Source: Methylocystis sp. SC2 (GTDB taxonomy: Bacteria > Pseudomonadota > Alphaproteobacteria > Rhizobiales > Beijerinckiaceae). Taken from it: a DNA stretch of 64,000 bases. The stretch lies in the NCBI RefSeq assembly GCF_000304315.1, contig NC_018485.1, positions 342,501-406,500 on the forward strand. Direction: 5' to 3'. The notes under the pieces were generated by a model, which saw only the letters and a list, made by a program, of their open reading frames with translations, did no database searches and was not told where the DNA came from. The position numbers and the translations under genes were made by a program. How positions within the stretch are numbered: the first letter of the stretch is position 1; every line of letters begins with the position of its first letter. This document shows, one piece after another, positions 1 to 64,000 of this stretch.

Positions 1-777
1 GTCAATCTCGCGGTCAATGCGCGCGACGCCATGCCGAATGGGGGCAAGCTGACGATCGAGACGGCCAACTGCTTTCTCGATGACGCCTACGCCACCGAAA
101 ACATGGAAGTGACCCCCGGCCAATATGTGATGATCGCCGTGACCGACACCGGTCAAGGCATGCCGCCCGAAGTCTTGTCGCAGGCGTTCGATCCGTTCTT
201 CACCACCAAGCCCACAGGCAAGGGCACGGGACTCGGCCTCTCGCAGGTGCATGGATTCGTCAAACAATCTGGCGGCCACGTCAAAATCTATTCCGAACCC
301 GAGCGCGGAACCTGCATCAAGCTCTATCTGCCGCGCTTCAATCACGTCGAAGCGCCCGCCGAAGCGCCCCTCCCGCGTTCTCGACCTCTCGAACTTCCGC
401 TTGGAAGGCCCGAAGAACTTGTGCTCATCGTCGAAGATGACGACACGGCGCGCCGGGTGACCGCGCAGGGCGTGCGAGAATTGGGCTATTCGGTTGTCGA
501 GGCCGAGAACGGACGCGAGGCGATCGACATAATTCGCCGACGCGCCGACATCGCGCTGATGGTTACGGATGTGGTCATGCCCGATATGGACGGCGCCCGA
601 CTCGCGCGCGAAGCGGTGTTTCGCCGACACAGCCTGCGCGTTCTGTTCATCACCGGCTACACGCGCAACGCCATCGTGCACAACGGCGTTCTCGACAAGG
701 ACGTCAAGCTGCTCACCAAACCGTTCACCTTGGAGCAGCTTGCGGTCAAGATGCGGGAGATTCTGGATTCGCGATAG
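1..777 (+). CDS. hybrid sensor histidine kinase, C-terminal part (HATPase + receiver)
   Basis: The reading frame is open from base 1, so the start lies outside the window and only the last 258 residues are present. They begin inside the N box (VNLAVNARDAM), followed by the ATP-lid motifs DTGQGM (about residue 49) and GTGLGL (about 75). After a proline-rich linker there is a receiver domain with its acidic pocket EDDD (about 145), phospho-acceptor Asp in VTDVVMPD (about 190), Thr in ITGYT and Lys in TKPF (about 240). The enzyme would autophosphorylate on an unseen His and pass phosphate to its own receiver. The ATPase region closely resembles that of the kinase at 13.5–15.1 kb (shared FVKQSGGHV stretch), so the two are probably paralogues. 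The input signal cannot be judged. Confidence 0.93.
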   Translation, partial: VNLAVNARDAMPNGGKLTIETANCFLDDAYATENMEVTPGQYVMIAVTDTGQGMPPEVLSQAFDPFFTTKPTGKGTGLGLSQVHGFVKQSGGHVKIYSEPERGTCIKLYLPRFNHVEAPAEAPLPRSRPLELPLGRPEELVLIVEDDDTARRVTAQGVRELGYSVVEAENGREAIDIIRRRADIALMVTDVVMPDMDGARLAREAVFRRHSLRVLFITGYTRNAIVHNGVLDKDVKLLTKPFTLEQLAVKMREILDSR

Positions 778-783
778 TCGGGG

Positions 784-1773
784 TCAGTCTTCGGCTTTGA
801 GCGGACGCATCAGCAGCGCTTCGACGGCGCCGTCGACGCTTAGCCGCGCCGAGAGAATGGCGTCCACGGCCTCGGCGATCGGCAGCTCGACGTCATGCGC
901 GCGCGCCATTTCCACCATGACGCGCGCCGTAAAGGCGCCCTCCGCAAGCTTGCCATGCGTGGCGTCTTCCACAGACTTTCCCTGCCCCAGCGCTTCGCCA
1001 AGCGCAAAGTTGCGCGACTGCGCCGATCCGCAGGTGAGCACGAGATCGCCCAATCCTGAAAGACCCATCAATGTCTCTTGACGCGCGCCCAGGACGCGCC
1101 CGAGACGCATCAGCTCGGCAAATCCGCGTGCGATGAGCGCCGCCTGCGCGCTCGCGCCGAGTCCGCGGCCGTGGCTCATTCCTGCGGCGATGGCGAGAAC
1201 GTTTTTCGCGGCGCCGCCGATCTCGGCGCCGCGGACGTCTGTCGAGCGATAAAGCCGAAACGTCTTCGTCGAAAGCTCTTCGCTCAAGCGTCGGGCCAGC
1301 GTTTCTTCATGCGCCGCGAGAGTCACCGCCGTCGGCAATCCTCTGCATACGTCCGCCGCGAAGCTTGGTCCCGAGAGCACGGCGACGTCGGCCTGGGGCA
1401 GTTCTTCCTTCGCGACTTCGCTCAGGAACTTGCGCCGGTCGCGTTCGATCCCCTTGGCGCAAATCACAAAGGCGGCGCGCGCGCGCAGATGCGGCCGCGC
1501 GGCGCGCGCGGTCATGCGGATCGCTTGTGCGGGCGTGACGGCGAGCACGATGTCCGCCTCACGTAAGACGGAAATGTCGCTCGTCGGGGCGACGGCGGCG
1601 GCAAGCGGCAGACCCGGCAAGCGGCGCGCGTTCTCGCGGTCGCGCGCCAGGGCTTCGGCGGCCTGAGGATCATGCGCCCACAGGGGCACGCGGGCGCGGC
1701 CTTGCGCGGCGACATTGGCGAGGGCGACGCCCCAGGCGCCGGCGCCGAGAACGGCGACAGTCGCGCGCGTCAT
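784..1773 (-). CDS. gpsA: glycerol-3-phosphate dehydrogenase [NAD(P)+]
   Basis: This 329-residue cytoplasmic enzyme reduces dihydroxyacetone phosphate to sn-glycerol 3-phosphate, the backbone for phospholipid synthesis. The N-terminal Rossmann motif GAGAWG (about residues 10–15), the LSGPSFA motif and the catalytic Lys in GGAAKNVLAIAAG (about residue 190) are typical, as is the length. A longer frame extends 12 codons upstream. The ATG at 1773 is preferred because it overlaps the TGA stop of the preceding phospholipase-D-like gene as ATGA, a usual sign of translational coupling. It is the last gene of the tsaD–PLD–gpsA unit, and tsaD–gpsA neighbourhood is common in alphaproteobacteria. Confidence 0.95.
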   Translation of the reverse strand: MTRATVAVLGAGAWGVALANVAAQGRARVPLWAHDPQAAEALARDRENARRLPGLPLAAAVAPTSDISVLREADIVLAVTPAQAIRMTARAARPHLRARAAFVICAKGIERDRRKFLSEVAKEELPQADVAVLSGPSFAADVCRGLPTAVTLAAHEETLARRLSEELSTKTFRLYRSTDVRGAEIGGAAKNVLAIAAGMSHGRGLGASAQAALIARGFAELMRLGRVLGARQETLMGLSGLGDLVLTCGSAQSRNFALGEALGQGKSVEDATHGKLAEGAFTARVMVEMARAHDVELPIAEAVDAILSARLSVDGAVEALLMRPLKAED

Positions 1774-2321
1774 CGCATGCCGATCCTCTGATTGTCCGGA
1801 CGCGACCACAGCCTTTCAAAAGTTTGATGAAACCGCGCCGCGGCCTCTGGGCTTTCGATCACGATCAAATCATTGTCCTGATAGACTTCGCCGGAGACGC
1901 TGAAATTCGCGGAGCCGCTGCGCAGGACGCGACCGTCCACCTGATATGATTTCAAATGCATCAGATCGCGCGAGCGGCCTTTGCGGCGCACTTCGACGTT
2001 CGGAGCGTCGGCGATTTCCTCGATCGCGGACGCGCCGCGCCGCATTTCCTCGCCGTCGAGATAGATCCGCACCTTGACGCCACGCATGGCCGCGCGGCCG
2101 AGCGCCGTCGTCAGAGAGCGGTCGGTCAGAACATAGGCCGCCATGTCGATCGAGCGGCGCGCCTCATTGATCAGCCGCCCGTCGACCGCGCCGAAACCGT
2201 CGCCGGGCCCGTAGAATACATGCACGCCCGCGAAGGTCGGCTCTTCCGCGAGCAGCCCGGCCGGTTGCGGCGTTGGCGCGAGCGTCATGGCCGCAAGCGC
2301 CGCTGAAAAAAGGAGCCGCAT
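1770..2321 (-). CDS. secreted phospholipase D-like (single HKD) protein
   Basis: The 183-residue product has one phospholipase D/nuclease HKD motif, H122-x-K124-x4-D129, followed by the usual GSANFS. It also has the SIDMAAYVLTD strand typical of small single-HKD proteins of the Nuc/PLD type, which work as homodimers on phosphodiester bonds. The first roughly 25 residues (MRLLFSAALAAMTLAP…) look like a signal peptide, so a periplasmic or exported location is inferred. An in-frame extension of 66 codons overlaps tsaD and reads as a shadow, so ATG at 2321 was chosen. It sits 11 bases after tsaD and overlaps gpsA by four bases. The substrate (nucleic acid or phospholipid) cannot be told from sequence. 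Confidence 0.85.
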   Translation of the reverse strand: MRLLFSAALAAMTLAPTPQPAGLLAEEPTFAGVHVFYGPGDGFGAVDGRLINEARRSIDMAAYVLTDRSLTTALGRAAMRGVKVRIYLDGEEMRRGASAIEEIADAPNVEVRRKGRSRDLMHLKSYQVDGRVLRSGSANFSVSGEVYQDNDLIVIESPEAAARFHQTFERLWSRPDNQRIGMR

Positions 2322-2332
2322 CAAACCGCGCC

Positions 2333-3397
2333 TCAAGCCTTGCCGTGGTGCGATCGGCTCGGCGCGGCGTCGAGCGGCCATCGCGGCCGCGGCGCAAAGT
2401 CGAGGTCGTCGGTCAATCCGCGTTTTAAGCGCTCGAGACCGGTCCAGGCGATGATCGCGCCATTGTCGGAGCACAGCGCCGCCGGCGGCGAAATGAACCG
2501 CAGCCCGCTTTCGGCGCAAAGCCGCATGAGGGCGCGGCGAATGGCGCCGTTGGCCGCGACCCCGCCGCCGATCACAAGTCCTTGCGGCGCTCGACCCTCG
2601 CCCGCCGTAAAGAGCCGCACGCCGGAGCGCACCCGATCCACGATCACGTCGACGATCGCAGCCTGGAAAGAGGCGGCAAGATCCCGGACGTCCCCTTCGC
2701 TCAGAGTCTGCAATCTGAGGATTTCCTGCCGCACCGCGGTCTTGAGCCCAGAGAGGGAAAAGTCGGCCCCTTCGCGGCCCAGCATCGGCCGCGGAAAGTC
2801 GAATCGTCGCGCGTCGCCTTCAAGCGCGAGCTTCTCGATTTGCGGCCCCCCCGGATAGGGCAGCTCCAGCATTTTGGCGACCTTGTCGAAGGCCTCGCCG
2901 GCGGCGTCGTCGACGGTGGATCCGAGCCGGCGGTAGTCGCCGACGGCCTTCACCGCGACGATCTGGGTGTGCCCGCCGGAGATGAGGAGCGCCAAGAAGG
3001 GAAAGTCCAGGCGGTCCGTGAGCCGTGCGGTCAGCGCGTGGGCTTCCAGATGATTGACGGCGATGAATGGTTTGCCCAGGGCGAGCGCCATGGCCTTGCC
3101 GGCCGTAAGCCCGACGAGAACGCCGCCGATCAGTCCCGGACCAGCCGCTGCGGCGACCGCATCGAGCTCCTTGGCGTCGATCTTCGCCCGCTCCAGCGCG
3201 CGCCTGATCAGCCGGTCGAGCACATCAATATGCGCCCGCGCGGCGATTTCCGGAACGACGCCGCCATAGGCGGCGTGGCGGGCGATTTGGCTCAACACCT
3301 CATTGGAAAGGATCTCTCCGCCTTCGCCGCCCAGCCGCTCGGACACGACCGCGACCGCGGTTTCATCGCACGTGGTTTCAATGCCCAAAACGCGCAT
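2333..3397 (-). CDS. tsaD: tRNA N6-threonylcarbamoyladenosine transferase
   Basis: TsaD transfers the threonylcarbamoyl group from TC-AMP to A37 of ANN-decoding tRNAs, acting with TsaB and TsaE in the cytoplasm. The 354-residue product starts [13 protein letters not shown], the signature of the Kae1/TsaD ASKHA fold. It keeps the metal-binding pair H116/H120 (NHLEAH), the LISGGHT motif and the C-terminal SDNGAIIAW motif. It is first in the tsaD–PLD–gpsA unit and is transcribed away from the hemC side. Neither TsaB nor TsaE is nearby. Confidence 0.96.
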
Positions 3398-3756
3398 GCG
3401 AACTCCCTGCGCAGAAAAAGCCGCGCCGTTGAACTCTCAGCGGCGGAACGGAGCTTATACCGCCGTATGGCGGGCAGGTGAAAAAATGTGGTCGTTAAAG
3501 GGTTTACATCAATAATTCTTAGCTGTTGGGAAATAACAACGTATACTAATGCAGCGCTAAAGATAGCTCCATTAAATTTCTAAGAATTCGTTGGCGTCCC
3601 TCTTGACACGATCTCGATAGATACAAGTTGGGTCAGCAGATCGTTGCTCCTCCAACGACGCACATATCTTGAGCTGAGTAGAATTATGGCTAAGGCGAAG
3701 AGGTAATTAGCGTCCCGGTTGAGGTTGCTCTCGGTCTAAACTGTATGGAGGTGAAA
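3398..3756. other. 359-bp intergenic region between tsaD and the Tyr/Gly-rich gene
   Basis: No gene is visible. The stretch is clearly richer in A and T than its surroundings and must hold the promoters of tsaD (leftwards) and the secreted protein gene (rightwards). A TTGACA hexamer at 3603–3608 could be a -35 element, but no good -10 follows at 17 bases. A TATACT at 3542–3547 lacks a well-placed partner. No promoter is called. Confidence 0.5.
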
Positions 3757-4185
3757 ATGGCGTCGAACAAAATTAAAGCCTTGGCGTTAACGTCCACGAT
3801 TGCAATGGCCGCCGTGATCGGCTCCACGAGTCTGGCCGAAGCGCGCTACTGCAGGGCTCATTACGGCTGGCATCGGCACTGCGGCGGAACCCACTGGGGC
3901 TATGCGCGTCCGGTGCGCACCTATTGGGGTTACGCGGCGCGGCCCACCTATTGGGGCTACTCGTATCGTCCGATGCGCTACTCCCGCTGCTATCGGCCGG
4001 GCTATTACGGCTACGGAGCCGGCTATTACGGCGCCTCCTGGCCGTCTTATTATGGTTGGGGCGGCTCCCCGGGCTATTACGGGTATGGCGGCGGCGGCCT
4101 GCTTGGCGCAGGACTTGGCGCGGGTCTCGGCCTCGGCGCCGGTCTTGGCGCGGGCATCGGCAGCGGCCTGTTTGGCTGGTGGTGA
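3757..4185 (+). CDS. secreted Tyr/Gly/Trp-rich protein of unknown function
   Basis: The 142-residue product has a clear signal peptide ending near LAEA, then a mature part built from short tyrosine, glycine, tryptophan and arginine repeats (YWGY, GYYGYG). It ends in a glycine/alanine/leucine tail of GLGAG units. Start ATG 3757 is chosen because a Shine-Dalgarno TGGAGG lies five bases before it; an in-frame ATG at 3745 contains that very site. Such low-complexity secreted proteins are frequent in Rhizobiales but have no assigned role; an envelope or surface location is inferred. It stands alone between AT-rich upstream DNA and a strong terminator. Confidence 0.8.
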   Translation: MASNKIKALALTSTIAMAAVIGSTSLAEARYCRAHYGWHRHCGGTHWGYARPVRTYWGYAARPTYWGYSYRPMRYSRCYRPGYYGYGAGYYGASWPSYYGWGGSPGYYGYGGGGLLGAGLGAGLGLGAGLGAGIGSGLFGWW

Positions 4186-4235
4186 TCGGTTAGCATGCCG
4201 CGAGCAGCGTAGAGTACGCTCGCGGAGCTAAAAAG

Positions 4236-4269
4236 GAACGTCCGCTCCGACGAGCGGACGTTCGCTTTT
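4236..4269 (+). terminator. Rho-independent terminator after the Tyr/Gly-rich gene
   Basis: A perfect 12-bp stem (4236–4247 with 4252–4263) closes a CGAC loop and is followed by GCTTTT. It insulates the hem genes from the upstream gene. Confidence 0.85.
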
Positions 4270-4351
4270 CGAGGAACGCCGGCGCCACGCCGCTTCCGCT
4301 TGCCCTTCACGCGCGCCCGCCTATAGTCGCGCGGATAACGGCCGGCGGATC

Positions 4352-5281
4352 ATGACATCTCCCCCTTCCCTTCGCATTGGAACGCGCGGCAGTCCGCTCG
4401 CCCTCGCCCAGACCCATATGGTTCGGGCGGCGTTGATGCGCGCGCATGGCGGAAGCGAAGCGGACTTCCCGATCGAGATCATCCGCACGACGGGCGACCA
4501 GATCCAGGATCGGCCTCTCTCTGAATCAGGGGGCAAGGGGCTTTTCACCAAAGAACTCGATTCAGCGCTCATCGCCGGCGCAATCGATCTCGCCGTGCAT
4601 TCCTCGAAGGATCTGCCGACGCATTTGCCAAGCGAGATCGTCATCGCCGGCTATCTGCCGCGAGAGGATGCGCGCGACGCCTGGATTTCGCGCGGCGGGC
4701 TCGCGCTCGATGCGCTTCCCGCCGGCGCCGTGGTCGGAACCGCCTCGCTGCGCCGCGCCGCGCAGGTGAAGCGCCGGCGACCCGACCTCGAGACGACGCT
4801 GCTTCGCGGCAATGTCGAAACTCGTCTGAAGAAGGTTGAGAACGGCGAGATCGACGCGACTCTCCTCGCGCTCGCGGGATTGAAGCGGCTGGGTCTCGCC
4901 GATCGCGCCACGGCGCTGCTTTCCTTGGAAGAGTTTCCGCCCGCTTGCGGACAGGGCGCAATTGGCCTCACGCGGCGGGCCGGCGACGACGCCACGCGCG
5001 ATCTGCTCGCGCCGCTCTTTGACGAAGCGACCAGCTTCGCGCTCGCCGCCGAACGCGCCTTCCTTGCGGCGCTCGATGGGTCCTGCCGCACGCCGATCGC
5101 CGGCCATGCGCAGGTTCACGGCGCGGAGCTGTCCTTCGTCGGCGAAGTGCTTCGAGCCGACGGCGCGGAAGCTTATGTCGTGCGCCGCCACGGCCGCGCG
5201 ATCGACGCCGCGCTGATCGGCGCGGACGCCGGCAAGGAAATCCTGCTGCGCCTGCCGCATGGCGTCGCGGGGCTTATGTGA
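4352..5281 (+). CDS. hemC: porphobilinogen deaminase (hydroxymethylbilane synthase)
   Basis: HemC joins four porphobilinogen units into hydroxymethylbilane in tetrapyrrole synthesis, in the cytoplasm. The 309-residue product opens with RIGTRGSPLALAQ and has HSSKDLPT with the catalytic Asp at about 87. It has the arginine cluster TASLRRAAQ and the dipyrromethane cofactor Cys at 245 (GSCRTPIAGHA). Length is normal. Its TGA overlaps the GTG of hemD as GTGA, so the two are coupled. The hemC/tsaD divergent arrangement is usual in Rhizobiales, although here a secreted-protein gene lies between them. Confidence 0.96.
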   Translation: MTSPPSLRIGTRGSPLALAQTHMVRAALMRAHGGSEADFPIEIIRTTGDQIQDRPLSESGGKGLFTKELDSALIAGAIDLAVHSSKDLPTHLPSEIVIAGYLPREDARDAWISRGGLALDALPAGAVVGTASLRRAAQVKRRRPDLETTLLRGNVETRLKKVENGEIDATLLALAGLKRLGLADRATALLSLEEFPPACGQGAIGLTRRAGDDATRDLLAPLFDEATSFALAAERAFLAALDGSCRTPIAGHAQVHGAELSFVGEVLRADGAEAYVVRRHGRAIDAALIGADAGKEILLRLPHGVAGLM

Positions 5282-5994
5282 ATCTTGTCCTGGTGCTGCG
5301 CGCGGCAGAAGACGCCGCGCGCACCGCGGGGAAGCTGCGGGCTCTTGGTTACGCCGCCGTGCTGTCCCCCGTGCTGGAATTCGCCGCCACACACGCGATC
5401 ATTCCCTGCGACGATTACGACGGCGTCATCGTCACGAGCGCGAAAGGCGTCGAATTCGCCGGCGATGCGCGCCAGCTCAGAGCGGCGCCGCTGCACGCCG
5501 TCGGCGAGAAAACCGCCGAAGCGGCGCGCGCGCGCGGCTTCCAACCGGATATTGTCGCCGGGAACGCCGAGGCGATGCTTCCGCGTCTTCTCGAGCGCTA
5601 TCAGCGTCCGGCGGTTTTCCTTTATCTGGCCGGGCGCGACCGACAGCCCGTTCTAGAGGCGGGTCTGCGAGGCGCAGGCCACGACGTCCATACGGTGGAG
5701 GTCTATGACGCGCGGGCGGCTCAATCGCTGACCGCCGAGGCCTTAGCCGCCATCGCCGCGCGGCGCCTCATCGCCGCCCTGCACTATTCCCGGCGCAGCG
5801 CGGAAATCTTCCTGCGGCTCGCGCAGGCCGCCGGCGTCGCCGAGGCGTTGCGCGACATGACGCATGTCGCGCTGTCGGAACATGTCGCGGCGCCGCTTCG
5901 AAAACTCGGCTTGGAGACGCGCGTCGCGGCGAAGCCGGACGAAGAACATCTGCTGGCGCTTCTCTCGACTCAGCTGCGCAGGAAGACGCCTTGA
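5278..5994 (+). CDS. hemD: uroporphyrinogen-III synthase
   Basis: HemD inverts ring D and cyclises hydroxymethylbilane to uroporphyrinogen III, the branch point for heme and siroheme. The 238-residue product has the two-lobed HemD pattern: VIVTSAKGVEFA in the first lobe, VGEKTAEAARARGF between lobes, and ALHYSRRSAEIFLRL then VALSEHVAAPL in the second. HemD is poorly conserved, so the call leans also on position: the GTG start overlaps the hemC stop by four bases. Its 3' end overlaps the convergent serine hydrolase gene by 25 bases. Confidence 0.9.
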   Translation: MNLVLVLRAAEDAARTAGKLRALGYAAVLSPVLEFAATHAIIPCDDYDGVIVTSAKGVEFAGDARQLRAAPLHAVGEKTAEAARARGFQPDIVAGNAEAMLPRLLERYQRPAVFLYLAGRDRQPVLEAGLRGAGHDVHTVEVYDARAAQSLTAEALAAIAARRLIAALHYSRRSAEIFLRLAQAAGVAEALRDMTHVALSEHVAAPLRKLGLETRVAAKPDEEHLLALLSTQLRRKTP

Positions 5995-7520
5995 CCATTC
6001 GCGTTGAAATAGTCGATGACGACGCCGCTCGCCTTCTCGCCGCCGCTTCGAGAAAACCTCACCGGACTGACCCCGCTGGCGTTTTCTCCTGGCGGCTGAA
6101 AGGTGAAAACGTCGCCTGAATAGTGACGCAGCGGATAGGGCGTGGGCCTCGGGCCCAGCGTCAGCGAAAGCCCGTCGGCCGTTTCGACGACCCCGATGGG
6201 TCCGTAAAGCTCATTACGGTAGGCGCCGACATATGTCGCGCGCGGCGCGCGCGCCGGCGCGCTGGCGAGCGGTTTTGCGTAATCGGCGTCCCGACCATAT
6301 GTGGGGACCGCCATCTGCGCAAAAGCCTCGCCAAAGAGCGCGAGCCAGTCCCGTTCGATCTTCCCCGTCAGGACGATGTCGAGAAAGCTGCGGCAGATGG
6401 TTTCCGGCGCGCCGACCGGCGCGGAATTGCTGAGCACGACAACGCCGAACCGCTCCGCCGGCATGACATAGACGCAGGTCGAGGCGCCGAGTGAGAATGC
6501 GCCCGAATGGCTCCAGCGCACCCGCGCCGGACCGCCATAGTCGATGTCCCAACCCAGGCCGTAAAAGGTTGGTCCGCGCATCGGGTCATGGGCGGGTCCC
6601 GTGGCGATCTGCGGGAAATGCGTGTCTGCGAGCGCCTCCGGCTTGACGATCTCGCGGCCGTCGAGCGCGCCGCGGCCGAGTTGCATCCGCACCCAAGTCG
6701 CCATGTCGCGCGCCGACGCCGACGCGCCGCCCGCCGGCGCCTGGGCGTCGGGATTTCGCGGTTCGCCGACCACCCATCTGTCGCCGCGGCGCACATGGCC
6801 GAATGCGCGGTTCCTGCGCGCGGCGAAATCGGCGTGGCGCGAACTGGCGTTCGCCATTCCAAGCGGCCTGTAGAGGCATTCGTCGCAAATATCTTCCCAG
6901 GACTTACCTGCAGCTTTCGCCGCCGCGAAGCCCGCCGCCGAAAACCCCATATTGTTGTATGCGTAATGCGTGCGAAAGCTCGTGTCCGGTTTGATGAAGC
7001 GCAGCCGGCGAATGATTTCGTTGCGGTCGTAGCCGATGTCTTCGACAAGGTCGCCGGCATGGTCGGGTAGTCCGCTTCGATGGCAAAACATGTCGCGCAG
7101 CGTGATCTCGCGCGTGACCCAAGGATCGCTCATCGCGAAATCCGGCAGGCTCCGCACGATCGGATGATCCCACGAAACGACGCCGTCTCCGACGAGGCTT
7201 GCGACAGCCGTCGTCGAGAGCGGTTTGGAAAGCGAGGCGAGCTGGAAAACCGTGTCGGGGTCGACGCGTTCGGGCGCGCCGGCGCGGCGCACGCCGAATC
7301 CTTTCAAATAGAGCACGCGATCGGGCGAGACGACGGCCACCGACATTCCCGGCACGCCCGTCTTTCTCATGACGTCGACGACGAGCCCGTTGAGTTCGTC
7401 CAGATGTTTTTGGTTCGGCTCGCGAAGGGGCGACGGTTTGGAATGGGCCTTGGCGAGCGCTTTGGGAGACAGCAAGCCGAAACCCGACGCAAGCAGCGCG
7501 GATCGTCTCGTGAAAGGCAT
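5970..7520 (-). CDS. serine hydrolase, beta-lactamase class C / esterase family
   Basis: The 516-residue product has the penicillin-binding fold motifs: SxxK as S96-L-S-K99, YxN as Y188-N-N190, and HSG (WSHSGAF) in place of KTG. The N-terminus TRRSALLASGFGLL resembles a twin-arginine or ordinary signal peptide, so export to the periplasm is likely. After the catalytic domain there is a roughly 130-residue beta-rich C-terminal extension. The family includes class C beta-lactamases, esterases and D-aminopeptidases; the substrate cannot be fixed from sequence. An AAGGAC Shine-Dalgarno precedes the ATG. The gene's 3' end overlaps hemD tail to tail. Confidence 0.88.
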   Translation of the reverse strand: MPFTRRSALLASGFGLLSPKALAKAHSKPSPLREPNQKHLDELNGLVVDVMRKTGVPGMSVAVVSPDRVLYLKGFGVRRAGAPERVDPDTVFQLASLSKPLSTTAVASLVGDGVVSWDHPIVRSLPDFAMSDPWVTREITLRDMFCHRSGLPDHAGDLVEDIGYDRNEIIRRLRFIKPDTSFRTHYAYNNMGFSAAGFAAAKAAGKSWEDICDECLYRPLGMANASSRHADFAARRNRAFGHVRRGDRWVVGEPRNPDAQAPAGGASASARDMATWVRMQLGRGALDGREIVKPEALADTHFPQIATGPAHDPMRGPTFYGLGWDIDYGGPARVRWSHSGAFSLGASTCVYVMPAERFGVVVLSNSAPVGAPETICRSFLDIVLTGKIERDWLALFGEAFAQMAVPTYGRDADYAKPLASAPARAPRATYVGAYRNELYGPIGVVETADGLSLTLGPRPTPYPLRHYSGDVFTFQPPGENASGVSPVRFSRSGGEKASGVVIDYFNANGQGVFLRS

Positions 7521-7563
7521 CGTCCTTCTCCGCTCGCGCTTCTTTCAAAACAATAGCGCGAAA

Positions 7564-8973
7564 TCAGTTCTCCGCCAGCGCCCAGCCGATCAGCACCATC
7601 ACCGGACCGACGATGGTCTGTTCCGCCGCTTTACCCGGCAAATCCGCGATCGTGCCCTTGACCACCCGCTCATGCGGCGTGGACGCGCGTTCAATGAGGA
7701 AGGCGGGCGTATCATGCGACATGCCCTCCTGCAGCAAACGACGCGACAATTCCGGCAGCGTGCGGTTGCCCATATAGACGGCCGTCGTGGCGCGTTCGTC
7801 GGCGAGCGCGCCCCAATCGAAGTCCTCGGGAAATTCGCCGTCCTTCGTGTGCGCGGTGATGAATTGCAAACGCCGGGCCGTCTCCCGGCTCGTCAGCGAG
7901 GCGCCGATCGCGGCGCCGCCGGCGCAGGCGGCGGTCACGCCGGGCACAATCTCTATCGAGAAGCCTGCCTCGCGCAGCGCGGCGATTTCCTCATTGGCGC
8001 GCCCGAAGATGAGCGGATCGCCGCCTTTCAGCCGCACGACATTTTTGCCCTCGCGCGCGAGTTCGACAAGCAGAGCGCTGATCTCTTCCTGCCGCACCGA
8101 GGGCGCATAGCCGCGTTTGCCGACGTTGATGCGGGTCGCTTCGCGGCGGGCGAGATCGAGAATGCTCGCGGGAACGAGATCGTCGAAGAGCACGACGTCG
8201 GCGCCGGCGAGCGCACGCATGCCCTTCAGCGTCAGCAGTTCCGGGTCGCCAGGCCCTGCCCCAACCAGCGTGACGCGTCCGCGCGCCGTGGCCTCGGCGC
8301 CGGCGCGCGCCTCTTCGATCAGCGCCGCGCGGTCATCCTCTTGCGGCGCGCGCTCGATGTCGCGGAAGGCGAGCCGCGTGAAGCGGCGCCAGAAATCGCG
8401 CCGCGCCAGAAAGTCGAGTCCGGACGCGCGCACCAGCGGCCGCCAGGCCTGCGCCGCGCGCGCCCACGCCTGAAACGTCGCCGGCACCAGCGTCTCGATT
8501 CGGCCGCGCACCGCCTGGGCGAAAACCGGCGACGCGCCGCCGGTCGAAACGCCGATGACGAGCGGCGAGCGATTGACGATGGCGCCCATGATGAAATCGC
8601 TGAGCGCAGGCCGGTCGGCGAGATTGAGCGGCACGCCGGCCGCGCGCGCCCACTCATGGACCTGACGCGCGAGCGAATCGTCCTCAATCGCGCCGAGCCC
8701 CATGGCGGCGCCGGCGAAATCGTCGGGCTCGACGGCGCGCTCGTGAATGGCGACGTTGCCGCGCGCCGCGCCGATCTCGCGAAGCTTGTCGCTGGGCGCA
8801 GGCGCAAAAACGTCGACCCGCGCGCCGGTCGCGGCCGCCAAATCGACCTTCCAGGCCGCCGCTTCGCCGCCGCCGACGACGAGCACGCGCCGCCCGGCAA
8901 GGGCGTAGAACACCGGCAGGGTCGCCAGCGGCTGCATCAGATCGGCGGATATTTCGTCGGGCTTGCGGGTCAC
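7564..8973 (-). CDS. cysG: siroheme synthase (multifunctional CysG)
   Basis: CysG converts uroporphyrinogen III to siroheme, the cofactor of sulfite and nitrite reductases. The 469-residue product has all three activities. An N-terminal NAD-binding dehydrogenase/ferrochelatase domain carries VVGGGEAAAWK (about 33–42). A dimerisation segment carries SDFIMGAIVNRSPL. A methyltransferase domain runs from about 233 with LVGAGPGDPELLT, VRLKGGDPLIFGR and VVYMGNRTLPE-like motifs. The annotated start is GTG at 8973; an ATG at 8937 (MQPLATLP) is also possible and neither has a strong ribosome site. No sulfite reductase genes lie alongside. Confidence 0.95.
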   Translation of the reverse strand: MTRKPDEISADLMQPLATLPVFYALAGRRVLVVGGGEAAAWKVDLAAATGARVDVFAPAPSDKLREIGAARGNVAIHERAVEPDDFAGAAMGLGAIEDDSLARQVHEWARAAGVPLNLADRPALSDFIMGAIVNRSPLVIGVSTGGASPVFAQAVRGRIETLVPATFQAWARAAQAWRPLVRASGLDFLARRDFWRRFTRLAFRDIERAPQEDDRAALIEEARAGAEATARGRVTLVGAGPGDPELLTLKGMRALAGADVVLFDDLVPASILDLARREATRINVGKRGYAPSVRQEEISALLVELAREGKNVVRLKGGDPLIFGRANEEIAALREAGFSIEIVPGVTAACAGGAAIGASLTSRETARRLQFITAHTKDGEFPEDFDWGALADERATTAVYMGNRTLPELSRRLLQEGMSHDTPAFLIERASTPHERVVKGTIADLPGKAAEQTIVGPVMVLIGWALAEN

Positions 8974-9117
8974 GGCGCCCTAGGTGCAGGACCAGCGGGC
9001 GTGGCGCAAGAGCTTTAACTCGGCGCCGCTCGCCTGTGCGGCTTCGAGAGCGCGCACATTCGCAGGCGCCAAGGCCGTCCATGCGCGCCCATCCGCGGGC
9101 CGGCGAAGTTTCGCCGG

Positions 9118-11685
9118 CTAGAACCTCGCATTGACAGTGACATAGGCCGAGCGCGGAGCGCCGGGCATGATGTTGTTGTTGTTGTGCGCCGAGGCGTAGT
9201 AGTACGCGCCGGTGAGATTCTCGATGTTGAGCTGGCCGGAGATGTTTTCCGTCACCTTGACGAAAACCGCGCCATCGATGCGTGCGTAACCGGGCACGAT
9301 CACCCTGTTGTCGAGAGACGGATAGAAGCTCGAAGCATAGATCACGCCGGCGCCCAATCCGAGCACGCCCGGGCCGCCGCCAACGAACGACGACACATCG
9401 TAACGGTTCCAATACGAGAACGTGTTTCTTGGAACCGACGGATTGACTTTGCCGACATCCGTCAGGAAGGGCTGCCGCGGATTGAAGGCGGAATTGCTCG
9501 ACACCACTCGCGCGTCCTGGTTTCCATATCCAAGCGAGACCTGCCATTCGTCGGTCACATTGCCGGTGAGTCCCAGTTCGGCGCCTTGCGTGCGCGTATT
9601 GGCGAGAACGGAGGTCAGCGCAGTCAGCGTCAACGCCTGGTTCGAACGGTTCAATTGATAGATCGCGCCCGTGAACAGCAGCGTCGGCAGGAGCTGCGCC
9701 TTGAAGCCGAACTCGATATTTTCGAAGCCCTGCGGCGCCAGACTCGCGGCCGACCTCGGCAGCTGATTGAACTGATCGCCCGACTGCGGCAGGAACGAGC
9801 GCGAATAGGTTCCGTATAAGGAGACGATCTCCACGGGTTTGAAAATCAGACCGAATCTCGGCGACCATTTGTTATCGAGGCGGCTCTGATTTTCGAAGGT
9901 GATCCCGTCGTTGAACCTCATATGGAAGCTGTCGAACCTGACGCCGGCGAGAACATCGAAATATTTGGTCACCTCGATCTGGTCCTGCACATAGGCGGAG
10001 CCAATGTCGAGGTTCGTGTTCCAGCGCCGCGTCGCGGTATCAAAGAAATTGTCGAAGAAGACCGGAGCGTAAACTGTCGGCGCCCAGAACGGCGTCGTCA
10101 GCCGTCGCGGCCCGTTGAGCGGATTGTTGAAGCGCGAGATGTCTCTTCCGGTAAAAGACCATTGATTGCCAAACTCCGTCCCCACGAGCATCAAGTGGCG
10201 GATCTCGGGCGTCATCTCAAATTTATAGGTCAAGTCCGTCTGATTGAAGATATTGCGCCGCGGCGTCGGCGCGAGATAGCCGTCGAGTCGCGCGACGCCC
10301 ACCGGCGTGATCGTCATCGGGCTTAGCCCGTTCAACGCCGGATTGAGTTGTTGCGACACCTGTCCCAGCGTCTGATCGGGGAATGTGTTCTGATATAGCT
10401 TGTCGTAATTCGCCCAGGCGAACTGATTGCGGATGTTCAACCCGAACTCAGTCGTGTGATCGATCACGAGAGCGGCGCGGTCCATGTTGATTCTGGAGTA
10501 GTTCACGTCGCGCACGGACGGATTGCCGACGCCGAAGAAAGCCGAACGCGGGGTTGGCAACGGATAGCCCGGGTAAATATTCTCGCCGAGGAACTGGAAC
10601 CCGCCGAAGGACGGCACGCCGCGATCCACCGTGCGCCGATCGCGGAAATGCTCGTAATTGAACAGCACGAAGGTGTTCTCGAAAGGCTTCCAACTCACCG
10701 CGGGGTTGACGCCCCATCGCTCGAGCTTGTCGAAGTCGCGATAGCCGTAGGACTGTTCATAGAGGGCGTTAAGACGCACGGCGACCTGGTCGGTGATCGC
10801 CCGTCCAAAGTCGGCGGTGACGCGCTTGCGGCCAAAACTGCCGCCGACGACCCGCAGATCATTTATCGTTTCGCCGTCGGCCTTCTTGGTGACGCGGTTG
10901 ACCACGCCGCCGCCGCCGCCGCGGCCGAAGATCAGCGCGCTGGGGCCTTTGAGCACTTCGACGGCCTGGATGTTATAGAGATCGCGATAGTATTCCGCGT
11001 CGTCACGGATGCCGTCGATGTAGAAATCCGCGGTCGTGTTCTGTCCGCGAATGGTGATCTGATCGCGGTTTCGCTCGCCCTGCGCCACCGTCACGCCGGG
11101 GACGTAGGCCAGCGCATTTTCCAGTGCGAGACTGTTGCGATCGTCGAGCTGCTGTCGCGTCAGAACCGTGACCGACTGCGGTATGTCGAGGATCGGCGTA
11201 TTGGTCTTCGTAGCGGTTGAAATTCGACCTGCGAAGTAGCCGTGAACGTCGGTCGGGTTACGGCCGACATTGGCGACAGCCGCGGCAAAGGCCGCGCTGC
11301 CCGCCCCGGTCGAGGCCGCGCCGGCAGTCCCGGTCGATACGGTGGACGCTGTGACCACAGCGGAGCGCACGGGCGCGACCCGAGCGCTGCGTCGCGCGCC
11401 CCCAACGTCGATGGGAGGCAATTTTTGCGCGCCGCTCGCGGAGCGCGCCTGCGAGGCGACGGGCTTCGGCTTCGCCTGCGAGACCGCGCGCGGCTTTTCA
11501 GGCGGCGCCTCGACTCGTATGGGCGGCAGGGGCCCGGATTGGGATTGCGCAACAGCAGGAAGCGTGGGCGTCAACGTGGCGGCGAGAATGAGGGCGCCGA
11601 CCGAAGCCGCGCCTCTCCCTCCGTCCACCGCGGGAGGAAGGGCGGCGAAGCGCGCGCGTCGCGATGTCGATTGTTTCCGAATCAT
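9118..11685 (-). CDS. TonB-dependent siderophore receptor
   Basis: This 855-residue outer-membrane receptor would import ferric siderophores using energy from TonB/ExbBD. A basic signal peptide is followed by an unusually long alanine/proline-rich spacer (about residues 45–150). The plug domain follows (DIPQSVTVLTRQQLDDRN; GVTVAQGERNRDQITIRGQ; YIDGIRDD; VEVLKGPSALIFGRG) and then a 22-stranded-type barrel ending in YVTVNARF with the terminal Phe. The plug resembles catecholate/hydroxamate receptors such as Fiu, but substrate is not assignable. A hairpin (9099–9118) spans the stop codon. Iron regulation is likely from family knowledge; no Fur, Irr or RirA box was identified with confidence. Confidence 0.92.
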   Translation of the reverse strand: MIRKQSTSRRARFAALPPAVDGGRGAASVGALILAATLTPTLPAVAQSQSGPLPPIRVEAPPEKPRAVSQAKPKPVASQARSASGAQKLPPIDVGGARRSARVAPVRSAVVTASTVSTGTAGAASTGAGSAAFAAAVANVGRNPTDVHGYFAGRISTATKTNTPILDIPQSVTVLTRQQLDDRNSLALENALAYVPGVTVAQGERNRDQITIRGQNTTADFYIDGIRDDAEYYRDLYNIQAVEVLKGPSALIFGRGGGGGVVNRVTKKADGETINDLRVVGGSFGRKRVTADFGRAITDQVAVRLNALYEQSYGYRDFDKLERWGVNPAVSWKPFENTFVLFNYEHFRDRRTVDRGVPSFGGFQFLGENIYPGYPLPTPRSAFFGVGNPSVRDVNYSRINMDRAALVIDHTTEFGLNIRNQFAWANYDKLYQNTFPDQTLGQVSQQLNPALNGLSPMTITPVGVARLDGYLAPTPRRNIFNQTDLTYKFEMTPEIRHLMLVGTEFGNQWSFTGRDISRFNNPLNGPRRLTTPFWAPTVYAPVFFDNFFDTATRRWNTNLDIGSAYVQDQIEVTKYFDVLAGVRFDSFHMRFNDGITFENQSRLDNKWSPRFGLIFKPVEIVSLYGTYSRSFLPQSGDQFNQLPRSAASLAPQGFENIEFGFKAQLLPTLLFTGAIYQLNRSNQALTLTALTSVLANTRTQGAELGLTGNVTDEWQVSLGYGNQDARVVSSNSAFNPRQPFLTDVGKVNPSVPRNTFSYWNRYDVSSFVGGGPGVLGLGAGVIYASSFYPSLDNRVIVPGYARIDGAVFVKVTENISGQLNIENLTGAYYYASAHNNNNIMPGAPRSAYVTVNARF

Positions 11686-11996
11686 GTCTGCCCCTGGTTG
11701 TGAGCCAGGAGAACGTCATTTTCTTTTTCAGAACGGTCAATTACGCGGCTCGGCCGCTTGGAAAGCTTCTATGCGAATATTTAAGATTGTAACTGAGTGT
11801 TGCCGAATTGCGACATAAAGGAGGTTTTGACTGGAAGTCTTACAAAGACGAAATCGTCGCTTTTTATTGACTGTTGTATTTTTGATTCAGTCGCGCCTCG
11901 GGGCCCGCGCCTGATTTTCTCCTCATCCAAGAGCGCAACAAAAAAGGCGGCCCTGAGAACAGGACCGCCAGCAACGTTGCGTCAGATGATGCGCGC
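11686..11996. other. 311-bp intergenic region upstream of the siderophore receptor gene
   Basis: The part from about 11750 to 11885 is AT-rich and should contain the promoter and any iron-responsive operator of the leftward receptor gene. No convincing consensus was found. The right end holds the terminator of the cytochrome c gene (11938–11969). Confidence 0.5.
11938..11969 (-). terminator. Rho-independent terminator of the cytochrome c gene
   Basis: On the minus strand a 10-bp stem with one G·U pair (11969–11960 with 11955–11946) closes a four-base loop and runs into TTTTTTG. It ends the cytochrome c transcript and separates it from the receptor gene. Confidence 0.85.
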
Positions 11997-12395
11997 TTAC
12001 TTCTTCTTGCCGTCGGGGCCGAACTGAACGAGATAGGCCCACACGTTCTCCTGGTCCGCTTCGTTGGGCAGGCCTTGGAAGATCATCTTGGTGCCGGGAA
12101 TCTTCGCCTTCGGATTCTTGATGAACTCCTTGAAGCTGGCTTCGTCCCAGACGATGCCGGAATTCTTGTCGGCCTCGGAATAGTTGTACCCCTCGACGGA
12201 GCCCGCCTTGCGGCCCTCGATCCCGTTGAGTTGAGGCGCGACGGCGTTCTTGGCGGTTTCGCCGACCTGATGGCAGGCTTTGCACTTGGCGAAGATCTTT
12301 TCGCCCGCAGCTGGATCGCCGGCGGCGAGAGCCTGGCCGGCGGATGCGGCGAAAGCGACGCTCGCGGCGAACGTCAGCAGGGAAATTGTCTTCAT
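11997..12395 (-). CDS. class I c-type cytochrome (cytochrome c2/c550-like)
   Basis: The 132-residue product has a signal peptide (first about 25 residues) and a mature domain with heme site C38-K-A-C41-H42 and a probable axial Met103 (GTKMIF). This is the layout of small soluble periplasmic cytochromes c of Rhizobiales that carry electrons between the bc1 complex, dehydrogenases and oxidases. An ATG six codons upstream exists, but AAAGGAACAAGG sits directly before ATG 12395. It is monocistronic with its own terminator. In a methylotroph it might serve as methanol dehydrogenase electron acceptor, but nothing in the sequence proves that. Confidence 0.92.
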   Translation of the reverse strand: MKTISLLTFAASVAFAASAGQALAAGDPAAGEKIFAKCKACHQVGETAKNAVAPQLNGIEGRKAGSVEGYNYSEADKNSGIVWDEASFKEFIKNPKAKIPGTKMIFQGLPNEADQENVWAYLVQFGPDGKKK

Positions 12396-12598
12396 CCTTG
12401 TTCCTTTCCTCATCCGGCGTTCGCGTCGCGCCCGCCCTTTTTAAAAACGCGCCCGGCCAAATATTGGCGCCTCGCCGACGCTCTTTAGACGGGTTGCAAA
12501 CTACAACGAAGCCGGCGTTCAAGACAACTACGTCGGAGGTTACGTTCACTGTTCGGGACATTATCCCGGAAGCGGTGAACGCCCGCTGAACCCTTGGC

Positions 12599-13222
12599 TT
12601 AAGTGACGCGCCGAAGCGTCAAATTGACGCGAACGCCGAACGCCGCCAGCGCGTCCGGCAAAAGCGGGTTGAGCGTCGGCAGAATCCTGTCCACGCCGTG
12701 ATAGCGCATCCGCGCGGGTCCAGAGAGCACGAGCGCATCTCCGGAAGAAAGCGCCAACGCCATCGCGCTGTCGCTGCGTCGCGTTCCGCCAAGTCTAAAG
12801 CGGCAGTCCGCGCCAAACGACAAGGAGAGAATCGGCGCGGCGAAATCCGATTCATCCTTGTCCTGATGAAGGCCCATGCGCGCCGTTGCGTCATAGACGT
12901 TCACCAGACAGGCTTCCGGCGGCTTGTGGTAATGCGCGAGTTCGCTCCACAATTCGAGAAGCTTTTGGGGCATCGCCGGCCAGGGACGCCCTGTCTGGGG
13001 ATGGCGCGGCTCGTAGCGGTAGCCCCGCTCCTTGTCGCTGACCCAGCCAAGCGCGCCGCAATTGGTCATACGCACCGACATGGGGGCGCCGGTCTTGGGC
13101 ATGGTCGAAACATAAAGCGGCGCGGCCGCGATGACCTGCGCGATCTCTTCGGCCAGCGCCCTCTGCGCCGCTGCGTCGAGAAAGCTCGGATAGTGGAACG
13201 CGCCGGGCGCGATTTCAGGCAT
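12599..13222 (-). CDS. alkB: alpha-ketoglutarate-dependent DNA dealkylase AlkB
   Basis: AlkB is an Fe(II)/2-oxoglutarate dioxygenase that removes methyl groups from N1-methyladenine and N3-methylcytosine in DNA or RNA. The 207-residue product has the iron ligands H119-x-D121 (GLHQDKDE) and H175 (RYHGVDR). The 2-oxoglutarate arginine lies near the end (RVNLTLRRV), and it has the family signatures MSVRMTNCGALGW and NVYDATARMGLHQD. Length is normal. No ada gene or other adaptive-response gene is next to it, so regulation is unknown. Confidence 0.95.
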   Translation of the reverse strand: MPEIAPGAFHYPSFLDAAAQRALAEEIAQVIAAAPLYVSTMPKTGAPMSVRMTNCGALGWVSDKERGYRYEPRHPQTGRPWPAMPQKLLELWSELAHYHKPPEACLVNVYDATARMGLHQDKDESDFAAPILSLSFGADCRFRLGGTRRSDSAMALALSSGDALVLSGPARMRYHGVDRILPTLNPLLPDALAAFGVRVNLTLRRVT

Positions 13223-13513
13223 GCAGCGACATGTGGCGCCGAACGGGCGTGTCGTCTATCCGGCGCTATGGCTGAAAGGCACTCGCGCAAGCTGAACCAA
13301 TTTGCAGCGCATTGTGGGTGAGCAGCATTTCGACCGAAATGTTGCTGGGTGCCGCAGCGACAACGATCGTGCTAGGAAGATTAAAGCGGGGTCTCTCCTG
13401 GGGGGCAAAGGCACAGGCGCCATTAAAAGCATTCGCGCAAAGCAACGCTGAAGGCTTCGTCCGTCACGCGCTCAGCTCTCAATGCTTCGCAATACTTCTC
13501 TGGAGCTGGTTAC

Positions 13514-15088
13514 ATGCTGTCTGCACTGAGCGAGTGGCTCTTTGACACCTCTGGCCTGTCGCCGCATGGTTACTGCTTGCTGTGGGAACCGGGGCTGATC
13601 TGGCTCTATGCGGTTTCCGACGCCATTATCGCTCTGGCGTATTTCTCAATCCCCCTGACGCTCGTGATCGTGGGAAAGCGGAGGAGCGATCTCATATTTC
13701 GGCCGCTGTTATGGCTGTTTGCCGCGTTCATCCTGCTGTGCGGCATGACGCATCTGTTCGATCTTTTCACTCTCTGGACCCCGCTCTATGGCTTGCAGGG
13801 GCTCGTCAAAGCGGCGACTGCGATCGTCTCCGTCGCGACGGCGGTCGCGTTATGGTGGGCTATGCCGAATTTTCTCACCCTTCCTTCGATGGAGCAGCTA
13901 CGTCACGCTAATGCTGCGCTGCTCGCGAGCGAGGAGCGGCTGCTCCATGCGCAAAAAATGGAAGCGCTCGGCCAGCTGACCGGCGGCATCGCGCACGACT
14001 TCAATAATGTGCTTCAAGTCATCGTCGGTTCGCTTAATGTGATCGAGCGCCAGATTACGCTTGGGCGCGCGAACGCGATAGACCGGCCCCTGTCGGCGAT
14101 ACGGAAAGCGGCGACGACCGCCTCCAGCCTCACCAACCGCATGCTGGCCTTCTCGCGTCGACAGACGTTGTTGCCGCGAGAGATCGACCCCAACAAGCTC
14201 GTGGCAGGCATGGAGGAAATGCTGCGCCGAACGTTGGGGCCCGAAATCCATCTGGATCTAAGCTTGGGCTGCCGCTGGAGCGTGAGCTGCGATCCCTCCC
14301 AACTCGAGAGCGTCTTATTGAATCTCGCAATCAACGCTCGGGACGCCATGCCGCAAGGCGGCGTGCTCAGGATCGCGACCGCCGATCGGACGTTAGCGAG
14401 CGATTCTTCCGATCCCGATGTTGAGCCAGGAGACTATATTGAGATCGAGGTGACGGACAGCGGCGTGGGGATGAGTCATGATCTGCTCAGCCGCGTTTTC
14501 GAACCGTTTTTTACAACAAAGCCCCCGGGACAGGGGACGGGTTTGGGCCTGTCGCAGGTTTACGGCTTCGTCAAACAATCTGGCGGGCACGTGCGACTCG
14601 AAAGCGCCTCGGGCGAGGGGACCAGAGCGCTAATTTATCTGCCGGGACACGCTCTGCTTCCATACCCAGCCGCCAAAGACCAGCGGACGACCGGGATGAA
14701 ATTCGATTCCCCTTGCGCTGCGAAGCGAGGAAAAACCCTGGTCGTCGAGGATCAAGAGGAGGTGCGCTCTCTAATTGTCGGCGCCATCGCTGAAATGGGC
14801 TACAATACAATCGAAGCCGGCGATGGGACGGCAGGACTGAAAATAATAGAATCAGGCGAGCCGTTGTGCCTCTTGATCAGCGATGTTGGCCTTCCTGGGT
14901 TGGGCGGACTTCAATTGGCTGACGCCGCCCGAGCCGCGCAACCTGATCTGCCGATCCTGCTGATCACCGGATACGCGGGTAAATCGACGGAGACATTACA
15001 GCTGGCCCCGAATATGGAGCTTTTGCGCAAGCCCTTCACGCTCGATGAATTGGCCGAGAGGGTTCAGGCGATGTTCAAAGGGACCTGA
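13514..15088 (+). CDS. hybrid histidine kinase with ethylene-receptor-like membrane domain
   Basis: The 524-residue protein starts with three membrane helices (about residues 30–118) that match the ethylene-binding domain of plant ETR1 and cyanobacterial Etr1. It has SDAIIALAYFSIP with D36, Y43, I46 and P47, and LLCGMTHL with C76 and H80, the equivalents of the copper-binding Cys65/His69 of ETR1. There is no GAF domain. A short linker leads straight into a HisKA domain (H161 in GGIAHDFNN), a HATPase (N box 270–277, G boxes 314–320 and 341–346) and a receiver (phospho-Asp 457, Lys in RKPF). TGGAG precedes the ATG. It stands alone, with no response regulator beside it. Ethylene or another small unsaturated ligand bound through Cu(I) is the inferred input. 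Confidence 0.9.
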   Translation: MLSALSEWLFDTSGLSPHGYCLLWEPGLIWLYAVSDAIIALAYFSIPLTLVIVGKRRSDLIFRPLLWLFAAFILLCGMTHLFDLFTLWTPLYGLQGLVKAATAIVSVATAVALWWAMPNFLTLPSMEQLRHANAALLASEERLLHAQKMEALGQLTGGIAHDFNNVLQVIVGSLNVIERQITLGRANAIDRPLSAIRKAATTASSLTNRMLAFSRRQTLLPREIDPNKLVAGMEEMLRRTLGPEIHLDLSLGCRWSVSCDPSQLESVLLNLAINARDAMPQGGVLRIATADRTLASDSSDPDVEPGDYIEIEVTDSGVGMSHDLLSRVFEPFFTTKPPGQGTGLGLSQVYGFVKQSGGHVRLESASGEGTRALIYLPGHALLPYPAAKDQRTTGMKFDSPCAAKRGKTLVVEDQEEVRSLIVGAIAEMGYNTIEAGDGTAGLKIIESGEPLCLLISDVGLPGLGGLQLADAARAAQPDLPILLITGYAGKSTETLQLAPNMELLRKPFTLDELAERVQAMFKGT

Positions 15089-15151
15089 GTGACCCGACTT
15101 GCGACGCCGTCCACACGGCGCTGAGTCAGGATGCTTCCCGCCGCAAGCGCG

Positions 15152-15775
15152 CTAAGCCAACACCGTCTTCGACGCCACCGTCGAATCGGCGTTCAGCTGA
15201 TAGATAATCGGAACGCCGGTCGTGAGCTCGAGGGTCGTCACGCTCTCGGGCGTCATCTGCTCCAGCACCATGCAGAGCGCGCGCAGCGAATTGCCATGCG
15301 CCGCCACCAGGGCCCGTTCGCCGCGCATCACGGGCGGCAGAATGCGCTGGACGTAGAAGGGCACCACCCGCGCGACCGTGTCCTTCAGGCTTTCGCCGCC
15401 TGGAGGCGGCACGTCATAGGAGCGTCGCCAAAGGTGCACCTGCTCTTCGCCCCATTTGTCGCGCGCCTCGTCCTTGTTGAGCCCGGAAAGATCGCCGTAA
15501 TGGCGCTCGTTCAACGCGCGGTCCTTGATGGTCGGGACACTCGTCTGGCCCAGCTCCTCGAAAATGAGATCGATCGTGTGTTGCGCGCGCAGCAAAGCGG
15601 AGGTGAAGCCGACGCTGAAGAGAATGTCCCGCTTCTTCAGCTCGCGGCCGGCGCGGCGCGCCTCTTCGACGCCGAGCGGCGTCAAATCGGGGTTTTTCCA
15701 CCCCGTGAAAAGGTTTTTGGCGTTCCACTCGCTTTGACCGTGGCGAACCAGAACGAGGGTGCGATTCATGCTCAT
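15152..15775 (-). CDS. gpmA: 2,3-bisphosphoglycerate-dependent phosphoglycerate mutase
   Basis: GpmA interconverts 3- and 2-phosphoglycerate in glycolysis, gluconeogenesis and, in serine-cycle organisms, carbon assimilation. The 207-residue product has the phosphohistidine motif RHGQSEWN (H12), E90 in [12 protein letters not shown] and the second catalytic His160 in [10 protein letters not shown]. At 207 residues it is the short alphaproteobacterial form. The start is either of two close ATGs (15775 or 15769). It follows dapB by 15 bases and is probably cotranscribed with it. Confidence 0.95.
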
Positions 15776-15790
15776 AAATTCTCGTCGATA

Positions 15791-16597
15791 TCAGGCGCCG
15801 GAAAGGCCAAGCACGTCGGCCATGGAGTAGAGCCCGGGGGCCTTCCCGCGGGTCCACAGCGCCGCGGCCAGGGCGCCGCGGGCGAAGACGCCCCGATCCT
15901 CGGCCCGGTGCGAGAATTCGATGCGCTCGCCGGCCCCGGCGAAGACGACCGTGTGGTCGCCGACGACCGTGCCGCCGCGCAGGCTCGCAAATCCGATCTC
16001 GCCGATCCGCCGCGGACCCGTCAAACCGTCGCGTCCGCGCGCGCTGTTGTCGCCGAGGTCGATTCCGCGACCGTGCGCGACCGCCTCGCCGAGCAGCAGC
16101 GCCGTTCCCGATGGCGCATCGACTTTGAGGCGGTGATGCATCTCGACGATCTCGGCGTCCCATGCCGGTCCAAGCGCGCGCGCCGCGCGTTCGACAAGCA
16201 CGGCGAGGAGATTGACGCCGAGGCTCATATTGCCGGAACGCACGATCGCCGTTTCCCGCGCGCATTCGGCGATGGCGGCGAGATCGTCCTGAGACAGTCC
16301 GGTCGTGCCGATAATATGCGCCACACGGGCCCGCGCGGCGACGCGGGCCAGTTCCACGCTGGTGCTCGGAGACGAAAAGTCGACGATCGCGTCAGCGTCG
16401 CCGAGGGCGGCGCCGACGTCGCTGGTGATCGGCACGCCGTTGGGCGCCGCGCCGCCGCTGTCGGCGCCGAGCGCCGCGGAGCCGGGACGCTCCAGAGCGG
16501 CAGTCAGTCGGACGCCCAAAGTATCGGGGATGATCTGGGTCAGCATCCGGCCCATGCGGCCCGCCGCGCCGACTACCACCAAACGCAGTTCGTTCAT
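15791..16597 (-). CDS. dapB: 4-hydroxy-tetrahydrodipicolinate reductase
   Basis: DapB reduces 4-hydroxy-tetrahydrodipicolinate with NAD(P)H on the way to diaminopimelate and lysine. The 268-residue product has the nucleotide motif [12 protein letters not shown] at its N-terminus. It has the catalytic [14 protein letters not shown] region and [23 protein letters not shown] near the end, all standard. The open frame runs 98 codons further upstream, but ATG 16597 gives the family's normal length. It is upstream of gpmA on the same strand. Confidence 0.95.
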
Positions 16598-16734
16598 GTT
16601 CAGTCGCCCTCGCCTCCCGCAGCTTAGCGGCTTCGATTCGCATTTCGTGACGCGCCATTTTCCTATACAGGCGAGGCGCCGCGATGAGAAGCGCGCAGCT
16701 TGGGCCCGACGTCGGACGCTGCCCGAACGGGCGG

Positions 16735-17280
16735 TTATTTTGCTTTGGGACGGAAACTTGCGACACGCGCCGGATCGGTCTCGATATAGGCCGCGCCGAT
16801 AAGATCCAGGCAGTACGGCACCGCCGGCATGACGGCGTCGAGACAGAGTTCGATCGCCCTCGGCTTGCCCGGCAGATTGATCACCAGACACTTGCCGCGA
16901 TGGGCGGCCACTTGCCGCGACAGGATCGCCGTCGGCGTCTGCGCCAGCGAGACTTGTCGCATCCGCTCGCCAAAGCCGGGCAGTTCGCGCGGGCAGGCTG
17001 CGAGCGTCGCTTCGGGCGTCAGATCGCGGGGACTCGGGCCCGTGCCGCCGGTCGTAACGATGAGGTCGCAGCCGACAACGTCGGCCAGGTCGATCAGCGT
17101 GTCGCGCACGCTTTCCAGCCCATCAGGAATGATCCGCCGCTCGATGCGGAAGGGCGTCGTCAGCGCCGCGCGCAGATAGGCCTCGATCGCCGGACCGCTC
17201 TCATCTTCATAGACGCCGGCGCTCGCGCGATCCGAGGCGGTGACGACGCCGATGATCGCGGCGCGCTTTTCGTCTGTCAT
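16735..17280 (-). CDS. mog: molybdopterin adenylyltransferase (MoaB/MogA family)
   Basis: Mog adenylylates molybdopterin before molybdenum insertion. The 181-residue product has [20 protein letters not shown] at the N-terminus. It has the binding motif [17 protein letters not shown] and the conserved [27 protein letters not shown] helix region. ATG 17280 is preferred over a longer frame because GGGAGA lies about eight bases before it and the length then fits the family. It is alone here; no other moa, moe or modABC genes are in the window. Confidence 0.93.
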
Positions 17281-17621
17281 TGGCGAGTCTCCCGGCGCGC
17301 ATGTTTGCCGCCTCCGCCCGCTCTTGTCACTCCCCCGCGCCGCAGCGCTTAAGCTAGTATAGATTGCACATATATCGCACAAAATGCAACTCTGCAAAGA
17401 CCTGTAACGACAAGAATTTGAATAAATCGACTCGCTATCGAGAATATTGTGCGCTGCGTCGAACATATGCGCCAGGATATTGCCAGCACATATTTTGCCA
17501 CAATTCACAATTAACTAATTTGACTTCGCCTCCATTCAGACGGATGGAAACTGTGCGCTTGACGAAGCGAATGCGCTCGTCAGCTTCCTTCACGCATTGT
17601 GGGTAAACGGAGCAATCCTGA
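17281..17621. other. 341-bp AT-rich intergenic region between mog and the RlpA-like gene
   Basis: No gene is visible. The stretch from about 17360 to 17530 is distinctly AT-rich. Being between divergent genes it should carry both promoters. A TTGACT at 17520–17525 is a possible -35, but the matching -10 is poor. No RNA gene or riboswitch was recognised. Confidence 0.5.
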
Positions 17622-18065
17622 ATGAATCGTATCTGTGGCGTAATGACGATCCTTGCACTGACGACCGCGCCGGCTCTGGCGCATCACGCCTCCCGTCATT
17701 CCTCGCGCCATGCCTCGCACGACGCCTCGCACGATGCTTCGCGCCACGCGGAAGCTTCGCAGGGTTTCACCGCCAACGCGTCATTCTACGGCGGCGGCCC
17801 GCGCCGCTACGAACCCAACAGCCACACCGCCAATGGCGAACTCTTCAACATGTGGGACATGACGGCCGCCCACCGCACGCTGCCGATGGGCACGCGTCTG
17901 CGCCTGACCTACGCGGGGCGTTCGGTGGTGGTGCGCATCAATGACCGCGGACCGGCGGCCTGGACGGGACGCAGCCTCGACGTGTCGCGCGGCGCGGCGA
18001 CCCAGCTCGGCCTCATCGAACGCGGCACCGGACAGGTGCGCGTCGAGGTGATCGGAAAGAGCTAA
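17622..18065 (+). CDS. RlpA-like double-psi beta-barrel protein with His-rich N-terminus
   Basis: The 147-residue secreted protein has a signal peptide (to about ALA, residue 20) and then a His/Ser/Ala-rich tract of short repeats (ASRH, ASHD; about residues 21–45). The C-terminal RlpA/expansin-type domain carries ASFYGGGPRRYEPNSHTANGE, TAAHRTLPMGTRLRL, NDRGPAAWTGRSLDVSRGAA. RlpA proteins are periplasmic lytic transglycosylases that cut naked glycan strands at the septum. This short form lacks a SPOR domain, so septal targeting is not expected. The His tract could bind metal, which is inference only. A strong terminator follows. Confidence 0.88.
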   Translation: MNRICGVMTILALTTAPALAHHASRHSSRHASHDASHDASRHAEASQGFTANASFYGGGPRRYEPNSHTANGELFNMWDMTAAHRTLPMGTRLRLTYAGRSVVVRINDRGPAAWTGRSLDVSRGAATQLGLIERGTGQVRVEVIGKS

Positions 18066-18073
18066 GCAATTTA

Positions 18074-18099
18074 AAACGCCCGGCTTCGGCCGGGCGTTT
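18074..18099 (+). terminator. Rho-independent terminator of the RlpA-like gene
   Basis: A perfect 11-bp inverted repeat (18074–18084 with 18089–18099) closes a TTCG tetraloop and ends in TTT. It lies just before the VapBC promoter. Confidence 0.85.
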
Positions 18100-18112
18100 C
18101 CCATGCCTGTTT

Positions 18113-18142
18113 TTGACATACAGACATATAGACGTTATGTCA
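18113..18142 (+). promoter_or_regulatory. vapBC promoter overlapped by an operator-like inverted repeat
   Basis: TTGACA (18113–18118) is separated by exactly 17 bases from TATGTC (18136–18141), a good sigma-70-type spacing. The same span forms an inverted repeat, TGACATA (18114–18120) and TATGTCA (18136–18142), covering both promoter boxes. VapB-type antitoxins repress their own operon by binding such palindromes, so autoregulation is inferred. The expected transcription start, about 18148, coincides with the GTG start of the antitoxin, which would make the message leaderless. Confidence 0.6.
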
Positions 18143-18147
18143 CTCGT

Positions 18148-18438
18148 GTGACTGAACGAACCACCGTCCGCCTTCCAGAGGATCTCCTGCGTCGCGCGCG
18201 CCAAAGAGCGGCGGCCGATGATCGCACCTTGACGTCGATGATCGAGGAAGGTCTTCGCCTTGTCCTTGCGGGAGAACGGCACGCCTCGCCGACGCCGCCT
18301 CGCTACGCGCGGATTAGCCTGGAGACGGGAGGCCCCGCGAGAGGCGTAGATTTTCCCAGATTGCGCGATGTCGACGAGCAGGACGACATCGAGCGCCATG
18401 AGCGCCTCAAATCGCAATATAGCCGTTCAGAAAATTGA
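18148..18438 (+). CDS. vapB: VapB-type ribbon-helix-helix antitoxin
   Basis: The N-terminus (ERTTVRLPEDLLRRARQRAAADDRTLTSMIEEGLRLVL, split over residues 3–41) is a ribbon-helix-helix DNA-binding fold. The C-terminal half would wrap and block the VapC toxin. A frame starting at 18103 exists, but it begins before the promoter and beside the upstream terminator, so the GTG at 18148 is chosen (96 residues). Its TGA overlaps the TTG start of vapC (TTGA). Function in toxin neutralisation and self-repression follows from the family. Confidence 0.85.
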   Translation: MTERTTVRLPEDLLRRARQRAAADDRTLTSMIEEGLRLVLAGERHASPTPPRYARISLETGGPARGVDFPRLRDVDEQDDIERHERLKSQYSRSEN

Positions 18439-18857
18439 ATCTAGCCGATGTCAATGTGCTCGTAGAGGCGTTTCGAGCCGATGCGCCTCGTCATGCACAT
18501 TGTCGGAGATGGCTTGATGACGCTTTCGATAGCCGCGCGCCATTTGCTGTATCACGCCTCGTTTTGAGCGCAGTCGTACGGATTACAACCAGCACGAGGT
18601 TCTATCAATCGCCGAGCTCCCTTGACGAAGCGTTCGGCTTTTGCGCGGACATTCTCGCGCAGCATAATTGTCGTCTCGTCGAGCCAGGCGACGGCCATTG
18701 GCGAATTTTTGAGCGCCTCTGTCTCGAGACGCAGACGCGCGGACCCATGGTGACGGACGCCTGGTTCGCTGCGCTCGCCATCGAGTGGGATTGCGAGTGG
18801 ATTACGCTCGACCGCGATTTCGCGCGCTTTCCGGGTCTGCGATGGCGCGCGCCGTAA
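18435..18857 (+). CDS. vapC: VapC-type PIN-domain ribonuclease toxin
   Basis: The 140-residue product is a PIN-domain protein with D5 (LADVNVLVEAF), D108 (MVTDAWFAALAIE) and D126/D128 (TLDRDFARFPGLRW) for magnesium binding. The closing FPGLRW stretch is typical of one VapC subfamily. VapC toxins cut tRNAs or rRNA and stop translation until neutralised by VapB. TTG is the only start that keeps the conserved N-terminus, and it overlaps the vapB stop. The exact RNA target is unknown. Confidence 0.9.
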   Translation: MNLADVNVLVEAFRADAPRHAHCRRWLDDAFDSRAPFAVSRLVLSAVVRITTSTRFYQSPSSLDEAFGFCADILAQHNCRLVEPGDGHWRIFERLCLETQTRGPMVTDAWFAALAIEWDCEWITLDRDFARFPGLRWRAP

Positions 18858-19002
18858 GCCGCCTCACGACTCCTTCACGTAAACCGCAACATCAAATCGG
18901 CGGTCCGACATTAATTTCATCCTGAAAGCGCGGGCAACAAAAGCATAGCTTTACAATTCAGCCGCGCAATCCTTTCTCAGAATAGGAAAGATAAGAAAAA
19001 AC

Positions 19003-19140
19003 GCGCGCAACCCTCTCCCATCGGGAGAGGGTCGGACCGAAGGTCCGGGTAGAGGGGTGGGCGCTTTGCCGGAAAGGCGGACCCCTCACCCGGCCGCCTT
19101 CGGCGTCCACCCTCTCCCACAGGGAGAGGGTTACGCGCGC
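19003..19140. repeat. palindromic intergenic repeat (CCCTCTCCC…GGGAGAGGG type)
   Basis: Two short hairpins, one around 19011–19030 and one around 19111–19130, each pair CCCTCTCCC with GGGAGAGGG. They flank GC-rich palindromic sequence with further hairpins. The ends (GCGCGCAACCCTCTCCC and its near complement) are inverted repeats of each other. This is the style of the mobile palindromic repeats common in Rhizobiales genomes. It sits in the gap between the convergent vapC and thiC and may double as a terminator. Confidence 0.7.
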
Positions 19141-19141
19141 G

Positions 19142-20989
<1,848 letters not shown>

Positions 20990-21087
20990 TCATCGCGCTT
21001 CGTCAAGGGAAGCGGACGCTGAGTCACGAAGACGAAGGAGGGATGCGCTATCACAGCGTCGACGCGAGGCGCCGTTCGCTTCTTCGC

Positions 21088-21165
21088 TGGCCTTCCCTAC
21101 GCCGGCATGACCCGGATCAGGTTCGACGGGTGCTTCTCAGCCGCGCTTGCGGCGCCCCTCGCCAT
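21088..21165 (-). promoter_or_regulatory. TPP (thiamine pyrophosphate) riboswitch
   Basis: On the minus strand the leader of thiC contains the conserved THI-box blocks in order: GGGGCGCC, GGCTGAGAA, ACCCGTCGAACCTGATC and CGGGTCATGCCGGCGTAGGGA. These form the pyrimidine- and pyrophosphate-binding arms. It lies about 110 bases before the thiC start. Ligand binding normally lowers thiC expression. Confidence 0.95.
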
Positions 21166-21253
21166 TATGGAAAAATTACCGCGTTCACACTCGTGTCGCA
21201 AGCTCGCGTGGCGATACCGGCAAAATAGCGTATAGCCCCGACGAGCCCAGACT

Positions 21254-23791
<2,538 letters not shown>

Positions 23792-23997
23792 GGCGCGCAA
23801 GGCGCAAACAGCACATGTGTTGCAAAGACGTTACAGAGACGAGAAATCTTTGCTTGTGAAGGCGAATTTGCCCCTAAAAGCGAGCGGGTCTTGTAATGTT
23901 TAACACACTGTAAAAAACGCGTCGAACTTCGGCGCGACATGCGAATGCCCGCCGATGGCGAGGCTCAAGAGACGGTTCGCCTCGGGACTCGCCGACA

Positions 23998-25389
23998 ATG
24001 AAAAAACCAAATTCGCGCAGCTTCCTCTTCTCGCTGACCGCAATCGCAGCGCTTGCGCCTTCCTTCTCCTTCGGCGCCGACGGCTATTTCCTTACAGGCT
24101 ACGGCCCGCGTCAGAGAGCCTTGGGCGGCGCCGGCGTGGCCGACTCCCGAGATCCAATGGCCATGTCGATCAACCCGGCCGGCATCGTCGGACTCGAGCG
24201 GGAGTTTCAGATCGGGATCGCCGCGAGCCTGCCCGAGCGCGGTTACTCAACCATAGGCCAGCCAGCTGTCCTGGCGCCCGGCGACGTGAGGAGCGGTCGA
24301 CCGATCTTTCCGGTGCCAAACGCCGGCTATGTCCACCCGATTGACGCCGACTCCGCATGGGGCGTCGCGAATTACGGCAATGGCGGCCTCAACACCGCCT
24401 ATGACTTTGGGCATTTCAAGCCTCCGGTTAAGGCGGGCCCGGGAGGCGCGATCACGGTCTCTCCTTCATTCGGCGGCGTCCTCGGCGGCGGCTGGGCGGG
24501 ACTGGATCTGCAACAGTCCTTTATGAGCGCCACCTACGCCCGAAGATTTGGTCCGATCACCGTGGGCTTCGCGCCCACGCTCGCGATCCAGATGTTCAAC
24601 GCGCAGGGACTGAAAATCCTCTCGCCCTACTCCTCCAACATGTACAACTTTTCCGACATGGCCTATGATTGGTCGGTCGGCGGCGGGTTCCGGGTCGGCG
24701 TCGAGTGGCGCGCGACGAATGAATTGCGCTTTGGCCTCGCTGGCGCGACGCCCATGTTCATGTCGAAGCTGCAGAAGTATCGGGGACTTATTGCGGACCA
24801 GGGCAGTTTCGACATTCCGGCGACGCTGATCGCCGGCGTCGCCTATGACGTTCTGCCCAACGTCACGCTGATGGCCGACTGGAGACACATCTTCTATTCG
24901 GCGACCACTGCTGGCAACGCGAGTTTTCCCATCTGGTACGGGTCGTTCGGCTCGTCCGGCGGCGCTGGCTTTGATTGGCGCGACACCGATTCCGCCTCCT
25001 TCGGCGCCGAATGGCGCACCGAGTCAAAGCTGACGCTGCGCGTCGGCTACCATTACTCGACCTTGCTGATGAGAGAGCGCTCCGCGACGCTGGCGGCGCT
25101 GGCGCCTCTTGTCGGCGCCCACGCCGTCACCGGCGGCTTCGGCTATCAGCTGACGAAGAATTCGTCGATCGATTTCGCCGCCCTTTACGACTTCAAGAAC
25201 TCGGTCAGCTACTACGAGAACGCTCCCTTCGTCGGCCGCGCGTTCGCTCCCGCAATTCCACTGAATGCGCTCCCCCATTACAATACAAACGCCGTCATCA
25301 CCGCCTGGGGACGCGCCACCCAGTTCACGGTCGGCTACAACTACAAATGGGACGCAGGCGATACGTCCTGGATCCCGAGTCATTTCTGA
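23998..25389 (+). CDS. FadL/OmpP1-family outer-membrane channel
   Basis: The 463-residue product has a signal peptide (to about FSFGA, residue 22) and the FadL opening GYFLTGYGPRQRALGGAGVADSRDP with the hatch-domain NPAG motif (INPAGIVG). A 14-strand-type barrel follows, ending in an aromatic residue (SHF). FadL proteins let hydrophobic molecules such as long-chain fatty acids or aromatic compounds cross the outer membrane by lateral diffusion. No fatty-acid or aromatic catabolism gene is adjacent, so the substrate is open. A strong terminator follows. Confidence 0.92.
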   Translation: MKKPNSRSFLFSLTAIAALAPSFSFGADGYFLTGYGPRQRALGGAGVADSRDPMAMSINPAGIVGLEREFQIGIAASLPERGYSTIGQPAVLAPGDVRSGRPIFPVPNAGYVHPIDADSAWGVANYGNGGLNTAYDFGHFKPPVKAGPGGAITVSPSFGGVLGGGWAGLDLQQSFMSATYARRFGPITVGFAPTLAIQMFNAQGLKILSPYSSNMYNFSDMAYDWSVGGGFRVGVEWRATNELRFGLAGATPMFMSKLQKYRGLIADQGSFDIPATLIAGVAYDVLPNVTLMADWRHIFYSATTAGNASFPIWYGSFGSSGGAGFDWRDTDSASFGAEWRTESKLTLRVGYHYSTLLMRERSATLAALAPLVGAHAVTGGFGYQLTKNSSIDFAALYDFKNSVSYYENAPFVGRAFAPAIPLNALPHYNTNAVITAWGRATQFTVGYNYKWDAGDTSWIPSHF

Positions 25390-25430
25390 ACGCTAGCGCT
25401 CCCTGACGGCCGCAGCGATCGGCCCGCCTG

Positions 25431-25464
25431 GCGCGCCTCCTGAACGGGAGGCGCGCTTTTTTTT
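25431..25464 (+). terminator. Rho-independent terminator of the FadL-family gene
   Basis: A perfect 10-bp stem (25431–25440 with 25447–25456) has a six-base loop and is followed by eight T residues. Confidence 0.9.
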
Positions 25465-25475
25465 GCGCCCTCGGC

Positions 25476-26618
25476 TCAGCCGACGACGATCTTTGGCGCA
25501 GCGCGCTGCTTTTGCGTTTCGAGCAGCGTTTTCACCTTCGCCGCGAGATTGAGATAGACGGCGGCCTGCGGGCTGTCGGGCTCGGCGCCCACCACCGGAC
25601 TCCCGGCGTCCGAGGTCTGACGGATCTTGATGTCCAGCGGCGCCTCGCCAAGAAAAGGCACGCCCATCTGTTCGGCGTCGTGGCGCGCGCCGCCATGCGC
25701 GAAGATCTCGGAACGCCCGCCGCAATGGGGGCACAGGAAGTAGCTCATATTTTCAATGACGCCGAGGATCGGCGCCTCGACTTTCTGGAACATCGCCACG
25801 GCGCGCCGCGCGTCGATCAGCGCCAGATCCTGCGGCGTCGAGACGATCACCGCGCCCGCGAGCGGCACCTGCTGCGCGATGGTGAGCTGAACGTCGCCAG
25901 TGCCGGGCGGCATGTCGATGACGAGCGCGTCAAGTTCTCCCCAAGCGACTTCGCCGAGCATTTGCGAGATCGCCTGCGACACCATCGGACCGCGCCAGAC
26001 CATCGGCACGTTCTCGTCGACGAGAAAGCCCATCGACATGATCTTCACGCCATAGGCTTCGAGCGGCGCGAGCTTGCCGCCTTCGACCTTGGGTTTGTCC
26101 GTCAAGCCGAAAAGCCGCGGCATCGAGGGGCCATAGACGTCGGCGTCGAGCAGGCCGACGCGCCAGCCCTGAGCGGCGAGGCCAAGCGCCAGATTGGCCG
26201 ACGTCGTCGACTTGCCGACGCCGCCCTTGCCCGAGGCGACGGCGACAATGAAGCGGATTTTTTCGAGCGCCGGAATGCCGGCTTTTTGCTGAGGCGGCGG
26301 CGCGCCGGACCCGTGGGCATGCGCATGGCCATGGGCATGGGCTTGCGCTTGAGTCCGAGGCGGCGGCGCCTCGGGGCGCGCGGCGCGTTCAGCGGTCAAG
26401 GTCACGATCGCCTGCTCGATGCCGGGCGCCGCCTTGATCGCGCGCTCGGCCGCCACGCGCGCCGCCTCCCAGGCCTGCGTCTGGCTCGGATCGCCGGCCA
26501 GCGAAACGAAGGCTTTGGCGCCCGACAGATTGACGCCGCTTACCGCGCCGGCGAGCGGCGCGCCGCCCGGCCCGTAGAGCCCTTCCAGAGCCTTCAAAAT
26601 GTCAGCTTCCGTCGCCAC
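25476..26618 (-). CDS. mrp: Mrp/ApbC-family iron–sulfur carrier ATPase
   Basis: Mrp proteins bind and pass on Fe-S clusters to apoproteins. The 380-residue product has an N-terminal MIP18 (DUF59) domain (about 1–75), a linker rich in His and Ala (about 88–103), and a P-loop domain with GKGGVGKST (130–138). It also has MPPGTGDVQ and the cluster-binding C-P-H-C pair. The start is GTG 26618, supported by AAGGAG seven bases before it; the longer frame to 26744 overlaps a neighbour. It lies at the end of the pdh gene cluster on the same strand, 52 bases after the GDCCVxC gene. Confidence 0.93.
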   Translation of the reverse strand: MATEADILKALEGLYGPGGAPLAGAVSGVNLSGAKAFVSLAGDPSQTQAWEAARVAAERAIKAAPGIEQAIVTLTAERAARPEAPPPRTQAQAHAHGHAHAHGSGAPPPQQKAGIPALEKIRFIVAVASGKGGVGKSTTSANLALGLAAQGWRVGLLDADVYGPSMPRLFGLTDKPKVEGGKLAPLEAYGVKIMSMGFLVDENVPMVWRGPMVSQAISQMLGEVAWGELDALVIDMPPGTGDVQLTIAQQVPLAGAVIVSTPQDLALIDARRAVAMFQKVEAPILGVIENMSYFLCPHCGGRSEIFAHGGARHDAEQMGVPFLGEAPLDIKIRQTSDAGSPVVGAEPDSPQAAVYLNLAAKVKTLLETQKQRAAPKIVVG

Positions 26619-26670
26619 GCGCCCGCTCCTTGCCCGTTTAGAGCTTTTCCAGGCAAGCCATATGCCGCGA

Positions 26671-26895
26671 TTAGCGCGCCCCGTCCATCGGACCGCCGCA
26701 GCAATCGCCCTCCCTCTGCACGGGCGGGCACGGAATGTCGCCATAAGAGCAGAACACGCAGCAGTCTCCCGTCTTTGGCGTCAGCCGGGCGCCGCAGGAG
26801 ACGCAGACATGCACGACGACGCAGGCGTCCTGTGGCATGTCGAGCGTTTCGGCGCGCGCGCAGTGTGGACAGGTGAGGGTCGACTGAAGCTGCAA
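26671..26895 (-). CDS. small GDCCVxC-motif Cys-rich protein
   Basis: The 74-residue product has an N-terminal CPHC zinc-ribbon-like knuckle, a central CVSCGARL, then GDCCVFCSYGDIPCPP and a late CC pair. This matches the family called GDCCVxC-domain (seleno)proteins. All motif cysteines here are encoded by TGC, so this is the cysteine form. The function is unknown; metal binding or thiol redox is inferred from the cysteines. Start TTG at 26895 has a GAGAGAGG ribosome site. It lies 11 bases after pdhC, so it should be cotranscribed with the pyruvate dehydrogenase genes. Confidence 0.85.
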   Translation of the reverse strand: MQLQSTLTCPHCARAETLDMPQDACVVVHVCVSCGARLTPKTGDCCVFCSYGDIPCPPVQREGDCCGGPMDGAR

Positions 26896-26906
26896 GTCGA
26901 CCTCTC

Positions 26907-27842
26907 TCAGGCGAACATCATCGCCGGATGTTCGATGACATGTTTGAATTCGGCCAAAAGCTCGGCGCCGAGCGCGCCGTCGACGGCGCGGTGATCGCAG
27001 GACAGCGTCACGCTCATCATCGTCGCCACAACGGGCGCGCCGTTCTTGACGATCATGCGCTGCTCGCCCTGCCCGACCGCCAGGATCGTCGACTGCGGCG
27101 GATTGATCAGCGCCGTGAAACTCTGCACGCCATACATGCCGAGATTGGACACCGCCGACACGCCGCCTTCATATTCTTGCGGCTTCAGCTTGCGGGCGCG
27201 GGCGCGCCCGGCGAGCTCCTTGATCTCGTCGGAAATCTCGCGAACGGATTTCGCCTGCGCGTTACGGATGATCGGCGTCACGAGCCCGCCAGGGATCGAC
27301 ACGGCGACGCCGATATCGGAGGATTTGTGGCGCAGCAGCGCGTCCGGCGTGTAGGTGACATTGGCCTCGGGCTTGCGCTGCAGGGCGATGGCGAGCGCCT
27401 TCACGACGTAATCATTGACCGACGTCTTCCACGTCGGTTTGCCGTCGGACCCCAGCGGCGCGGCGGCGTTGAAATCCTCGCGCAGGCGCAGCAGCGCGTC
27501 GATCTCGCAGTCGACGTTGAGATAGAAAAGCGGAATGGTCTGTATGGCCTCGGTCAGCCGGCGCGCGATCGCCTTGCGCACATTGTCGTGGGGAATTTCC
27601 TCGTAGGAGCCGGCCTCGAAGAATTTGCGCGTTGCGTCCGCCGTAGGCGCCGCGGCGAGCGGCGCCGCTTTGGCCGTCTCGCCGCGCGCCAGCGCCGCTT
27701 TCACGTCGCGTTCGATGATGCGGCCATGCGGCCCGGAGCCTTGCAGCGCGGAAAGATCGAGTCCGCCCTCCTTCGCCAGACGGCGCGCGAGAGGCGAAGC
27801 GAAGATGCGCGGCGCGCCAGTGTCGGAAGTGACGAGCGCCAT
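26907..27842 (-). CDS. pdhC: pyruvate dehydrogenase E2 (dihydrolipoyl acetyltransferase) lacking a lipoyl domain
   Basis: E2 transfers the acetyl group to CoA and forms the core of the complex. The product is only 311 residues: a peripheral-subunit-binding domain (about 10–50, ASPLARRLAKEGGLDL…GRIIERDV), a linker, and the acyltransferase domain with catalytic DHRAVDG (H284, D288). Most alphaproteobacterial E2 proteins run to about 420–450 residues because they begin with a lipoyl domain, which is missing here. ATG 27842 is two bases after the pdhB stop, leaving no room for one. The lipoyl arm of this complex seems to be provided by E1 beta. A longer frame to 28499 is a shadow of pdhB. Confidence 0.9.
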   Translation of the reverse strand: MALVTSDTGAPRIFASPLARRLAKEGGLDLSALQGSGPHGRIIERDVKAALARGETAKAAPLAAAPTADATRKFFEAGSYEEIPHDNVRKAIARRLTEAIQTIPLFYLNVDCEIDALLRLREDFNAAAPLGSDGKPTWKTSVNDYVVKALAIALQRKPEANVTYTPDALLRHKSSDIGVAVSIPGGLVTPIIRNAQAKSVREISDEIKELAGRARARKLKPQEYEGGVSAVSNLGMYGVQSFTALINPPQSTILAVGQGEQRMIVKNGAPVVATMMSVTLSCDHRAVDGALGAELLAEFKHVIEHPAMMFA

Positions 27843-27844
27843 CA

Positions 27845-29317
27845 CTAAGACCTGTAAAGGACGGCCTTCGCCGCCGTGACGACATCCGCGACGCTCGGCA
27901 AAGCGAGCTTTTCGAGATTGGCGGCGTAGGGCATCGGCGTGTCCTTGCCGGTGACGCGCAGCACCGGCGCGTCGAGATAGTCGAACGCCTCCGCCTGCAC
28001 ACGCATGGCGATCTCGGCCGATATTCCGCACTGCGGCCAGCCTTCCTCGATCGCGACGCAGCGGCCGGTCTTCTTGACGGACTCGATGATCGTCGCCGTA
28101 TCCATCGGTCGCAGCGTGCGCAAATCGATCACCTCGGCGTCGATCCCCTCTTTGGCGAGTTGTTCGGCGGCCTGCAGCGCATAGGTCATGCCGATCGAGA
28201 AGGAGACGAGCGTCACGTCCCTGCCCGGCCTTGCGATGCGCGCCTTGCCGATCGGCAAGACAAAGTCTTCCAGCGCCGGCACTTCCGACGTCTTGCCGTA
28301 GAGAATCTCGTTCTCGAGAAACACCACCGGATTGTCGTTGCGGATCGCCGCCTTCAGCAGCCCCTTGGCGTCGCTGGCGTTCGACGGCGAAATCACGATC
28401 AGTCCCGGCACCTGGGAATACCAGGCGGAATAATCCTGGCTGTGCTGCGCGGCGACGCGCGCGGCGGCGCCGTTCGGCCCGCGGAAGACGATGGGACAAT
28501 TGATCTGTCCGCCGGACATGTACAGCGTTTTCGCCGCCGAATTGACGATGTGGTCGATGGCCTGCATCGAAAAATTGAAGGTCATGAATTCGACGATCGG
28601 CCGCAGCCCGGCGAAGGCCGCGCCGACGCCGACGCCGGCGAAGCCATATTCGGTGATCGGCGTATCAACGACGCGTCTGGCGCCGAATTCCTGCAGCAAG
28701 CCCTGCGTGACCTTATAGGCGCCCTGATATTCGGCGACCTCCTCGCCGATCACGAAGACGCTGGGATCGCGCCGCATCTCTTCGGCCATGGCGTCGCGCA
28801 AGGCTTCGCGCATGGTCATCGACACCATCGTCGTGCCTTCGGGAACCTCCGGCGCGACGCGCGGGGATGGCTGCTCGGCGACGCTGGTCGCCTTGGGCGC
28901 GGGCGTCGCGGCTTTCACCGCGGCTTTGGTCTGCGCCTTATTGGCTTCGCCGGGCTCGTCCTGCGGCGCGGTCTGGCCTGGAACCGGCGGCGCCGCCTCG
29001 GCCTGTTTTTGCGCCTTGTCCTCTTCGCCGACGCGATCGTCCGGCGCATGGTCGGCGGTGTCGGCGACCTCTTCGCCCTCCTCGGCGATCACCGCGATCG
29101 GCGTGTTGACGGCGACATTCTCCGTCCCGCCCGGCACGAGGATGCGCGCCAGCACGCCTTCGTCGACGGCCTCGACCTCCATCGTCGCCTTGTCGGTCTC
29201 GATTTCGGCGATGACGTCGCCAGCTTTGACCGCGTCACCTTCGTTCTTGAGCCATTTGGCGAGCTTGCCCTGCTCCATCGTGGGCGACAGCGCGGGCATG
29301 AGGACATTCACGGTCAT
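27845..29317 (-). CDS. pdhB: pyruvate dehydrogenase E1 beta subunit with N-terminal lipoyl domain
   Basis: The 490-residue product begins with a complete lipoyl domain (about 1–80; [13 protein letters not shown], lipoyl-lysine K43 in ETDKAT). An unusually long Ala/Pro/Lys/Glu-rich linker (about 80–165) leads to the E1 beta transketolase-type domain ([34 protein letters not shown]). With E1 alpha it decarboxylates pyruvate using thiamine pyrophosphate. An N-terminal lipoyl domain on E1 beta is known in alphaproteobacteria. Here it appears to be the only one in the operon. It sits between pdhA (12 bases) and pdhC (2 bases). Confidence 0.96.
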
Positions 29318-29329
29318 TCAATCAATCTC

Positions 29330-30334
29330 TCACGCCAGCACGTCCGTCCACAATTCGCTCGGATCCGGCTCCTTGTCCGCAGTGGCGAAATCTGCGGCTT
29401 CGGCGACGATCTTGCGCGCATTAGCGTCGATCTTCTTGAGTTCGTCTTCGCTCACGCCGTCGGCGATCAGCCGCGCGCGGACTTGCTCGATCGGATCATG
29501 CTCCTCGCGCATCTTCTGGACTTCTTCCTTGGAGCGATATTTCGCGGGATCGGACATCGAGTGGCCGCGATAGCGATAGGTCTGCGCCTCTATGAGATAG
29601 GGGCCGTTGCCGTTGCGGCACCAGTCGATCGCTTCGTCCGCCGTCGCCTTGACGATGCGCACGTCCATGCCGTCGATCTGCTTTCCGGGGATCGCGAACG
29701 CCGCGCCGCGTTTCGAAAAGTCGATCTGCGCGGAGGCGCGGGAGATCTCCGTGCCCATCGCATAGCGGTTGTTCTCGACGATGAAGACGACCGGCAGTTT
29801 CCACAGCGCCGCCATGTTGAAGGCCTCGTAAACCTGGCCCTGGTTGGAGGCGCCTTCGCCGAAAAACGTGAGGGACACGCGCCCGTCGCCGCGATAGGCG
29901 TTGGCGAAGGCCACCCCCGCGCCGATCGGCGCCGGCGCGCCGACGATGCCGTGTCCGCCATAGAAATTCGCTTCGCGCGAAAACATGTGCATCGAGCCGC
30001 CCTTGCCCTTGGAATAGCCGCCGCGTTTTCCGGCGAGTTCCGCCATGACGCGCCTGGGCTCCATCCCGGAAGCGAGCATATGTCCGTGGTCGCGGTAGCT
30101 CGTGGTGAACTGGTCGCCGTCGCGCGCCGCCATCTTGACGCCGACGACGACGGCTTCCTGGCCGATGTAGAGGTGGCAGAATCCGCCGATGACGCCCATG
30201 CCGTAGAGCTGTCCGGCCTTCTCCTCGAATCGCCGGATGAGCAGCATGTCGCGAAAGGCGGTGAGCTCCTGCTCGCGGGTGAAGGGGGGAATCGTGGGCG
30301 CGCTTGCTGGAACGACGCCGCTTTCCTCGACCAT
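29330..30334 (-). CDS. pdhA: pyruvate dehydrogenase E1 alpha subunit
   Basis: The 334-residue product carries the E1 alpha domain with the thiamine-pyrophosphate/magnesium motif GEGASNQGQVYEAFNMA…VENN. It also has the GGSMHMF substrate loop and the regulatory-type loop YRYRGHSMSDPAKYRSK. With PdhB it catalyses the decarboxylation of pyruvate that feeds acetyl-CoA. ATG 30334 (MVEESG) is eight bases from a GGGAG site; a GTG two codons earlier is the alternative. It is the first gene of pdhA–pdhB–pdhC–GDCCVxC–mrp. E3 (lpd) is not in the window. Confidence 0.96.
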   Translation of the reverse strand: MVEESGVVPASAPTIPPFTREQELTAFRDMLLIRRFEEKAGQLYGMGVIGGFCHLYIGQEAVVVGVKMAARDGDQFTTSYRDHGHMLASGMEPRRVMAELAGKRGGYSKGKGGSMHMFSREANFYGGHGIVGAPAPIGAGVAFANAYRGDGRVSLTFFGEGASNQGQVYEAFNMAALWKLPVVFIVENNRYAMGTEISRASAQIDFSKRGAAFAIPGKQIDGMDVRIVKATADEAIDWCRNGNGPYLIEAQTYRYRGHSMSDPAKYRSKEEVQKMREEHDPIEQVRARLIADGVSEDELKKIDANARKIVAEAADFATADKEPDPSELWTDVLA

Positions 30335-30430
30335 ATTCACCGCTCCCGTCGCTAAGCTTTGCCGTGCAGACTAATCCAAGACGCCGCCGAAAACGAGCGC
30401 CTCGCGCTGCCGTTCAATTTGGGGAGCGCG

Positions 30431-31207
30431 TCAGCGCGTGTCGAGCTGCGATTGGAGTTCCTCGGCGAAGGCGGCGATTCTTTTGGCGTTCACGCCAAAG
30501 TCATGGCGTCCGTAGCGCGACGCCGAGCGCAGATCGATGCGCGTCTGGCCGGGCAGCGGCTTGAAGCGGACGGTGATGTCGTCGTCAAATCCCATGACGA
30601 GCGTCTTGTCGATGAAGTCGATATGACCGTCGCCGCTGCGTCCGCCCGGCGGCCGCTTGTCGACGAGCGTCCAGCCGCGGGCTTTGGCCGTTTTCAGCAC
30701 CAGAGCAAAGGCCTCGTCCGTATCCAGATCGACGACGATCGGTTCGACGTCCGGATAGGCCGGCCGCTGCGTCTCCCGCGCGCGGGATGGGAGGCCAGGA
30801 GGCTGAAAGCCGCCGCGCGCCTCGAAGGCGGCTTTGGAAAAGGAGAAAAATGGCGGATCGGCGACGTCCGTCGAAATGTCGGAAAGCACCGGCAGCCGCA
30901 CCGCCTCGAAGGCCAGATAGGCGGGGTAGCCCAGCGTCAACGCCGCGATGACGAACGCGGTCGCCGCGGCGCCGGCTCCGCGCCGTCCTGTCCGCCAAAT
31001 CACGCTGCAAGCGGCGCAAAACAAAAGCAGCGCGATCAGCGCCAAGGCCATGGCCCCGCCAAGCGAGGCGAGCGCCGACGCCGGATCAAGGGCGCCAAGT
31101 CGCCCCAGCAGGATCGCCAAGATCGCCACAGTCGCGGCGAAAATCGCGAACCGTCGGCTCCAAAGCGCGACTTTCGACCAGGGCTCGGGCGGAAGATGAC
31201 GTCGCAT
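30431..31207 (-). CDS. DUF1499 membrane protein
   Basis: The 258-residue product has about three N-terminal hydrophobic helices (about residues 18–110) and a soluble C-terminal DUF1499 domain (RPAYPDVEPI…DEAFALVLKTAKARGWTLV…DFIDKTLVMGFDDDITVRF…DLRSASRYGRHDFGVNAKRI). The domain has no assigned biochemical role; the RSxSRxGxxDxGxNxxRI ending is its hallmark. The open frame extends 29 codons further through a tandem repeat, so ATG 31207 is a choice, without a strong ribosome site. It follows nothing on its strand and precedes pdhA by about 100 bases. Confidence 0.82.
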   Translation of the reverse strand: MRRHLPPEPWSKVALWSRRFAIFAATVAILAILLGRLGALDPASALASLGGAMALALIALLLFCAACSVIWRTGRRGAGAAATAFVIAALTLGYPAYLAFEAVRLPVLSDISTDVADPPFFSFSKAAFEARGGFQPPGLPSRARETQRPAYPDVEPIVVDLDTDEAFALVLKTAKARGWTLVDKRPPGGRSGDGHIDFIDKTLVMGFDDDITVRFKPLPGQTRIDLRSASRYGRHDFGVNAKRIAAFAEELQSQLDTR

Positions 31208-31233
31208 CGGTTCAATGACTCGCGTGACCGCCG

Positions 31234-31265
31234 CCAAGGGGCCAAGGGGCCAAGGGGCCAAGGGA
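31234..31265. repeat. CCAAGGGG short tandem repeat (four copies)
   Basis: Four consecutive 8-base units, the last ending CCAAGGGA, lie just upstream of the DUF1499 gene start. Copy number of such a tract can change by slippage; whether this affects the gene is unknown. Confidence 0.75.
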
Positions 31266-31437
31266 CGGCTCGGGCGCATTTTTCGCAATTTCACGGCGAA
31301 TGCAACGGCTCTCGCGCATTTGAAAAAAAGTCGGGCGGGCGCCGCCTTCGGGCCGGTTCCTTAGCAGGTCGTTAACTTGCCCAGGACAATCCTAGGAATA
31401 CGCCACTTGAGTTCCCCTCCTGTCGTCGAGCCCGCCC

Positions 31438-31650
31438 ATGTCCGACAAGTATTCCGTCGAGTTTAACGAGCCCCAATCCGGCGGCCATCCCCATGACCTT
31501 CTCGCGCGGCTCTATCGCGAGATCGGCATTTCCGCCGTCGCCGCGGCGCTGGAGGTCGAGCAATTCGCTCAGCAGCCGACGGCCTCGATCGAGCGCCTCG
31601 ACGAGCGCCGCCTGCCCGCGATGCTTCTGGGCGACGACCTCGCCGCCTGA
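31438..31650 (+). CDS. small conserved hypothetical protein
   Basis: The 70-residue product is acidic to neutral and contains LLARLYREIGISAVAAALEVEQF, split as a helix about residues 21–43. A similar 'YREIGISAVAAA' helix occurs in small uncharacterised alphaproteobacterial proteins, from memory of the family. No signal peptide or membrane segment is seen. There is no clear ribosome site before the ATG. Function is unknown; it stands alone before a repeat element. Confidence 0.55.
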   Translation: MSDKYSVEFNEPQSGGHPHDLLARLYREIGISAVAAALEVEQFAQQPTASIERLDERRLPAMLLGDDLAA

Positions 31651-31734
31651 TCTGGCGCCAAGCACGGCGGCCAGCTTACACGGCCCTTTCGGCCGCCATT
31701 CGCCGGCAGGGGAATCGGGTGACGGATTGTTTTC

Positions 31735-31857
31735 CTCGCCCTCATCCTGAGGAGCCGCCGAAGGCGGCGTCTCGAAGGACGAGGGCAAAAAACTACGCGA
31801 AGGTGGGCTTCCTCGCCCTTCGAGACGCGTGCTACGCACGCTCCTCAGGATGAGGAA
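31735..31857. repeat. palindromic intergenic repeat (CTCATCCTGAGGAGC…GCTCCTCAGGATGAG)
   Basis: The outer arms 31741–31755 and 31840–31854 are perfect 15-base inverted repeats. Inside lie further complementary blocks (CTCGAAGGACGAGGG against CCTCGCCCTTCGAG). This is a well-known style of repeated palindrome in Rhizobiales genomes. It is of a different family from the one at 19.0–19.1 kb. A minus-strand open frame across it is not a gene. Confidence 0.75.
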
Positions 31858-31942
31858 GCCCTTCACCCGATCGCCCTGCGTTCGCCGGCCTGCTTCCTTG
31901 TGACCCCGGATCCCTATATGCTTCGGGCAGGAGGACACCGCC

Positions 31943-32248
31943 ATGCGCAAGGCTGTCGCCCTGTTCCTGCTCATCGTCGCCACGGTTGGTCTGACAAGCG
32001 CCGCCGCCGCCGACGTGCGGGTGCGCGGCGCGCACGCACGGGTTCATCGCGTCGCGCCGCCGCCGCAATATACTGACGACAGCTATTTCTCGGACTATGT
32101 GACCGGACCGACGGGGGCGCCGACGCCCGTCATGCAAGTGCCGGGCTCAACGAGCGTCGTCACGCGCAAGATGATGGACGACTTCCAGTCGCGCAGTCTC
32201 TGCGACGCGCTGCGGCTCGCGCCGGGGGTCAGCGGCGGAGGCTGCTAG
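31943..32248 (+). CDS. small secreted protein resembling the start of a TonB plug domain
   Basis: The 101-residue product has a signal peptide (to about AAAAD, residue 24), a basic/proline-rich spacer, and ends with SVVTRKMMDDFQSRSLCDALRLAPGV (split about residues 70–96). This reads like the first helices of a TonB-dependent receptor plug (VVT…LDD…S..DALR.APGV). There is no barrel afterwards: the frame stops at GGGC. It may be a remnant of a receptor gene or a stand-alone small protein. The C-terminal cysteine pair (C87 and C101) could form a disulfide in the periplasm. Function is unknown. Confidence 0.65.
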   Translation: MRKAVALFLLIVATVGLTSAAAADVRVRGAHARVHRVAPPPQYTDDSYFSDYVTGPTGAPTPVMQVPGSTSVVTRKMMDDFQSRSLCDALRLAPGVSGGGC

Positions 32249-32295
32249 CGTTCACCGTCATTCGCATGTGTCGGCTTACGCCGAGTCGATCTGCG

Positions 32296-32865
32296 TCAGT
32301 CGAAGAATTCAGGGCGGCGAAGACGCAGCGCCTGAACGAGGACCAGCGTCTTCATGTCGACGACGCCTTCCGCCGCCATCAGCGCGGCGAGTTCTTTGAG
32401 GCCCAATTCGACGACGCGAACCTCTTCATCTTCATGCGCGACGCCGCCGCCCTCGCCGACGCGATCCTCGGCCCGGTATTCGGCGAGATAAAGCGTCATG
32501 CGCTCGGTCGAGACGCCCGGCATCGACCAGGCGGTCGCGACATGTTCGAGCGCGCCGAGCCGCAATCCGCCTTCTTCGAGCGCCTCGCGTTTCGCCGTCG
32601 CGGCCGCATCGTCCTCACCCTCGACGCGACCGGCGATCGCTTCGAGCGACTGCGTCGCGCCGACGGCGATCAGCGCCGGGGCGCGCAGCTGCTCCACGAG
32701 CAGCGCCGTCCTGCGCGCCGGATCGTAGGGCAGCACGGCGGCCGCGCAGCCATGGTCCTCGACGTCGCGCTGGAAGGTTCTTCCGTCCGGCATGCGGATG
32801 GTCGCGATCGACATCGTCGCCCAGCGCTTGTGCGTGCGTTCAAATTTGACGACGGAAGGCTTCAT
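32296..32865 (-). CDS. Nudix hydrolase (ADP-ribose pyrophosphatase-like)
   Basis: The 189-residue product has a Nudix box, GRVEGEDD…AKREALEEGGLRL, in which the REALEEGG core is canonical. The usual Glu after Gx5 is Asp. Upstream GCAAAVLPYDPARRTALLVEQLRAP and downstream MPGVSTERMTLYLAEY resemble NudF/ADP-ribose pyrophosphatases, which cut ADP-ribose and related sugar nucleotides. ATG 32865 is chosen; a TTG four codons earlier is possible. It follows tuf on the same strand, after tuf's terminator. Confidence 0.88.
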   Translation of the reverse strand: MKPSVVKFERTHKRWATMSIATIRMPDGRTFQRDVEDHGCAAAVLPYDPARRTALLVEQLRAPALIAVGATQSLEAIAGRVEGEDDAAATAKREALEEGGLRLGALEHVATAWSMPGVSTERMTLYLAEYRAEDRVGEGGGVAHEDEEVRVVELGLKELAALMAAEGVVDMKTLVLVQALRLRRPEFFD

Positions 32866-32906
32866 GGCGGAGCTCAATCTCTTGCCGCGATCTAAATCGG
32901 GTCACT

Positions 32907-32943
32907 CCAAAAGCAAAGGGGCAAGAGCGCGGCTCCTGCCCCT
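32907..32943 (-). terminator. Rho-independent terminator of tuf
   Basis: On the minus strand AGGGGCAGGAGC pairs with GCTCTTGCCCCT (12 bp, one G·U) around a CGC loop and is followed by TTGCTTTTGG. It lies about 30 bases after the tuf stop. Confidence 0.8.
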
Positions 32944-32971
32944 CTGCTAAATTCTTAGCGCGCGTCAGCGG

Positions 32972-34162
<1,191 letters not shown>

Positions 34163-34256
34163 GATCCTCGTTCCGAGTGGTCACGAGCCCGTCGCTCGCG
34201 CGCGGCGAGGCTTTAAGGGCAATGACGGCGGAGGGCAAGGGGTCGCGGCTCTCCGG

Positions 34257-34868
34257 TCACGGATCGCCGTTGTCCGCCACGATCCAGTTCGCGGCGAGCA
34301 TATGAAAGTCCTTGAACGTCAATTCCTGCGGCTCCAGCTTCCGGACCCGCAATATGTCCGGCAAATCCGCTTGAAATCTTTTGAATTCGGCTGCTATCGC
34401 CCGACCCCCCGGGACGCGCGCATCCCCGGCCTCGTCCCGAAACCAAGTCGCGATCTCCTCGACAAGCCGGTCGATTTTCCCCTCATGCGCATGAATATCC
34501 TGCCCGGCGATGTCCGAGATGAATTGCTGATAGCGATATTTCTGTCGGTCGAAGATGAGCGCCTTCTTTCTCGAACGTTTAGGTCCGAAATTGCGCGCGC
34601 CCAGGAAAAGGCCCAGTTCAAGGGGCATGTTGAAGCGCGGTAAACCCGACGCCGCGTCCAGTTCAGTGTTGGAAATATCATGGACGCCATATCGGCATTC
34701 GCCAATAATGCGGCATATCTTCTCGATCCGCGCTTCGCCGCCATCGTCGTTTTCTCTAGCGCAACGCGGCGTATAGCCGGACCTCACGACAGTGAAGACG
34801 ATGGCCTGAAAAAACTCTTCATAGTCCGGCGAAAACGGACAATTGATAAAAACGTCCTTATCCTTCAT
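34257..34868 (-). CDS. TIR-like/nucleotide-hydrolase-like protein of unknown function
   Basis: The 203-residue soluble product starts KDVFINCPFSPDYEEFF, then has YTPRCA, a DDGG-containing turn, CRYGVHDISNTEL and RFNMPLELGLFLGA, then KKALIFDRQKYRYQQFISDIAGQDIHAH. The strand–helix order and the glutamate in LELG resemble TIR-like NAD-consuming or nucleotide-binding domains, in which a Glu at that place is catalytic. This is inferred from motif layout, not from a match that can be shown here. It overlaps the preceding 67-residue gene by four bases (ATGA), forming a two-gene unit. A role in defence or toxicity is possible but unproven. Confidence 0.75.
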   Translation of the reverse strand: MKDKDVFINCPFSPDYEEFFQAIVFTVVRSGYTPRCARENDDGGEARIEKICRIIGECRYGVHDISNTELDAASGLPRFNMPLELGLFLGARNFGPKRSRKKALIFDRQKYRYQQFISDIAGQDIHAHEGKIDRLVEEIATWFRDEAGDARVPGGRAIAAEFKRFQADLPDILRVRKLEPQELTFKDFHMLAANWIVADNGDP

Positions 34869-35068
34869 CCAGCCCGCTTGGCGGCGCGCACCATGGCGAT
34901 GGCGTCGCGGATTTCCTTGGCCGAGAAATGCGTCGCCCCGCTTTTCGGCTTCAATATGCGCACGCCGTCTTTGGTCACGCCAAGAACCTTGGGCGTGTTT
35001 GTGAGCGCGCTGGCCGCAAGCTTGCGGACTTCGCTAGCGCCGAGGGTTTTCTTGGAGCCTTTCGCCAT
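34865..35068 (-). CDS. 67-residue basic protein coupled to the TIR-like gene
   Basis: The product is small and lysine/arginine-rich (MAKGSKKTLGASEVRKLAAS…LKPKSGATHFSAKEIRDAIAMVRAAKRAG) and predicted mostly helical. It has no membrane segment. Its TGA overlaps the ATG of the TIR-like gene, so the two are translationally coupled. A 346-codon frame runs further upstream but is the shadow of the opposite-strand membrane gene, so the internal ATG is used; no clear ribosome site precedes it. I do not recognise the family. It might be a DNA-binding or regulatory partner, or an antitoxin-like partner, of the neighbour. Confidence 0.6.
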   Translation of the reverse strand: MAKGSKKTLGASEVRKLAASALTNTPKVLGVTKDGVRILKPKSGATHFSAKEIRDAIAMVRAAKRAG

Positions 35069-35200
35069 GAGGAGATAATGGCCCGCCTTCCCGCGCTTCG
35101 CAACCGGCCCCGCGCGGCCGCGACTAAAGCGCTGCGCGTTGAAATCGCCGCCGCGCGCGCCAACTGGTTGTGTGGCGGGGCCTAAATGCGGCGTTAGAAA

Positions 35201-36310
35201 TTGCGCTACGATTTCTTTGACGATCCGGTCGATTGGGCGTTCGCCGCCCTCTTCGCCTTGCTCACCCTCGCCGCGTGGGGAGTGCGGCTTTGGGAGCCGT
35301 CGATCGGCGGTCCGTTCACACAACTGGCGCTGAACTTCGCCGCGCTGATCGTCATCCTGCTCGCCGCGCAATATCTGTGGCGCGCCTGGTTTCCGAATTA
35401 CCCTTTTGGCGTCGGGCCGGCCTGGAGGCGGTTCGCCGCCTATCCGCTGCGCCAATTCATCTATGCGGCCGCGGGCCTGCTCGTCGTCAGCAGCGGAGTC
35501 GAAGCGATATTCAGCGGCGTTTCGTTTGACGTCATGGGCGTCTCGACAGGATCGCCGGGTCTGGCGGACGAAGGCTTCGCCGACGCCGCACGCGCGATGA
35601 ACCGGATCGCCGCCTTCGCGCTCCCGGCCGGATTGGTCGCCTATCTGGGCTTCGTCGCTTTGGCCGGACCGGCGCGGCGCGCGACGTCCACGGCGCTTGT
35701 CGCCGCCGCGCCGCAACGGCGGGCGTTGGCGCTCTCGCCGGAGTCGGCTCTGGTCGGGCATGATCTTGGCCGTCGCATCCGCCTTATGGGTTGGATCGGA
35801 TTCTGGCTGGATTTCATCCTGGCGTTCCTGACCGCCCCGCTCCTCGCCTTTGGCGCGGTAGGCCAATCCATCAGCTCCACCGTCTGGGTGAGCGATCCGA
35901 TCCATTGGGGGTATTTCGGACTGGGACTCCTATTCGCTTCGCTGTTCCTGGATCTCTTTTCGACGATCGCCTCCGGCAGGCTGATGCGCGATCCGGCGAG
36001 CATGCTCGCCGCCGATCAGCCGGCGGCGCTCTGGTTTCTGGGCGCAAGTTCGCTCGTCAATGTGCTTGGCTCGGTGGTCTCGTTCATCGGCGTCGGCTTG
36101 AGCATCGCCCTGCTTGTCGCCAAGACCGTGTCGCAGCCGCCGGGGATCGCGATTACCGATCCGGACAGGATCGTGCGCGCGCTCGACGTCTTCATCTTAA
36201 TGGCGAACTTTAACTTGCTTCTTGCTCATTTCATTGGAGCTGGGGCTGCGGTCTGGCTCAGCATGCAGGCGCTGAAGGCGCGGCACAAATTCGCTTTCGG
36301 ACTGGGATGA
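35201..36310 (+). CDS. polytopic membrane protein, possibly DUF3611-like
   Basis: The 369-residue product has about eight to nine hydrophobic helices (for example residues 12–30, 41–61, 86–108, 136–156, 192–218, 230–254, 272–300, 330–355). A charged loop (about 160–190) contains the only long hydrophilic stretch. The second half (RRIRLMGWIGFWLDFILAF…) is reminiscent of DUF3611 proteins, but I cannot be sure. No transporter signature is visible. The start is TTG, the first possible after an in-frame stop. It is divergent from the TIR-like gene pair and convergent with the dihydroorotase-like gene. Confidence 0.75.
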   Translation: MRYDFFDDPVDWAFAALFALLTLAAWGVRLWEPSIGGPFTQLALNFAALIVILLAAQYLWRAWFPNYPFGVGPAWRRFAAYPLRQFIYAAAGLLVVSSGVEAIFSGVSFDVMGVSTGSPGLADEGFADAARAMNRIAAFALPAGLVAYLGFVALAGPARRATSTALVAAAPQRRALALSPESALVGHDLGRRIRLMGWIGFWLDFILAFLTAPLLAFGAVGQSISSTVWVSDPIHWGYFGLGLLFASLFLDLFSTIASGRLMRDPASMLAADQPAALWFLGASSLVNVLGSVVSFIGVGLSIALLVAKTVSQPPGIAITDPDRIVRALDVFILMANFNLLLAHFIGAGAAVWLSMQALKARHKFAFGLG

Positions 36311-36422
36311 GGAGCAAGCGACCGGCAAGAAAGCGCCCGACGGAGCCCCGATCGATCGCCGCGACTGAAGGCGAGCCGGGATTTAACGAAGGAGAGCATC
36401 CTGGCTCGCGCCCGCCTGGAGC

Positions 36423-37724
36423 CTATTCTTCGTAGACGACTGCGCCCCCGACGATGGTCGTCCTGACCACGCCCTGCAGCAGCGCCCCATCGAACGGGGT
36501 GTTCTTGGAGCGCGAGTGGAGCGCTCCGGGATCGACGACGAAGGGCGCGTCAGGATCGAAACGGATGATGTCCGCCGGGGCGCCTTTCTGCAGCCTGCCC
36601 TGCCGCAATCCCAGAATTTCCGCCGGGCGCGACGTCATCGCTTCGAGCAGACGCGTCAGCGGGACGTCGCCCGAATGCACGAGCCGAAGTCCCGCCGCGA
36701 GCATCGTTTCGAGGCCGATCGCCCCATATTCGGCTTCCGCGAAAGGCAGCCGTTTGGTTTCGACGTCCTGCGGGTCATGGTCGGAGACGATGACGTCGAT
36801 CAGGCCTTCGCCCAGCGCGCCAACGAGCGCCTTACGTTCATCCTCATGGCGCAAGGGCGGTCGGAGCTTGAGGAAGGTGCGGTAGTCGCCGATGTCGTTC
36901 TCGTTCAGCGTCAGATGATTGATCGAGGTCCCGCAGGTGACGGCCAAGCCCTCGTCCTTGGCTCTGCGCAATGCGTCCAGCGCAAGCGTCGTCGTCACGA
37001 TCGCCGAGTGATAGCGCGCGCCGGTCAGCGCGACGAGCCGCAAGTCGCGATCGAGCATGATCGCCTCCGCTTCACGCGGCGCGCCGGATAGGCCGAGCCG
37101 AAGCGCAAATTCGCCTTCGTTCATGACGCCGACGGAAAGGTCGGGGTCTTGGGCGAAATGAATGACGAGCGCATCGAAATCGCGCGCATAGGTGAGCGCG
37201 CGCCGCATGACGAGCGCGCTTCGCACCGAGCGCGCGCCGTCGCAGAAGGCCACCGCGCCCGCCTGCCGCAGCAGCCCCAGCTCGGCGATCTCCTTGCCCT
37301 CGCGGCCTCTGGTCAGCGCCGCCATCGGCGCGACGCGGACGCGCCCGGTGTCGCGCGCACGGCGCAAAACGAAATCGACGACGGCGGGGTCGTCGACGGG
37401 CGGCGCCGTCGCCGCGGTCGACACGATTGTCGTCACGCCGCCCGCCGCGGCCGCGAGAGTCGCGCTGGCGATGGTTTCGCGATGCTCCGCCCCCGGCTCG
37501 CCGACGAAGGCCTGCATGTCGATGAGGCCCGGCGCGACCACGTCGCCGGCGCAGTCGATGACGCGCGCGCCTTCGGGAGCGTCGCCCTGTCGAACGGATT
37601 CGCCGAGCTCCGCGATGACCCCGTTTATCGTCGCCAGACCGCCGCGCATTTGGCGACCCGAGCCGGGATCAATCAGCCTTGCGTTGAGAAGGAACAGCGG
37701 CGCTGGAGCTTGTGGCGGCGACAT
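36423..37724 (-). CDS. pyrC: dihydroorotase-like protein without the metal-binding HxH (non-catalytic PyrC)
   Basis: The 433-residue amidohydrolase-fold protein aligns with class I dihydroorotase: GLIDMQAFVGEPG (66–78), GGVTTIVSTAATAPPVDDP, VSDHDPQDVETKRLPF and ADIIRFDPDAPFVVD. The metal-binding HxH after GLIDM is replaced by Q71 and F73, and the carboxylated-lysine region is not convincing, so it is probably inactive. Non-catalytic dihydroorotases of this kind are known to associate with aspartate carbamoyltransferase. However, pyrB is not upstream here, and no plsY follows either. An active dihydroorotase would need to be encoded elsewhere. Confidence 0.85.
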   Translation of the reverse strand: MSPPQAPAPLFLLNARLIDPGSGRQMRGGLATINGVIAELGESVRQGDAPEGARVIDCAGDVVAPGLIDMQAFVGEPGAEHRETIASATLAAAAGGVTTIVSTAATAPPVDDPAVVDFVLRRARDTGRVRVAPMAALTRGREGKEIAELGLLRQAGAVAFCDGARSVRSALVMRRALTYARDFDALVIHFAQDPDLSVGVMNEGEFALRLGLSGAPREAEAIMLDRDLRLVALTGARYHSAIVTTTLALDALRRAKDEGLAVTCGTSINHLTLNENDIGDYRTFLKLRPPLRHEDERKALVGALGEGLIDVIVSDHDPQDVETKRLPFAEAEYGAIGLETMLAAGLRLVHSGDVPLTRLLEAMTSRPAEILGLRQGRLQKGAPADIIRFDPDAPFVVDPGALHSRSKNTPFDGALLQGVVRTTIVGGAVVYEE

Positions 37725-37859
37725 GGCGTCTGCTTAGGCCATTTCTCGGACGTTGAAAATGCGCCCGGGCCACGGGATATTGGGGTTGAACTCGTCCCGG
37801 CAGCGCCTAGCTACCGCGAGTTGGGGCTACGAGCGGCGCGTGCGCCCCTGGGAGAACGT

Positions 37860-38969
37860 ATGCGTTCCCTCAGCCCTCCAGAATCTCCTCTCGCGCCAAA
37901 TTTGGCGGGAGGCGAAGGACGCCCTGATCTTCCGGCGATGATGAACGCCGCCTTCGACGGAATCATCGCGCTCGACGAGCGCGGCGCGGTGCGCTCCATC
38001 AGCGCCGAGGCGGCGTCGCTGTTCGGCTACGCGCCTGGCGACGTCATCGGACGGGATTTCAGCATGCTGACGGCGGAGGCGAGCCAACGTCGCCGCGACG
38101 ATCTGCGCCGGGGACCGCCAAGCATTCGCCGACGGATCGACGGCTTGCGCGAGGACGGCTCCGTCTTTCCCGTGGAGCTCGTCGTCAGCGAAGTCGCCTG
38201 CGACGGAGAACGGCTGTTTATCGCTTTGGTCCGCGATCTCAGCTCCAGGCGCAGCTTCGAGCAGGGGGTTCAGGAGCTTCAGGCCAACCGCCTTGAACTG
38301 ATTGAGAATATGGCGGCCGGATTGGCGCATGAGCTGAAGCAGCCTTTGACGGCCATCGGCGCCTATCTCAATTTCGCGCGTCGGCGTCTGAACGAAAAAG
38401 TCCTCTCGATCGAGAAGGTCGAGGAGATGTTGGACAACGCCGATGCGCAAGTCTTTCGCGTCGCGGAAATCATGGACAATCTTCGCCAGTTCATCGCGCG
38501 CGGAGAAACCTCGAAAGCTCCCCAAAGTCTGAACGCCGTCATCCGAACCGCCTGCGAATTCACCGATGCGCTGGCCAAGGAACATCATGTCAAAACCGCG
38601 ATCGACCTCGAAGCGTCGCCGGACACGGTGGTGATCAACAAAGTTCAGATTCAGCAGGTCGTCGTCAATCTTAAGCGCAACGCCGTCGAGGCGATGCAAG
38701 ACAGCGAGCGGCGCGAGATGAGGGTGTCGACTCGGCTCGTTGGAGGCAATCTCATTCGCGCCGATGTCGCGGACACCGGGCCTGGATTGCCCGAGGAGAT
38801 CAAAGACAGGCTCTTCGAGCAGTTCACGACGACGAAGCCGCACGGTCTGGGCGTCGGACTCTCCATTTCGCGCTCGATCGTCGAAGCGCATAACGGGAAG
38901 ATCTGGGCGGAGCCCAACCCCGGGGGCGGAACCATCTTCAGCTTCGTATTGCCTCTGGAACATCGCTGA
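37860..38969 (+). CDS. PAS-domain sensor histidine kinase (FixL-like, no heme ligand seen)
   Basis: The 369-residue soluble kinase has an N-terminal PAS domain (about 25–130; GIIALDERGAVRSISAEAASLFGY, REDGSVFPVELVVSEV, FIALVRDLSSRR). It then has a FixL/DctB-type HisKA domain (H157 in GLAHELKQPLTAIGAYL) and HATPase (VVNLKRNAVEAM, DTGPGLPEE, GLGVGLSISRSIVEAHNGKIW). The segment where FixL carries its heme-binding His (before the RxxGxRxDG strand) is shortened and has no His, so oxygen sensing through heme is unlikely. ATG 37860 has GGGAGA five bases ahead. It has no adjacent response regulator and is divergent from pyrC. Confidence 0.9.
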   Translation: MRSLSPPESPLAPNLAGGEGRPDLPAMMNAAFDGIIALDERGAVRSISAEAASLFGYAPGDVIGRDFSMLTAEASQRRRDDLRRGPPSIRRRIDGLREDGSVFPVELVVSEVACDGERLFIALVRDLSSRRSFEQGVQELQANRLELIENMAAGLAHELKQPLTAIGAYLNFARRRLNEKVLSIEKVEEMLDNADAQVFRVAEIMDNLRQFIARGETSKAPQSLNAVIRTACEFTDALAKEHHVKTAIDLEASPDTVVINKVQIQQVVVNLKRNAVEAMQDSERREMRVSTRLVGGNLIRADVADTGPGLPEEIKDRLFEQFTTTKPHGLGVGLSISRSIVEAHNGKIWAEPNPGGGTIFSFVLPLEHR

Positions 38970-39223
38970 CCGGTCGGTCAGGCGGAGCGGCGGCGCCGCC
39001 GGATCGGCGGCGCCGAGGCCGTCGCCGGCGCTGGCGCAGTCGGCGCGCTTGCCTCCTGCCGCGCCGCGCAAAAAAGCGCCGAGGCCGTTCTGAAAAAAAC
39101 AAGAGATCGTTAGGAGTCGTTATGGTTAAGCACGGATGAACTGCTATTGTCGTGCGTTGCGCATCCGTTCAGAGCGTCATTCGAACCCAGCCGTTGGGGC
39201 CAGCTTCGGGGAGAGACGGCGTC

Positions 39224-39886
39224 GTGTTGAGCTTTGAGAATGTCGGCTTGCGCTATGGCGTCGGCGCCGAAACCCTCCGAGACGTGAATTTTCAGATCGA
39301 ACCGCGTTCTTTCCAGTTCCTGACCGGCCCGTCAGGCGCTGGCAAGACCACCTTGATGCGATTGATCATCATGGCGCTGCGGCCGACGCGCGGGTTGATC
39401 AACATCTTCGGCAAGGACACGGCGGCTCTCAGCAATGCAGACGTCGCGGCGACGCGCCGCAAAATCGGCGTCGTCTTCCAGGACTTCCGCCTTTTGGATC
39501 ATCTGACGCTCTACGAAAACGTCGCCCTGCCCCTGCGCGTGCTCGGCCGCGAGGAGTCGACCTATCGCGCCGAGGTGGTCGAACTGTTGCGCTGGGTGGG
39601 CCTCGGCGAGCGCGCGCATGCGTTCCCGACCATCCTTTCGGGCGGCGAGAAGCAGCGCGCGGCGATCGCCCGTGCGCTGATTTCGCAACCCAAACTGCTG
39701 CTGGCCGATGAACCCACGGGCAATGTCGACCCGACTCTCGCGCGCCGGATCCTGCGCCTCTTCATCGAGCTCCACCGATCCGGAACCGCCGTCATTATCG
39801 CCACTCATGACTTGAGCCTCATGGACCAGTATGAAGACGCGCGGCGTCTTGTGCTTGCCGACGGCCGGCTTCACATCTTCGAATGA
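39224..39886 (+). CDS. ftsE: cell division ATP-binding protein FtsE
   Basis: FtsE is the ATPase of the FtsEX complex that controls septal peptidoglycan hydrolysis. The 220-residue product has GPSGAGKTT (35–43), Q loop VFQDFRLLDHLTLYENVALPL, signature LSGGEKQRAAIARAL and Walker B LLADEPTGNVD. The GTG at 39224 gives the family's length and has GGGGAG before it; an ATG at 39152 would add 24 atypical residues. ftsX follows after 16 bases. Confidence 0.95.
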   Translation: MLSFENVGLRYGVGAETLRDVNFQIEPRSFQFLTGPSGAGKTTLMRLIIMALRPTRGLINIFGKDTAALSNADVAATRRKIGVVFQDFRLLDHLTLYENVALPLRVLGREESTYRAEVVELLRWVGLGERAHAFPTILSGGEKQRAAIARALISQPKLLLADEPTGNVDPTLARRILRLFIELHRSGTAVIIATHDLSLMDQYEDARRLVLADGRLHIFE

Positions 39887-39902
39887 GCAGACGATAGCCC
39901 TG

Positions 39903-40862
39903 ATGCGATTTTGGTCCTCGATTCGCCCGGCCGCGTCCGATGTCGACGAAGACGCCGAAGAGATTCCGTCGCAAAGCGCGCTGGTGCCCGCCGATTCCGT
40001 CGCCGGCCGCTCGCTCGTCATCGTCATCGCGATCATGACCTTCCTCGCCGCGCTCGCCGCGAACGTCGCCATTCTCGTCGCGGATGCGAGCGTCGAATGG
40101 CGCGGCGACGTCGCGCGCGAAGCGACCGTGCAGGTGCGTCCGGTTCCCGGCCGCAACATCGAGACCGATGTTAGGGACGCGGCGGAGGCGATGCGGCGAG
40201 CGCCCGGCGTGCGGGAAGCGCGAGTCTACGCCAAGTCGGAATCCGAGGCGTTGCTGACGCCCTGGCTCGGCGAGGGCCTGAATCTTTCTGAGCTGCCCAC
40301 TCCCCGCATGATCGTGCTGAAGCTCGACGCCGAAAATCGGGCGGATATGGACAAGTTGCGCATGGAGCTCGAGCGCGCCGTTCCTAACGCCGTGCTCGAC
40401 GATCATCACGTCTTCATCGAGCGTCTCGGCGATATGGCGCGCGCGGCCGTGGCCATCGCCGCCCTCATCTTCGTTTTTATCCTCGCGGCCATGGCCGTCG
40501 CCGTGGCCTCGGCCACCCGCGCCGCCGTCGCGACAAACCGCGAAATCGTCGAAGTGCTCCATATCGTTGGCGCGGCCGACTCGTTCATCGCGCGCGAATT
40601 TCAGCATCGCTTCATGGCGCTCGGCTTTCGCGGCGCGCTGATCGGCGGCGGCGGCGCCATCGCTTTTTTCGCCCTGGCGCAGTTCTTCGTGCGGCGGTGG
40701 CGCGCGACCGGCGGCGGCGATCAGATGGAGGCCATGTTCGGCGATTTCACCATTGGCGCAAGCGGCTTCGTCGTCATCGTTCTGCTCGCTGGCGGCGTCG
40801 CCGCGCTGACCGGCTATCTCTCGCAGTTCATCGTGCTGCGCCACCTGCAGCGGCTCGGTTAA
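39903..40862 (+). CDS. ftsX: cell division protein FtsX
   Basis: FtsX is the membrane partner of FtsE and transmits ATP hydrolysis to periplasmic murein hydrolase activators. The 319-residue product has an N-terminal cytosolic tail, a first helix (about 38–60), a periplasmic domain to about 175, and three further helices (about 183–205, 236–262, 285–308), the FtsX layout. Start ATG 39903 follows ftsE closely; upstream in-frame codons lie inside ftsE. It is followed by ydcF and plsC, an order conserved in Rhizobiales. Confidence 0.92.
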   Translation: MRFWSSIRPAASDVDEDAEEIPSQSALVPADSVAGRSLVIVIAIMTFLAALAANVAILVADASVEWRGDVAREATVQVRPVPGRNIETDVRDAAEAMRRAPGVREARVYAKSESEALLTPWLGEGLNLSELPTPRMIVLKLDAENRADMDKLRMELERAVPNAVLDDHHVFIERLGDMARAAVAIAALIFVFILAAMAVAVASATRAAVATNREIVEVLHIVGAADSFIAREFQHRFMALGFRGALIGGGGAIAFFALAQFFVRRWRATGGGDQMEAMFGDFTIGASGFVVIVLLAGGVAALTGYLSQFIVLRHLQRLG

Positions 40863-41009
40863 GCGCATTCGCCCAAATCGGCCTCGCCGATAACATCGGC
40901 GCAGAAATACCCCTATAGTCGCATCAGAATCGCGCCTCGCGCGTTCTGGTCAGAAAGCATGGGCGAAGGACTCCACGATTGTCGACCCCCGCACGTCAGG
41001 GAGTGAGGA

Positions 41010-41663
41010 ATGGGTAGCGCCGTCCGCAAGGCCGCCTGCGCCATCCTCGCTGGCGGCGCTTTTCTCGCCGCGGCGCTCCTCTTGGGTTTTGTCGGCTTCG
41101 CGCTGTCGCTGCCGCGAGAGGAGTTCTCCATTCCGGTGCAGGCCGAAGGCGTGGTCGCGCTGACCGGCGGCTCGGATCGCGTGCTCGACGCGGCGACCCT
41201 TCTCGCCAGCGGCCAGGCGCGCCGCATGCTGATCACCGGCGTCAATCCCTCAACGCGCAGCTCCTTGCTGGCGAAAATACTGCCCATGTCGCGCGAACTC
41301 TTCGATTGCTGCGTCGACCTCGGCTACCAGGCGCTCGACACCGCCGGCAACGCCAAAGAGACGCGCGATTGGGCGCGCGAGCACAATATCACCCGCACGC
41401 TCATCGTCGTCACCTCGAACTACCACATGCCGCGCGCGCTGGTGGAAATCTCAGCCGCCTTGCCGAAGGTCGAGCTCTATCCCTTTCCGGTCGTCAGCGA
41501 ACATATCGACGTCGCCGACTGGATCAGCGATCTGCGCGTCGCCCGTTTTGTCGGGAAGGAATATATGAAATACATAGGATCGCTGCTGCGCACCAAGCTG
41601 TTCAAGGAATATGAGGAGTCGGAGCCTCCCCCGCAGCTTCGCCACAGCGTCGCATCTGAGTGA
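41010..41663 (+). CDS. YdcF/SanA-family (DUF218) membrane-anchored protein
   Basis: The 217-residue product has one N-terminal helix (about 10–32) and a DUF218 domain: GVVALTGGSDRVLDAATLLASGQARRMLITG, ETRDWAREHNITRTLIVVTSNYHMPRALVE (each shown in part). Family members such as ElyC and SanA affect envelope polysaccharide or vancomycin barrier function. The biochemical activity is not established. A GGGAGTGAGG ribosome site precedes the ATG. It lies in the conserved ftsE–ftsX–ydcF–plsC group. Confidence 0.9.
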   Translation: MGSAVRKAACAILAGGAFLAAALLLGFVGFALSLPREEFSIPVQAEGVVALTGGSDRVLDAATLLASGQARRMLITGVNPSTRSSLLAKILPMSRELFDCCVDLGYQALDTAGNAKETRDWAREHNITRTLIVVTSNYHMPRALVEISAALPKVELYPFPVVSEHIDVADWISDLRVARFVGKEYMKYIGSLLRTKLFKEYEESEPPPQLRHSVASE

Positions 41664-41729
41664 AATCTTGTTTCAACGCCACTTGGCGCCGTAAAAGCGC
41701 GCCACGCCCCTTCACCCAGATCTCGCCCA

Positions 41730-42518
41730 ATGCTCCTCCTGCGCTCCCTCATTTTCCAGATCGTGTTCTTCCTGAACATGTTCACGCTCATGATCGTCTG
41801 GCTGCCGGGCCTGTTGATGCGGCGCCAGATCAACCAGGAGCTTGGTCGCACCTGGGGGCGCACGACGCTCTGGCTGCTCGACAAGATCTGCGGGGCTAAG
41901 ATCGATTGGCGAGGTCTCGAGAATATCCCGAAAGGCGCGGTGATCGTCGCCTGCAAACATCAGTCGATCTGGGAGACCTTCGTTCTGCCGATCCGGTTTC
42001 CCGACTTCAGCTATATTCTGAAGCACGAACTGATCTGGCTGCCTTTTTTCGGCTGGTACCTGCTGGCGGCCGAGCAGATCGCCATCGATCGCGCCAAGGG
42101 CGGCAAGCTGCTGCCGCAGCTGATCGCCAAATCCAAGAAGATTTTCGCCCAGGGCCGGCAGCTCTTCATTTTTCCCGAAGGCACGCGCCGCCCGGCCGGC
42201 GCGCCGCCGCAATATAAGTTCGGCATCGCGCATCTTTACGCGGCGACCGAAACGCCGGTGCTTCCCGTCGCCGTGAATTCCGGCCTGTTTTGGCCGCGCC
42301 GCTCGTTCCTCGTCCGGCCAGGAACCATCGTGATCGAGTTCCTGCCCTTGATCGCGCCGGGCATGGAGCCGCGTGAATTTTTCGACAAGCTCTCGACGGA
42401 GATCGAGACCGCGTCCGACCGATTGATCGCCGAAGCGCTGGCGAAAGACCCGTCGCTTGAGCCAGTCGTCGCAAAAGGCCGTGCGAGCGCTGAAAGTATG
42501 GCGCCGGCGCAGGAATGA
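41730..42518 (+). CDS. plsC: 1-acyl-sn-glycerol-3-phosphate acyltransferase
   Basis: PlsC acylates lysophosphatidic acid to phosphatidic acid at the inner membrane. The 262-residue product has an N-terminal membrane segment (about 5–30). It has the catalytic HX4(D/E) motif as H77-Q-S-I-W-E82 (the E form seen in alphaproteobacteria), the FPEGTRRP motif (about 149) and VLPVAVNSG. Together with gpsA earlier in the window it covers two steps of phospholipid synthesis. It ends the ftsE–plsC group. Confidence 0.93.
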   Translation: MLLLRSLIFQIVFFLNMFTLMIVWLPGLLMRRQINQELGRTWGRTTLWLLDKICGAKIDWRGLENIPKGAVIVACKHQSIWETFVLPIRFPDFSYILKHELIWLPFFGWYLLAAEQIAIDRAKGGKLLPQLIAKSKKIFAQGRQLFIFPEGTRRPAGAPPQYKFGIAHLYAATETPVLPVAVNSGLFWPRRSFLVRPGTIVIEFLPLIAPGMEPREFFDKLSTEIETASDRLIAEALAKDPSLEPVVAKGRASAESMAPAQE

Positions 42519-42543
42519 AGGACGCGGCATTCTCCGGCCGACT

Positions 42544-42828
42544 CTAAAGAGTGTCCTGTTCAAGGTTGAGACGCCGCTCGACCCGCCGAAGACGCGCTTC
42601 AAATTCGCTGATAAGGACGCCGCGGCCGATCGCGGACGGATGATGTTCGATCACCGCTCGGCGCAATCCGACGATCTGCTCGCTTAGGTCCTTTCGCGTT
42701 GCATCGATTTTGGCGTCGAGCGACGTCAGATCCGAAGCGACATCGGCGCGCAAGGCGCGCGATTCATCAACTTCCGCGCGCATGTCGCGAAGCAGCTGCG
42801 GGATCGGACTTTCGGGCGGCTCGGCCAA
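42544..42828 (-). CDS. small coiled-coil hypothetical protein
   Basis: The 94-residue product is highly charged and predicted as one long coiled coil (about residues 12–90; heptad-like leucine/valine/alanine spacing). It has no membrane segment or known domain. The start would be TTG at 42828 with no clear ribosome site, so the exact start is uncertain. It lies just upstream of thpR on the same strand with 25 bases before thpR would end; the function is unknown. Confidence 0.5.
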   Translation of the reverse strand: MAEPPESPIPQLLRDMRAEVDESRALRADVASDLTSLDAKIDATRKDLSEQIVGLRRAVIEHHPSAIGRGVLISEFEARLRRVERRLNLEQDTL

Positions 42829-42853
42829 AATATTTGCCCGTTTCTGCGTGCGC

Positions 42854-43426
42854 CTAACCCCCCGCCGTGCCCGTCAGCGCTTGCGGCGCCACAAGCAGCG
42901 GATATTCCGCCTCGACGATGTAGGGGCCGCCCCCCACGGAATCGCGCGACGAATAGAGCACGAAGCGCTCCGCGGTGAAGCGCAACGGCGGGAAATAGCC
43001 GCGCGCGCCGAGATAGGCGGCGACGGCGCCGGCGCTGGCGCCGCGCAGACGCGCGAGCGTCACATGCGGAATGAATTTGCGCGGCTCGGGCGGCGCGCCG
43101 AGCCGGCGCAACAGCCGCTCCTGCTCCGCCTGCATGTCCATGAGACTCGGCTCCAGCCGCGCGCGCGCGACGATGGCGCGGGGCTTGTCGCCGCCAAACG
43201 ACGTCAGCTGGTCGAAGGTGACGACGACTTCCGGACGGCGGATGAAGGAGAGCGCATTCGCCGCGTCGCGCGCGAAAGCGTCGTCGACGTCGCCGATGAA
43301 GCGCAAGGTGACATGATAATTCTCAACGTCGATCCAGCGGGCGCCGGGGATTCCGCCGCGCAGACGCGCGAGGCTTTCGGCGATTGAGCGGGGAATCTCC
43401 AGGGCCGTAAATAGTCTGGGCATCAC
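42854..43426 (-). CDS. thpR: RNA 2',3'-cyclic phosphodiesterase
   Basis: ThpR (LigT-like 2H phosphoesterase) opens 2',3'-cyclic phosphate ends of RNA. The 190-residue product has the two catalytic HxT motifs at H38-V-T40 and H121-V-T123 in the two symmetric lobes, and the normal length. It is 27 bases after the tesA stop on the same strand and may be cotranscribed with it. Confidence 0.93.
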   Translation of the reverse strand: MMPRLFTALEIPRSIAESLARLRGGIPGARWIDVENYHVTLRFIGDVDDAFARDAANALSFIRRPEVVVTFDQLTSFGGDKPRAIVARARLEPSLMDMQAEQERLLRRLGAPPEPRKFIPHVTLARLRGASAGAVAAYLGARGYFPPLRFTAERFVLYSSRDSVGGGPYIVEAEYPLLVAPQALTGTAGG

Positions 43427-43453
43427 ATCCTCCCCAAGCGGGATCGCGCAGCC

Positions 43454-44164
43454 TCATTGCGCGCGCGAGGTCCTACGCGCCCCCATGGAAACGAGCGTTC
43501 TTTCAACATAGGGTGCGATTTTTTTGACGATCTTCGCCACGCCGACGGCGTTGGGATGAATGCCGTCCGATATGAGGAGCGCGGGCGAGCCCCAGACGCC
43601 TTCCAAGATAAAGGGCACAAGCGGCGCCTCATGTTTGGCGGCAAGATCCGGATAAATCGAATCGAATTCCTTCTTGTAAGCTTGCCCGTGATTCGCGCTC
43701 GAGACCATCGCCGTCAGCACCGGGCGAACGCCTTTCTGCTTTAAGGTCGCAAGAATCCGATCGAGATTGGCGCGCGTAATTTTTGGATCGTGCCCGTTCA
43801 GCATGTCATTCGCGCCGAGCTCGACGACGGCGATGTCGAACGGCCCGGCGCCAAGCGTATAGTCGAGGCGCGCGAGCCCGGTCGTCGTCGTGTCGCCGGA
43901 AACGCCCCCCTGGACGACCTCGACATTATATCCGTCCTCGCTCAGGCGTCTCTTGAGTTGCGCCGGAAGCGAATCCGCGGCGTCGATGCCGGGCCCCGCC
44001 GTCAGGCTGTCGCCAAACGCCAGGATTCGCACGGGTTCGGCGCGCGCGGGCGTCAGCGCGATGGTCAGCAGGGCCAAGGACGCGAGAGCCGCGGCTTGGA
44101 GAGGACGGCGGAAAGCGCAATAAGGCGACTGGACTGTGGGCGTCGAACGCGGCGCATCAATCAA
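43454..44164 (-). CDS. tesA: arylesterase / lysophospholipase of the SGNH family (TesA)
   Basis: TesA-type enzymes are periplasmic esterases acting on acyl esters and lysophospholipids. The 236-residue product has a signal peptide (to about ARA, residue 42), GDSLTAGPGI with nucleophile S53, the oxyanion Gly in GGVSGDT, GANDML and the catalytic SDGIHPN pair. The start would be TTG at 44164, only 11 bases from the divergent ybbA GTG, so the true start could be slightly internal. The divergent tesA / ybbA–ybbP arrangement is the same as in E. coli, where the products act together. Confidence 0.92.
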   Translation of the reverse strand: MIDAPRSTPTVQSPYCAFRRPLQAAALASLALLTIALTPARAEPVRILAFGDSLTAGPGIDAADSLPAQLKRRLSEDGYNVEVVQGGVSGDTTTTGLARLDYTLGAGPFDIAVVELGANDMLNGHDPKITRANLDRILATLKQKGVRPVLTAMVSSANHGQAYKKEFDSIYPDLAAKHEAPLVPFILEGVWGSPALLISDGIHPNAVGVAKIVKKIAPYVERTLVSMGARRTSRAQ

Positions 44165-44175
44165 GGTTTTACTCC

Positions 44176-44865
44176 GTGCGGCGACAAGTCATCGAAGTTG
44201 AAGGCGTTGATCTCACGCTCGGCGAAGGCGCCGCCCGCGTGCATGTGCTCAAGACCGTCAGCCTGAGCGTTGCGCGGGGCGAAACTGTCGCTCTACTGGG
44301 ACCCTCCGGCTCGGGCAAATCGACTTTGCTCATGACCCTCGCCGGATTGGAGCGACCCGACGCCGGAAGCGTCAGGATTGACGGGCGCGATCTTGGCGCC
44401 CTTTCGGAAGACGCGCTCGCGCGTTTCCGCGGAGAAAACATAGGGATCGTCTTCCAGTCTTTCCAGCTGATCCCCACCATGACGGCGCTGGAGAATGTCG
44501 CCATTCCACTGGAGCTCGCCGGGAAATCAGACGCGATCGCGCGGGCCGAGGCCGAGCTTGCGGCGGTCGGGCTCGCCGAGCGCATCGCCCACTACCCGGC
44601 TCAGCTTTCCGGAGGCGAGCAGCAGAGGGTCGCGCTCGCCCGGGCGCTCGCGCCCGACCCGCTGATTCTCGCGGCGGACGAGCCCACGGGCAATCTCGAT
44701 TCGGAAACCGGGGCGGCGGTGATCGAACTCATTTTTGCGCAACAACGCCGCCGCGGGGCGACGCTTGTGCTCGTCACCCATGATGCGGCGCTCGCCGCGC
44801 GCTGCAGCCGACGCGTTCTGCTGCGCTCGGGCCGCATCGAGGCGGGCGAGCGGGCGCCGTCATGA
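44176..44865 (+). CDS. ybbA: ABC transporter ATP-binding protein (YbbA/LolD type)
   Basis: The 229-residue ATPase of the MacB/LolD group has GPSGSGKST (42–50), [23 protein letters not shown], signature [15 protein letters not shown], and [12 protein letters not shown]. It pairs with the YbbP permease, with which it overlaps by four bases (ATGA). Such pairs are mechanotransmission ABC systems that drive changes in the periplasm instead of importing a solute. The neighbour TesA suggests they extract or present hydrophobic substrates to it. GTG 44176 lacks a clear ribosome site. Confidence 0.93.
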
Positions 44866-47417
44866 AGCCGATGCGCTTCGCCGCCCTGCCCTTCGCCTTG
44901 CGCTTCGCCCTGCGCGACCTGCTTGGCGACCCGCGCGGCTTTGGCGTCTTCATCGCCTGCATCGTGATTGGCGTCGCCGCGATCTCCGGCGTCTCCGGCC
45001 TTTCACGCTCATTGGCGCAGGGGCTCGCGCGGGAAGGCCGAACGATCTTGGGCGGCGACGCCTCCTTCAGCCTCGTTTCGCGGGAGTTTTCGCCGGAGCA
45101 ACGCGCCTTCTTCGAGGCGCGCGGCCGGCTTTCCGAAATTTCGCTGATGCGGGCGATGGCCCGGCGCGACGACGGCGAGGCCGCGCTGGTGGAGATCAAA
45201 GCCGTCGATCCGGCGACTTACCCAACTTTCGGCGCGGTCGCGCTCGATCCCGACATGCCCTTGGCGGAGGCGCTGCAGGAACGAAACGGGCTGCCGGGCG
45301 TCGCGGTCGATCCGATGCTGCTCGCGCGCCTCGACGCCAAGCTCGGCGACGCCGTGATGATCGGCGTTTCGCGCTTCACGCTGCGCGCAGTGCTGCGCAG
45401 CGAACCCGACAAGCTCGCGGGCGGCATCGGCTTCGGGCCGCGCGTTCTAATGACGCGCGCCGCGCTCTCAGACGCGGAACTGGCGACGCCGGGCTCGATC
45501 GTGCGGCATGTCGTTCGCGTCACGCTCCGCGAAGGCGCCGACGCCGACCTCAAGGCGTTCGCCGCCGACGCCGCCAACGCCTTTCCGCAAGCCGGATGGG
45601 AGTCGCGCACGCGGGACGCCGTCTCGCCGCAGTTCTCGCGCAATCTCGACCGGTTCGCCCAACTGCTCACCCTCGTTGCGCTCACCGCCCTCGTCGCCGG
45701 CGGCGCCGGCGTCGCGAACGCGGTACAGGGCTTCGTCGAGCGCAAGCGCGCGCAATTCGCGATTTTGAAGGCGCTCGGCGCCGAGGGCTCTCGGGTCTTC
45801 AGGATCGCCCTCGCCCAGGTTCTGGCGGCGGCGTCTTTCGCCATCCTGCTGGGGCTCGTCGCCGGCGCGGCGATTCCCTGGGGCGCGGCGCAAGCGCTGC
45901 GCGATCTCGCCGACCTCCCCGTGTCGGCGTCGCTCGACGCGCAAGGCGCGCTCTATGGCGCTCTGTACGGGCTGCTCGTCGTCCTCGTTTTCGCGCTTGT
46001 TCCTCTCGGCCGCGCGCATGAAGTTCCGGTAGCGGCGCTGCTGCGCGACGACCGGCGGGGCGCGACGCTCGCACGCTACCGCGCCGGCGCAGGGGCCGCG
46101 GCGATCGCGCTCGCCGTCCTCGTCATGGCCACGTCCTTCGACATGAAGCTCGGCGCGGCCTATGTCGCCGCCGCTGTCGCGGCCTTCGCCCTGCTGCGCG
46201 GCGCGGCTTGGGTCGCGATGCGGCTGGCCCGCGGCCTTCCGCGTTCGCGCGACGCGCGGCTGCGGTTCGCGCTCGCCAATATCTGGCGGCCGAAAAGCCT
46301 GACGCCGGCGCTGATGATCTCGATCGGCCTGACGCAAACCCTGCTCGTTTCGCTCGCGCTGGTGGAAGGCGCGATCCACAAGGAGCTGGCGCGCGCCGAC
46401 GCCGGCGAGATTCCCAATTTCTTCTTCATCGACGCGCCGAAGGCGCAAACCGAGGCCTTTGTTGATTTCCTCTCCGCGGAGGCGCCCGGCGCCCGCATCG
46501 AACATGTGCCGATGATGCGGGGGCGCATCGTCGCGGTGAAAGACGCGCCGGTCGAGAAGATCGCCGTGGCCGACGACGCCAAATGGGCGCTCGAAGGCGA
46601 CCGCGGCGTGACGTTCTCCCCCACAATTCCGACGAACTCCGCGCTCGCGGAAGGCGAATGGTGGCCGGCGGATTACGTCGGTCCGCCGCTCGTGTCGCTG
46701 GAGCAGAAGGTCGCCGAAGGATTGGGCCTGACCATCGGCGACTCGATCCGAGTCAATGTGCTCGGCCGGGAGGTGACGGCGAAGGTCGCCAATCTGCGCC
46801 GGGTGGATTGGCGCAGTTACGCCATCAACTTCATCATGGTGTTTTCGCCCAATGTTTTTACCGGGGCGCCCTACACCGAGCTCTTCACCGTCGCCTATGG
46901 CGCGCCATCGGTCGCGGCGCGCGACGCTAAAGACGCGCGGCTCGCGCGAGAGACGGCGAAACGCTTTCCGAGCATCGTTTCGGTGCGCGTCAAGGACGCG
47001 CTGGCGGCGATCGACAAGATCGCCGGACAATTGGCGCTGGCCGCGCGCGCCGCGGCAGGTCTCGCCATCGTTACGGCGGCGCTGGCGCTGGCGAGCGCGT
47101 TGGCGAGCGGCCAGCGCGCAAGGCTGCACGATTCGGTGGTGCTGAAGACTCTCGGCGCGACCCGACTCTGGCTGGCCACAGCCTACGCTCTGGAATTTGG
47201 ACTCGTCGGCCTCGCCGCCTCGCTGATCGCGGTCGCCGCCGGATCCGCCGCCGCCTACGCGATGACGACGATCCTCATGAAGCTCGATTTCGCCTTCCTG
47301 CCCTGGACCACGGCGCTGATCTCGCTCGCCACTCTCGCCGTCACTATCGCCCTCGGCCTCGCCGGCTCCTGGCGGGCGCTCTCCAGACGTCCCGGACCGG
47401 AACTGCGCCAGCCTTAG
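44862..47417 (+). CDS. ybbP: FtsX-like ABC permease (YbbP)
   Basis: The 851-residue protein has ten predicted helices in the double-FtsX layout. There is one near the N-terminus, a large periplasmic domain to about 250, a set of helices to about 480, a second periplasmic domain (about 490–710), and three to four C-terminal helices. This is the size and topology of YbbP. It works with YbbA, and its start overlaps the ybbA stop. Its last four bases overlap the convergent CopC-like gene. Confidence 0.92.
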   Translation: MKPMRFAALPFALRFALRDLLGDPRGFGVFIACIVIGVAAISGVSGLSRSLAQGLAREGRTILGGDASFSLVSREFSPEQRAFFEARGRLSEISLMRAMARRDDGEAALVEIKAVDPATYPTFGAVALDPDMPLAEALQERNGLPGVAVDPMLLARLDAKLGDAVMIGVSRFTLRAVLRSEPDKLAGGIGFGPRVLMTRAALSDAELATPGSIVRHVVRVTLREGADADLKAFAADAANAFPQAGWESRTRDAVSPQFSRNLDRFAQLLTLVALTALVAGGAGVANAVQGFVERKRAQFAILKALGAEGSRVFRIALAQVLAAASFAILLGLVAGAAIPWGAAQALRDLADLPVSASLDAQGALYGALYGLLVVLVFALVPLGRAHEVPVAALLRDDRRGATLARYRAGAGAAAIALAVLVMATSFDMKLGAAYVAAAVAAFALLRGAAWVAMRLARGLPRSRDARLRFALANIWRPKSLTPALMISIGLTQTLLVSLALVEGAIHKELARADAGEIPNFFFIDAPKAQTEAFVDFLSAEAPGARIEHVPMMRGRIVAVKDAPVEKIAVADDAKWALEGDRGVTFSPTIPTNSALAEGEWWPADYVGPPLVSLEQKVAEGLGLTIGDSIRVNVLGREVTAKVANLRRVDWRSYAINFIMVFSPNVFTGAPYTELFTVAYGAPSVAARDAKDARLARETAKRFPSIVSVRVKDALAAIDKIAGQLALAARAAAGLAIVTAALALASALASGQRARLHDSVVLKTLGATRLWLATAYALEFGLVGLAASLIAVAAGSAAAYAMTTILMKLDFAFLPWTTALISLATLAVTIALGLAGSWRALSRRPGPELRQP

Positions 47418-47794
47418 GCGGAGAGCGACGGCTCGACGATGAAGGGAAACGCGCCCTCGACGATCGCGCCATCCGTCGCCAGCACACGGTAATCGACCTC
47501 ATAAAGTCCGGGCTGCAGAACCGGCGTGTCGAGGATCAACTCTTTGGAGGCTCGCTTCTGCGTCGCTTTGGCGATCACCAGGCCGTTTCTGCTCTTGAGC
47601 GTGATCGTTGAGATGACGGCGTCAGCCTTCCCTTCAAACACCAGCCTGATTTGACGCACAGGCTTGATGACCCGCTGTCTTGACGCCGGGAACGACTCGA
47701 CGAGGAACTGATGATGAGCCAGCGCGGCCGTCGCGGAGCACAACCCGAGCCCGGCGGCGAGGACCGCCGCCCAAGCGCAACTTGTTAACTTCAT
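47414..47794 (-). CDS. CopC-like periplasmic copper-protein homologue lacking one ligand
   Basis: The 126-residue product has a signal peptide cut after A26, so the mature chain starts HHQF, as CopC proteins do (N-terminal His forms part of the Cu(II) brace). The domain continues ESFPASRQRVIKPVRQIRLVFEG and YRVLATDGAIVEGAFPFIVE. In CopC the corresponding DGH motif supplies an Asp and a His; here D108 is kept, but the His is A110. Copper binding may therefore be altered. ATG 47794 has AGGAGA seven bases before it; a longer frame is rejected. No copD is adjacent. Confidence 0.87.
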   Translation of the reverse strand: MKLTSCAWAAVLAAGLGLCSATAALAHHQFLVESFPASRQRVIKPVRQIRLVFEGKADAVISTITLKSRNGLVIAKATQKRASKELILDTPVLQPGLYEVDYRVLATDGAIVEGAFPFIVEPSLSA

Positions 47795-47938
47795 TGTCGT
47801 TCTCCTGGCCAGCGCACCGACGCCCGCCTTAGATGCCTGGAGAAATAACTTTCCCTCGCGCGATTTGTTCGAGCGCGAGCGCACGCAAAAGGCGCGGCGG
47901 CGCGACAGAAAATTTGCGCGAAATTCGTCAACGGCTAC

Positions 47939-47982
47939 GCCGCCTTGCCCTTTGCGCTGCGCCGCCTTGCCCTTTGGGCTGC
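47939..47982. repeat. 22-bp tandem duplication
   Basis: GCCGCCTTGCCCTTTGCGCTGC is followed directly by a second copy with one changed base. It lies in non-coding DNA between the CopC-like and DUF2232 genes. The unit is not a multiple of three. Confidence 0.75.
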
Positions 47983-48076
47983 GACCTCCTAAAACGCTTC
48001 AGCGTCGACGGTCCGCCGGGCGGCGCCTATTGCGTCATGCGCCACATGCGCGACGCGCCGTCAGCGGAACCCAATC

Positions 48077-49063
48077 TTGTCCGACAAGAACGCCCTCTCC
48101 TGGCCGAATTTCGCGGTGTCGATTCTCGGCGGCGTCGCAGCGGCCGTGATCTTCGCCGTCGTCGCGCGCGGCGGCTTCGGCGGACTCCTCATAGCGCATC
48201 TCGCGCCCCTGCCGATCATGATCGTCGCCTTCGCCTTCGGCCTGATTCACGGGGCGACGTCGGCGATACTCGCATCGATCATCCTGACCTTCTGGCCGCA
48301 TCCGGTGATCGGCATGGGATATGCGCTGCTGATCGCCGCGCCGGCCTGGTGCGCCGTCTATGCAGCGCTTGGCGCGCCGCGTGGCGGCCGGGACAGGCTG
48401 ACGCGCAATCTGCCGGGATGGGCGGCGCTCGCGCCAGCGACCTTTCTGGCGATGGCGATCATTCTCTGGCTGATCGTCGCCACCCTCGCGTTCGGATCGC
48501 TCGACGAAGCGCTGAATCCGATCCGGGCGCGCGCCTTCATCCTGCTCGACATTATGGTGAAGGAGCGCGACCTTAGCGATAAGATCGATCCGACGACGCT
48601 TTCCGGGTCCGTCGCGCGCGCCGTTCCCGCCTTTCTCGCCGGCTACGGCCTGCTGATCCACGTCATGAATTTGTGGCTCGCCGCAAGAATCGCGGAAGCG
48701 TCCAAGCTGCTCGGCCGGCCCTGGCCGGACATCGCCAATGAATTCCGTCTGCCGAAGCCGGTGGGCGGCCTGTTTCTGAGCGGAATCGCACTGGCCTTCT
48801 TCCAGGGACTCGCCGGCGCGATCGGACTGGTGCTGGCGACGACCATGGGGCTGCTCCTTGCATTCCAAGGGCTCGCCGTCGCGCATGTCTACCTGCGCGG
48901 CTCGCGCTCAAGCGCCCTGGTGCTGGCGATCATCTATTTCACGCTCGGACTTTTGGGGTGGCCCCTCCTGTTTTTCGCCGCGCTCGGCGTCGCCGACCTG
49001 ATCTTCAACTATCGCGTCCGAAAGACGGACGCCGGGCCCACCGCGATGCAAAAACCGGATTGA
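48077..49063 (+). CDS. DUF2232 polytopic membrane protein
   Basis: The 328-residue product has about eight hydrophobic helices and the DUF2232 (YybS-like) pattern. This includes [15 protein letters not shown] near the N-terminus and a conserved C-terminal FLSGIALAF…[11 protein letters not shown]…[16 protein letters not shown] block. The function is unknown; in alphaproteobacteria the gene usually lies between rpsR and rplI. Here rplI follows by 52 bases, but rpsF and rpsR are absent upstream. The start is TTG at 48077. Confidence 0.88.
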
Positions 49064-49115
49064 CTTTCTCCCGGTTTTTCTCGACATAGCCCGCAATCTC
49101 GGAGAAGTAGCAAAG

Positions 49116-49679
49116 ATGGACGTCATTCTGCTGGAACGCGTGGCCAAGCTCGGCCAGATGGGCGAGACCGTGCGCGTGCGCGATGGCTACGCCCGTAATT
49201 TCCTGCTGGCGCGCGGCAAGGCGCTGCGCGCGACGGAAAACAACAAGAAGCATTTCGAGACGCAGCGGGCGCAGATCGAGGCGCGCAATCTCGAGGCTAG
49301 GAAAGAAGCCGAAGCCGTCGCCGAAAAGCTCAACGGACAAAGCTTCAACATCATTCGCCAGGCGGGCGAGAGCGGCCAGCTCTACGGCTCGGTTTCGGCG
49401 CGAGATATCGCCGAGGCGGCGACCGCGGGCGGCTTCTCGGTCAATCGCGATCAGATCGTCCTGGTGCACCCCATCAAAACCCTCGGCCTTCATCAGACGC
49501 CCGTGCATCTGCATCCGGAAGTCGATGTGAAGATCACGATCAACGTGGCCCGCTCGGAAGAAGAGGCCGAGCGGCAGGCGCGCGGCGAAAGCGCGACGAT
49601 CAGGGAAGAGACGTCGATGGACGATCTCGGCCTCGAGGTCGGCGCGGCGCTGGCGGAAGCCGGCGACGTCGAGATGTAA
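49116..49679 (+). CDS. rplI: 50S ribosomal protein L9
   Basis: L9 binds 23S rRNA domain V and spans the ribosome base. The 187-residue product starts [31 protein letters not shown] (the L9 N-domain, shown in part), then the long connecting helix and C-domain, with the acidic C-terminal tail typical of alphaproteobacteria. A terminator follows, so dnaB has its own promoter. Confidence 0.97.
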
Positions 49680-49706
49680 GCTCTCTAAGCGCCCACGCGT
49701 CCATCG

Positions 49707-49737
49707 CCGGCGGCCCTTCGGCCGCCGGTTTCGTTTT
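49707..49737 (+). terminator. Rho-independent terminator after rplI
   Basis: A perfect 9-bp stem CCGGCGGCC/GGCCGCCGG with a CTTC loop is followed by TTTCGTTTT. Confidence 0.85.
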
Positions 49738-49945
49738 CCCGGGCCCTTCTCTGATTCTCTTCAAATGCAAGAAGAGTCGGATGCGCGCCGAACGAATCTT
49801 TTTCACCATGTGGAAAAGACTCGCTTCTCGCTGCGGCGGACAAAAGGCTCTGGCGGCGCCGACGCGTTAATGTATTGTTAACGGCGTCTCAGGCTCGCGC
49901 GTCGCGTTCGCAGCCCGGAACAGTCTCAAACAAGTCCGATCATCG

Positions 49946-51451
49946 ATGCCACCAATCGAACAATTGGCGGGCCGGCGCGCGTTTCAGGTCGCGCAGCCGG
50001 ACGCGCCCGCCTATCGCGCGCCGCCGCACAATATCGAGGCCGAGCAGGCGCTGCTCGGCGCAATTCTCGTCAACAATGACGCGTTCGACAGAGTCTCGGA
50101 CTTTTTAAGGCCCGAGCATTTTTCCGAGGATTTGCACCGGCGCATCTATGAAATCGCGGCGCAGCTCATTCGCGCCGGCAAGCTCGCGACCGTCGTGACG
50201 CTGAAGACGTTCCTCGCCGACATCGAGCTTCCGGCCGGCGTGACGATCCAGGGCTATCTGGCGCGGCTCGCCGCCGAGGCGACGACGATCATCAACGCCG
50301 AAGACTATGGCCGCACCGTTCATGATCTCGCGGTTCGCCGGGAGCTCATCGTCATCGGGCAGGATATCGTCAACACGGCCTATGATTCGCCGATCGATTC
50401 GCCGCCGCGCGCGCAGATTGAAGAAGCCGAACGGCAGCTCTATTCGATCGCCGAGACGGGACGCTATGACGGCGGCTTTCAGCGATTCGCCGAAGCGCTC
50501 ACCACGGCGCTCGACATGGCGAGCAGCGCCTATATGCGCGACGGGCATCTGTCCGGCGTCGCCACGGGCCTGCTCGATCTCGACGAAAAGATGGGCGGCC
50601 TGCAAAAATCCGACCTCATCATCGTCGCCGGGCGACCGGGCATGGGCAAGACCGCGCTCGCCACGAATATCGCCTTCAATGTCGCGCGCGCCTATCAATT
50701 CGAAGCTGAGCCCGACGGAACGCATAAGACGATCAATGGCGGGATCGTCGGCTTCTTCTCTTTGGAAATGTCGGCCGAACAATTGGCGACGCGCGTCATC
50801 GCCGAGCAGTCCGGCGTGCCGAGCTATAAGATTCGCCGCGGCGACATCAACGAAGACGATTTTCGCCGCATCGCCGACGCCGCGCGGGAGATGCAAAGCA
50901 TTCCCTTCTACATCGATCAGAGCGGCGGCATCTCCATCGCGCAGCTCACCGCGCGGGCGCGGCGCCTCAAACGCCAGAGAGGCCTGGACCTGCTCGTCGT
51001 GGACTATCTGCAATTGCTCGCCGGATCGCGCTCTCGCAACGACAATCGCGTGCAGGAGCTCACCGAGATCACCACTGGCCTCAAGGCGCTTTCCAAAGAG
51101 CTCAATGTGCCGATCATCGCGCTGTCGCAGCTCTCGCGCCAGGTGGAGAACCGCGACGACAAGCGGCCGCAGCTTTCCGATCTGCGCGAGTCAGGCTCGA
51201 TCGAGCAGGACGCCGACGTCGTCATCTTCGTTTACCGAGAGGAATATTATCTGCGCAATCGCGAGCCGCGCGAAGGCACTGAAGAACACATCCAATGGAT
51301 GGCCGAGATGGAGCGCGCGCATGGCCGCGCCGAAGCGATCGTCGGCAAGCAGCGTCACGGTCCGACGGGAACGGTGCAGCTCGCCTTCGAAGCCGAGGTC
51401 ACCCGCTTCTCCAATCTTGCCGATGAGGACAAGCTGCCGGCGCGCATGTGA
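49946..51451 (+). CDS. dnaB: replicative DNA helicase DnaB
   Basis: DnaB is the hexameric 5'–3' helicase of the replication fork. The 501-residue product has the N-terminal primase-interacting domain (from about 25, PPHNIEAEQALLGAIL). The RecA-like motor has GRPGMGKTA (229–237), SLEMSAEQLATR, DLLVVDYLQL (Walker B), SQLSRQVENR and DLRESGSIEQDADVV. Length is normal and no intein is present. It follows rplI, the usual alphaproteobacterial neighbour. Confidence 0.97.
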   Translation: MPPIEQLAGRRAFQVAQPDAPAYRAPPHNIEAEQALLGAILVNNDAFDRVSDFLRPEHFSEDLHRRIYEIAAQLIRAGKLATVVTLKTFLADIELPAGVTIQGYLARLAAEATTIINAEDYGRTVHDLAVRRELIVIGQDIVNTAYDSPIDSPPRAQIEEAERQLYSIAETGRYDGGFQRFAEALTTALDMASSAYMRDGHLSGVATGLLDLDEKMGGLQKSDLIIVAGRPGMGKTALATNIAFNVARAYQFEAEPDGTHKTINGGIVGFFSLEMSAEQLATRVIAEQSGVPSYKIRRGDINEDDFRRIADAAREMQSIPFYIDQSGGISIAQLTARARRLKRQRGLDLLVVDYLQLLAGSRSRNDNRVQELTEITTGLKALSKELNVPIIALSQLSRQVENRDDKRPQLSDLRESGSIEQDADVVIFVYREEYYLRNREPREGTEEHIQWMAEMERAHGRAEAIVGKQRHGPTGTVQLAFEAEVTRFSNLADEDKLPARM

Positions 51452-51476
51452 CGTGAATTCGCATTCGCGGCCTGTC

Positions 51477-51508
51477 ATTCCCGGCAGGCCGGAGGCCTGA
51501 CCGGGAAT
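51477..51508. repeat. palindromic sequence after dnaB
   Basis: ATTCCCGG (51477–51484) pairs with CCGGGAAT (51501–51508), and the interior AGGC/GCCT continues the stem. It belongs to a style of short repeat (GTCATTCCCGG…) common between genes in many bacteria. It could also end the dnaB transcript. Confidence 0.6.
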
Positions 51509-51599
51509 CCAGTGCCGATTCAAGAACGCTGGTTTTGCTCAGACTCCCGATCGCGCTCCGCGCGTCGGGAATGACGGCAGGCCAGCTTCGAGCCGCCTG

Positions 51600-52091
51600 T
51601 TACTTGCTGCCGAGGGTCCAAAGGCCCCTGTTCTTATCGAAGCGGAAGCCGGTCGCGTTCTTCAGCTCATCCTTGGTGGCGTTCACGGTCAGCCACCATT
51701 TATTGTTGCGTTCAGTGGCCTGCAGATCGCTGAAGGCGACGGCGACATCCTTTTCGCCGATGCCGAGAAAGCCGCCGACCGAGATGATCGCCGCGCTGAC
51801 CTTGCCGCCGCGATCCAGAACAAGATCCTTGACTTCGCCAAGCTTATTTTCCTGCGGATCGTAGACGTTCTGATTGTGGATGTTCGAAACGAGCAGCGCG
51901 TTCTGCGGAAGCGTGGTCAGAAATTGCGGCTGTGCGCCGGCTGTCCCCGTGGTCGAGCGATCCATAGCGCCGGTCGTGGAGCGGTCCATGGCGCCGGCGG
52001 GGCGATCGGTCGTGCGATTCATCTGCTCGGCCAAAGCAACGCCTGACAGAGTCGCGATCAGCGCGCCTGCGAGGATGTAGGACTTGAGCAT
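51600..52091 (-). CDS. secreted PRC-barrel protein (paralogue 1 of 3)
   Basis: The 163-residue product has a signal peptide (to about ALAE, residue 21) and a Thr/Gly/Arg-rich spacer with a tandem GAMDRSTT motif. One PRC-barrel domain follows (YDPQENKLGEVKDLVLDRGGKVSAAIISVGGFLGIGEKDVAV… in part). PRC-barrels are small beta folds found in ribosome maturation and photosynthetic reaction-centre H subunits; these secreted versions are uncharacterised. ATG 52091 has CGGAGA six bases ahead, so the 28 upstream codons are not used. It is the last of three paralogous genes on the minus strand. Confidence 0.85.
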   Translation of the reverse strand: MLKSYILAGALIATLSGVALAEQMNRTTDRPAGAMDRSTTGAMDRSTTGTAGAQPQFLTTLPQNALLVSNIHNQNVYDPQENKLGEVKDLVLDRGGKVSAAIISVGGFLGIGEKDVAVAFSDLQATERNNKWWLTVNATKDELKNATGFRFDKNRGLWTLGSK

Positions 52092-52232
52092 GGCTGTCTC
52101 CGTACATGTTGTTAGCGCCACAACGAACGGCCGTTCGTGTGCGCCTAGAACAAGCATCGAAGACCGAAGTTCCAAGCTTCGCGGCAGATATCCAAGGATT
52201 CCGGCCCGCGCGCGCTGGAACAGTTCAGCCGA

Positions 52233-52652
52233 TCAAATCGGGTCCCACAGACCGGTGGCCTTGTCGAACTTATACGCGAGGGCCTTCTTCAGCAGCTCCT
52301 TCGTCGTATTGAGCGTGAGCCAGGTCTTGTTGTTCTTCTGAGTGATGGTGATCGCGGATACGGGAATCGCAATATGCTTCACGCCGATGCCGAGAAAGCC
52401 GCCGACGTTCAGCATCACGGCGTTGATGGAGCCGTCGGCGGAAAACAGCATGTCCGCAATCGAGCCGAGCTTCTTTTCATTGGGATCATAGACCGGCTGC
52501 TTGTACCAGGCGGAGACCACCGAACCATAGACCGGCAGCCTCTCGAGCGGCACGACCGCAACGGTTTCGGTTTGCGCTCCCTGCGCGCCGGCCGGAAGCG
52601 GCGCGAAAGCGGCAAGAGCGAGCGAGGCTGCGACGATGACGGGTTTCAGCAT
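52233..52652 (-). CDS. secreted PRC-barrel protein (paralogue 2 of 3)
   Basis: The 139-residue product has a signal peptide (to about AGAQ, residue 23) and one PRC-barrel: VSAWYKQPVYDPNEKKLGSIADMLF, NAVMLNVGGFLGIGVKHIAIPV and NNKTWLTLNTTKELLKKA, each nearly identical to its neighbour. ATG 52652 is used, with AAGGA about nine bases ahead. It lies between its two paralogues. The function is unknown; an envelope role is inferred from the signal peptide. Confidence 0.85.
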   Translation of the reverse strand: MLKPVIVAASLALAAFAPLPAGAQGAQTETVAVVPLERLPVYGSVVSAWYKQPVYDPNEKKLGSIADMLFSADGSINAVMLNVGGFLGIGVKHIAIPVSAITITQKNNKTWLTLNTTKELLKKALAYKFDKATGLWDPI

Positions 52653-52727
52653 AGAAAAGAATCCTTCTTGGAACGAGCGGCAGCCGGACTGCGCGCTGCG
52701 CGAAACTCTCACGACGCGGCGCCCTTG

Positions 52728-53144
52728 CTACTTCACCTTCCAGGCGTGTTCGGCCGCATCATATTTGTAGCCGGTCGCCTTCTTCACGATGTCCTTCGTC
52801 GTATTGATGGTCAGCCAAGTCTTGTTGTTCTTTTCTGTGACGCTGATGTCGTTGGCCGGAATGGCGACGTGCTTCGCGCCGATGCCGAGAAAGCCGCCGA
52901 CGTCGAGCATGACGGCGTTGATCTCGCCGCCTGAAAACAGCATGTCGGTGATCACGCCGACCTTCTTATCGTTCAAATCATAGACAGGCTTTTTGTACCA
53001 AGCGGAAACCAGCGAGCCATAACGCGGCAACGCTTCCATAGGCACGACGACCTTGCTGTCCGGCGCCGCGGGTTCCGCGCGGACAGGATGGGCGACGGCG
53101 ATGGCCATGCAGAATGAGAGCGCGACAAGCAAAGTTCTGTTCAT
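52728..53144 (-). CDS. secreted PRC-barrel protein (paralogue 3 of 3)
   Basis: The 138-residue product has a signal peptide (to about VRAEP, residue 25) and one PRC-barrel with VSAWYKKPVYDLNDKKVGVITDML, NAVMLDVGGFLGIGAKHVAIP and NNKTWLTINTTKDIVKKATGYKYD (each in part). It is the closest relative of paralogue 2, pointing to tandem duplication. It is the first of the three on the minus strand. Confidence 0.87.
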   Translation of the reverse strand: MNRTLLVALSFCMAIAVAHPVRAEPAAPDSKVVVPMEALPRYGSLVSAWYKKPVYDLNDKKVGVITDMLFSGGEINAVMLDVGGFLGIGAKHVAIPANDISVTEKNNKTWLTINTTKDIVKKATGYKYDAAEHAWKVK

Positions 53145-53192
53145 TCGACCAATCTCCCCAACGTCCCTGATACGACCGCGATCATAGCTGAT

Positions 53193-54251
53193 TCATCGCG
53201 GCAGCACGCCCCAATAATCAAGATCCAGCAGCACCGCCGGGTCGGGCTTGCCGTCGGCGCCGTGGAGCGGAAAATCGGCGCAGGGCTTGTCCTTGGTGGC
53301 GACGAGCCGCAGCCGCAAAGCGCCGATATCCTGACGCCCGGGAATCTCCGCCTTCTCCAGAACCTCCGACCAGGCGAAGACCGTGCCCCCGGCGAACAGC
53401 GGATTGACGTGGCGTCCGCCGTTCACGGCCGAGATATGGAAGACGTTCTCCAGGCCGTTGAAGGACAACGCCCGGGCGAGGGAAATCACATGGCCGCCGT
53501 AGATGATCCGCTTGCCGAAGCGGCCCTGCGCCTCATAGTACTGATTAAAATGGACTTTCGAGTTGTTCTGGTAGAGCCGGGTGGCGAGCTGGTGCTCCGC
53601 CTCCTCGACTGTCATGCCGTCGATATGGTCGATTTTCTCGCCCTGTTCGTAATCCCCCCAAAAATAGCGGGAGCCGGCGAGCGCCTTGTCATAGGCGGCG
53701 ACATTGATCGCCGGCGCCGCCCTGCCAAGCTCGGAAGGGGCGACGGACTTCGGCAGATCGGGCACGACCTCCGGCCCCACGGGCGCGTCGCGGTCCCGCT
53801 TCTTCACCATCACCCAGCGCGCATAGCTCAGCACGGTCTCGCCGCGCTGATTGGCGCCCGTCGTGCGCACATAGACGACGCCGGTCTCCTTGTTGGAATT
53901 CTCTTTAAGGCCGATGACTTCCGAGGTCGCCGACAGCGTGTCGCCCGGATAGACGGGGATCAGAAATTTGAAATCGGCGTAGCCGAGATTGGCGATGGCG
54001 TTGAGCGAGACGTCGGGCACGGTCTTGCCGAGCACGAGATGGAAGACGAGCAGATCGTCGATCGGGGCGCGCTCATAGCCGATCGCCTGCGCGAAGGCGG
54101 TCGAGGATTGCACGGCGAAACGCGGCAAATACAGCGCCGTATACAGCGCGACCTCGCCAACCGTGACCGTCCGCGGCGCCGCGTGGCGAATGACCTGGCC
54201 GATTTTGAAGTCCTCGAAGAAATTGCCGACGTTGATCTTCGACTTGCTCAT
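53193..54251 (-). CDS. meaC: mesaconyl-CoA hydratase (beta-methylmalyl-CoA dehydratase)
   Basis: The 352-residue product is a double hot-dog MaoC-like dehydratase with the layout of mesaconyl-CoA hydratase: N-terminal NVGNFFEDFKIGQVIRHAAPRTVT, YPGDTL in the first half, and KVHFNQYYEAQGRFGKRIIYGGHVISLARAL in the second. The enzyme hydrates mesaconyl-CoA to beta-methylmalyl-CoA in the ethylmalonyl-CoA pathway, which regenerates glyoxylate in serine-cycle methylotrophs and in isocitrate-lyase-negative bacteria. The rest of the pathway is outside the window. It starts 3 bases after the DUF167 gene's end region and probably shares its transcript. Confidence 0.9.
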   Translation of the reverse strand: MSKSKINVGNFFEDFKIGQVIRHAAPRTVTVGEVALYTALYLPRFAVQSSTAFAQAIGYERAPIDDLLVFHLVLGKTVPDVSLNAIANLGYADFKFLIPVYPGDTLSATSEVIGLKENSNKETGVVYVRTTGANQRGETVLSYARWVMVKKRDRDAPVGPEVVPDLPKSVAPSELGRAAPAINVAAYDKALAGSRYFWGDYEQGEKIDHIDGMTVEEAEHQLATRLYQNNSKVHFNQYYEAQGRFGKRIIYGGHVISLARALSFNGLENVFHISAVNGGRHVNPLFAGGTVFAWSEVLEKAEIPGRQDIGALRLRLVATKDKPCADFPLHGADGKPDPAVLLDLDYWGVLPR

Positions 54252-54254
54252 GTC

Positions 54255-54599
54255 CTAACCGTTTGTTGGCGCCAGCTTGCCCAGCGCGTCGAGATAAAGC
54301 GCGGGCGCGCCCGCAACGAAAACTGTTTTGACGCGGCCGGTCGCGCCGGCGCGGATCGAAACCGCGCTTTTAGGAGTTCTGAGCGTCGCGGCGATCAGCG
54401 CGATCAGCGCCGCATTCGCTCGGCCGTTCTCCGGCGCGGCGCGCACCCGCGCCTTCAGGACGCTGCGGCCGTCGGCGAGAGTCTCCACGCCTTCGACGGC
54501 GTCGCGTCCGCCTTTCGGCGTCAGCCGCACGTAAACGGCGACGCCGCCCGATTCGATCGTCCAGGCGCAGGATGGTTTCTCCGCGCCTCCTTCACCCAA
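54255..54599 (-). CDS. DUF167 (YggU) family protein
   Basis: The 114-residue product has the DUF167 core: VYVRLTPKGGRDAVEG, LKARVRAAPENGRANAALIALIA and KSAVSIRAGATGRVKTVFV. The family is small, conserved and uncharacterised. The start is TTG at 54599, overlapping the last codons of yggT by eight bases, so it is translationally coupled to yggT. The yggT–yggU order is widespread. Confidence 0.9.
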   Translation of the reverse strand: MGEGGAEKPSCAWTIESGGVAVYVRLTPKGGRDAVEGVETLADGRSVLKARVRAAPENGRANAALIALIAATLRTPKSAVSIRAGATGRVKTVFVAGAPALYLDALGKLAPTNG

Positions 54600-54888
54600 G
54601 CGCGTAGGCGCCGGCGCTGCTGGCGATGAGATCGCGCAGGAACTGCATGAGCAGCAGCAGAATAAGCGGAGAGATGTCGAGGCCGCCGACGCTGGGCAGC
54701 ACCGAGCGGATCGGACCCAGCAGCGGCTCGGTCATGGCGTTCAGCCATTTCCAGATCGAATAGGCGACATTCGAGCGCATATTGATGACGTCGAAGGCGG
54801 TGAGCCAGGACACGACCACCGTGGCAAGCAGAATCCACCAGTAAATATCGATGATCGTGAGAAGAAGTTTGACCATAGCGTAGGACAT
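54592..54888 (-). CDS. YggT family membrane protein
   Basis: The 98-residue product has two hydrophobic helices (about 5–30 and 70–95) separated by the conserved RSNVAYSIWKWLNAMTEPLLGPIRSVLP loop (shown in part). YggT-family proteins are linked to osmotic or cell-division functions in some bacteria, but the mechanism is unclear. It is upstream of the DUF167 gene. The 995-residue gene reads on the same strand 92 bases upstream. Confidence 0.9.
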   Translation of the reverse strand: MSYAMVKLLLTIIDIYWWILLATVVVSWLTAFDVINMRSNVAYSIWKWLNAMTEPLLGPIRSVLPSVGGLDISPLILLLLMQFLRDLIASSAGAYALG

Positions 54889-54980
54889 GACCGGCTTCCA
54901 GCGGATGAGGTTCCGCCCTGTCTAGCCCTCCTGCCGCGTCGCGGCAATCCTTGGCCGCCCCTCCTTCGAAGCCTGCCCTG

Positions 54981-57968
54981 CTACAGTCCCGGCAGGAGCC
55001 GATAGTCGAGCAGCGCCGTCCAGCCGAGTCCGCCGATGGGCAGCAGCAGCGCGCGAATGGGCGGCTGCTGCGAAAGCGGCACGAACGAGCCTTGGCGCAG
55101 TCCGTCGACGAGTTTGAGAAGCGTTTCGAGCTGGGAGACCTTCTTACCAGATCCATCAGCCCCCTTCATGGCGACGAGCCTTTTCGTCAGACGCGTCCTA
55201 ACGGTTTCCCGCGCCTTTTCGGCGCTGAAGCAAAGCGCCATCGCGCACCCAAAGACGATCGAAAATCCGAAGATTTGCGTCGCGATGATTGGGGGGCTTA
55301 GAGCGAAATCCGCAAATGCAGTGCTGCGAGACACGATAAGCAGAGCAAATATCGCAAAAGGGAAATAAATCAGTTTGCTGATGCATTTCGTGCGAAGCGC
55401 AAGGAAATCGAGGTCCAGCCACTCGTCCAGCAGCGGATCTTCAAATTCGAGCTTATCTTTGAAAATTCTATGCGTGTTGGCAGGCCAAACGGTCTTGTGC
55501 TTGCGCAAAGCGTCGACGAAAAGCAGGCAAAGCAACGTTGAATCGAACACAAGGAAAACCAGCACAAGCGTAAACGTCACGACCGGCAGCGTGACGAAGC
55601 TGTATACGTCGCCGAGCTCGCCGCGGACAGGCACATTGGGACGATCAAAGACCAAGGTCAAAGACTTAAATAGCGTGAACATCAGAATAATAAAAAACCC
55701 GATACGCACAGCAACTGGCGCGAGCGCGCTTTTTGCGACATACGCTTCCCAGATCTTATCGACTTGGACCTTGTCGTTGCTGTCCTTCGGCTGGGGCAGA
55801 CGGTATGAAACGAGCGTCCAGAAGCTTCCAGCATCCATTAAAGACTTTAAACCCTCAGCAGGTGTATTGTTCTCGGGAGTCTTTGGCGCGCCTTTGAAGA
55901 ATCTGTCCTGTAGTTTGCCGAGGTTGCGTTGCAGCTCGCACCAAGCGTCGAACGCCAAGCACAGGGCCAATACGCCGGCGATCGCTCGCAATGAGATCGG
56001 CGGCCAGATGCTAACGCCCTGCGTCCAGGCTATCGGCTCACCCATTCCGCTTTCGGTGGCTGCATCGGCGTAAAAGCCCCACCCCATAATCAATACGATC
56101 CCCATCAAAAGAATTCCGCCCAGCCCTAAACAAGTGGATCGCAAAAAGGGGAAGAGCGACTTGCTTTGATGGAAGAACGCCAGGATAGCCGTTGCAAGCG
56201 AAAAAATGGCGACCATCCCGACTGCGCTCCATCCGGAGAGTTTCGCATAAAGCGGCGGTATGACAGGGTGGATTTCATCTTCCGCCAACAGTGCGCCGGC
56301 GTTCGGCGCCGCTTTTATCGGCAAGGCCAAAAACGCGCCGCGCCGATCGATTTCAAACGCCAAAGGATATGCGGTCCCATTCATGATTTTCTTGCGCAGC
56401 GCTATGCTCTCCGGCGAACCTTCTTTCATCGCCGCCAGACGGGCCGCCAGAAACGCGGAGGTTTGATAGGTCGATCGAAAGGGTGGAATGTCCTTCTGCA
56501 GATCCTCCGCTAGCGTTGGTCCATAGCTCGAAGCGACGATGAGATTGCGGGTCCACTGCAGTTCGTCCTGCCCTGCAAGCGCGCCATCGTAGTCGGTCGT
56601 GAAAAACACCGCCTCGGGAAATAGCGGTTTGAGCGCGCGCAGGACAAGCAGCTTGTCGAAGACATCGTTGCCCAACACGCCGATCGCCCTGATCCCCTCC
56701 TCGCCTCGGCGCCTGAATTCTTCGTCCTTCTCCTTCAGTCTCGCCGCAAGCCTACGCAAATAATCAAATTGATCCTGCCCGAAAGCTTGCTCGAAGGTTC
56801 CCGAACCGTCTCGCGATTTAGAGGATTCTTTCGAGTCTCTGCCGCTTTCTTCTTCTTTTTTTGTTGACCGGACGCTTCGGTCGCCCGCCGGCAAGACTCC
56901 ATCGAGACCCCGAAGATAGGTAATGCGTTCTGTCGAGAGGTCAGTAAAAGCCTTTTCAAAAGTCTGCGCGATCATGCGACCGTATAGCGTGTCGCGATCC
57001 GTCACCAGCGCGATATGCGGCTTGATATCGCCGTGTCTCTTTACTCTTCTAAGCTTCAACTCCTCCGCGATCGCACGCGCAAGAACGACATCTTCGCCGA
57101 TTGTCCTGAAGACGTTTTCTGGCAAGCCCTGCAAACCGGATTCGCTCGCCGTGGCGCCGTACGAATAGAATTGCATCTCCTGTTTGGCGTCCACACTCTT
57201 TGCAAGTTGCTGCGTCAAATTTTTTAGAACGCCCGATGAGTAAGGACCCAGTATTCGAATTTTAAAGCCCTCGCATATCGAAACTGCGCTATTTTCGCAG
57301 AGCTCCCGCCGCAACTGCAGAAGTTTGTCCAACGGCGCGTCGTCGTCGGAAAGTACGTCCTCGTCGATCCATAAAAGAAGGAGCGGCCCCGAACCATGGC
57401 GTTCGTCGTTAAACCATTCGAAAGGAACCGCGAGCGGCAGCCCGTTTCCAAGTTGGTCTTCTGGTCGAAAATATCCGATATGCTGCTCGTTGCGCGGTTC
57501 ATAGCCCTCGAGATGCAAACCGCTCAGCACGGCGTAGCGCAGACGCCGGCGCATCTCAGCGTCCTCGAAATAAGGCGCGCCAGGAACCGTAACGCCGATA
57601 ACGCGCACGCCGTTCGCGTCGGATCGGAATTCACCGTTTGCTTTGATCAGAGGCGACCGGCAATGCAAAGGCGCCACAAGCGCGCGAGATTCCTTCCTGG
57701 CCGACCACGCCCGTTCACAGTCCTGTTTTTCCTTCGGGTCGGCGTTCTTGATCTGACGCGCGACCGTATCGAAAGGGTCCTGCCATAGCCGGGCTTCGAC
57801 GTCCTGCGCGCTAAACCTCTCCTCGATGCGGGTTTCCAACGGCGGCGGCCGCAGCGCCGTCAGGGGCGCATTCTGAGTGTAAAGATATGCGCCGGTAGCG
57901 ACGAGGGCGACGAAGATTGCGCTATTGGCGCCAAATCCCTGGGGGCTTTTCTTCTCGTCTTCAGCCAT
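54981..57968 (-). CDS. 995-residue membrane protein with a periplasmic receptor-like region, unknown function
   Basis: One helix lies near the N-terminus (about 16–32). A periplasmic region of about 550 residues follows, then about seven helices from roughly residue 590 to the end. The middle region (GVRVIGVTVPGAPYF; ALVTDRDTLYGRMIAQTFEKAF; RAIGVLGNDVFDKLLVLRALKPLFPEAVFFTTDYDGALAG; TRNLIVASSYG; PPFRSTYQTSAFLAARLAA, all in part) reads like a type I periplasmic-binding fold. Similar 'FFTTD…TRNL.VAS…YQT' proteins exist in varied bacteria without known function. The coding sequence is visibly more AT-rich and uses less regular codons than its neighbours, suggesting transfer. GGAG lies eight bases before the ATG. 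A tRNA gene lies 340 bases upstream. Confidence 0.85.
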   Translation of the reverse strand: MAEDEKKSPQGFGANSAIFVALVATGAYLYTQNAPLTALRPPPLETRIEERFSAQDVEARLWQDPFDTVARQIKNADPKEKQDCERAWSARKESRALVAPLHCRSPLIKANGEFRSDANGVRVIGVTVPGAPYFEDAEMRRRLRYAVLSGLHLEGYEPRNEQHIGYFRPEDQLGNGLPLAVPFEWFNDERHGSGPLLLLWIDEDVLSDDDAPLDKLLQLRRELCENSAVSICEGFKIRILGPYSSGVLKNLTQQLAKSVDAKQEMQFYSYGATASESGLQGLPENVFRTIGEDVVLARAIAEELKLRRVKRHGDIKPHIALVTDRDTLYGRMIAQTFEKAFTDLSTERITYLRGLDGVLPAGDRSVRSTKKEEESGRDSKESSKSRDGSGTFEQAFGQDQFDYLRRLAARLKEKDEEFRRRGEEGIRAIGVLGNDVFDKLLVLRALKPLFPEAVFFTTDYDGALAGQDELQWTRNLIVASSYGPTLAEDLQKDIPPFRSTYQTSAFLAARLAAMKEGSPESIALRKKIMNGTAYPLAFEIDRRGAFLALPIKAAPNAGALLAEDEIHPVIPPLYAKLSGWSAVGMVAIFSLATAILAFFHQSKSLFPFLRSTCLGLGGILLMGIVLIMGWGFYADAATESGMGEPIAWTQGVSIWPPISLRAIAGVLALCLAFDAWCELQRNLGKLQDRFFKGAPKTPENNTPAEGLKSLMDAGSFWTLVSYRLPQPKDSNDKVQVDKIWEAYVAKSALAPVAVRIGFFIILMFTLFKSLTLVFDRPNVPVRGELGDVYSFVTLPVVTFTLVLVFLVFDSTLLCLLFVDALRKHKTVWPANTHRIFKDKLEFEDPLLDEWLDLDFLALRTKCISKLIYFPFAIFALLIVSRSTAFADFALSPPIIATQIFGFSIVFGCAMALCFSAEKARETVRTRLTKRLVAMKGADGSGKKVSQLETLLKLVDGLRQGSFVPLSQQPPIRALLLPIGGLGWTALLDYRLLPGL

Positions 57969-58308
57969 GACGCCACTCCGAAATCACTTTTGCGCCATGC
58001 GGCGCCAACATTAAAAAACAGGTCTCGCGTAGCCCGGCGCATCGGTCGGGAATCGGACGCAAATCGTCCGCGAGAAAAATCCCTTCAAGCGCCTGAAGGG
58101 CGCCATGGCGATCGGCGACGCTCAAAAAAAGCGTGAGTCGATTTCGATCTTCTCCTTGGCCGACGCGTGGCGGGGTTAGCCTTCGCCGAACACGCAGCTT
58201 CAGTCGTCAACCCAAACATTATGCAACAAGAAACCGCTGTGGCAAGCGCTTGGCGGGGCCAACCCGATTGACAGGATATCGCCCCCCGTGTACCCCACGC
58301 GCCGGAGC
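57969..58308. other. 340-bp intergenic region between the 995-residue gene and tRNA-Ala
   Basis: No gene is seen. It includes a hairpin CCCTTCA-AGCGCC-TGAAGGG at 58081–58100 and a run of seven A residues near 58124. The right end carries the probable tRNA promoter. No duplicated tRNA end or integrase gene was found. Confidence 0.5.
58268..58296 (+). promoter_or_regulatory. probable tRNA-Ala promoter
   Basis: TTGACA at 58268–58273 is a perfect -35 hexamer, 17 bases before TACCCC at 58291–58296, which is a weak -10. The expected start falls a few bases before the tRNA. Confidence 0.45.
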
Positions 58309-58384
58309 GGGGCTGTAGCTCAGATGGGAGAGCGCTGCAATCGCACTGCAGAGGTCCGGGGTTCGATTCCCCGCAGCTCCACCA
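58309..58384 (+). tRNA. tRNA-Ala (anticodon CGC)
   Basis: The 76-base gene folds as a cloverleaf: acceptor GGGGCTG pairs with CAGCTCC (one G·U), the D arm is GTAGCTCAGATGGGAGAGC, the anticodon stem CTGCA/TGCAG carries loop ATCGCAC with anticodon CGC, and the T arm is GGGGTTCGATTCCCC. The discriminator is A and the CCA end is encoded. It decodes GCG, a favoured alanine codon in this GC-rich DNA. Confidence 0.95.
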
Positions 58385-58520
58385 GCCATTCAAAACCATG
58401 CGGAGGGCGCGCTCTCGCCGCGCAGGGCGCCGTCACCCGCGAGCGCGCGGGACCCGGCCGCCTCATTGTTTCGAGGGGGGCCCGCGCCATATCCGGTGAG
58501 AGAATTCCCGGAGCGCGCCC

Positions 58521-58955
58521 ATGTATCGCAAAATTCTCCTGCCGATCGATATCACCGAATCTGACATGACCGACCGGGCGATCTCCGTCGCTCAGGAATT
58601 GGCGAAGGCCTTCGACAGCGATATGCGCGTCGTCAACGTGCAGTCGCTCCTGCCCATCTCATTTCTCGACTATGTGCCTGAAAATTTCACCGTTCAGGCT
58701 CGCCGCGGCCTGGAGAAGGAAATAGCGGCGGTCGCCGCCAAGATCGACCGCGCGCCGGAACGCGTGTCCACGACGCTGCTGTTTGGTCCGGTCTATCAGA
58801 AGGTCTTGGCCGAGGCCGAGGAATGGGGCGCCGATCTCATCGTGCTGTGCTCGCACCGGCCGGGCATGGACCGTTTTCTCATCGGCTCCAACGCAACGAC
58901 CATCGTCAATCACGCGCAATGCTCGGTGCTGGTGGTGCGCGGCATGGCGCCGTAA
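58521..58955 (+). CDS. universal stress protein (UspA family)
   Basis: The 144-residue single-domain protein has MYRKILLPIDITESD at the start. It ends with the ATP-binding G-2x-G-9x-G(S/T) pattern in LCSHRPGMDRFLIGSNATTIVNHAQCSVLVVR (in part). UspA proteins accumulate under stress and growth arrest; the molecular role is not settled. It is monocistronic downstream of tRNA-Ala. Confidence 0.92.
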   Translation: MYRKILLPIDITESDMTDRAISVAQELAKAFDSDMRVVNVQSLLPISFLDYVPENFTVQARRGLEKEIAAVAAKIDRAPERVSTTLLFGPVYQKVLAEAEEWGADLIVLCSHRPGMDRFLIGSNATTIVNHAQCSVLVVRGMAP

Positions 58956-59137
58956 GGCCGCTGTAGCTTCCGCGGCGCTGTTTTATTCGCCATCCACGAC
59001 CGCGGCGACGCCTCGCGCATGTGAACCTAAAGTGGCGCCTCGGTGACGCGGCCTTCACGAAACTCTCATCACGCTCTCACATGATTTTGCTACCGACGCG
59101 GCGATGCGGCGATCAGTAATGTTCTCGCGAGGATGCC

Positions 59138-59338
59138 ATGTCGAAAGAGGCGATGCAGAACGCCGGCGGTTCGGCGACGGAAAAACCTGAGAGCAACACC
59201 GGCAAGATCGTTGGCGGCGCGATCGCCGCGGCGATCGGCGGCACGATCGGCGCGCTGCTGATGGGCGGCTACGCCATCCTGCCGGCGGCCGTCGTCATCG
59301 GCCTGCTTGGCGTCGCGCTGGGCGCGGTGTTCGACTGA
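59138..59338 (+). CDS. small glycine-zipper membrane protein
   Basis: The 66-residue product has a polar N-terminus (about 22 residues) followed by two hydrophobic segments full of GxxxG spacings (GKIVGGAIAAAIGGTIGALLMGG and AAVVIGLLGVALGAV, in part). Glycine-zipper segments favour tight helix packing or oligomers in membranes. No homologue with known function is recognised. An AGGA lies close to the ATG. Confidence 0.65.
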   Translation: MSKEAMQNAGGSATEKPESNTGKIVGGAIAAAIGGTIGALLMGGYAILPAAVVIGLLGVALGAVFD

Positions 59339-59674
59339 CCTGAATTTCGCGCCGGGCGTCGCACGTACGCGCGTCCGGCACGGAAGCGTGCGTTTCGAGT
59401 TCGCGCGTGAGAAACTTGGCGGCTGAGTCTCCTTAACAGGCGGGCGAGGCCGCTTTTTTGCGCGCCGGCTCTCGTCCCTGCCCCGAACGTTCTTGATAAC
59501 GCTAATGGAATTTGATCGGCGGCCGGCTCGGCCTTTCGCTTTTCTAAAGCCAAGCGTAGGAATATGACTGATTTCGTGGACTGCGGCCCTGGGCGGAACC
59601 GTTTCGCTCGGATTTCGTTAGTCCTCGGAACCGGGCCTTGTTACCGGCCCAGTTTTCATCTGGGGAGGATAGAA
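59339..59674. other. 336-bp intergenic region before the SH3-like protein gene
   Basis: No gene is seen. A GC-rich stretch followed by TTTTTTG near 59451–59461 may end the small upstream gene's transcript. GGGCC/GGCCC pairs around 59630–59652 form a weak hairpin in the leader of the following gene. Confidence 0.4.
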
Positions 59675-60157
59675 ATGAAGAAAATTATCGGATTCGCTAC
59701 GGCGGCCGCCGTCCTGTTCGGCGCTTCCGCTTTCGCCAGCCCGCTGACCAGCGCCGCGAATGTCCGGTCCGGCCCCAGCCCAAAGTGGCCCGTCATCGGC
59801 CAGTTGCCCGCTGGCGTCGACGTGACGGTGCTCGATTGTGGCGGCGGCTGGAAACGCGACTGGTGCCAAATCCAAGCCGGCGACATGAAGGGCTTCGTGG
59901 CCGCGGGCGTGCTCGGCACGCAGGGCAACAATGTCGTCGTCGCGCCGGTGACCACCAACAATGACGTCGCCATCTACAAAGGCCCCGGGGTTAACTACAA
60001 GATCCTCGGCAGCATCCCCGAGAACACGACGGTCAACATCGGCGGCTGCGTTCTGGGCTGGGGCGAGACGACCTGGTGCAAAGTGAACTACGGCGGAAAA
60101 AAGGGCTACGCTCTGCAATCCGAGCTGCAGCGTCAGAACTCGCTTTTCCCGATGTAA
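59675..60157 (+). CDS. secreted protein with two bacterial SH3-like domains
   Basis: The 160-residue product has a signal peptide (to about AFAS, residue 22) and two SH3_3-type repeats. The first is about 25–80 (ANVRSGPSPKWPVIGQLPAGVDV; WCQIQAGDMKGFVAA) and the second about 90–150 (AIYKGPGVNYKILGSIPENTTV; WCKVNYGGKKGYAL). Each repeat has a Cys pair that could form a disulfide. Such domains often bind peptidoglycan peptides. A GGGGAGGA ribosome site fixes the ATG at 59675; the longer frame from 59564 is not used. Confidence 0.9.
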   Translation: MKKIIGFATAAAVLFGASAFASPLTSAANVRSGPSPKWPVIGQLPAGVDVTVLDCGGGWKRDWCQIQAGDMKGFVAAGVLGTQGNNVVVAPVTTNNDVAIYKGPGVNYKILGSIPENTTVNIGGCVLGWGETTWCKVNYGGKKGYALQSELQRQNSLFPM

Positions 60158-60224
60158 TCCGCGCGGCGCGGCGGAGGAACGTCCCACCGCCGCGCCGCTC
60201 TTTCGAGCGCGCCTGCGACGCCAT

Positions 60225-61157
60225 ATGATGAGGCGCGGCCCCCTCGGTCGCGATGAGGGCGCGGTCATTCAAGCGGGACCACACAAAGCCGTTTCGGCGC
60301 GCGTCTCGCCGCTGACGCGACGCATGGTCGCGCCAAATCCCGGCCCGTTCACCTACACCGGAACATGCAGCTATATCGTCGGAAATGGCGATGTGGCGAT
60401 CATCGACCCCGGACCTGACGACCCGCGTCATATCGAGGCGATGCTTGCGAGCATCGGCGGCGAAAGACTGCGTTACGTGCTGGTGACCCACACGCATCGC
60501 GATCACTCGCCGGCGGCGCGCGCCTTGAAGCAGGCGACGGGCGCAATCATCGCCGGCTGCGATCCCTACATGCCCAGCGGGTCGCAACGCCTCGGCGCCC
60601 CCAATCTCGACGCCGCCCACGATCCGACCTACGCGCCGGATATCGTGCTGCGAGACGGCGCTGCGCTCGAAATCGGCGACGCTACTCTTGTGGCGCTGGC
60701 GACGCCGGGTCACACGGCGAACCATCTCTGCTTCGCGCTTGCGAAGGAGCGGGCGCTCTTCACCGGCGACCATGTGATGGGCTGGGCGACCACCGTGATC
60801 GCGCCGCCGGACGGCTCCATGGGCGCCTATATGGCGTCGGTCGAACAGCTGCGCGGGCGCGATGACCGCATCTACTGGCCGGGGCACGGCGAACCGGTGC
60901 ATGATCCCCAGCGATTTCTGCGCGCCTTGCTTCATCACCGGCGCGCGCGCGAGGCCGCCATTCTTCAGCGTCTCGAACTGGGCGACGAAACGATCGCTGA
61001 AATCGTCGCGCATATTTACGAGGGCGTCGACAAACGTCTCCACCTCGCGGCGGGGATGACCGCGCTCGCCCATCTCGAAGATCTGATCGCGCGCGGCCTT
61101 GTCGACTGCGCGGGACAGCCGGTTTTGCAGGCGCGTTTCTCGCCGCGCCGAGATTAG
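60225..61157 (+). CDS. MBL-fold metallo-hydrolase (LACTB2-like)
   Basis: The 310-residue product has the zinc-binding T-H89-T-H91-R-D93-H94 motif, a later GHTANHLCF and FTGDHVMGW, and a final GHG motif (WPGHGEPV). A short C-terminal winged-helix tail (about 255–300, ETIAEIVAHIYEG…HLEDLIARGLV) follows. LACTB2-like proteins include endoribonucleases and thioesterases; the substrate is not known. It ends four bases into the convergent ftsB gene. Confidence 0.88.
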   Translation: MMRRGPLGRDEGAVIQAGPHKAVSARVSPLTRRMVAPNPGPFTYTGTCSYIVGNGDVAIIDPGPDDPRHIEAMLASIGGERLRYVLVTHTHRDHSPAARALKQATGAIIAGCDPYMPSGSQRLGAPNLDAAHDPTYAPDIVLRDGAALEIGDATLVALATPGHTANHLCFALAKERALFTGDHVMGWATTVIAPPDGSMGAYMASVEQLRGRDDRIYWPGHGEPVHDPQRFLRALLHHRRAREAAILQRLELGDETIAEIVAHIYEGVDKRLHLAAGMTALAHLEDLIARGLVDCAGQPVLQARFSPRRD

Positions 61158-61483
61158 GGCGCGCCCGGCGCCGGCAAAAAGATCACGACGTCGTTCTTGT
61201 GCGCCCGCCCCAGTCGCTTGCGCGCCTCCTCCTCGAGGATGTCGGCGTCCACGGTTTCGCCCTTGATGAGCGCCAGGCGGCTTTCCCAGAGCATGCGCTG
61301 AAGCTTGAGCAAGTTGCGCTCCAGACGCAACTGCTCGAGCTTCTGCTCAAATTCTTCGCCGGTCTTCAGCCCGCGCTGGCCGTTAACGCCGTGCCAGATG
61401 AAATAGGCGGCCATGACCCCAGCCACTGCGTAGAGGCTGAGCGGGAACACGAGCGTATGAATCAGGACTCGGAGCCGATGCAT
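61154..61483 (-). CDS. ftsB: septum formation initiator, FtsB/DivIC family
   Basis: The 109-residue product has one membrane helix (about 10–30), a coiled coil (about 37–70) and a short C-terminal domain ending DVVIFLP, matching FtsB. FtsB links FtsL and FtsQ in the divisome and activates septal synthesis. In many alphaproteobacteria it lies between eno and pdhA; here it is apart from the pdh genes, which lie 31 kb away. Confidence 0.87.
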   Translation of the reverse strand: MHRLRVLIHTLVFPLSLYAVAGVMAAYFIWHGVNGQRGLKTGEEFEQKLEQLRLERNLLKLQRMLWESRLALIKGETVDADILEEEARKRLGRAHKNDVVIFLPAPGAP

Positions 61484-61519
61484 GGCCGCGAGGATAGCTT
61501 CGACCCGTTTAAAGCGTCG

Positions 61520-62188
61520 TTAAGGCTGACTCGATTTGCGCGCCGCGGCCGCCATACGGTTTGCTGGCCGCGCCAGCCGCTCGATTTCGGCGCGCACCAG
61601 CTGGTCGACGAGCGCAGGCAGATTCGCCTCGAGCCATTGCTGCAGTATCGGCTGCAGCATCTCTCTTGCGCATCGGTCGAGAATGTCGCTCTCGCTGAAC
61701 GCTACGCCGGCGGCGAGCGCTTGGAATTTCGACGCGACCGTCGCAGCGGAGTCATCCGAAAGCAACGCCCTATCCTCGACCGGCGAAACATCGCAGATCT
61801 CCATGCCGGGCTCCTGACGCTCAACCACGTCTTCAACCTCCGATAATTCTTCGGCGTCCGCCCGTTCGGCGCCCTTCTCCTGAGAAGCGTCGCCGGCGAC
61901 ATACACCAGCCGAACGTCCCTTGCTTCCTCGATCTCGTCGAGGTCGTCGTCAATGAGCGACAACGGCGGTTCGTCCTCGCGTCGCTCGAGCACCGGCGCC
62001 GGATAGGCGCGGCGCGCCGCGTCGCTATCGCGCGCACGGCGGCGATCATCGCGACGCGCGTCCGGCAGGTTGTCGTCATCGGCGATGATGCGCCGGATGG
62101 AAGCGAGAATTTCCTCCATTGACGGCTCGTTCGCGCGCGCTTCGTCCTGCAACGAGTGCGACGGGGCGGATGCGTTCGCTGCGCTCAT
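61520..62188 (-). CDS. popZ: polar organizing protein PopZ (DUF2497)
   Basis: PopZ polymerises at cell poles and anchors ParB–origin complexes and cell-cycle factors in alphaproteobacteria. The 222-residue product has the short N-terminal helix EPSMEEILASIRRIIADD (about 19–36) and a long acidic, proline-containing middle region. The conserved C-terminal oligomerisation region is LDRCAREMLQPILQQWLEANLPALVDQLVRAEIERLAR (about 168–207, in part). ATG 62188 is chosen; 33 upstream codons read as shadow. popZ–tolC order is common in Rhizobiales. Confidence 0.92.
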   Translation of the reverse strand: MSAANASAPSHSLQDEARANEPSMEEILASIRRIIADDDNLPDARRDDRRRARDSDAARRAYPAPVLERREDEPPLSLIDDDLDEIEEARDVRLVYVAGDASQEKGAERADAEELSEVEDVVERQEPGMEICDVSPVEDRALLSDDSAATVASKFQALAAGVAFSESDILDRCAREMLQPILQQWLEANLPALVDQLVRAEIERLARPANRMAAAARKSSQP

Positions 62189-62326
62189 GGAGTTCTGCCG
62201 CTTTGCGCGGAAAGGCCGCGCATGAAGGTGGACCGGATCTCTGACCGCAGCAAACCCGCGAATCAACTTGGTCCCGACGAATTCCACACTTTTCGCGCTA
62301 TGATGTCACCCGCATTCGCAAAATTC

Positions 62327-63796
62327 TTATCGGCCGTCGGGCGTGTCGAGACCGAACCACAAGTCGTGCACCTGATCGAGATGAACGCCCGGATCATAGA
62401 GCGCGACCGCGAGGTTGAGTTCTTGCGCCGACAAGCGCCCGATCGATCCCAGCGCCGCATAAGACGCCACGACGCGATCGCGTTGCGACGTCACCAGATT
62501 GACCCTGGCGTTGAGCAGAGACTGCTGCGCGTTCAGCACATCCAGGGTCGTGCGTTGCCCGACCTTGGCCTCTTCGCGCACCCCGGCGAGCGCCGTCTCC
62601 GCCGCCTTCACCGCCGCCTGACCGGAGATGATCGACGCCTTGGCGGTGTCGAGAAGCCCGTAGCTCGACACGACGCTGGCGCGGACGCTCTCGCGCTGAA
62701 CATCGGCATTGAGCCGCGCCTGGCCGAGTTGCTCCTTGGCTTGGCGAATCGAGGCGTATTCGGCGCCGCCCTGATAGAGCGGGACATTCAACTGCGCGAT
62801 CGCTGACGCCGTGAACTGCCTCGATCCCGGCAATCCGAGAAAAGAATCATATTGATTCGACACCTGGCCGTTGACCGAGAGATTGGGCGCCAGCGCGCTT
62901 TCCGCGACCTTGACCGCGAGCGCCGCCGCGTCCACCTGATGAAAGGCCGCGGTCACGCCCGGATGCTCCACCAATGCGATGGCGATCGCCTGCTCCACCG
63001 ACTTGGGCAACAACGGCTCGAGGCTGCGCCCCGGCTCAAGGTGTTTTGGCTCAGCGCCGATGATCTGGCGGTAGTTCGCCATGCTGTTCTTGAGCTGCGC
63101 CTGCGCGGCGTAGAATTCCGAACGCGCCAGCGCGACCGAGGCTTCCGCCTGGGCGACGTCGGTTCGAGTCACTTCGCCGACCTGGAACCGGTCGCGGCTC
63201 TGCTTGAGCTGTTCCTCAAGCACCGAAATGTTGTTTTTGCGCAGCGACACCACCGCCGTGTCGCGCAGCACGTTCATATAGGCGGTTGCGCCGTTCTGAA
63301 GGGTCGCCTGCTCGGTCAGGCGCATCGTCGAGCGCGCCGCAAAAACCCCCGACTCCGCCTGACGCACGGAATTTTCCGTGCGGAAGCCGTCGAAGATCGT
63401 CTGCGACATGTTCAGAGTCGCGCCGCGCGGATACCCCACGTAGGTGTCCTGAAAATCGCCGCTCCCGCCGGCTGCGGCGCCGGCCAGTTGGCTGCTGTTG
63501 CCGCCGAAGGGAATCTTGATCGCGGCGTATTGCGCGCCGTACTGCGCGGTGATGCTGGCTTTCGGTCGAAGGCCTGATTTCGCCTTCGGCGCGTCCTCGT
63601 CGCGCACCCGCACATTGGCGCGGCTTTGGTTGAGATCCGGGTTGCCGTAATAGGCCCGCGCCAGAGCCGACAGAAGGCTCTCCGCAGAGGCCCGGCCCGG
63701 CCAAAGAGCCACCGCCGCAAGCGCCAATGCTGCGGACGCGCAGGACAGGACGTTGGCCGACCGCCGCCACCCGACGCCAAACCCGTCACTTCTCAT
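62327..63796 (-). CDS. tolC: TolC family outer-membrane efflux protein
   Basis: TolC trimers form the outer-membrane/periplasmic tunnel of type I secretion and drug efflux. The 489-residue product has a signal peptide (to about RASA, residue 38) and the TolC opening ESLLSALARAYYGNPDLNQSRANVR. It has two repeats of long coiled helices, and LNVPLYQGGAEYASIRQAKEQL and RTTLDVLNAQQSLLNARVNLV near the second hairpin (each in part). ATG 63796 is chosen over a TTG three codons earlier. The inner-membrane partner is not in the window. Confidence 0.93.
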   Translation of the reverse strand: MRSDGFGVGWRRSANVLSCASAALALAAVALWPGRASAESLLSALARAYYGNPDLNQSRANVRVRDEDAPKAKSGLRPKASITAQYGAQYAAIKIPFGGNSSQLAGAAAGGSGDFQDTYVGYPRGATLNMSQTIFDGFRTENSVRQAESGVFAARSTMRLTEQATLQNGATAYMNVLRDTAVVSLRKNNISVLEEQLKQSRDRFQVGEVTRTDVAQAEASVALARSEFYAAQAQLKNSMANYRQIIGAEPKHLEPGRSLEPLLPKSVEQAIAIALVEHPGVTAAFHQVDAAALAVKVAESALAPNLSVNGQVSNQYDSFLGLPGSRQFTASAIAQLNVPLYQGGAEYASIRQAKEQLGQARLNADVQRESVRASVVSSYGLLDTAKASIISGQAAVKAAETALAGVREEAKVGQRTTLDVLNAQQSLLNARVNLVTSQRDRVVASYAALGSIGRLSAQELNLAVALYDPGVHLDQVHDLWFGLDTPDGR

Positions 63797-63908
63797 TGCT
63801 CTCAACCTATCCCGCGTGTCGACATTCGCGCCACACTACGGCAGCGACCAGTCTAAACGATGACACCGAACGTAACGGTAGAAACGCGATTGAGGCGAAA
63901 TGGCGGCG

Positions 63909-64000
63909 CTAGAGGTTGAAGGCGGGCGCCTCTTCGAAGCCATCGAGCACCGGCGCCGTCGCCGAGAACAACGGCAGTTCGCCCGCCGCGCGGCCGTCCT
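63909..64000 (-). CDS. C-terminal end of a probable protein-L-isoaspartate O-methyltransferase
   Basis: Only the last 30 codons are inside the window, ending FSATAPVLDGFEEAPAFNL and TAG. The 'P.L.GFE..P.F' ending resembles alphaproteobacterial Pcm-family proteins, and a pcm gene upstream of tolC is the usual order in Rhizobiales. The product would repair isoaspartyl residues. The call rests mainly on this short tail and on position, so it is tentative. Confidence 0.55.
   Translation of the reverse strand, partial: DGRAAGELPLFSATAPVLDGFEEAPAFNL

Follow-up and report, generated by a model that had tools for sequence, protein, structure and literature searches.

The open reading frame at positions 13514-15088 (plus strand, ATG start) of the window, a stretch of 64,000 nucleotides from the chromosome of Methylocystis sp. 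SC2, encodes a hybrid histidine kinase of 524 amino acids which, judging from its sequence, probably belongs with the bacterial ethylene receptors of the AzoEtr1/ETR1 kind. Its N-terminal domain holds the complete set of ethylene- and copper-site residues, whose identity with those of a proven receptor gives good support to the sensor step; the later steps of signalling are proposed here as a model. The ethylene-receptor family as such is already known, since numerous such genes in proteobacteria and cyanobacteria are noted in a review, in the text available, and the 524-residue kinase is a sound addition to it, with a short design in which no recognised domain lies between sensor and kinase. 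No title or abstract opening among the literature matches listed dealt with an ethylene receptor in a methanotroph, in a search that reached the smaller part of the subscription-journal literature. As far as its available text goes, the paper containing both 'Methylocystis' and 'ethylene receptor' concerns expression of pMMO in plants, and of three containing 'methanotroph' and 'ethylene receptor', the one checked was about plant signalling.

The ethylene-receptor-type domain and its predicted copper site

Residues 28-123 (13595-13882, plus strand) form an ETR1_N ethylene-binding domain with three membrane helices (Pfam PF25487, E = 2e-36, 124.6 bits against a curated cut-off of 27). A profile search of the genome placed the same domain at 356095-356382 of the chromosome, which is window 13595-13882, as the single match (E <= 0.001) in the whole 3,773,444-base chromosome (one contig), and none of 14 control genomes gave a match. 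The predicted structure has N-terminal helices at residues 26-56, 63-86 and 92-121, followed by a long helix (126-182) that runs into the kinase; confidence in this model is moderate (pLDDT 72.4, pTM 0.38), and it does not give the copper geometry. Hydropathy displays two strong peaks and one weaker in the N-terminus, which together with the model makes three helices. For the ETR1_N domain, no solved structure was found by sequence at E <= 10, and the 50 Foldseek matches listed for the full model are all histidine kinases or chimeric forms of such kinases.

Within the domain lie D36, Y43, I46, P47, I73, C76, H80 and K99. The C76-x3-H80 pair (codons 76-80, 13739-13753, plus strand) supplies the predicted Cu(I) ligands by alignment to C75 and H79 of the AzoEtr1 orthologue, and is invariant in an alignment of 29 sequences. 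The original prediction had named D36, Y43, I46-P47, and C76/H80 within LLCGMTHL as evidence of an intact site; the translation and the alignment to the AzoEtr1 orthologue place every one of them as it described. It did not list I73 and K99, the first of which fills up the seven residues of the AtETR1 type. All eight correspond one to one and at equal spacing to D35, Y42, I45, P46, I72, C75, H79 and K98 of the AzoEtr1 orthologue, with identity at 64 of 124 aligned positions over residues 1-125. It should be noted that this orthologue is a plasmid gene of Azospirillum brasilense strain 2020WEIHUA_K, which differs from the strain assayed in PMC11819568. Its ORF encodes 525 amino acids and has D35, C75, H79 and K98, agreeing with the available text of that paper, whose cloning primer, translated by eye, likewise fits the start of the protein. 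According to the same text, AzoEtr1(1-130) produced in yeast binds 14C-ethylene, D35, C75, H79 and K98 being named, along with D25, C65, H69 and K91 of ETR1. Ethylene binding by AtETR1 is stated to need seven residues (PMC11819568, PMC6682694, available text).

Conservation was followed in a joint alignment of the 524-residue kinase (P0001), 120 homologues (the best 120 of 7998 scored, 59-92% identical to it) and 108 genome loci. The full set of eight is present in 119 of the 121 proteins and at 88 of the 108 loci. P0090 and P0114, the two proteins without it, have no N-terminus; in P0090, position 73 is C and position 76 is S, inside a foreign start. Both C76 and H80 are retained in 99 of the 108 loci; one or both are lost in the other nine (L111, L183, L186-L191, L193), eight of which are weak matches. 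The ninth, L111 (1423-2550), is a strong ETR1_N relative (112.7 bits in the custom profile), yet C76 is replaced by T and Y43 by F, so a high family score does not guarantee an intact site; from its sequence, L111 is possibly a natural copper-less variant. P47 is replaced by S in four sequences (L141, L172, L173 and L174). The 108 loci represent 107 genes (L140 and L144 being one gene of G495) and exclude L192 and L194, which have no match to the custom domain profile. Also kept out of the counts was a scan of genome contigs whose top 80 stretches, out of a total of at least 595, were mostly kinase halves without the sensor.

The kinase half and a proposed signalling route

Downstream of the sensor, the HisKA dimerisation and phosphoacceptor domain with H161 (residues 152-217, 13967-14164, plus strand) scores just below its cut-off (26.7 against 26.9 bits), and HisKA is reported for most of the 120 homologues. 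It is followed by an HATPase_c domain with N274, D315, G317 and G319 (residues 260-377, 14291-14644, plus strand; Pfam 6e-20) and a receiver domain with E412, D413, D457, T485 and K506 (residues 409-518, 14738-15067, plus strand; Pfam 1e-13). H161, N274, D315, G317, G319, D457, T485 and K506 are invariant in the 29 sequences, leaving the kinase and receiver residues of a hybrid kinase intact. The nearest solved kinase core is that of Caulobacter CckA (PDB 5idj, 5idm; E = 8e-49 over residues 145-378), which is also nearest by Foldseek. The best NCBIfam matches, to the PRK13557 and CckA models, reach 314 and 284 bits against a cut-off of 1000. We therefore regard the kinase half as CckA-like and reject the protein as a CckA orthologue, its scores lying far under the equivalog cut-off; an 843-residue frame elsewhere is a likelier candidate for CckA. 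With contacts placed by spacing, W523 of CckA, which contacts c-di-GMP, corresponds to H359 here and to F in 19 of the 29 sequences. Since this residue is not kept, c-di-GMP control as in CckA is not supported.

That the sensor is fused without a GAF domain to a HisKA-HATPase-receiver chain, as originally described, agrees with the absence of any Pfam match to GAF or PAS at E <= 1, and the single long helix 126-182 of the model indicates that sensor and kinase are joined directly. The suggestion that the lack of GAF sets this protein apart from many bacterial receptors did not hold for its relatives. In a set of 55 ETR1_N proteins from this order and family, two had a match to GAF and one to GAF_3 (possibly the same protein), 21 to PAS_9 and 11 to the receiver, and in 33 further ETR1_N proteins GAF matched none and the receiver 11. 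With GAF models matching at most 3 of 55 and 0 of 33, its absence is ordinary here; GAF does occur in cyanobacterial receptors, and it is not defining for bacterial ones, given that the AzoEtr1 orthologue is also without it. Counts of C-terminal domains are lower bounds because some members are incomplete: ten of the 55 run off the end of their locus (L086, L087, L089, L090, L092, L093, L095, L102, L112 and L114), as does L165 of the 33, and L135 is a piece of 296 amino acids. The 55- and 33-member alignments leave out L140, L142, L144-L160 and L185. Two genomes provide further variation. G472 has three ETR1_N proteins, including one of 148 amino acids consisting of the domain alone and one of 1150 amino acids with PAS, receiver and Hpt (loci L141 and L143). 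The Methylocystis genome G495 holds a second copy of the receptor gene (L144, 8721-10284), which is probably broken near residue 322, where the match is split between two frames.

On the reading that we prefer, a bacterial ethylene receptor, the protein would act as a dimer whose three N-terminal helices bind Cu(I) by way of C76 and H80; D36 would position H80 and make contact with K99. Ethylene arriving at the copper would change the helix bundle, and this change could travel down helix 126-182 straight into the HisKA/HATPase core, altering, in one direction or the other, the autophosphorylation of H161 and the passage of phosphate to D457 in the protein's own receiver. Phosphate would then exit through an unlinked HPt-type protein towards the genes presumably regulated. 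The chromosome has one HPTransfase (ChpT-type) match and one Hpt match; the two proteins are phosphotransfer candidates and may serve this kinase. A promoter scan gave no promoter-like site, and terminator-like sites numbered 2 against 1.6 expected. Two other kinases share the window. At 1-777 (plus strand, extending left of the window), about 13 kb away, lies the C-terminal part, HATPase_c plus receiver, of a hybrid kinase paralogous to the receptor, with 43% identity to its residues 135-519; a separate histidine kinase with PAS, HisKA and HATPase_c is at 37149-38969 (plus strand).

Genomic setting, distribution and possible use

Pfam scans of ten neighbouring genes identified a TonB receptor, a cytochrome c, an AlkB-like 2OG-Fe(II) oxygenase, a histidine-phosphatase fold (gpmA), DapB, MoCF, DPBB, an ORF without a Pfam match, PIN and ThiC. 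Among these neighbours there is no partner response regulator, no known copper-homeostasis gene, apart perhaps from the TonB receptor, and no pmo or recognised epoxide gene. The PIN-domain ORF overlaps the small upstream ORF without a Pfam match, between DPBB (rlpA-like) and thiC (18103-18857, plus strand); the pair is likely a VapC-type toxin-antitoxin system, and it has a match in L150 and none in L148 or L153 at the same place.

The receptor gene lies between alkB and gpmA here and in G649, G603 and G567. In the 30 gpmA loci covered (of 39 genomes), it adjoins gpmA in four, alkB is close with no receptor between in 15, and in the remaining 11 the distance to alkB is larger or alkB does not show up in the sequence covered. 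In six near relatives whose GpmA is 99-100% identical, the site is empty, about 60-100 bases replacing the segment at approximately 13258-15147 (junctions read by eye). Receptor-free adjacency of alkB and gpmA is also seen in more distant species and in one genome of genus g176 (L159), and together with the six near relatives this makes gain at this site more likely than loss. The receptor is an orphan gene whose surroundings differ between lineages: no neighbour is universal, and frames recur in at most 5 of 21 places among the matches listed, receptor-overlapping frames aside. Its GC3 is 70%, against 76-83% in the six neighbours measured. Comparison with G654 gives 88% identity for the receptor and 85% for three core proteins, and with G618, G530 and G554 67-68% and 86%, respectively. 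G654 is also placed differently in two small trees (11 receptor and 11 core sequences), which is a hint of transfer only. Taken together, the empty sites, varied surroundings, GC3 and G654 identities suggest that the receptor gene has moved horizontally, and no phage copies of it were found.

The prediction had reasoned that a methanotroph would have cause to sense unsaturated gases. Its premise is borne out by three PF02461 (pmoA-type) matches in the chromosome; the link to methane monooxygenase is unproven. Of 397 genomes surveyed in the order, 64 have ETR1_N; among 397 family genomes, 74 have it and 51 have PF02461; order-survey matches without a locus were fetched only where the family survey also found them. 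The domain is present in 27 of 51 pmoA-bearing family genomes against 47 of 346 others (odds ratio 7.2, p = 2e-9), a count that ignores kinship and assumes that both family surveys drew the same 397 genomes. At genus level, the domain occurs in 20 of 43 genera, including all three with any PF02461 match (p = 0.09). Within Methylocystis it is found in 14 of 39 genomes (13 of 31 with pmoA against 1 of 8 without, p = 0.22) and has no match in 25; some of the latter are incomplete, but G238, G611 and G644, at 99-100% completeness, are also without it. In the pmoA-bearing genus g176, the receptor is carried by 9 of 10 genomes. Three g176 genomes (loci L157, L158 and L160) have it within about 6 kb of a shared gene set with 4-HFC-P synthase, FolB, flavoprotein, DUF447, DUF6513 and amino-acid-kinase domains, presumably genes of the methanopterin pathway. 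The exact PAS-free chain recurs at 50-59% identity in G437, G595, G506 and G460 (L163, L168, L170 and L171; genomes 78, 79, 87 and 82% complete), which belong to four genera and have no PF02461 match, nor was one found in any sampled genome of these genera. A methanotroph-specific role is thus not shown.

Ethylene would likely be used as an environmental cue, from plants, from soil or as a co-substrate of the cell's own methane monooxygenase, and two uses are open under the ethylene-receptor reading. The first, a general ethylene sensor acquired by horizontal transfer that serves association with plants or soil (biofilm, surface behaviour) and is independent of methane oxidation, has in our estimate not quite an even chance, and does not contradict the receptor reading. 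AzoEtr1 is tied to biofilm and root colonisation (PMC11819568, available text), and the four genera without pmoA matches, the 25 Methylocystis genomes without a match and the empty site in six close relatives all fit such a use; the near-constant presence of the receptor in g176 speaks against it.

The second use, alerting the cell to ethylene as a harmful pMMO co-substrate, is doubtful, and clearly less probable than the first. The association across family genomes favours it, and the available text of PMC11507031 reports inhibition by ethylene both of methanotrophs and of methane oxidation in soil (at 3-50 ppmv in forest soils) and that its co-oxidation yields toxic epoxyethane, to which Methylohalobius crimeensis responds. 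Against it stand the genus-level and within-Methylocystis values given above, the neighbours, none of which is a pmo or recognised epoxide gene, and the ethylene-induced cluster of M. crimeensis, which has a MEDS-type regulator, a different sensor (PMC11507031, available text). If the inhibition by ethylene is partly signalled rather than purely enzymatic, the receptor gene is the obvious place to test this, and close relatives in the genus naturally lack it. A more far-reaching idea would have Methylocystis and its relatives using a spreading PAS- and GAF-free receptor to detect the danger posed by ethylene as a co-substrate of methane monooxygenase and feed a ChpT-type phosphorelay, plant and soil ethylene thereby setting methane oxidation and growth; we consider this improbable.

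The ligand could also have changed while the residues stayed. The pMMO of methanotrophs needs copper, and the host has pmoA-type genes and an orphan receptor gene, so that the intact site might report copper supply, acetylene, carbon monoxide or another small ligand instead of ethylene; Cu(I) is an essential cofactor in plant receptors (PMC9603746, available text). We hold this to be unlikely, because 119 of 121 proteins retain the full ethylene-binding set, beyond the copper ligands, and the ten neighbours scanned in the window include no known copper-homeostasis gene, apart perhaps from the TonB receptor. Finally, a degenerate or mispredicted MASE-like membrane domain resembling ETR1_N by chance, for which the weak, degenerate-site matches in the relatives L183, L184, L186-L191 and L193 might speak, is rejected as scarcely credible: the domain here scores 124.6 bits with every residue in place and C76/H80 conserved among homologues, and no other membrane-sensor family matches the kinase at E <= 1.

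Comparison with known receptors

The seven residues of plant ETR1, D25, Y32, I35, P36, I62, C65 and H69, correspond at the same spacing to D36, Y43, I46, P47, I73, C76 and H80 of the Methylocystis kinase. Plant ETR1 has a GAF domain, whereas the 524-residue protein is without one and its kinase is of a prokaryotic, CckA-like kind. Caulobacter CckA itself has a sensor that differs from ETR1_N. The cyanobacterial receptors, compared here by description, are SynEtr1 of Synechocystis and GeiEtr1 and GeiEtr2 of Geitlerinema, which likewise combine an ethylene-binding domain at the N-terminus with a histidine kinase; GeiEtr1 and GeiEtr2 are stated to have all seven residues (PMC6682694, PMC7700396, available text). 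All three have GAF and some have PAS, SynEtr1 also being a light receptor, again on the available text, in contrast to the 524-residue kinase, which has neither domain. AzoEtr1 of A. brasilense shares the ETR1_N domain, with the seven residues and K98/K99 at equal spacing. According to the available text of PMC11819568, AzoEtr1 has a PAS domain and no receiver, a receiver-only partner being encoded just downstream, whereas the Methylocystis protein has neither PAS nor partner and carries its own fused receiver behind a CckA-like kinase.
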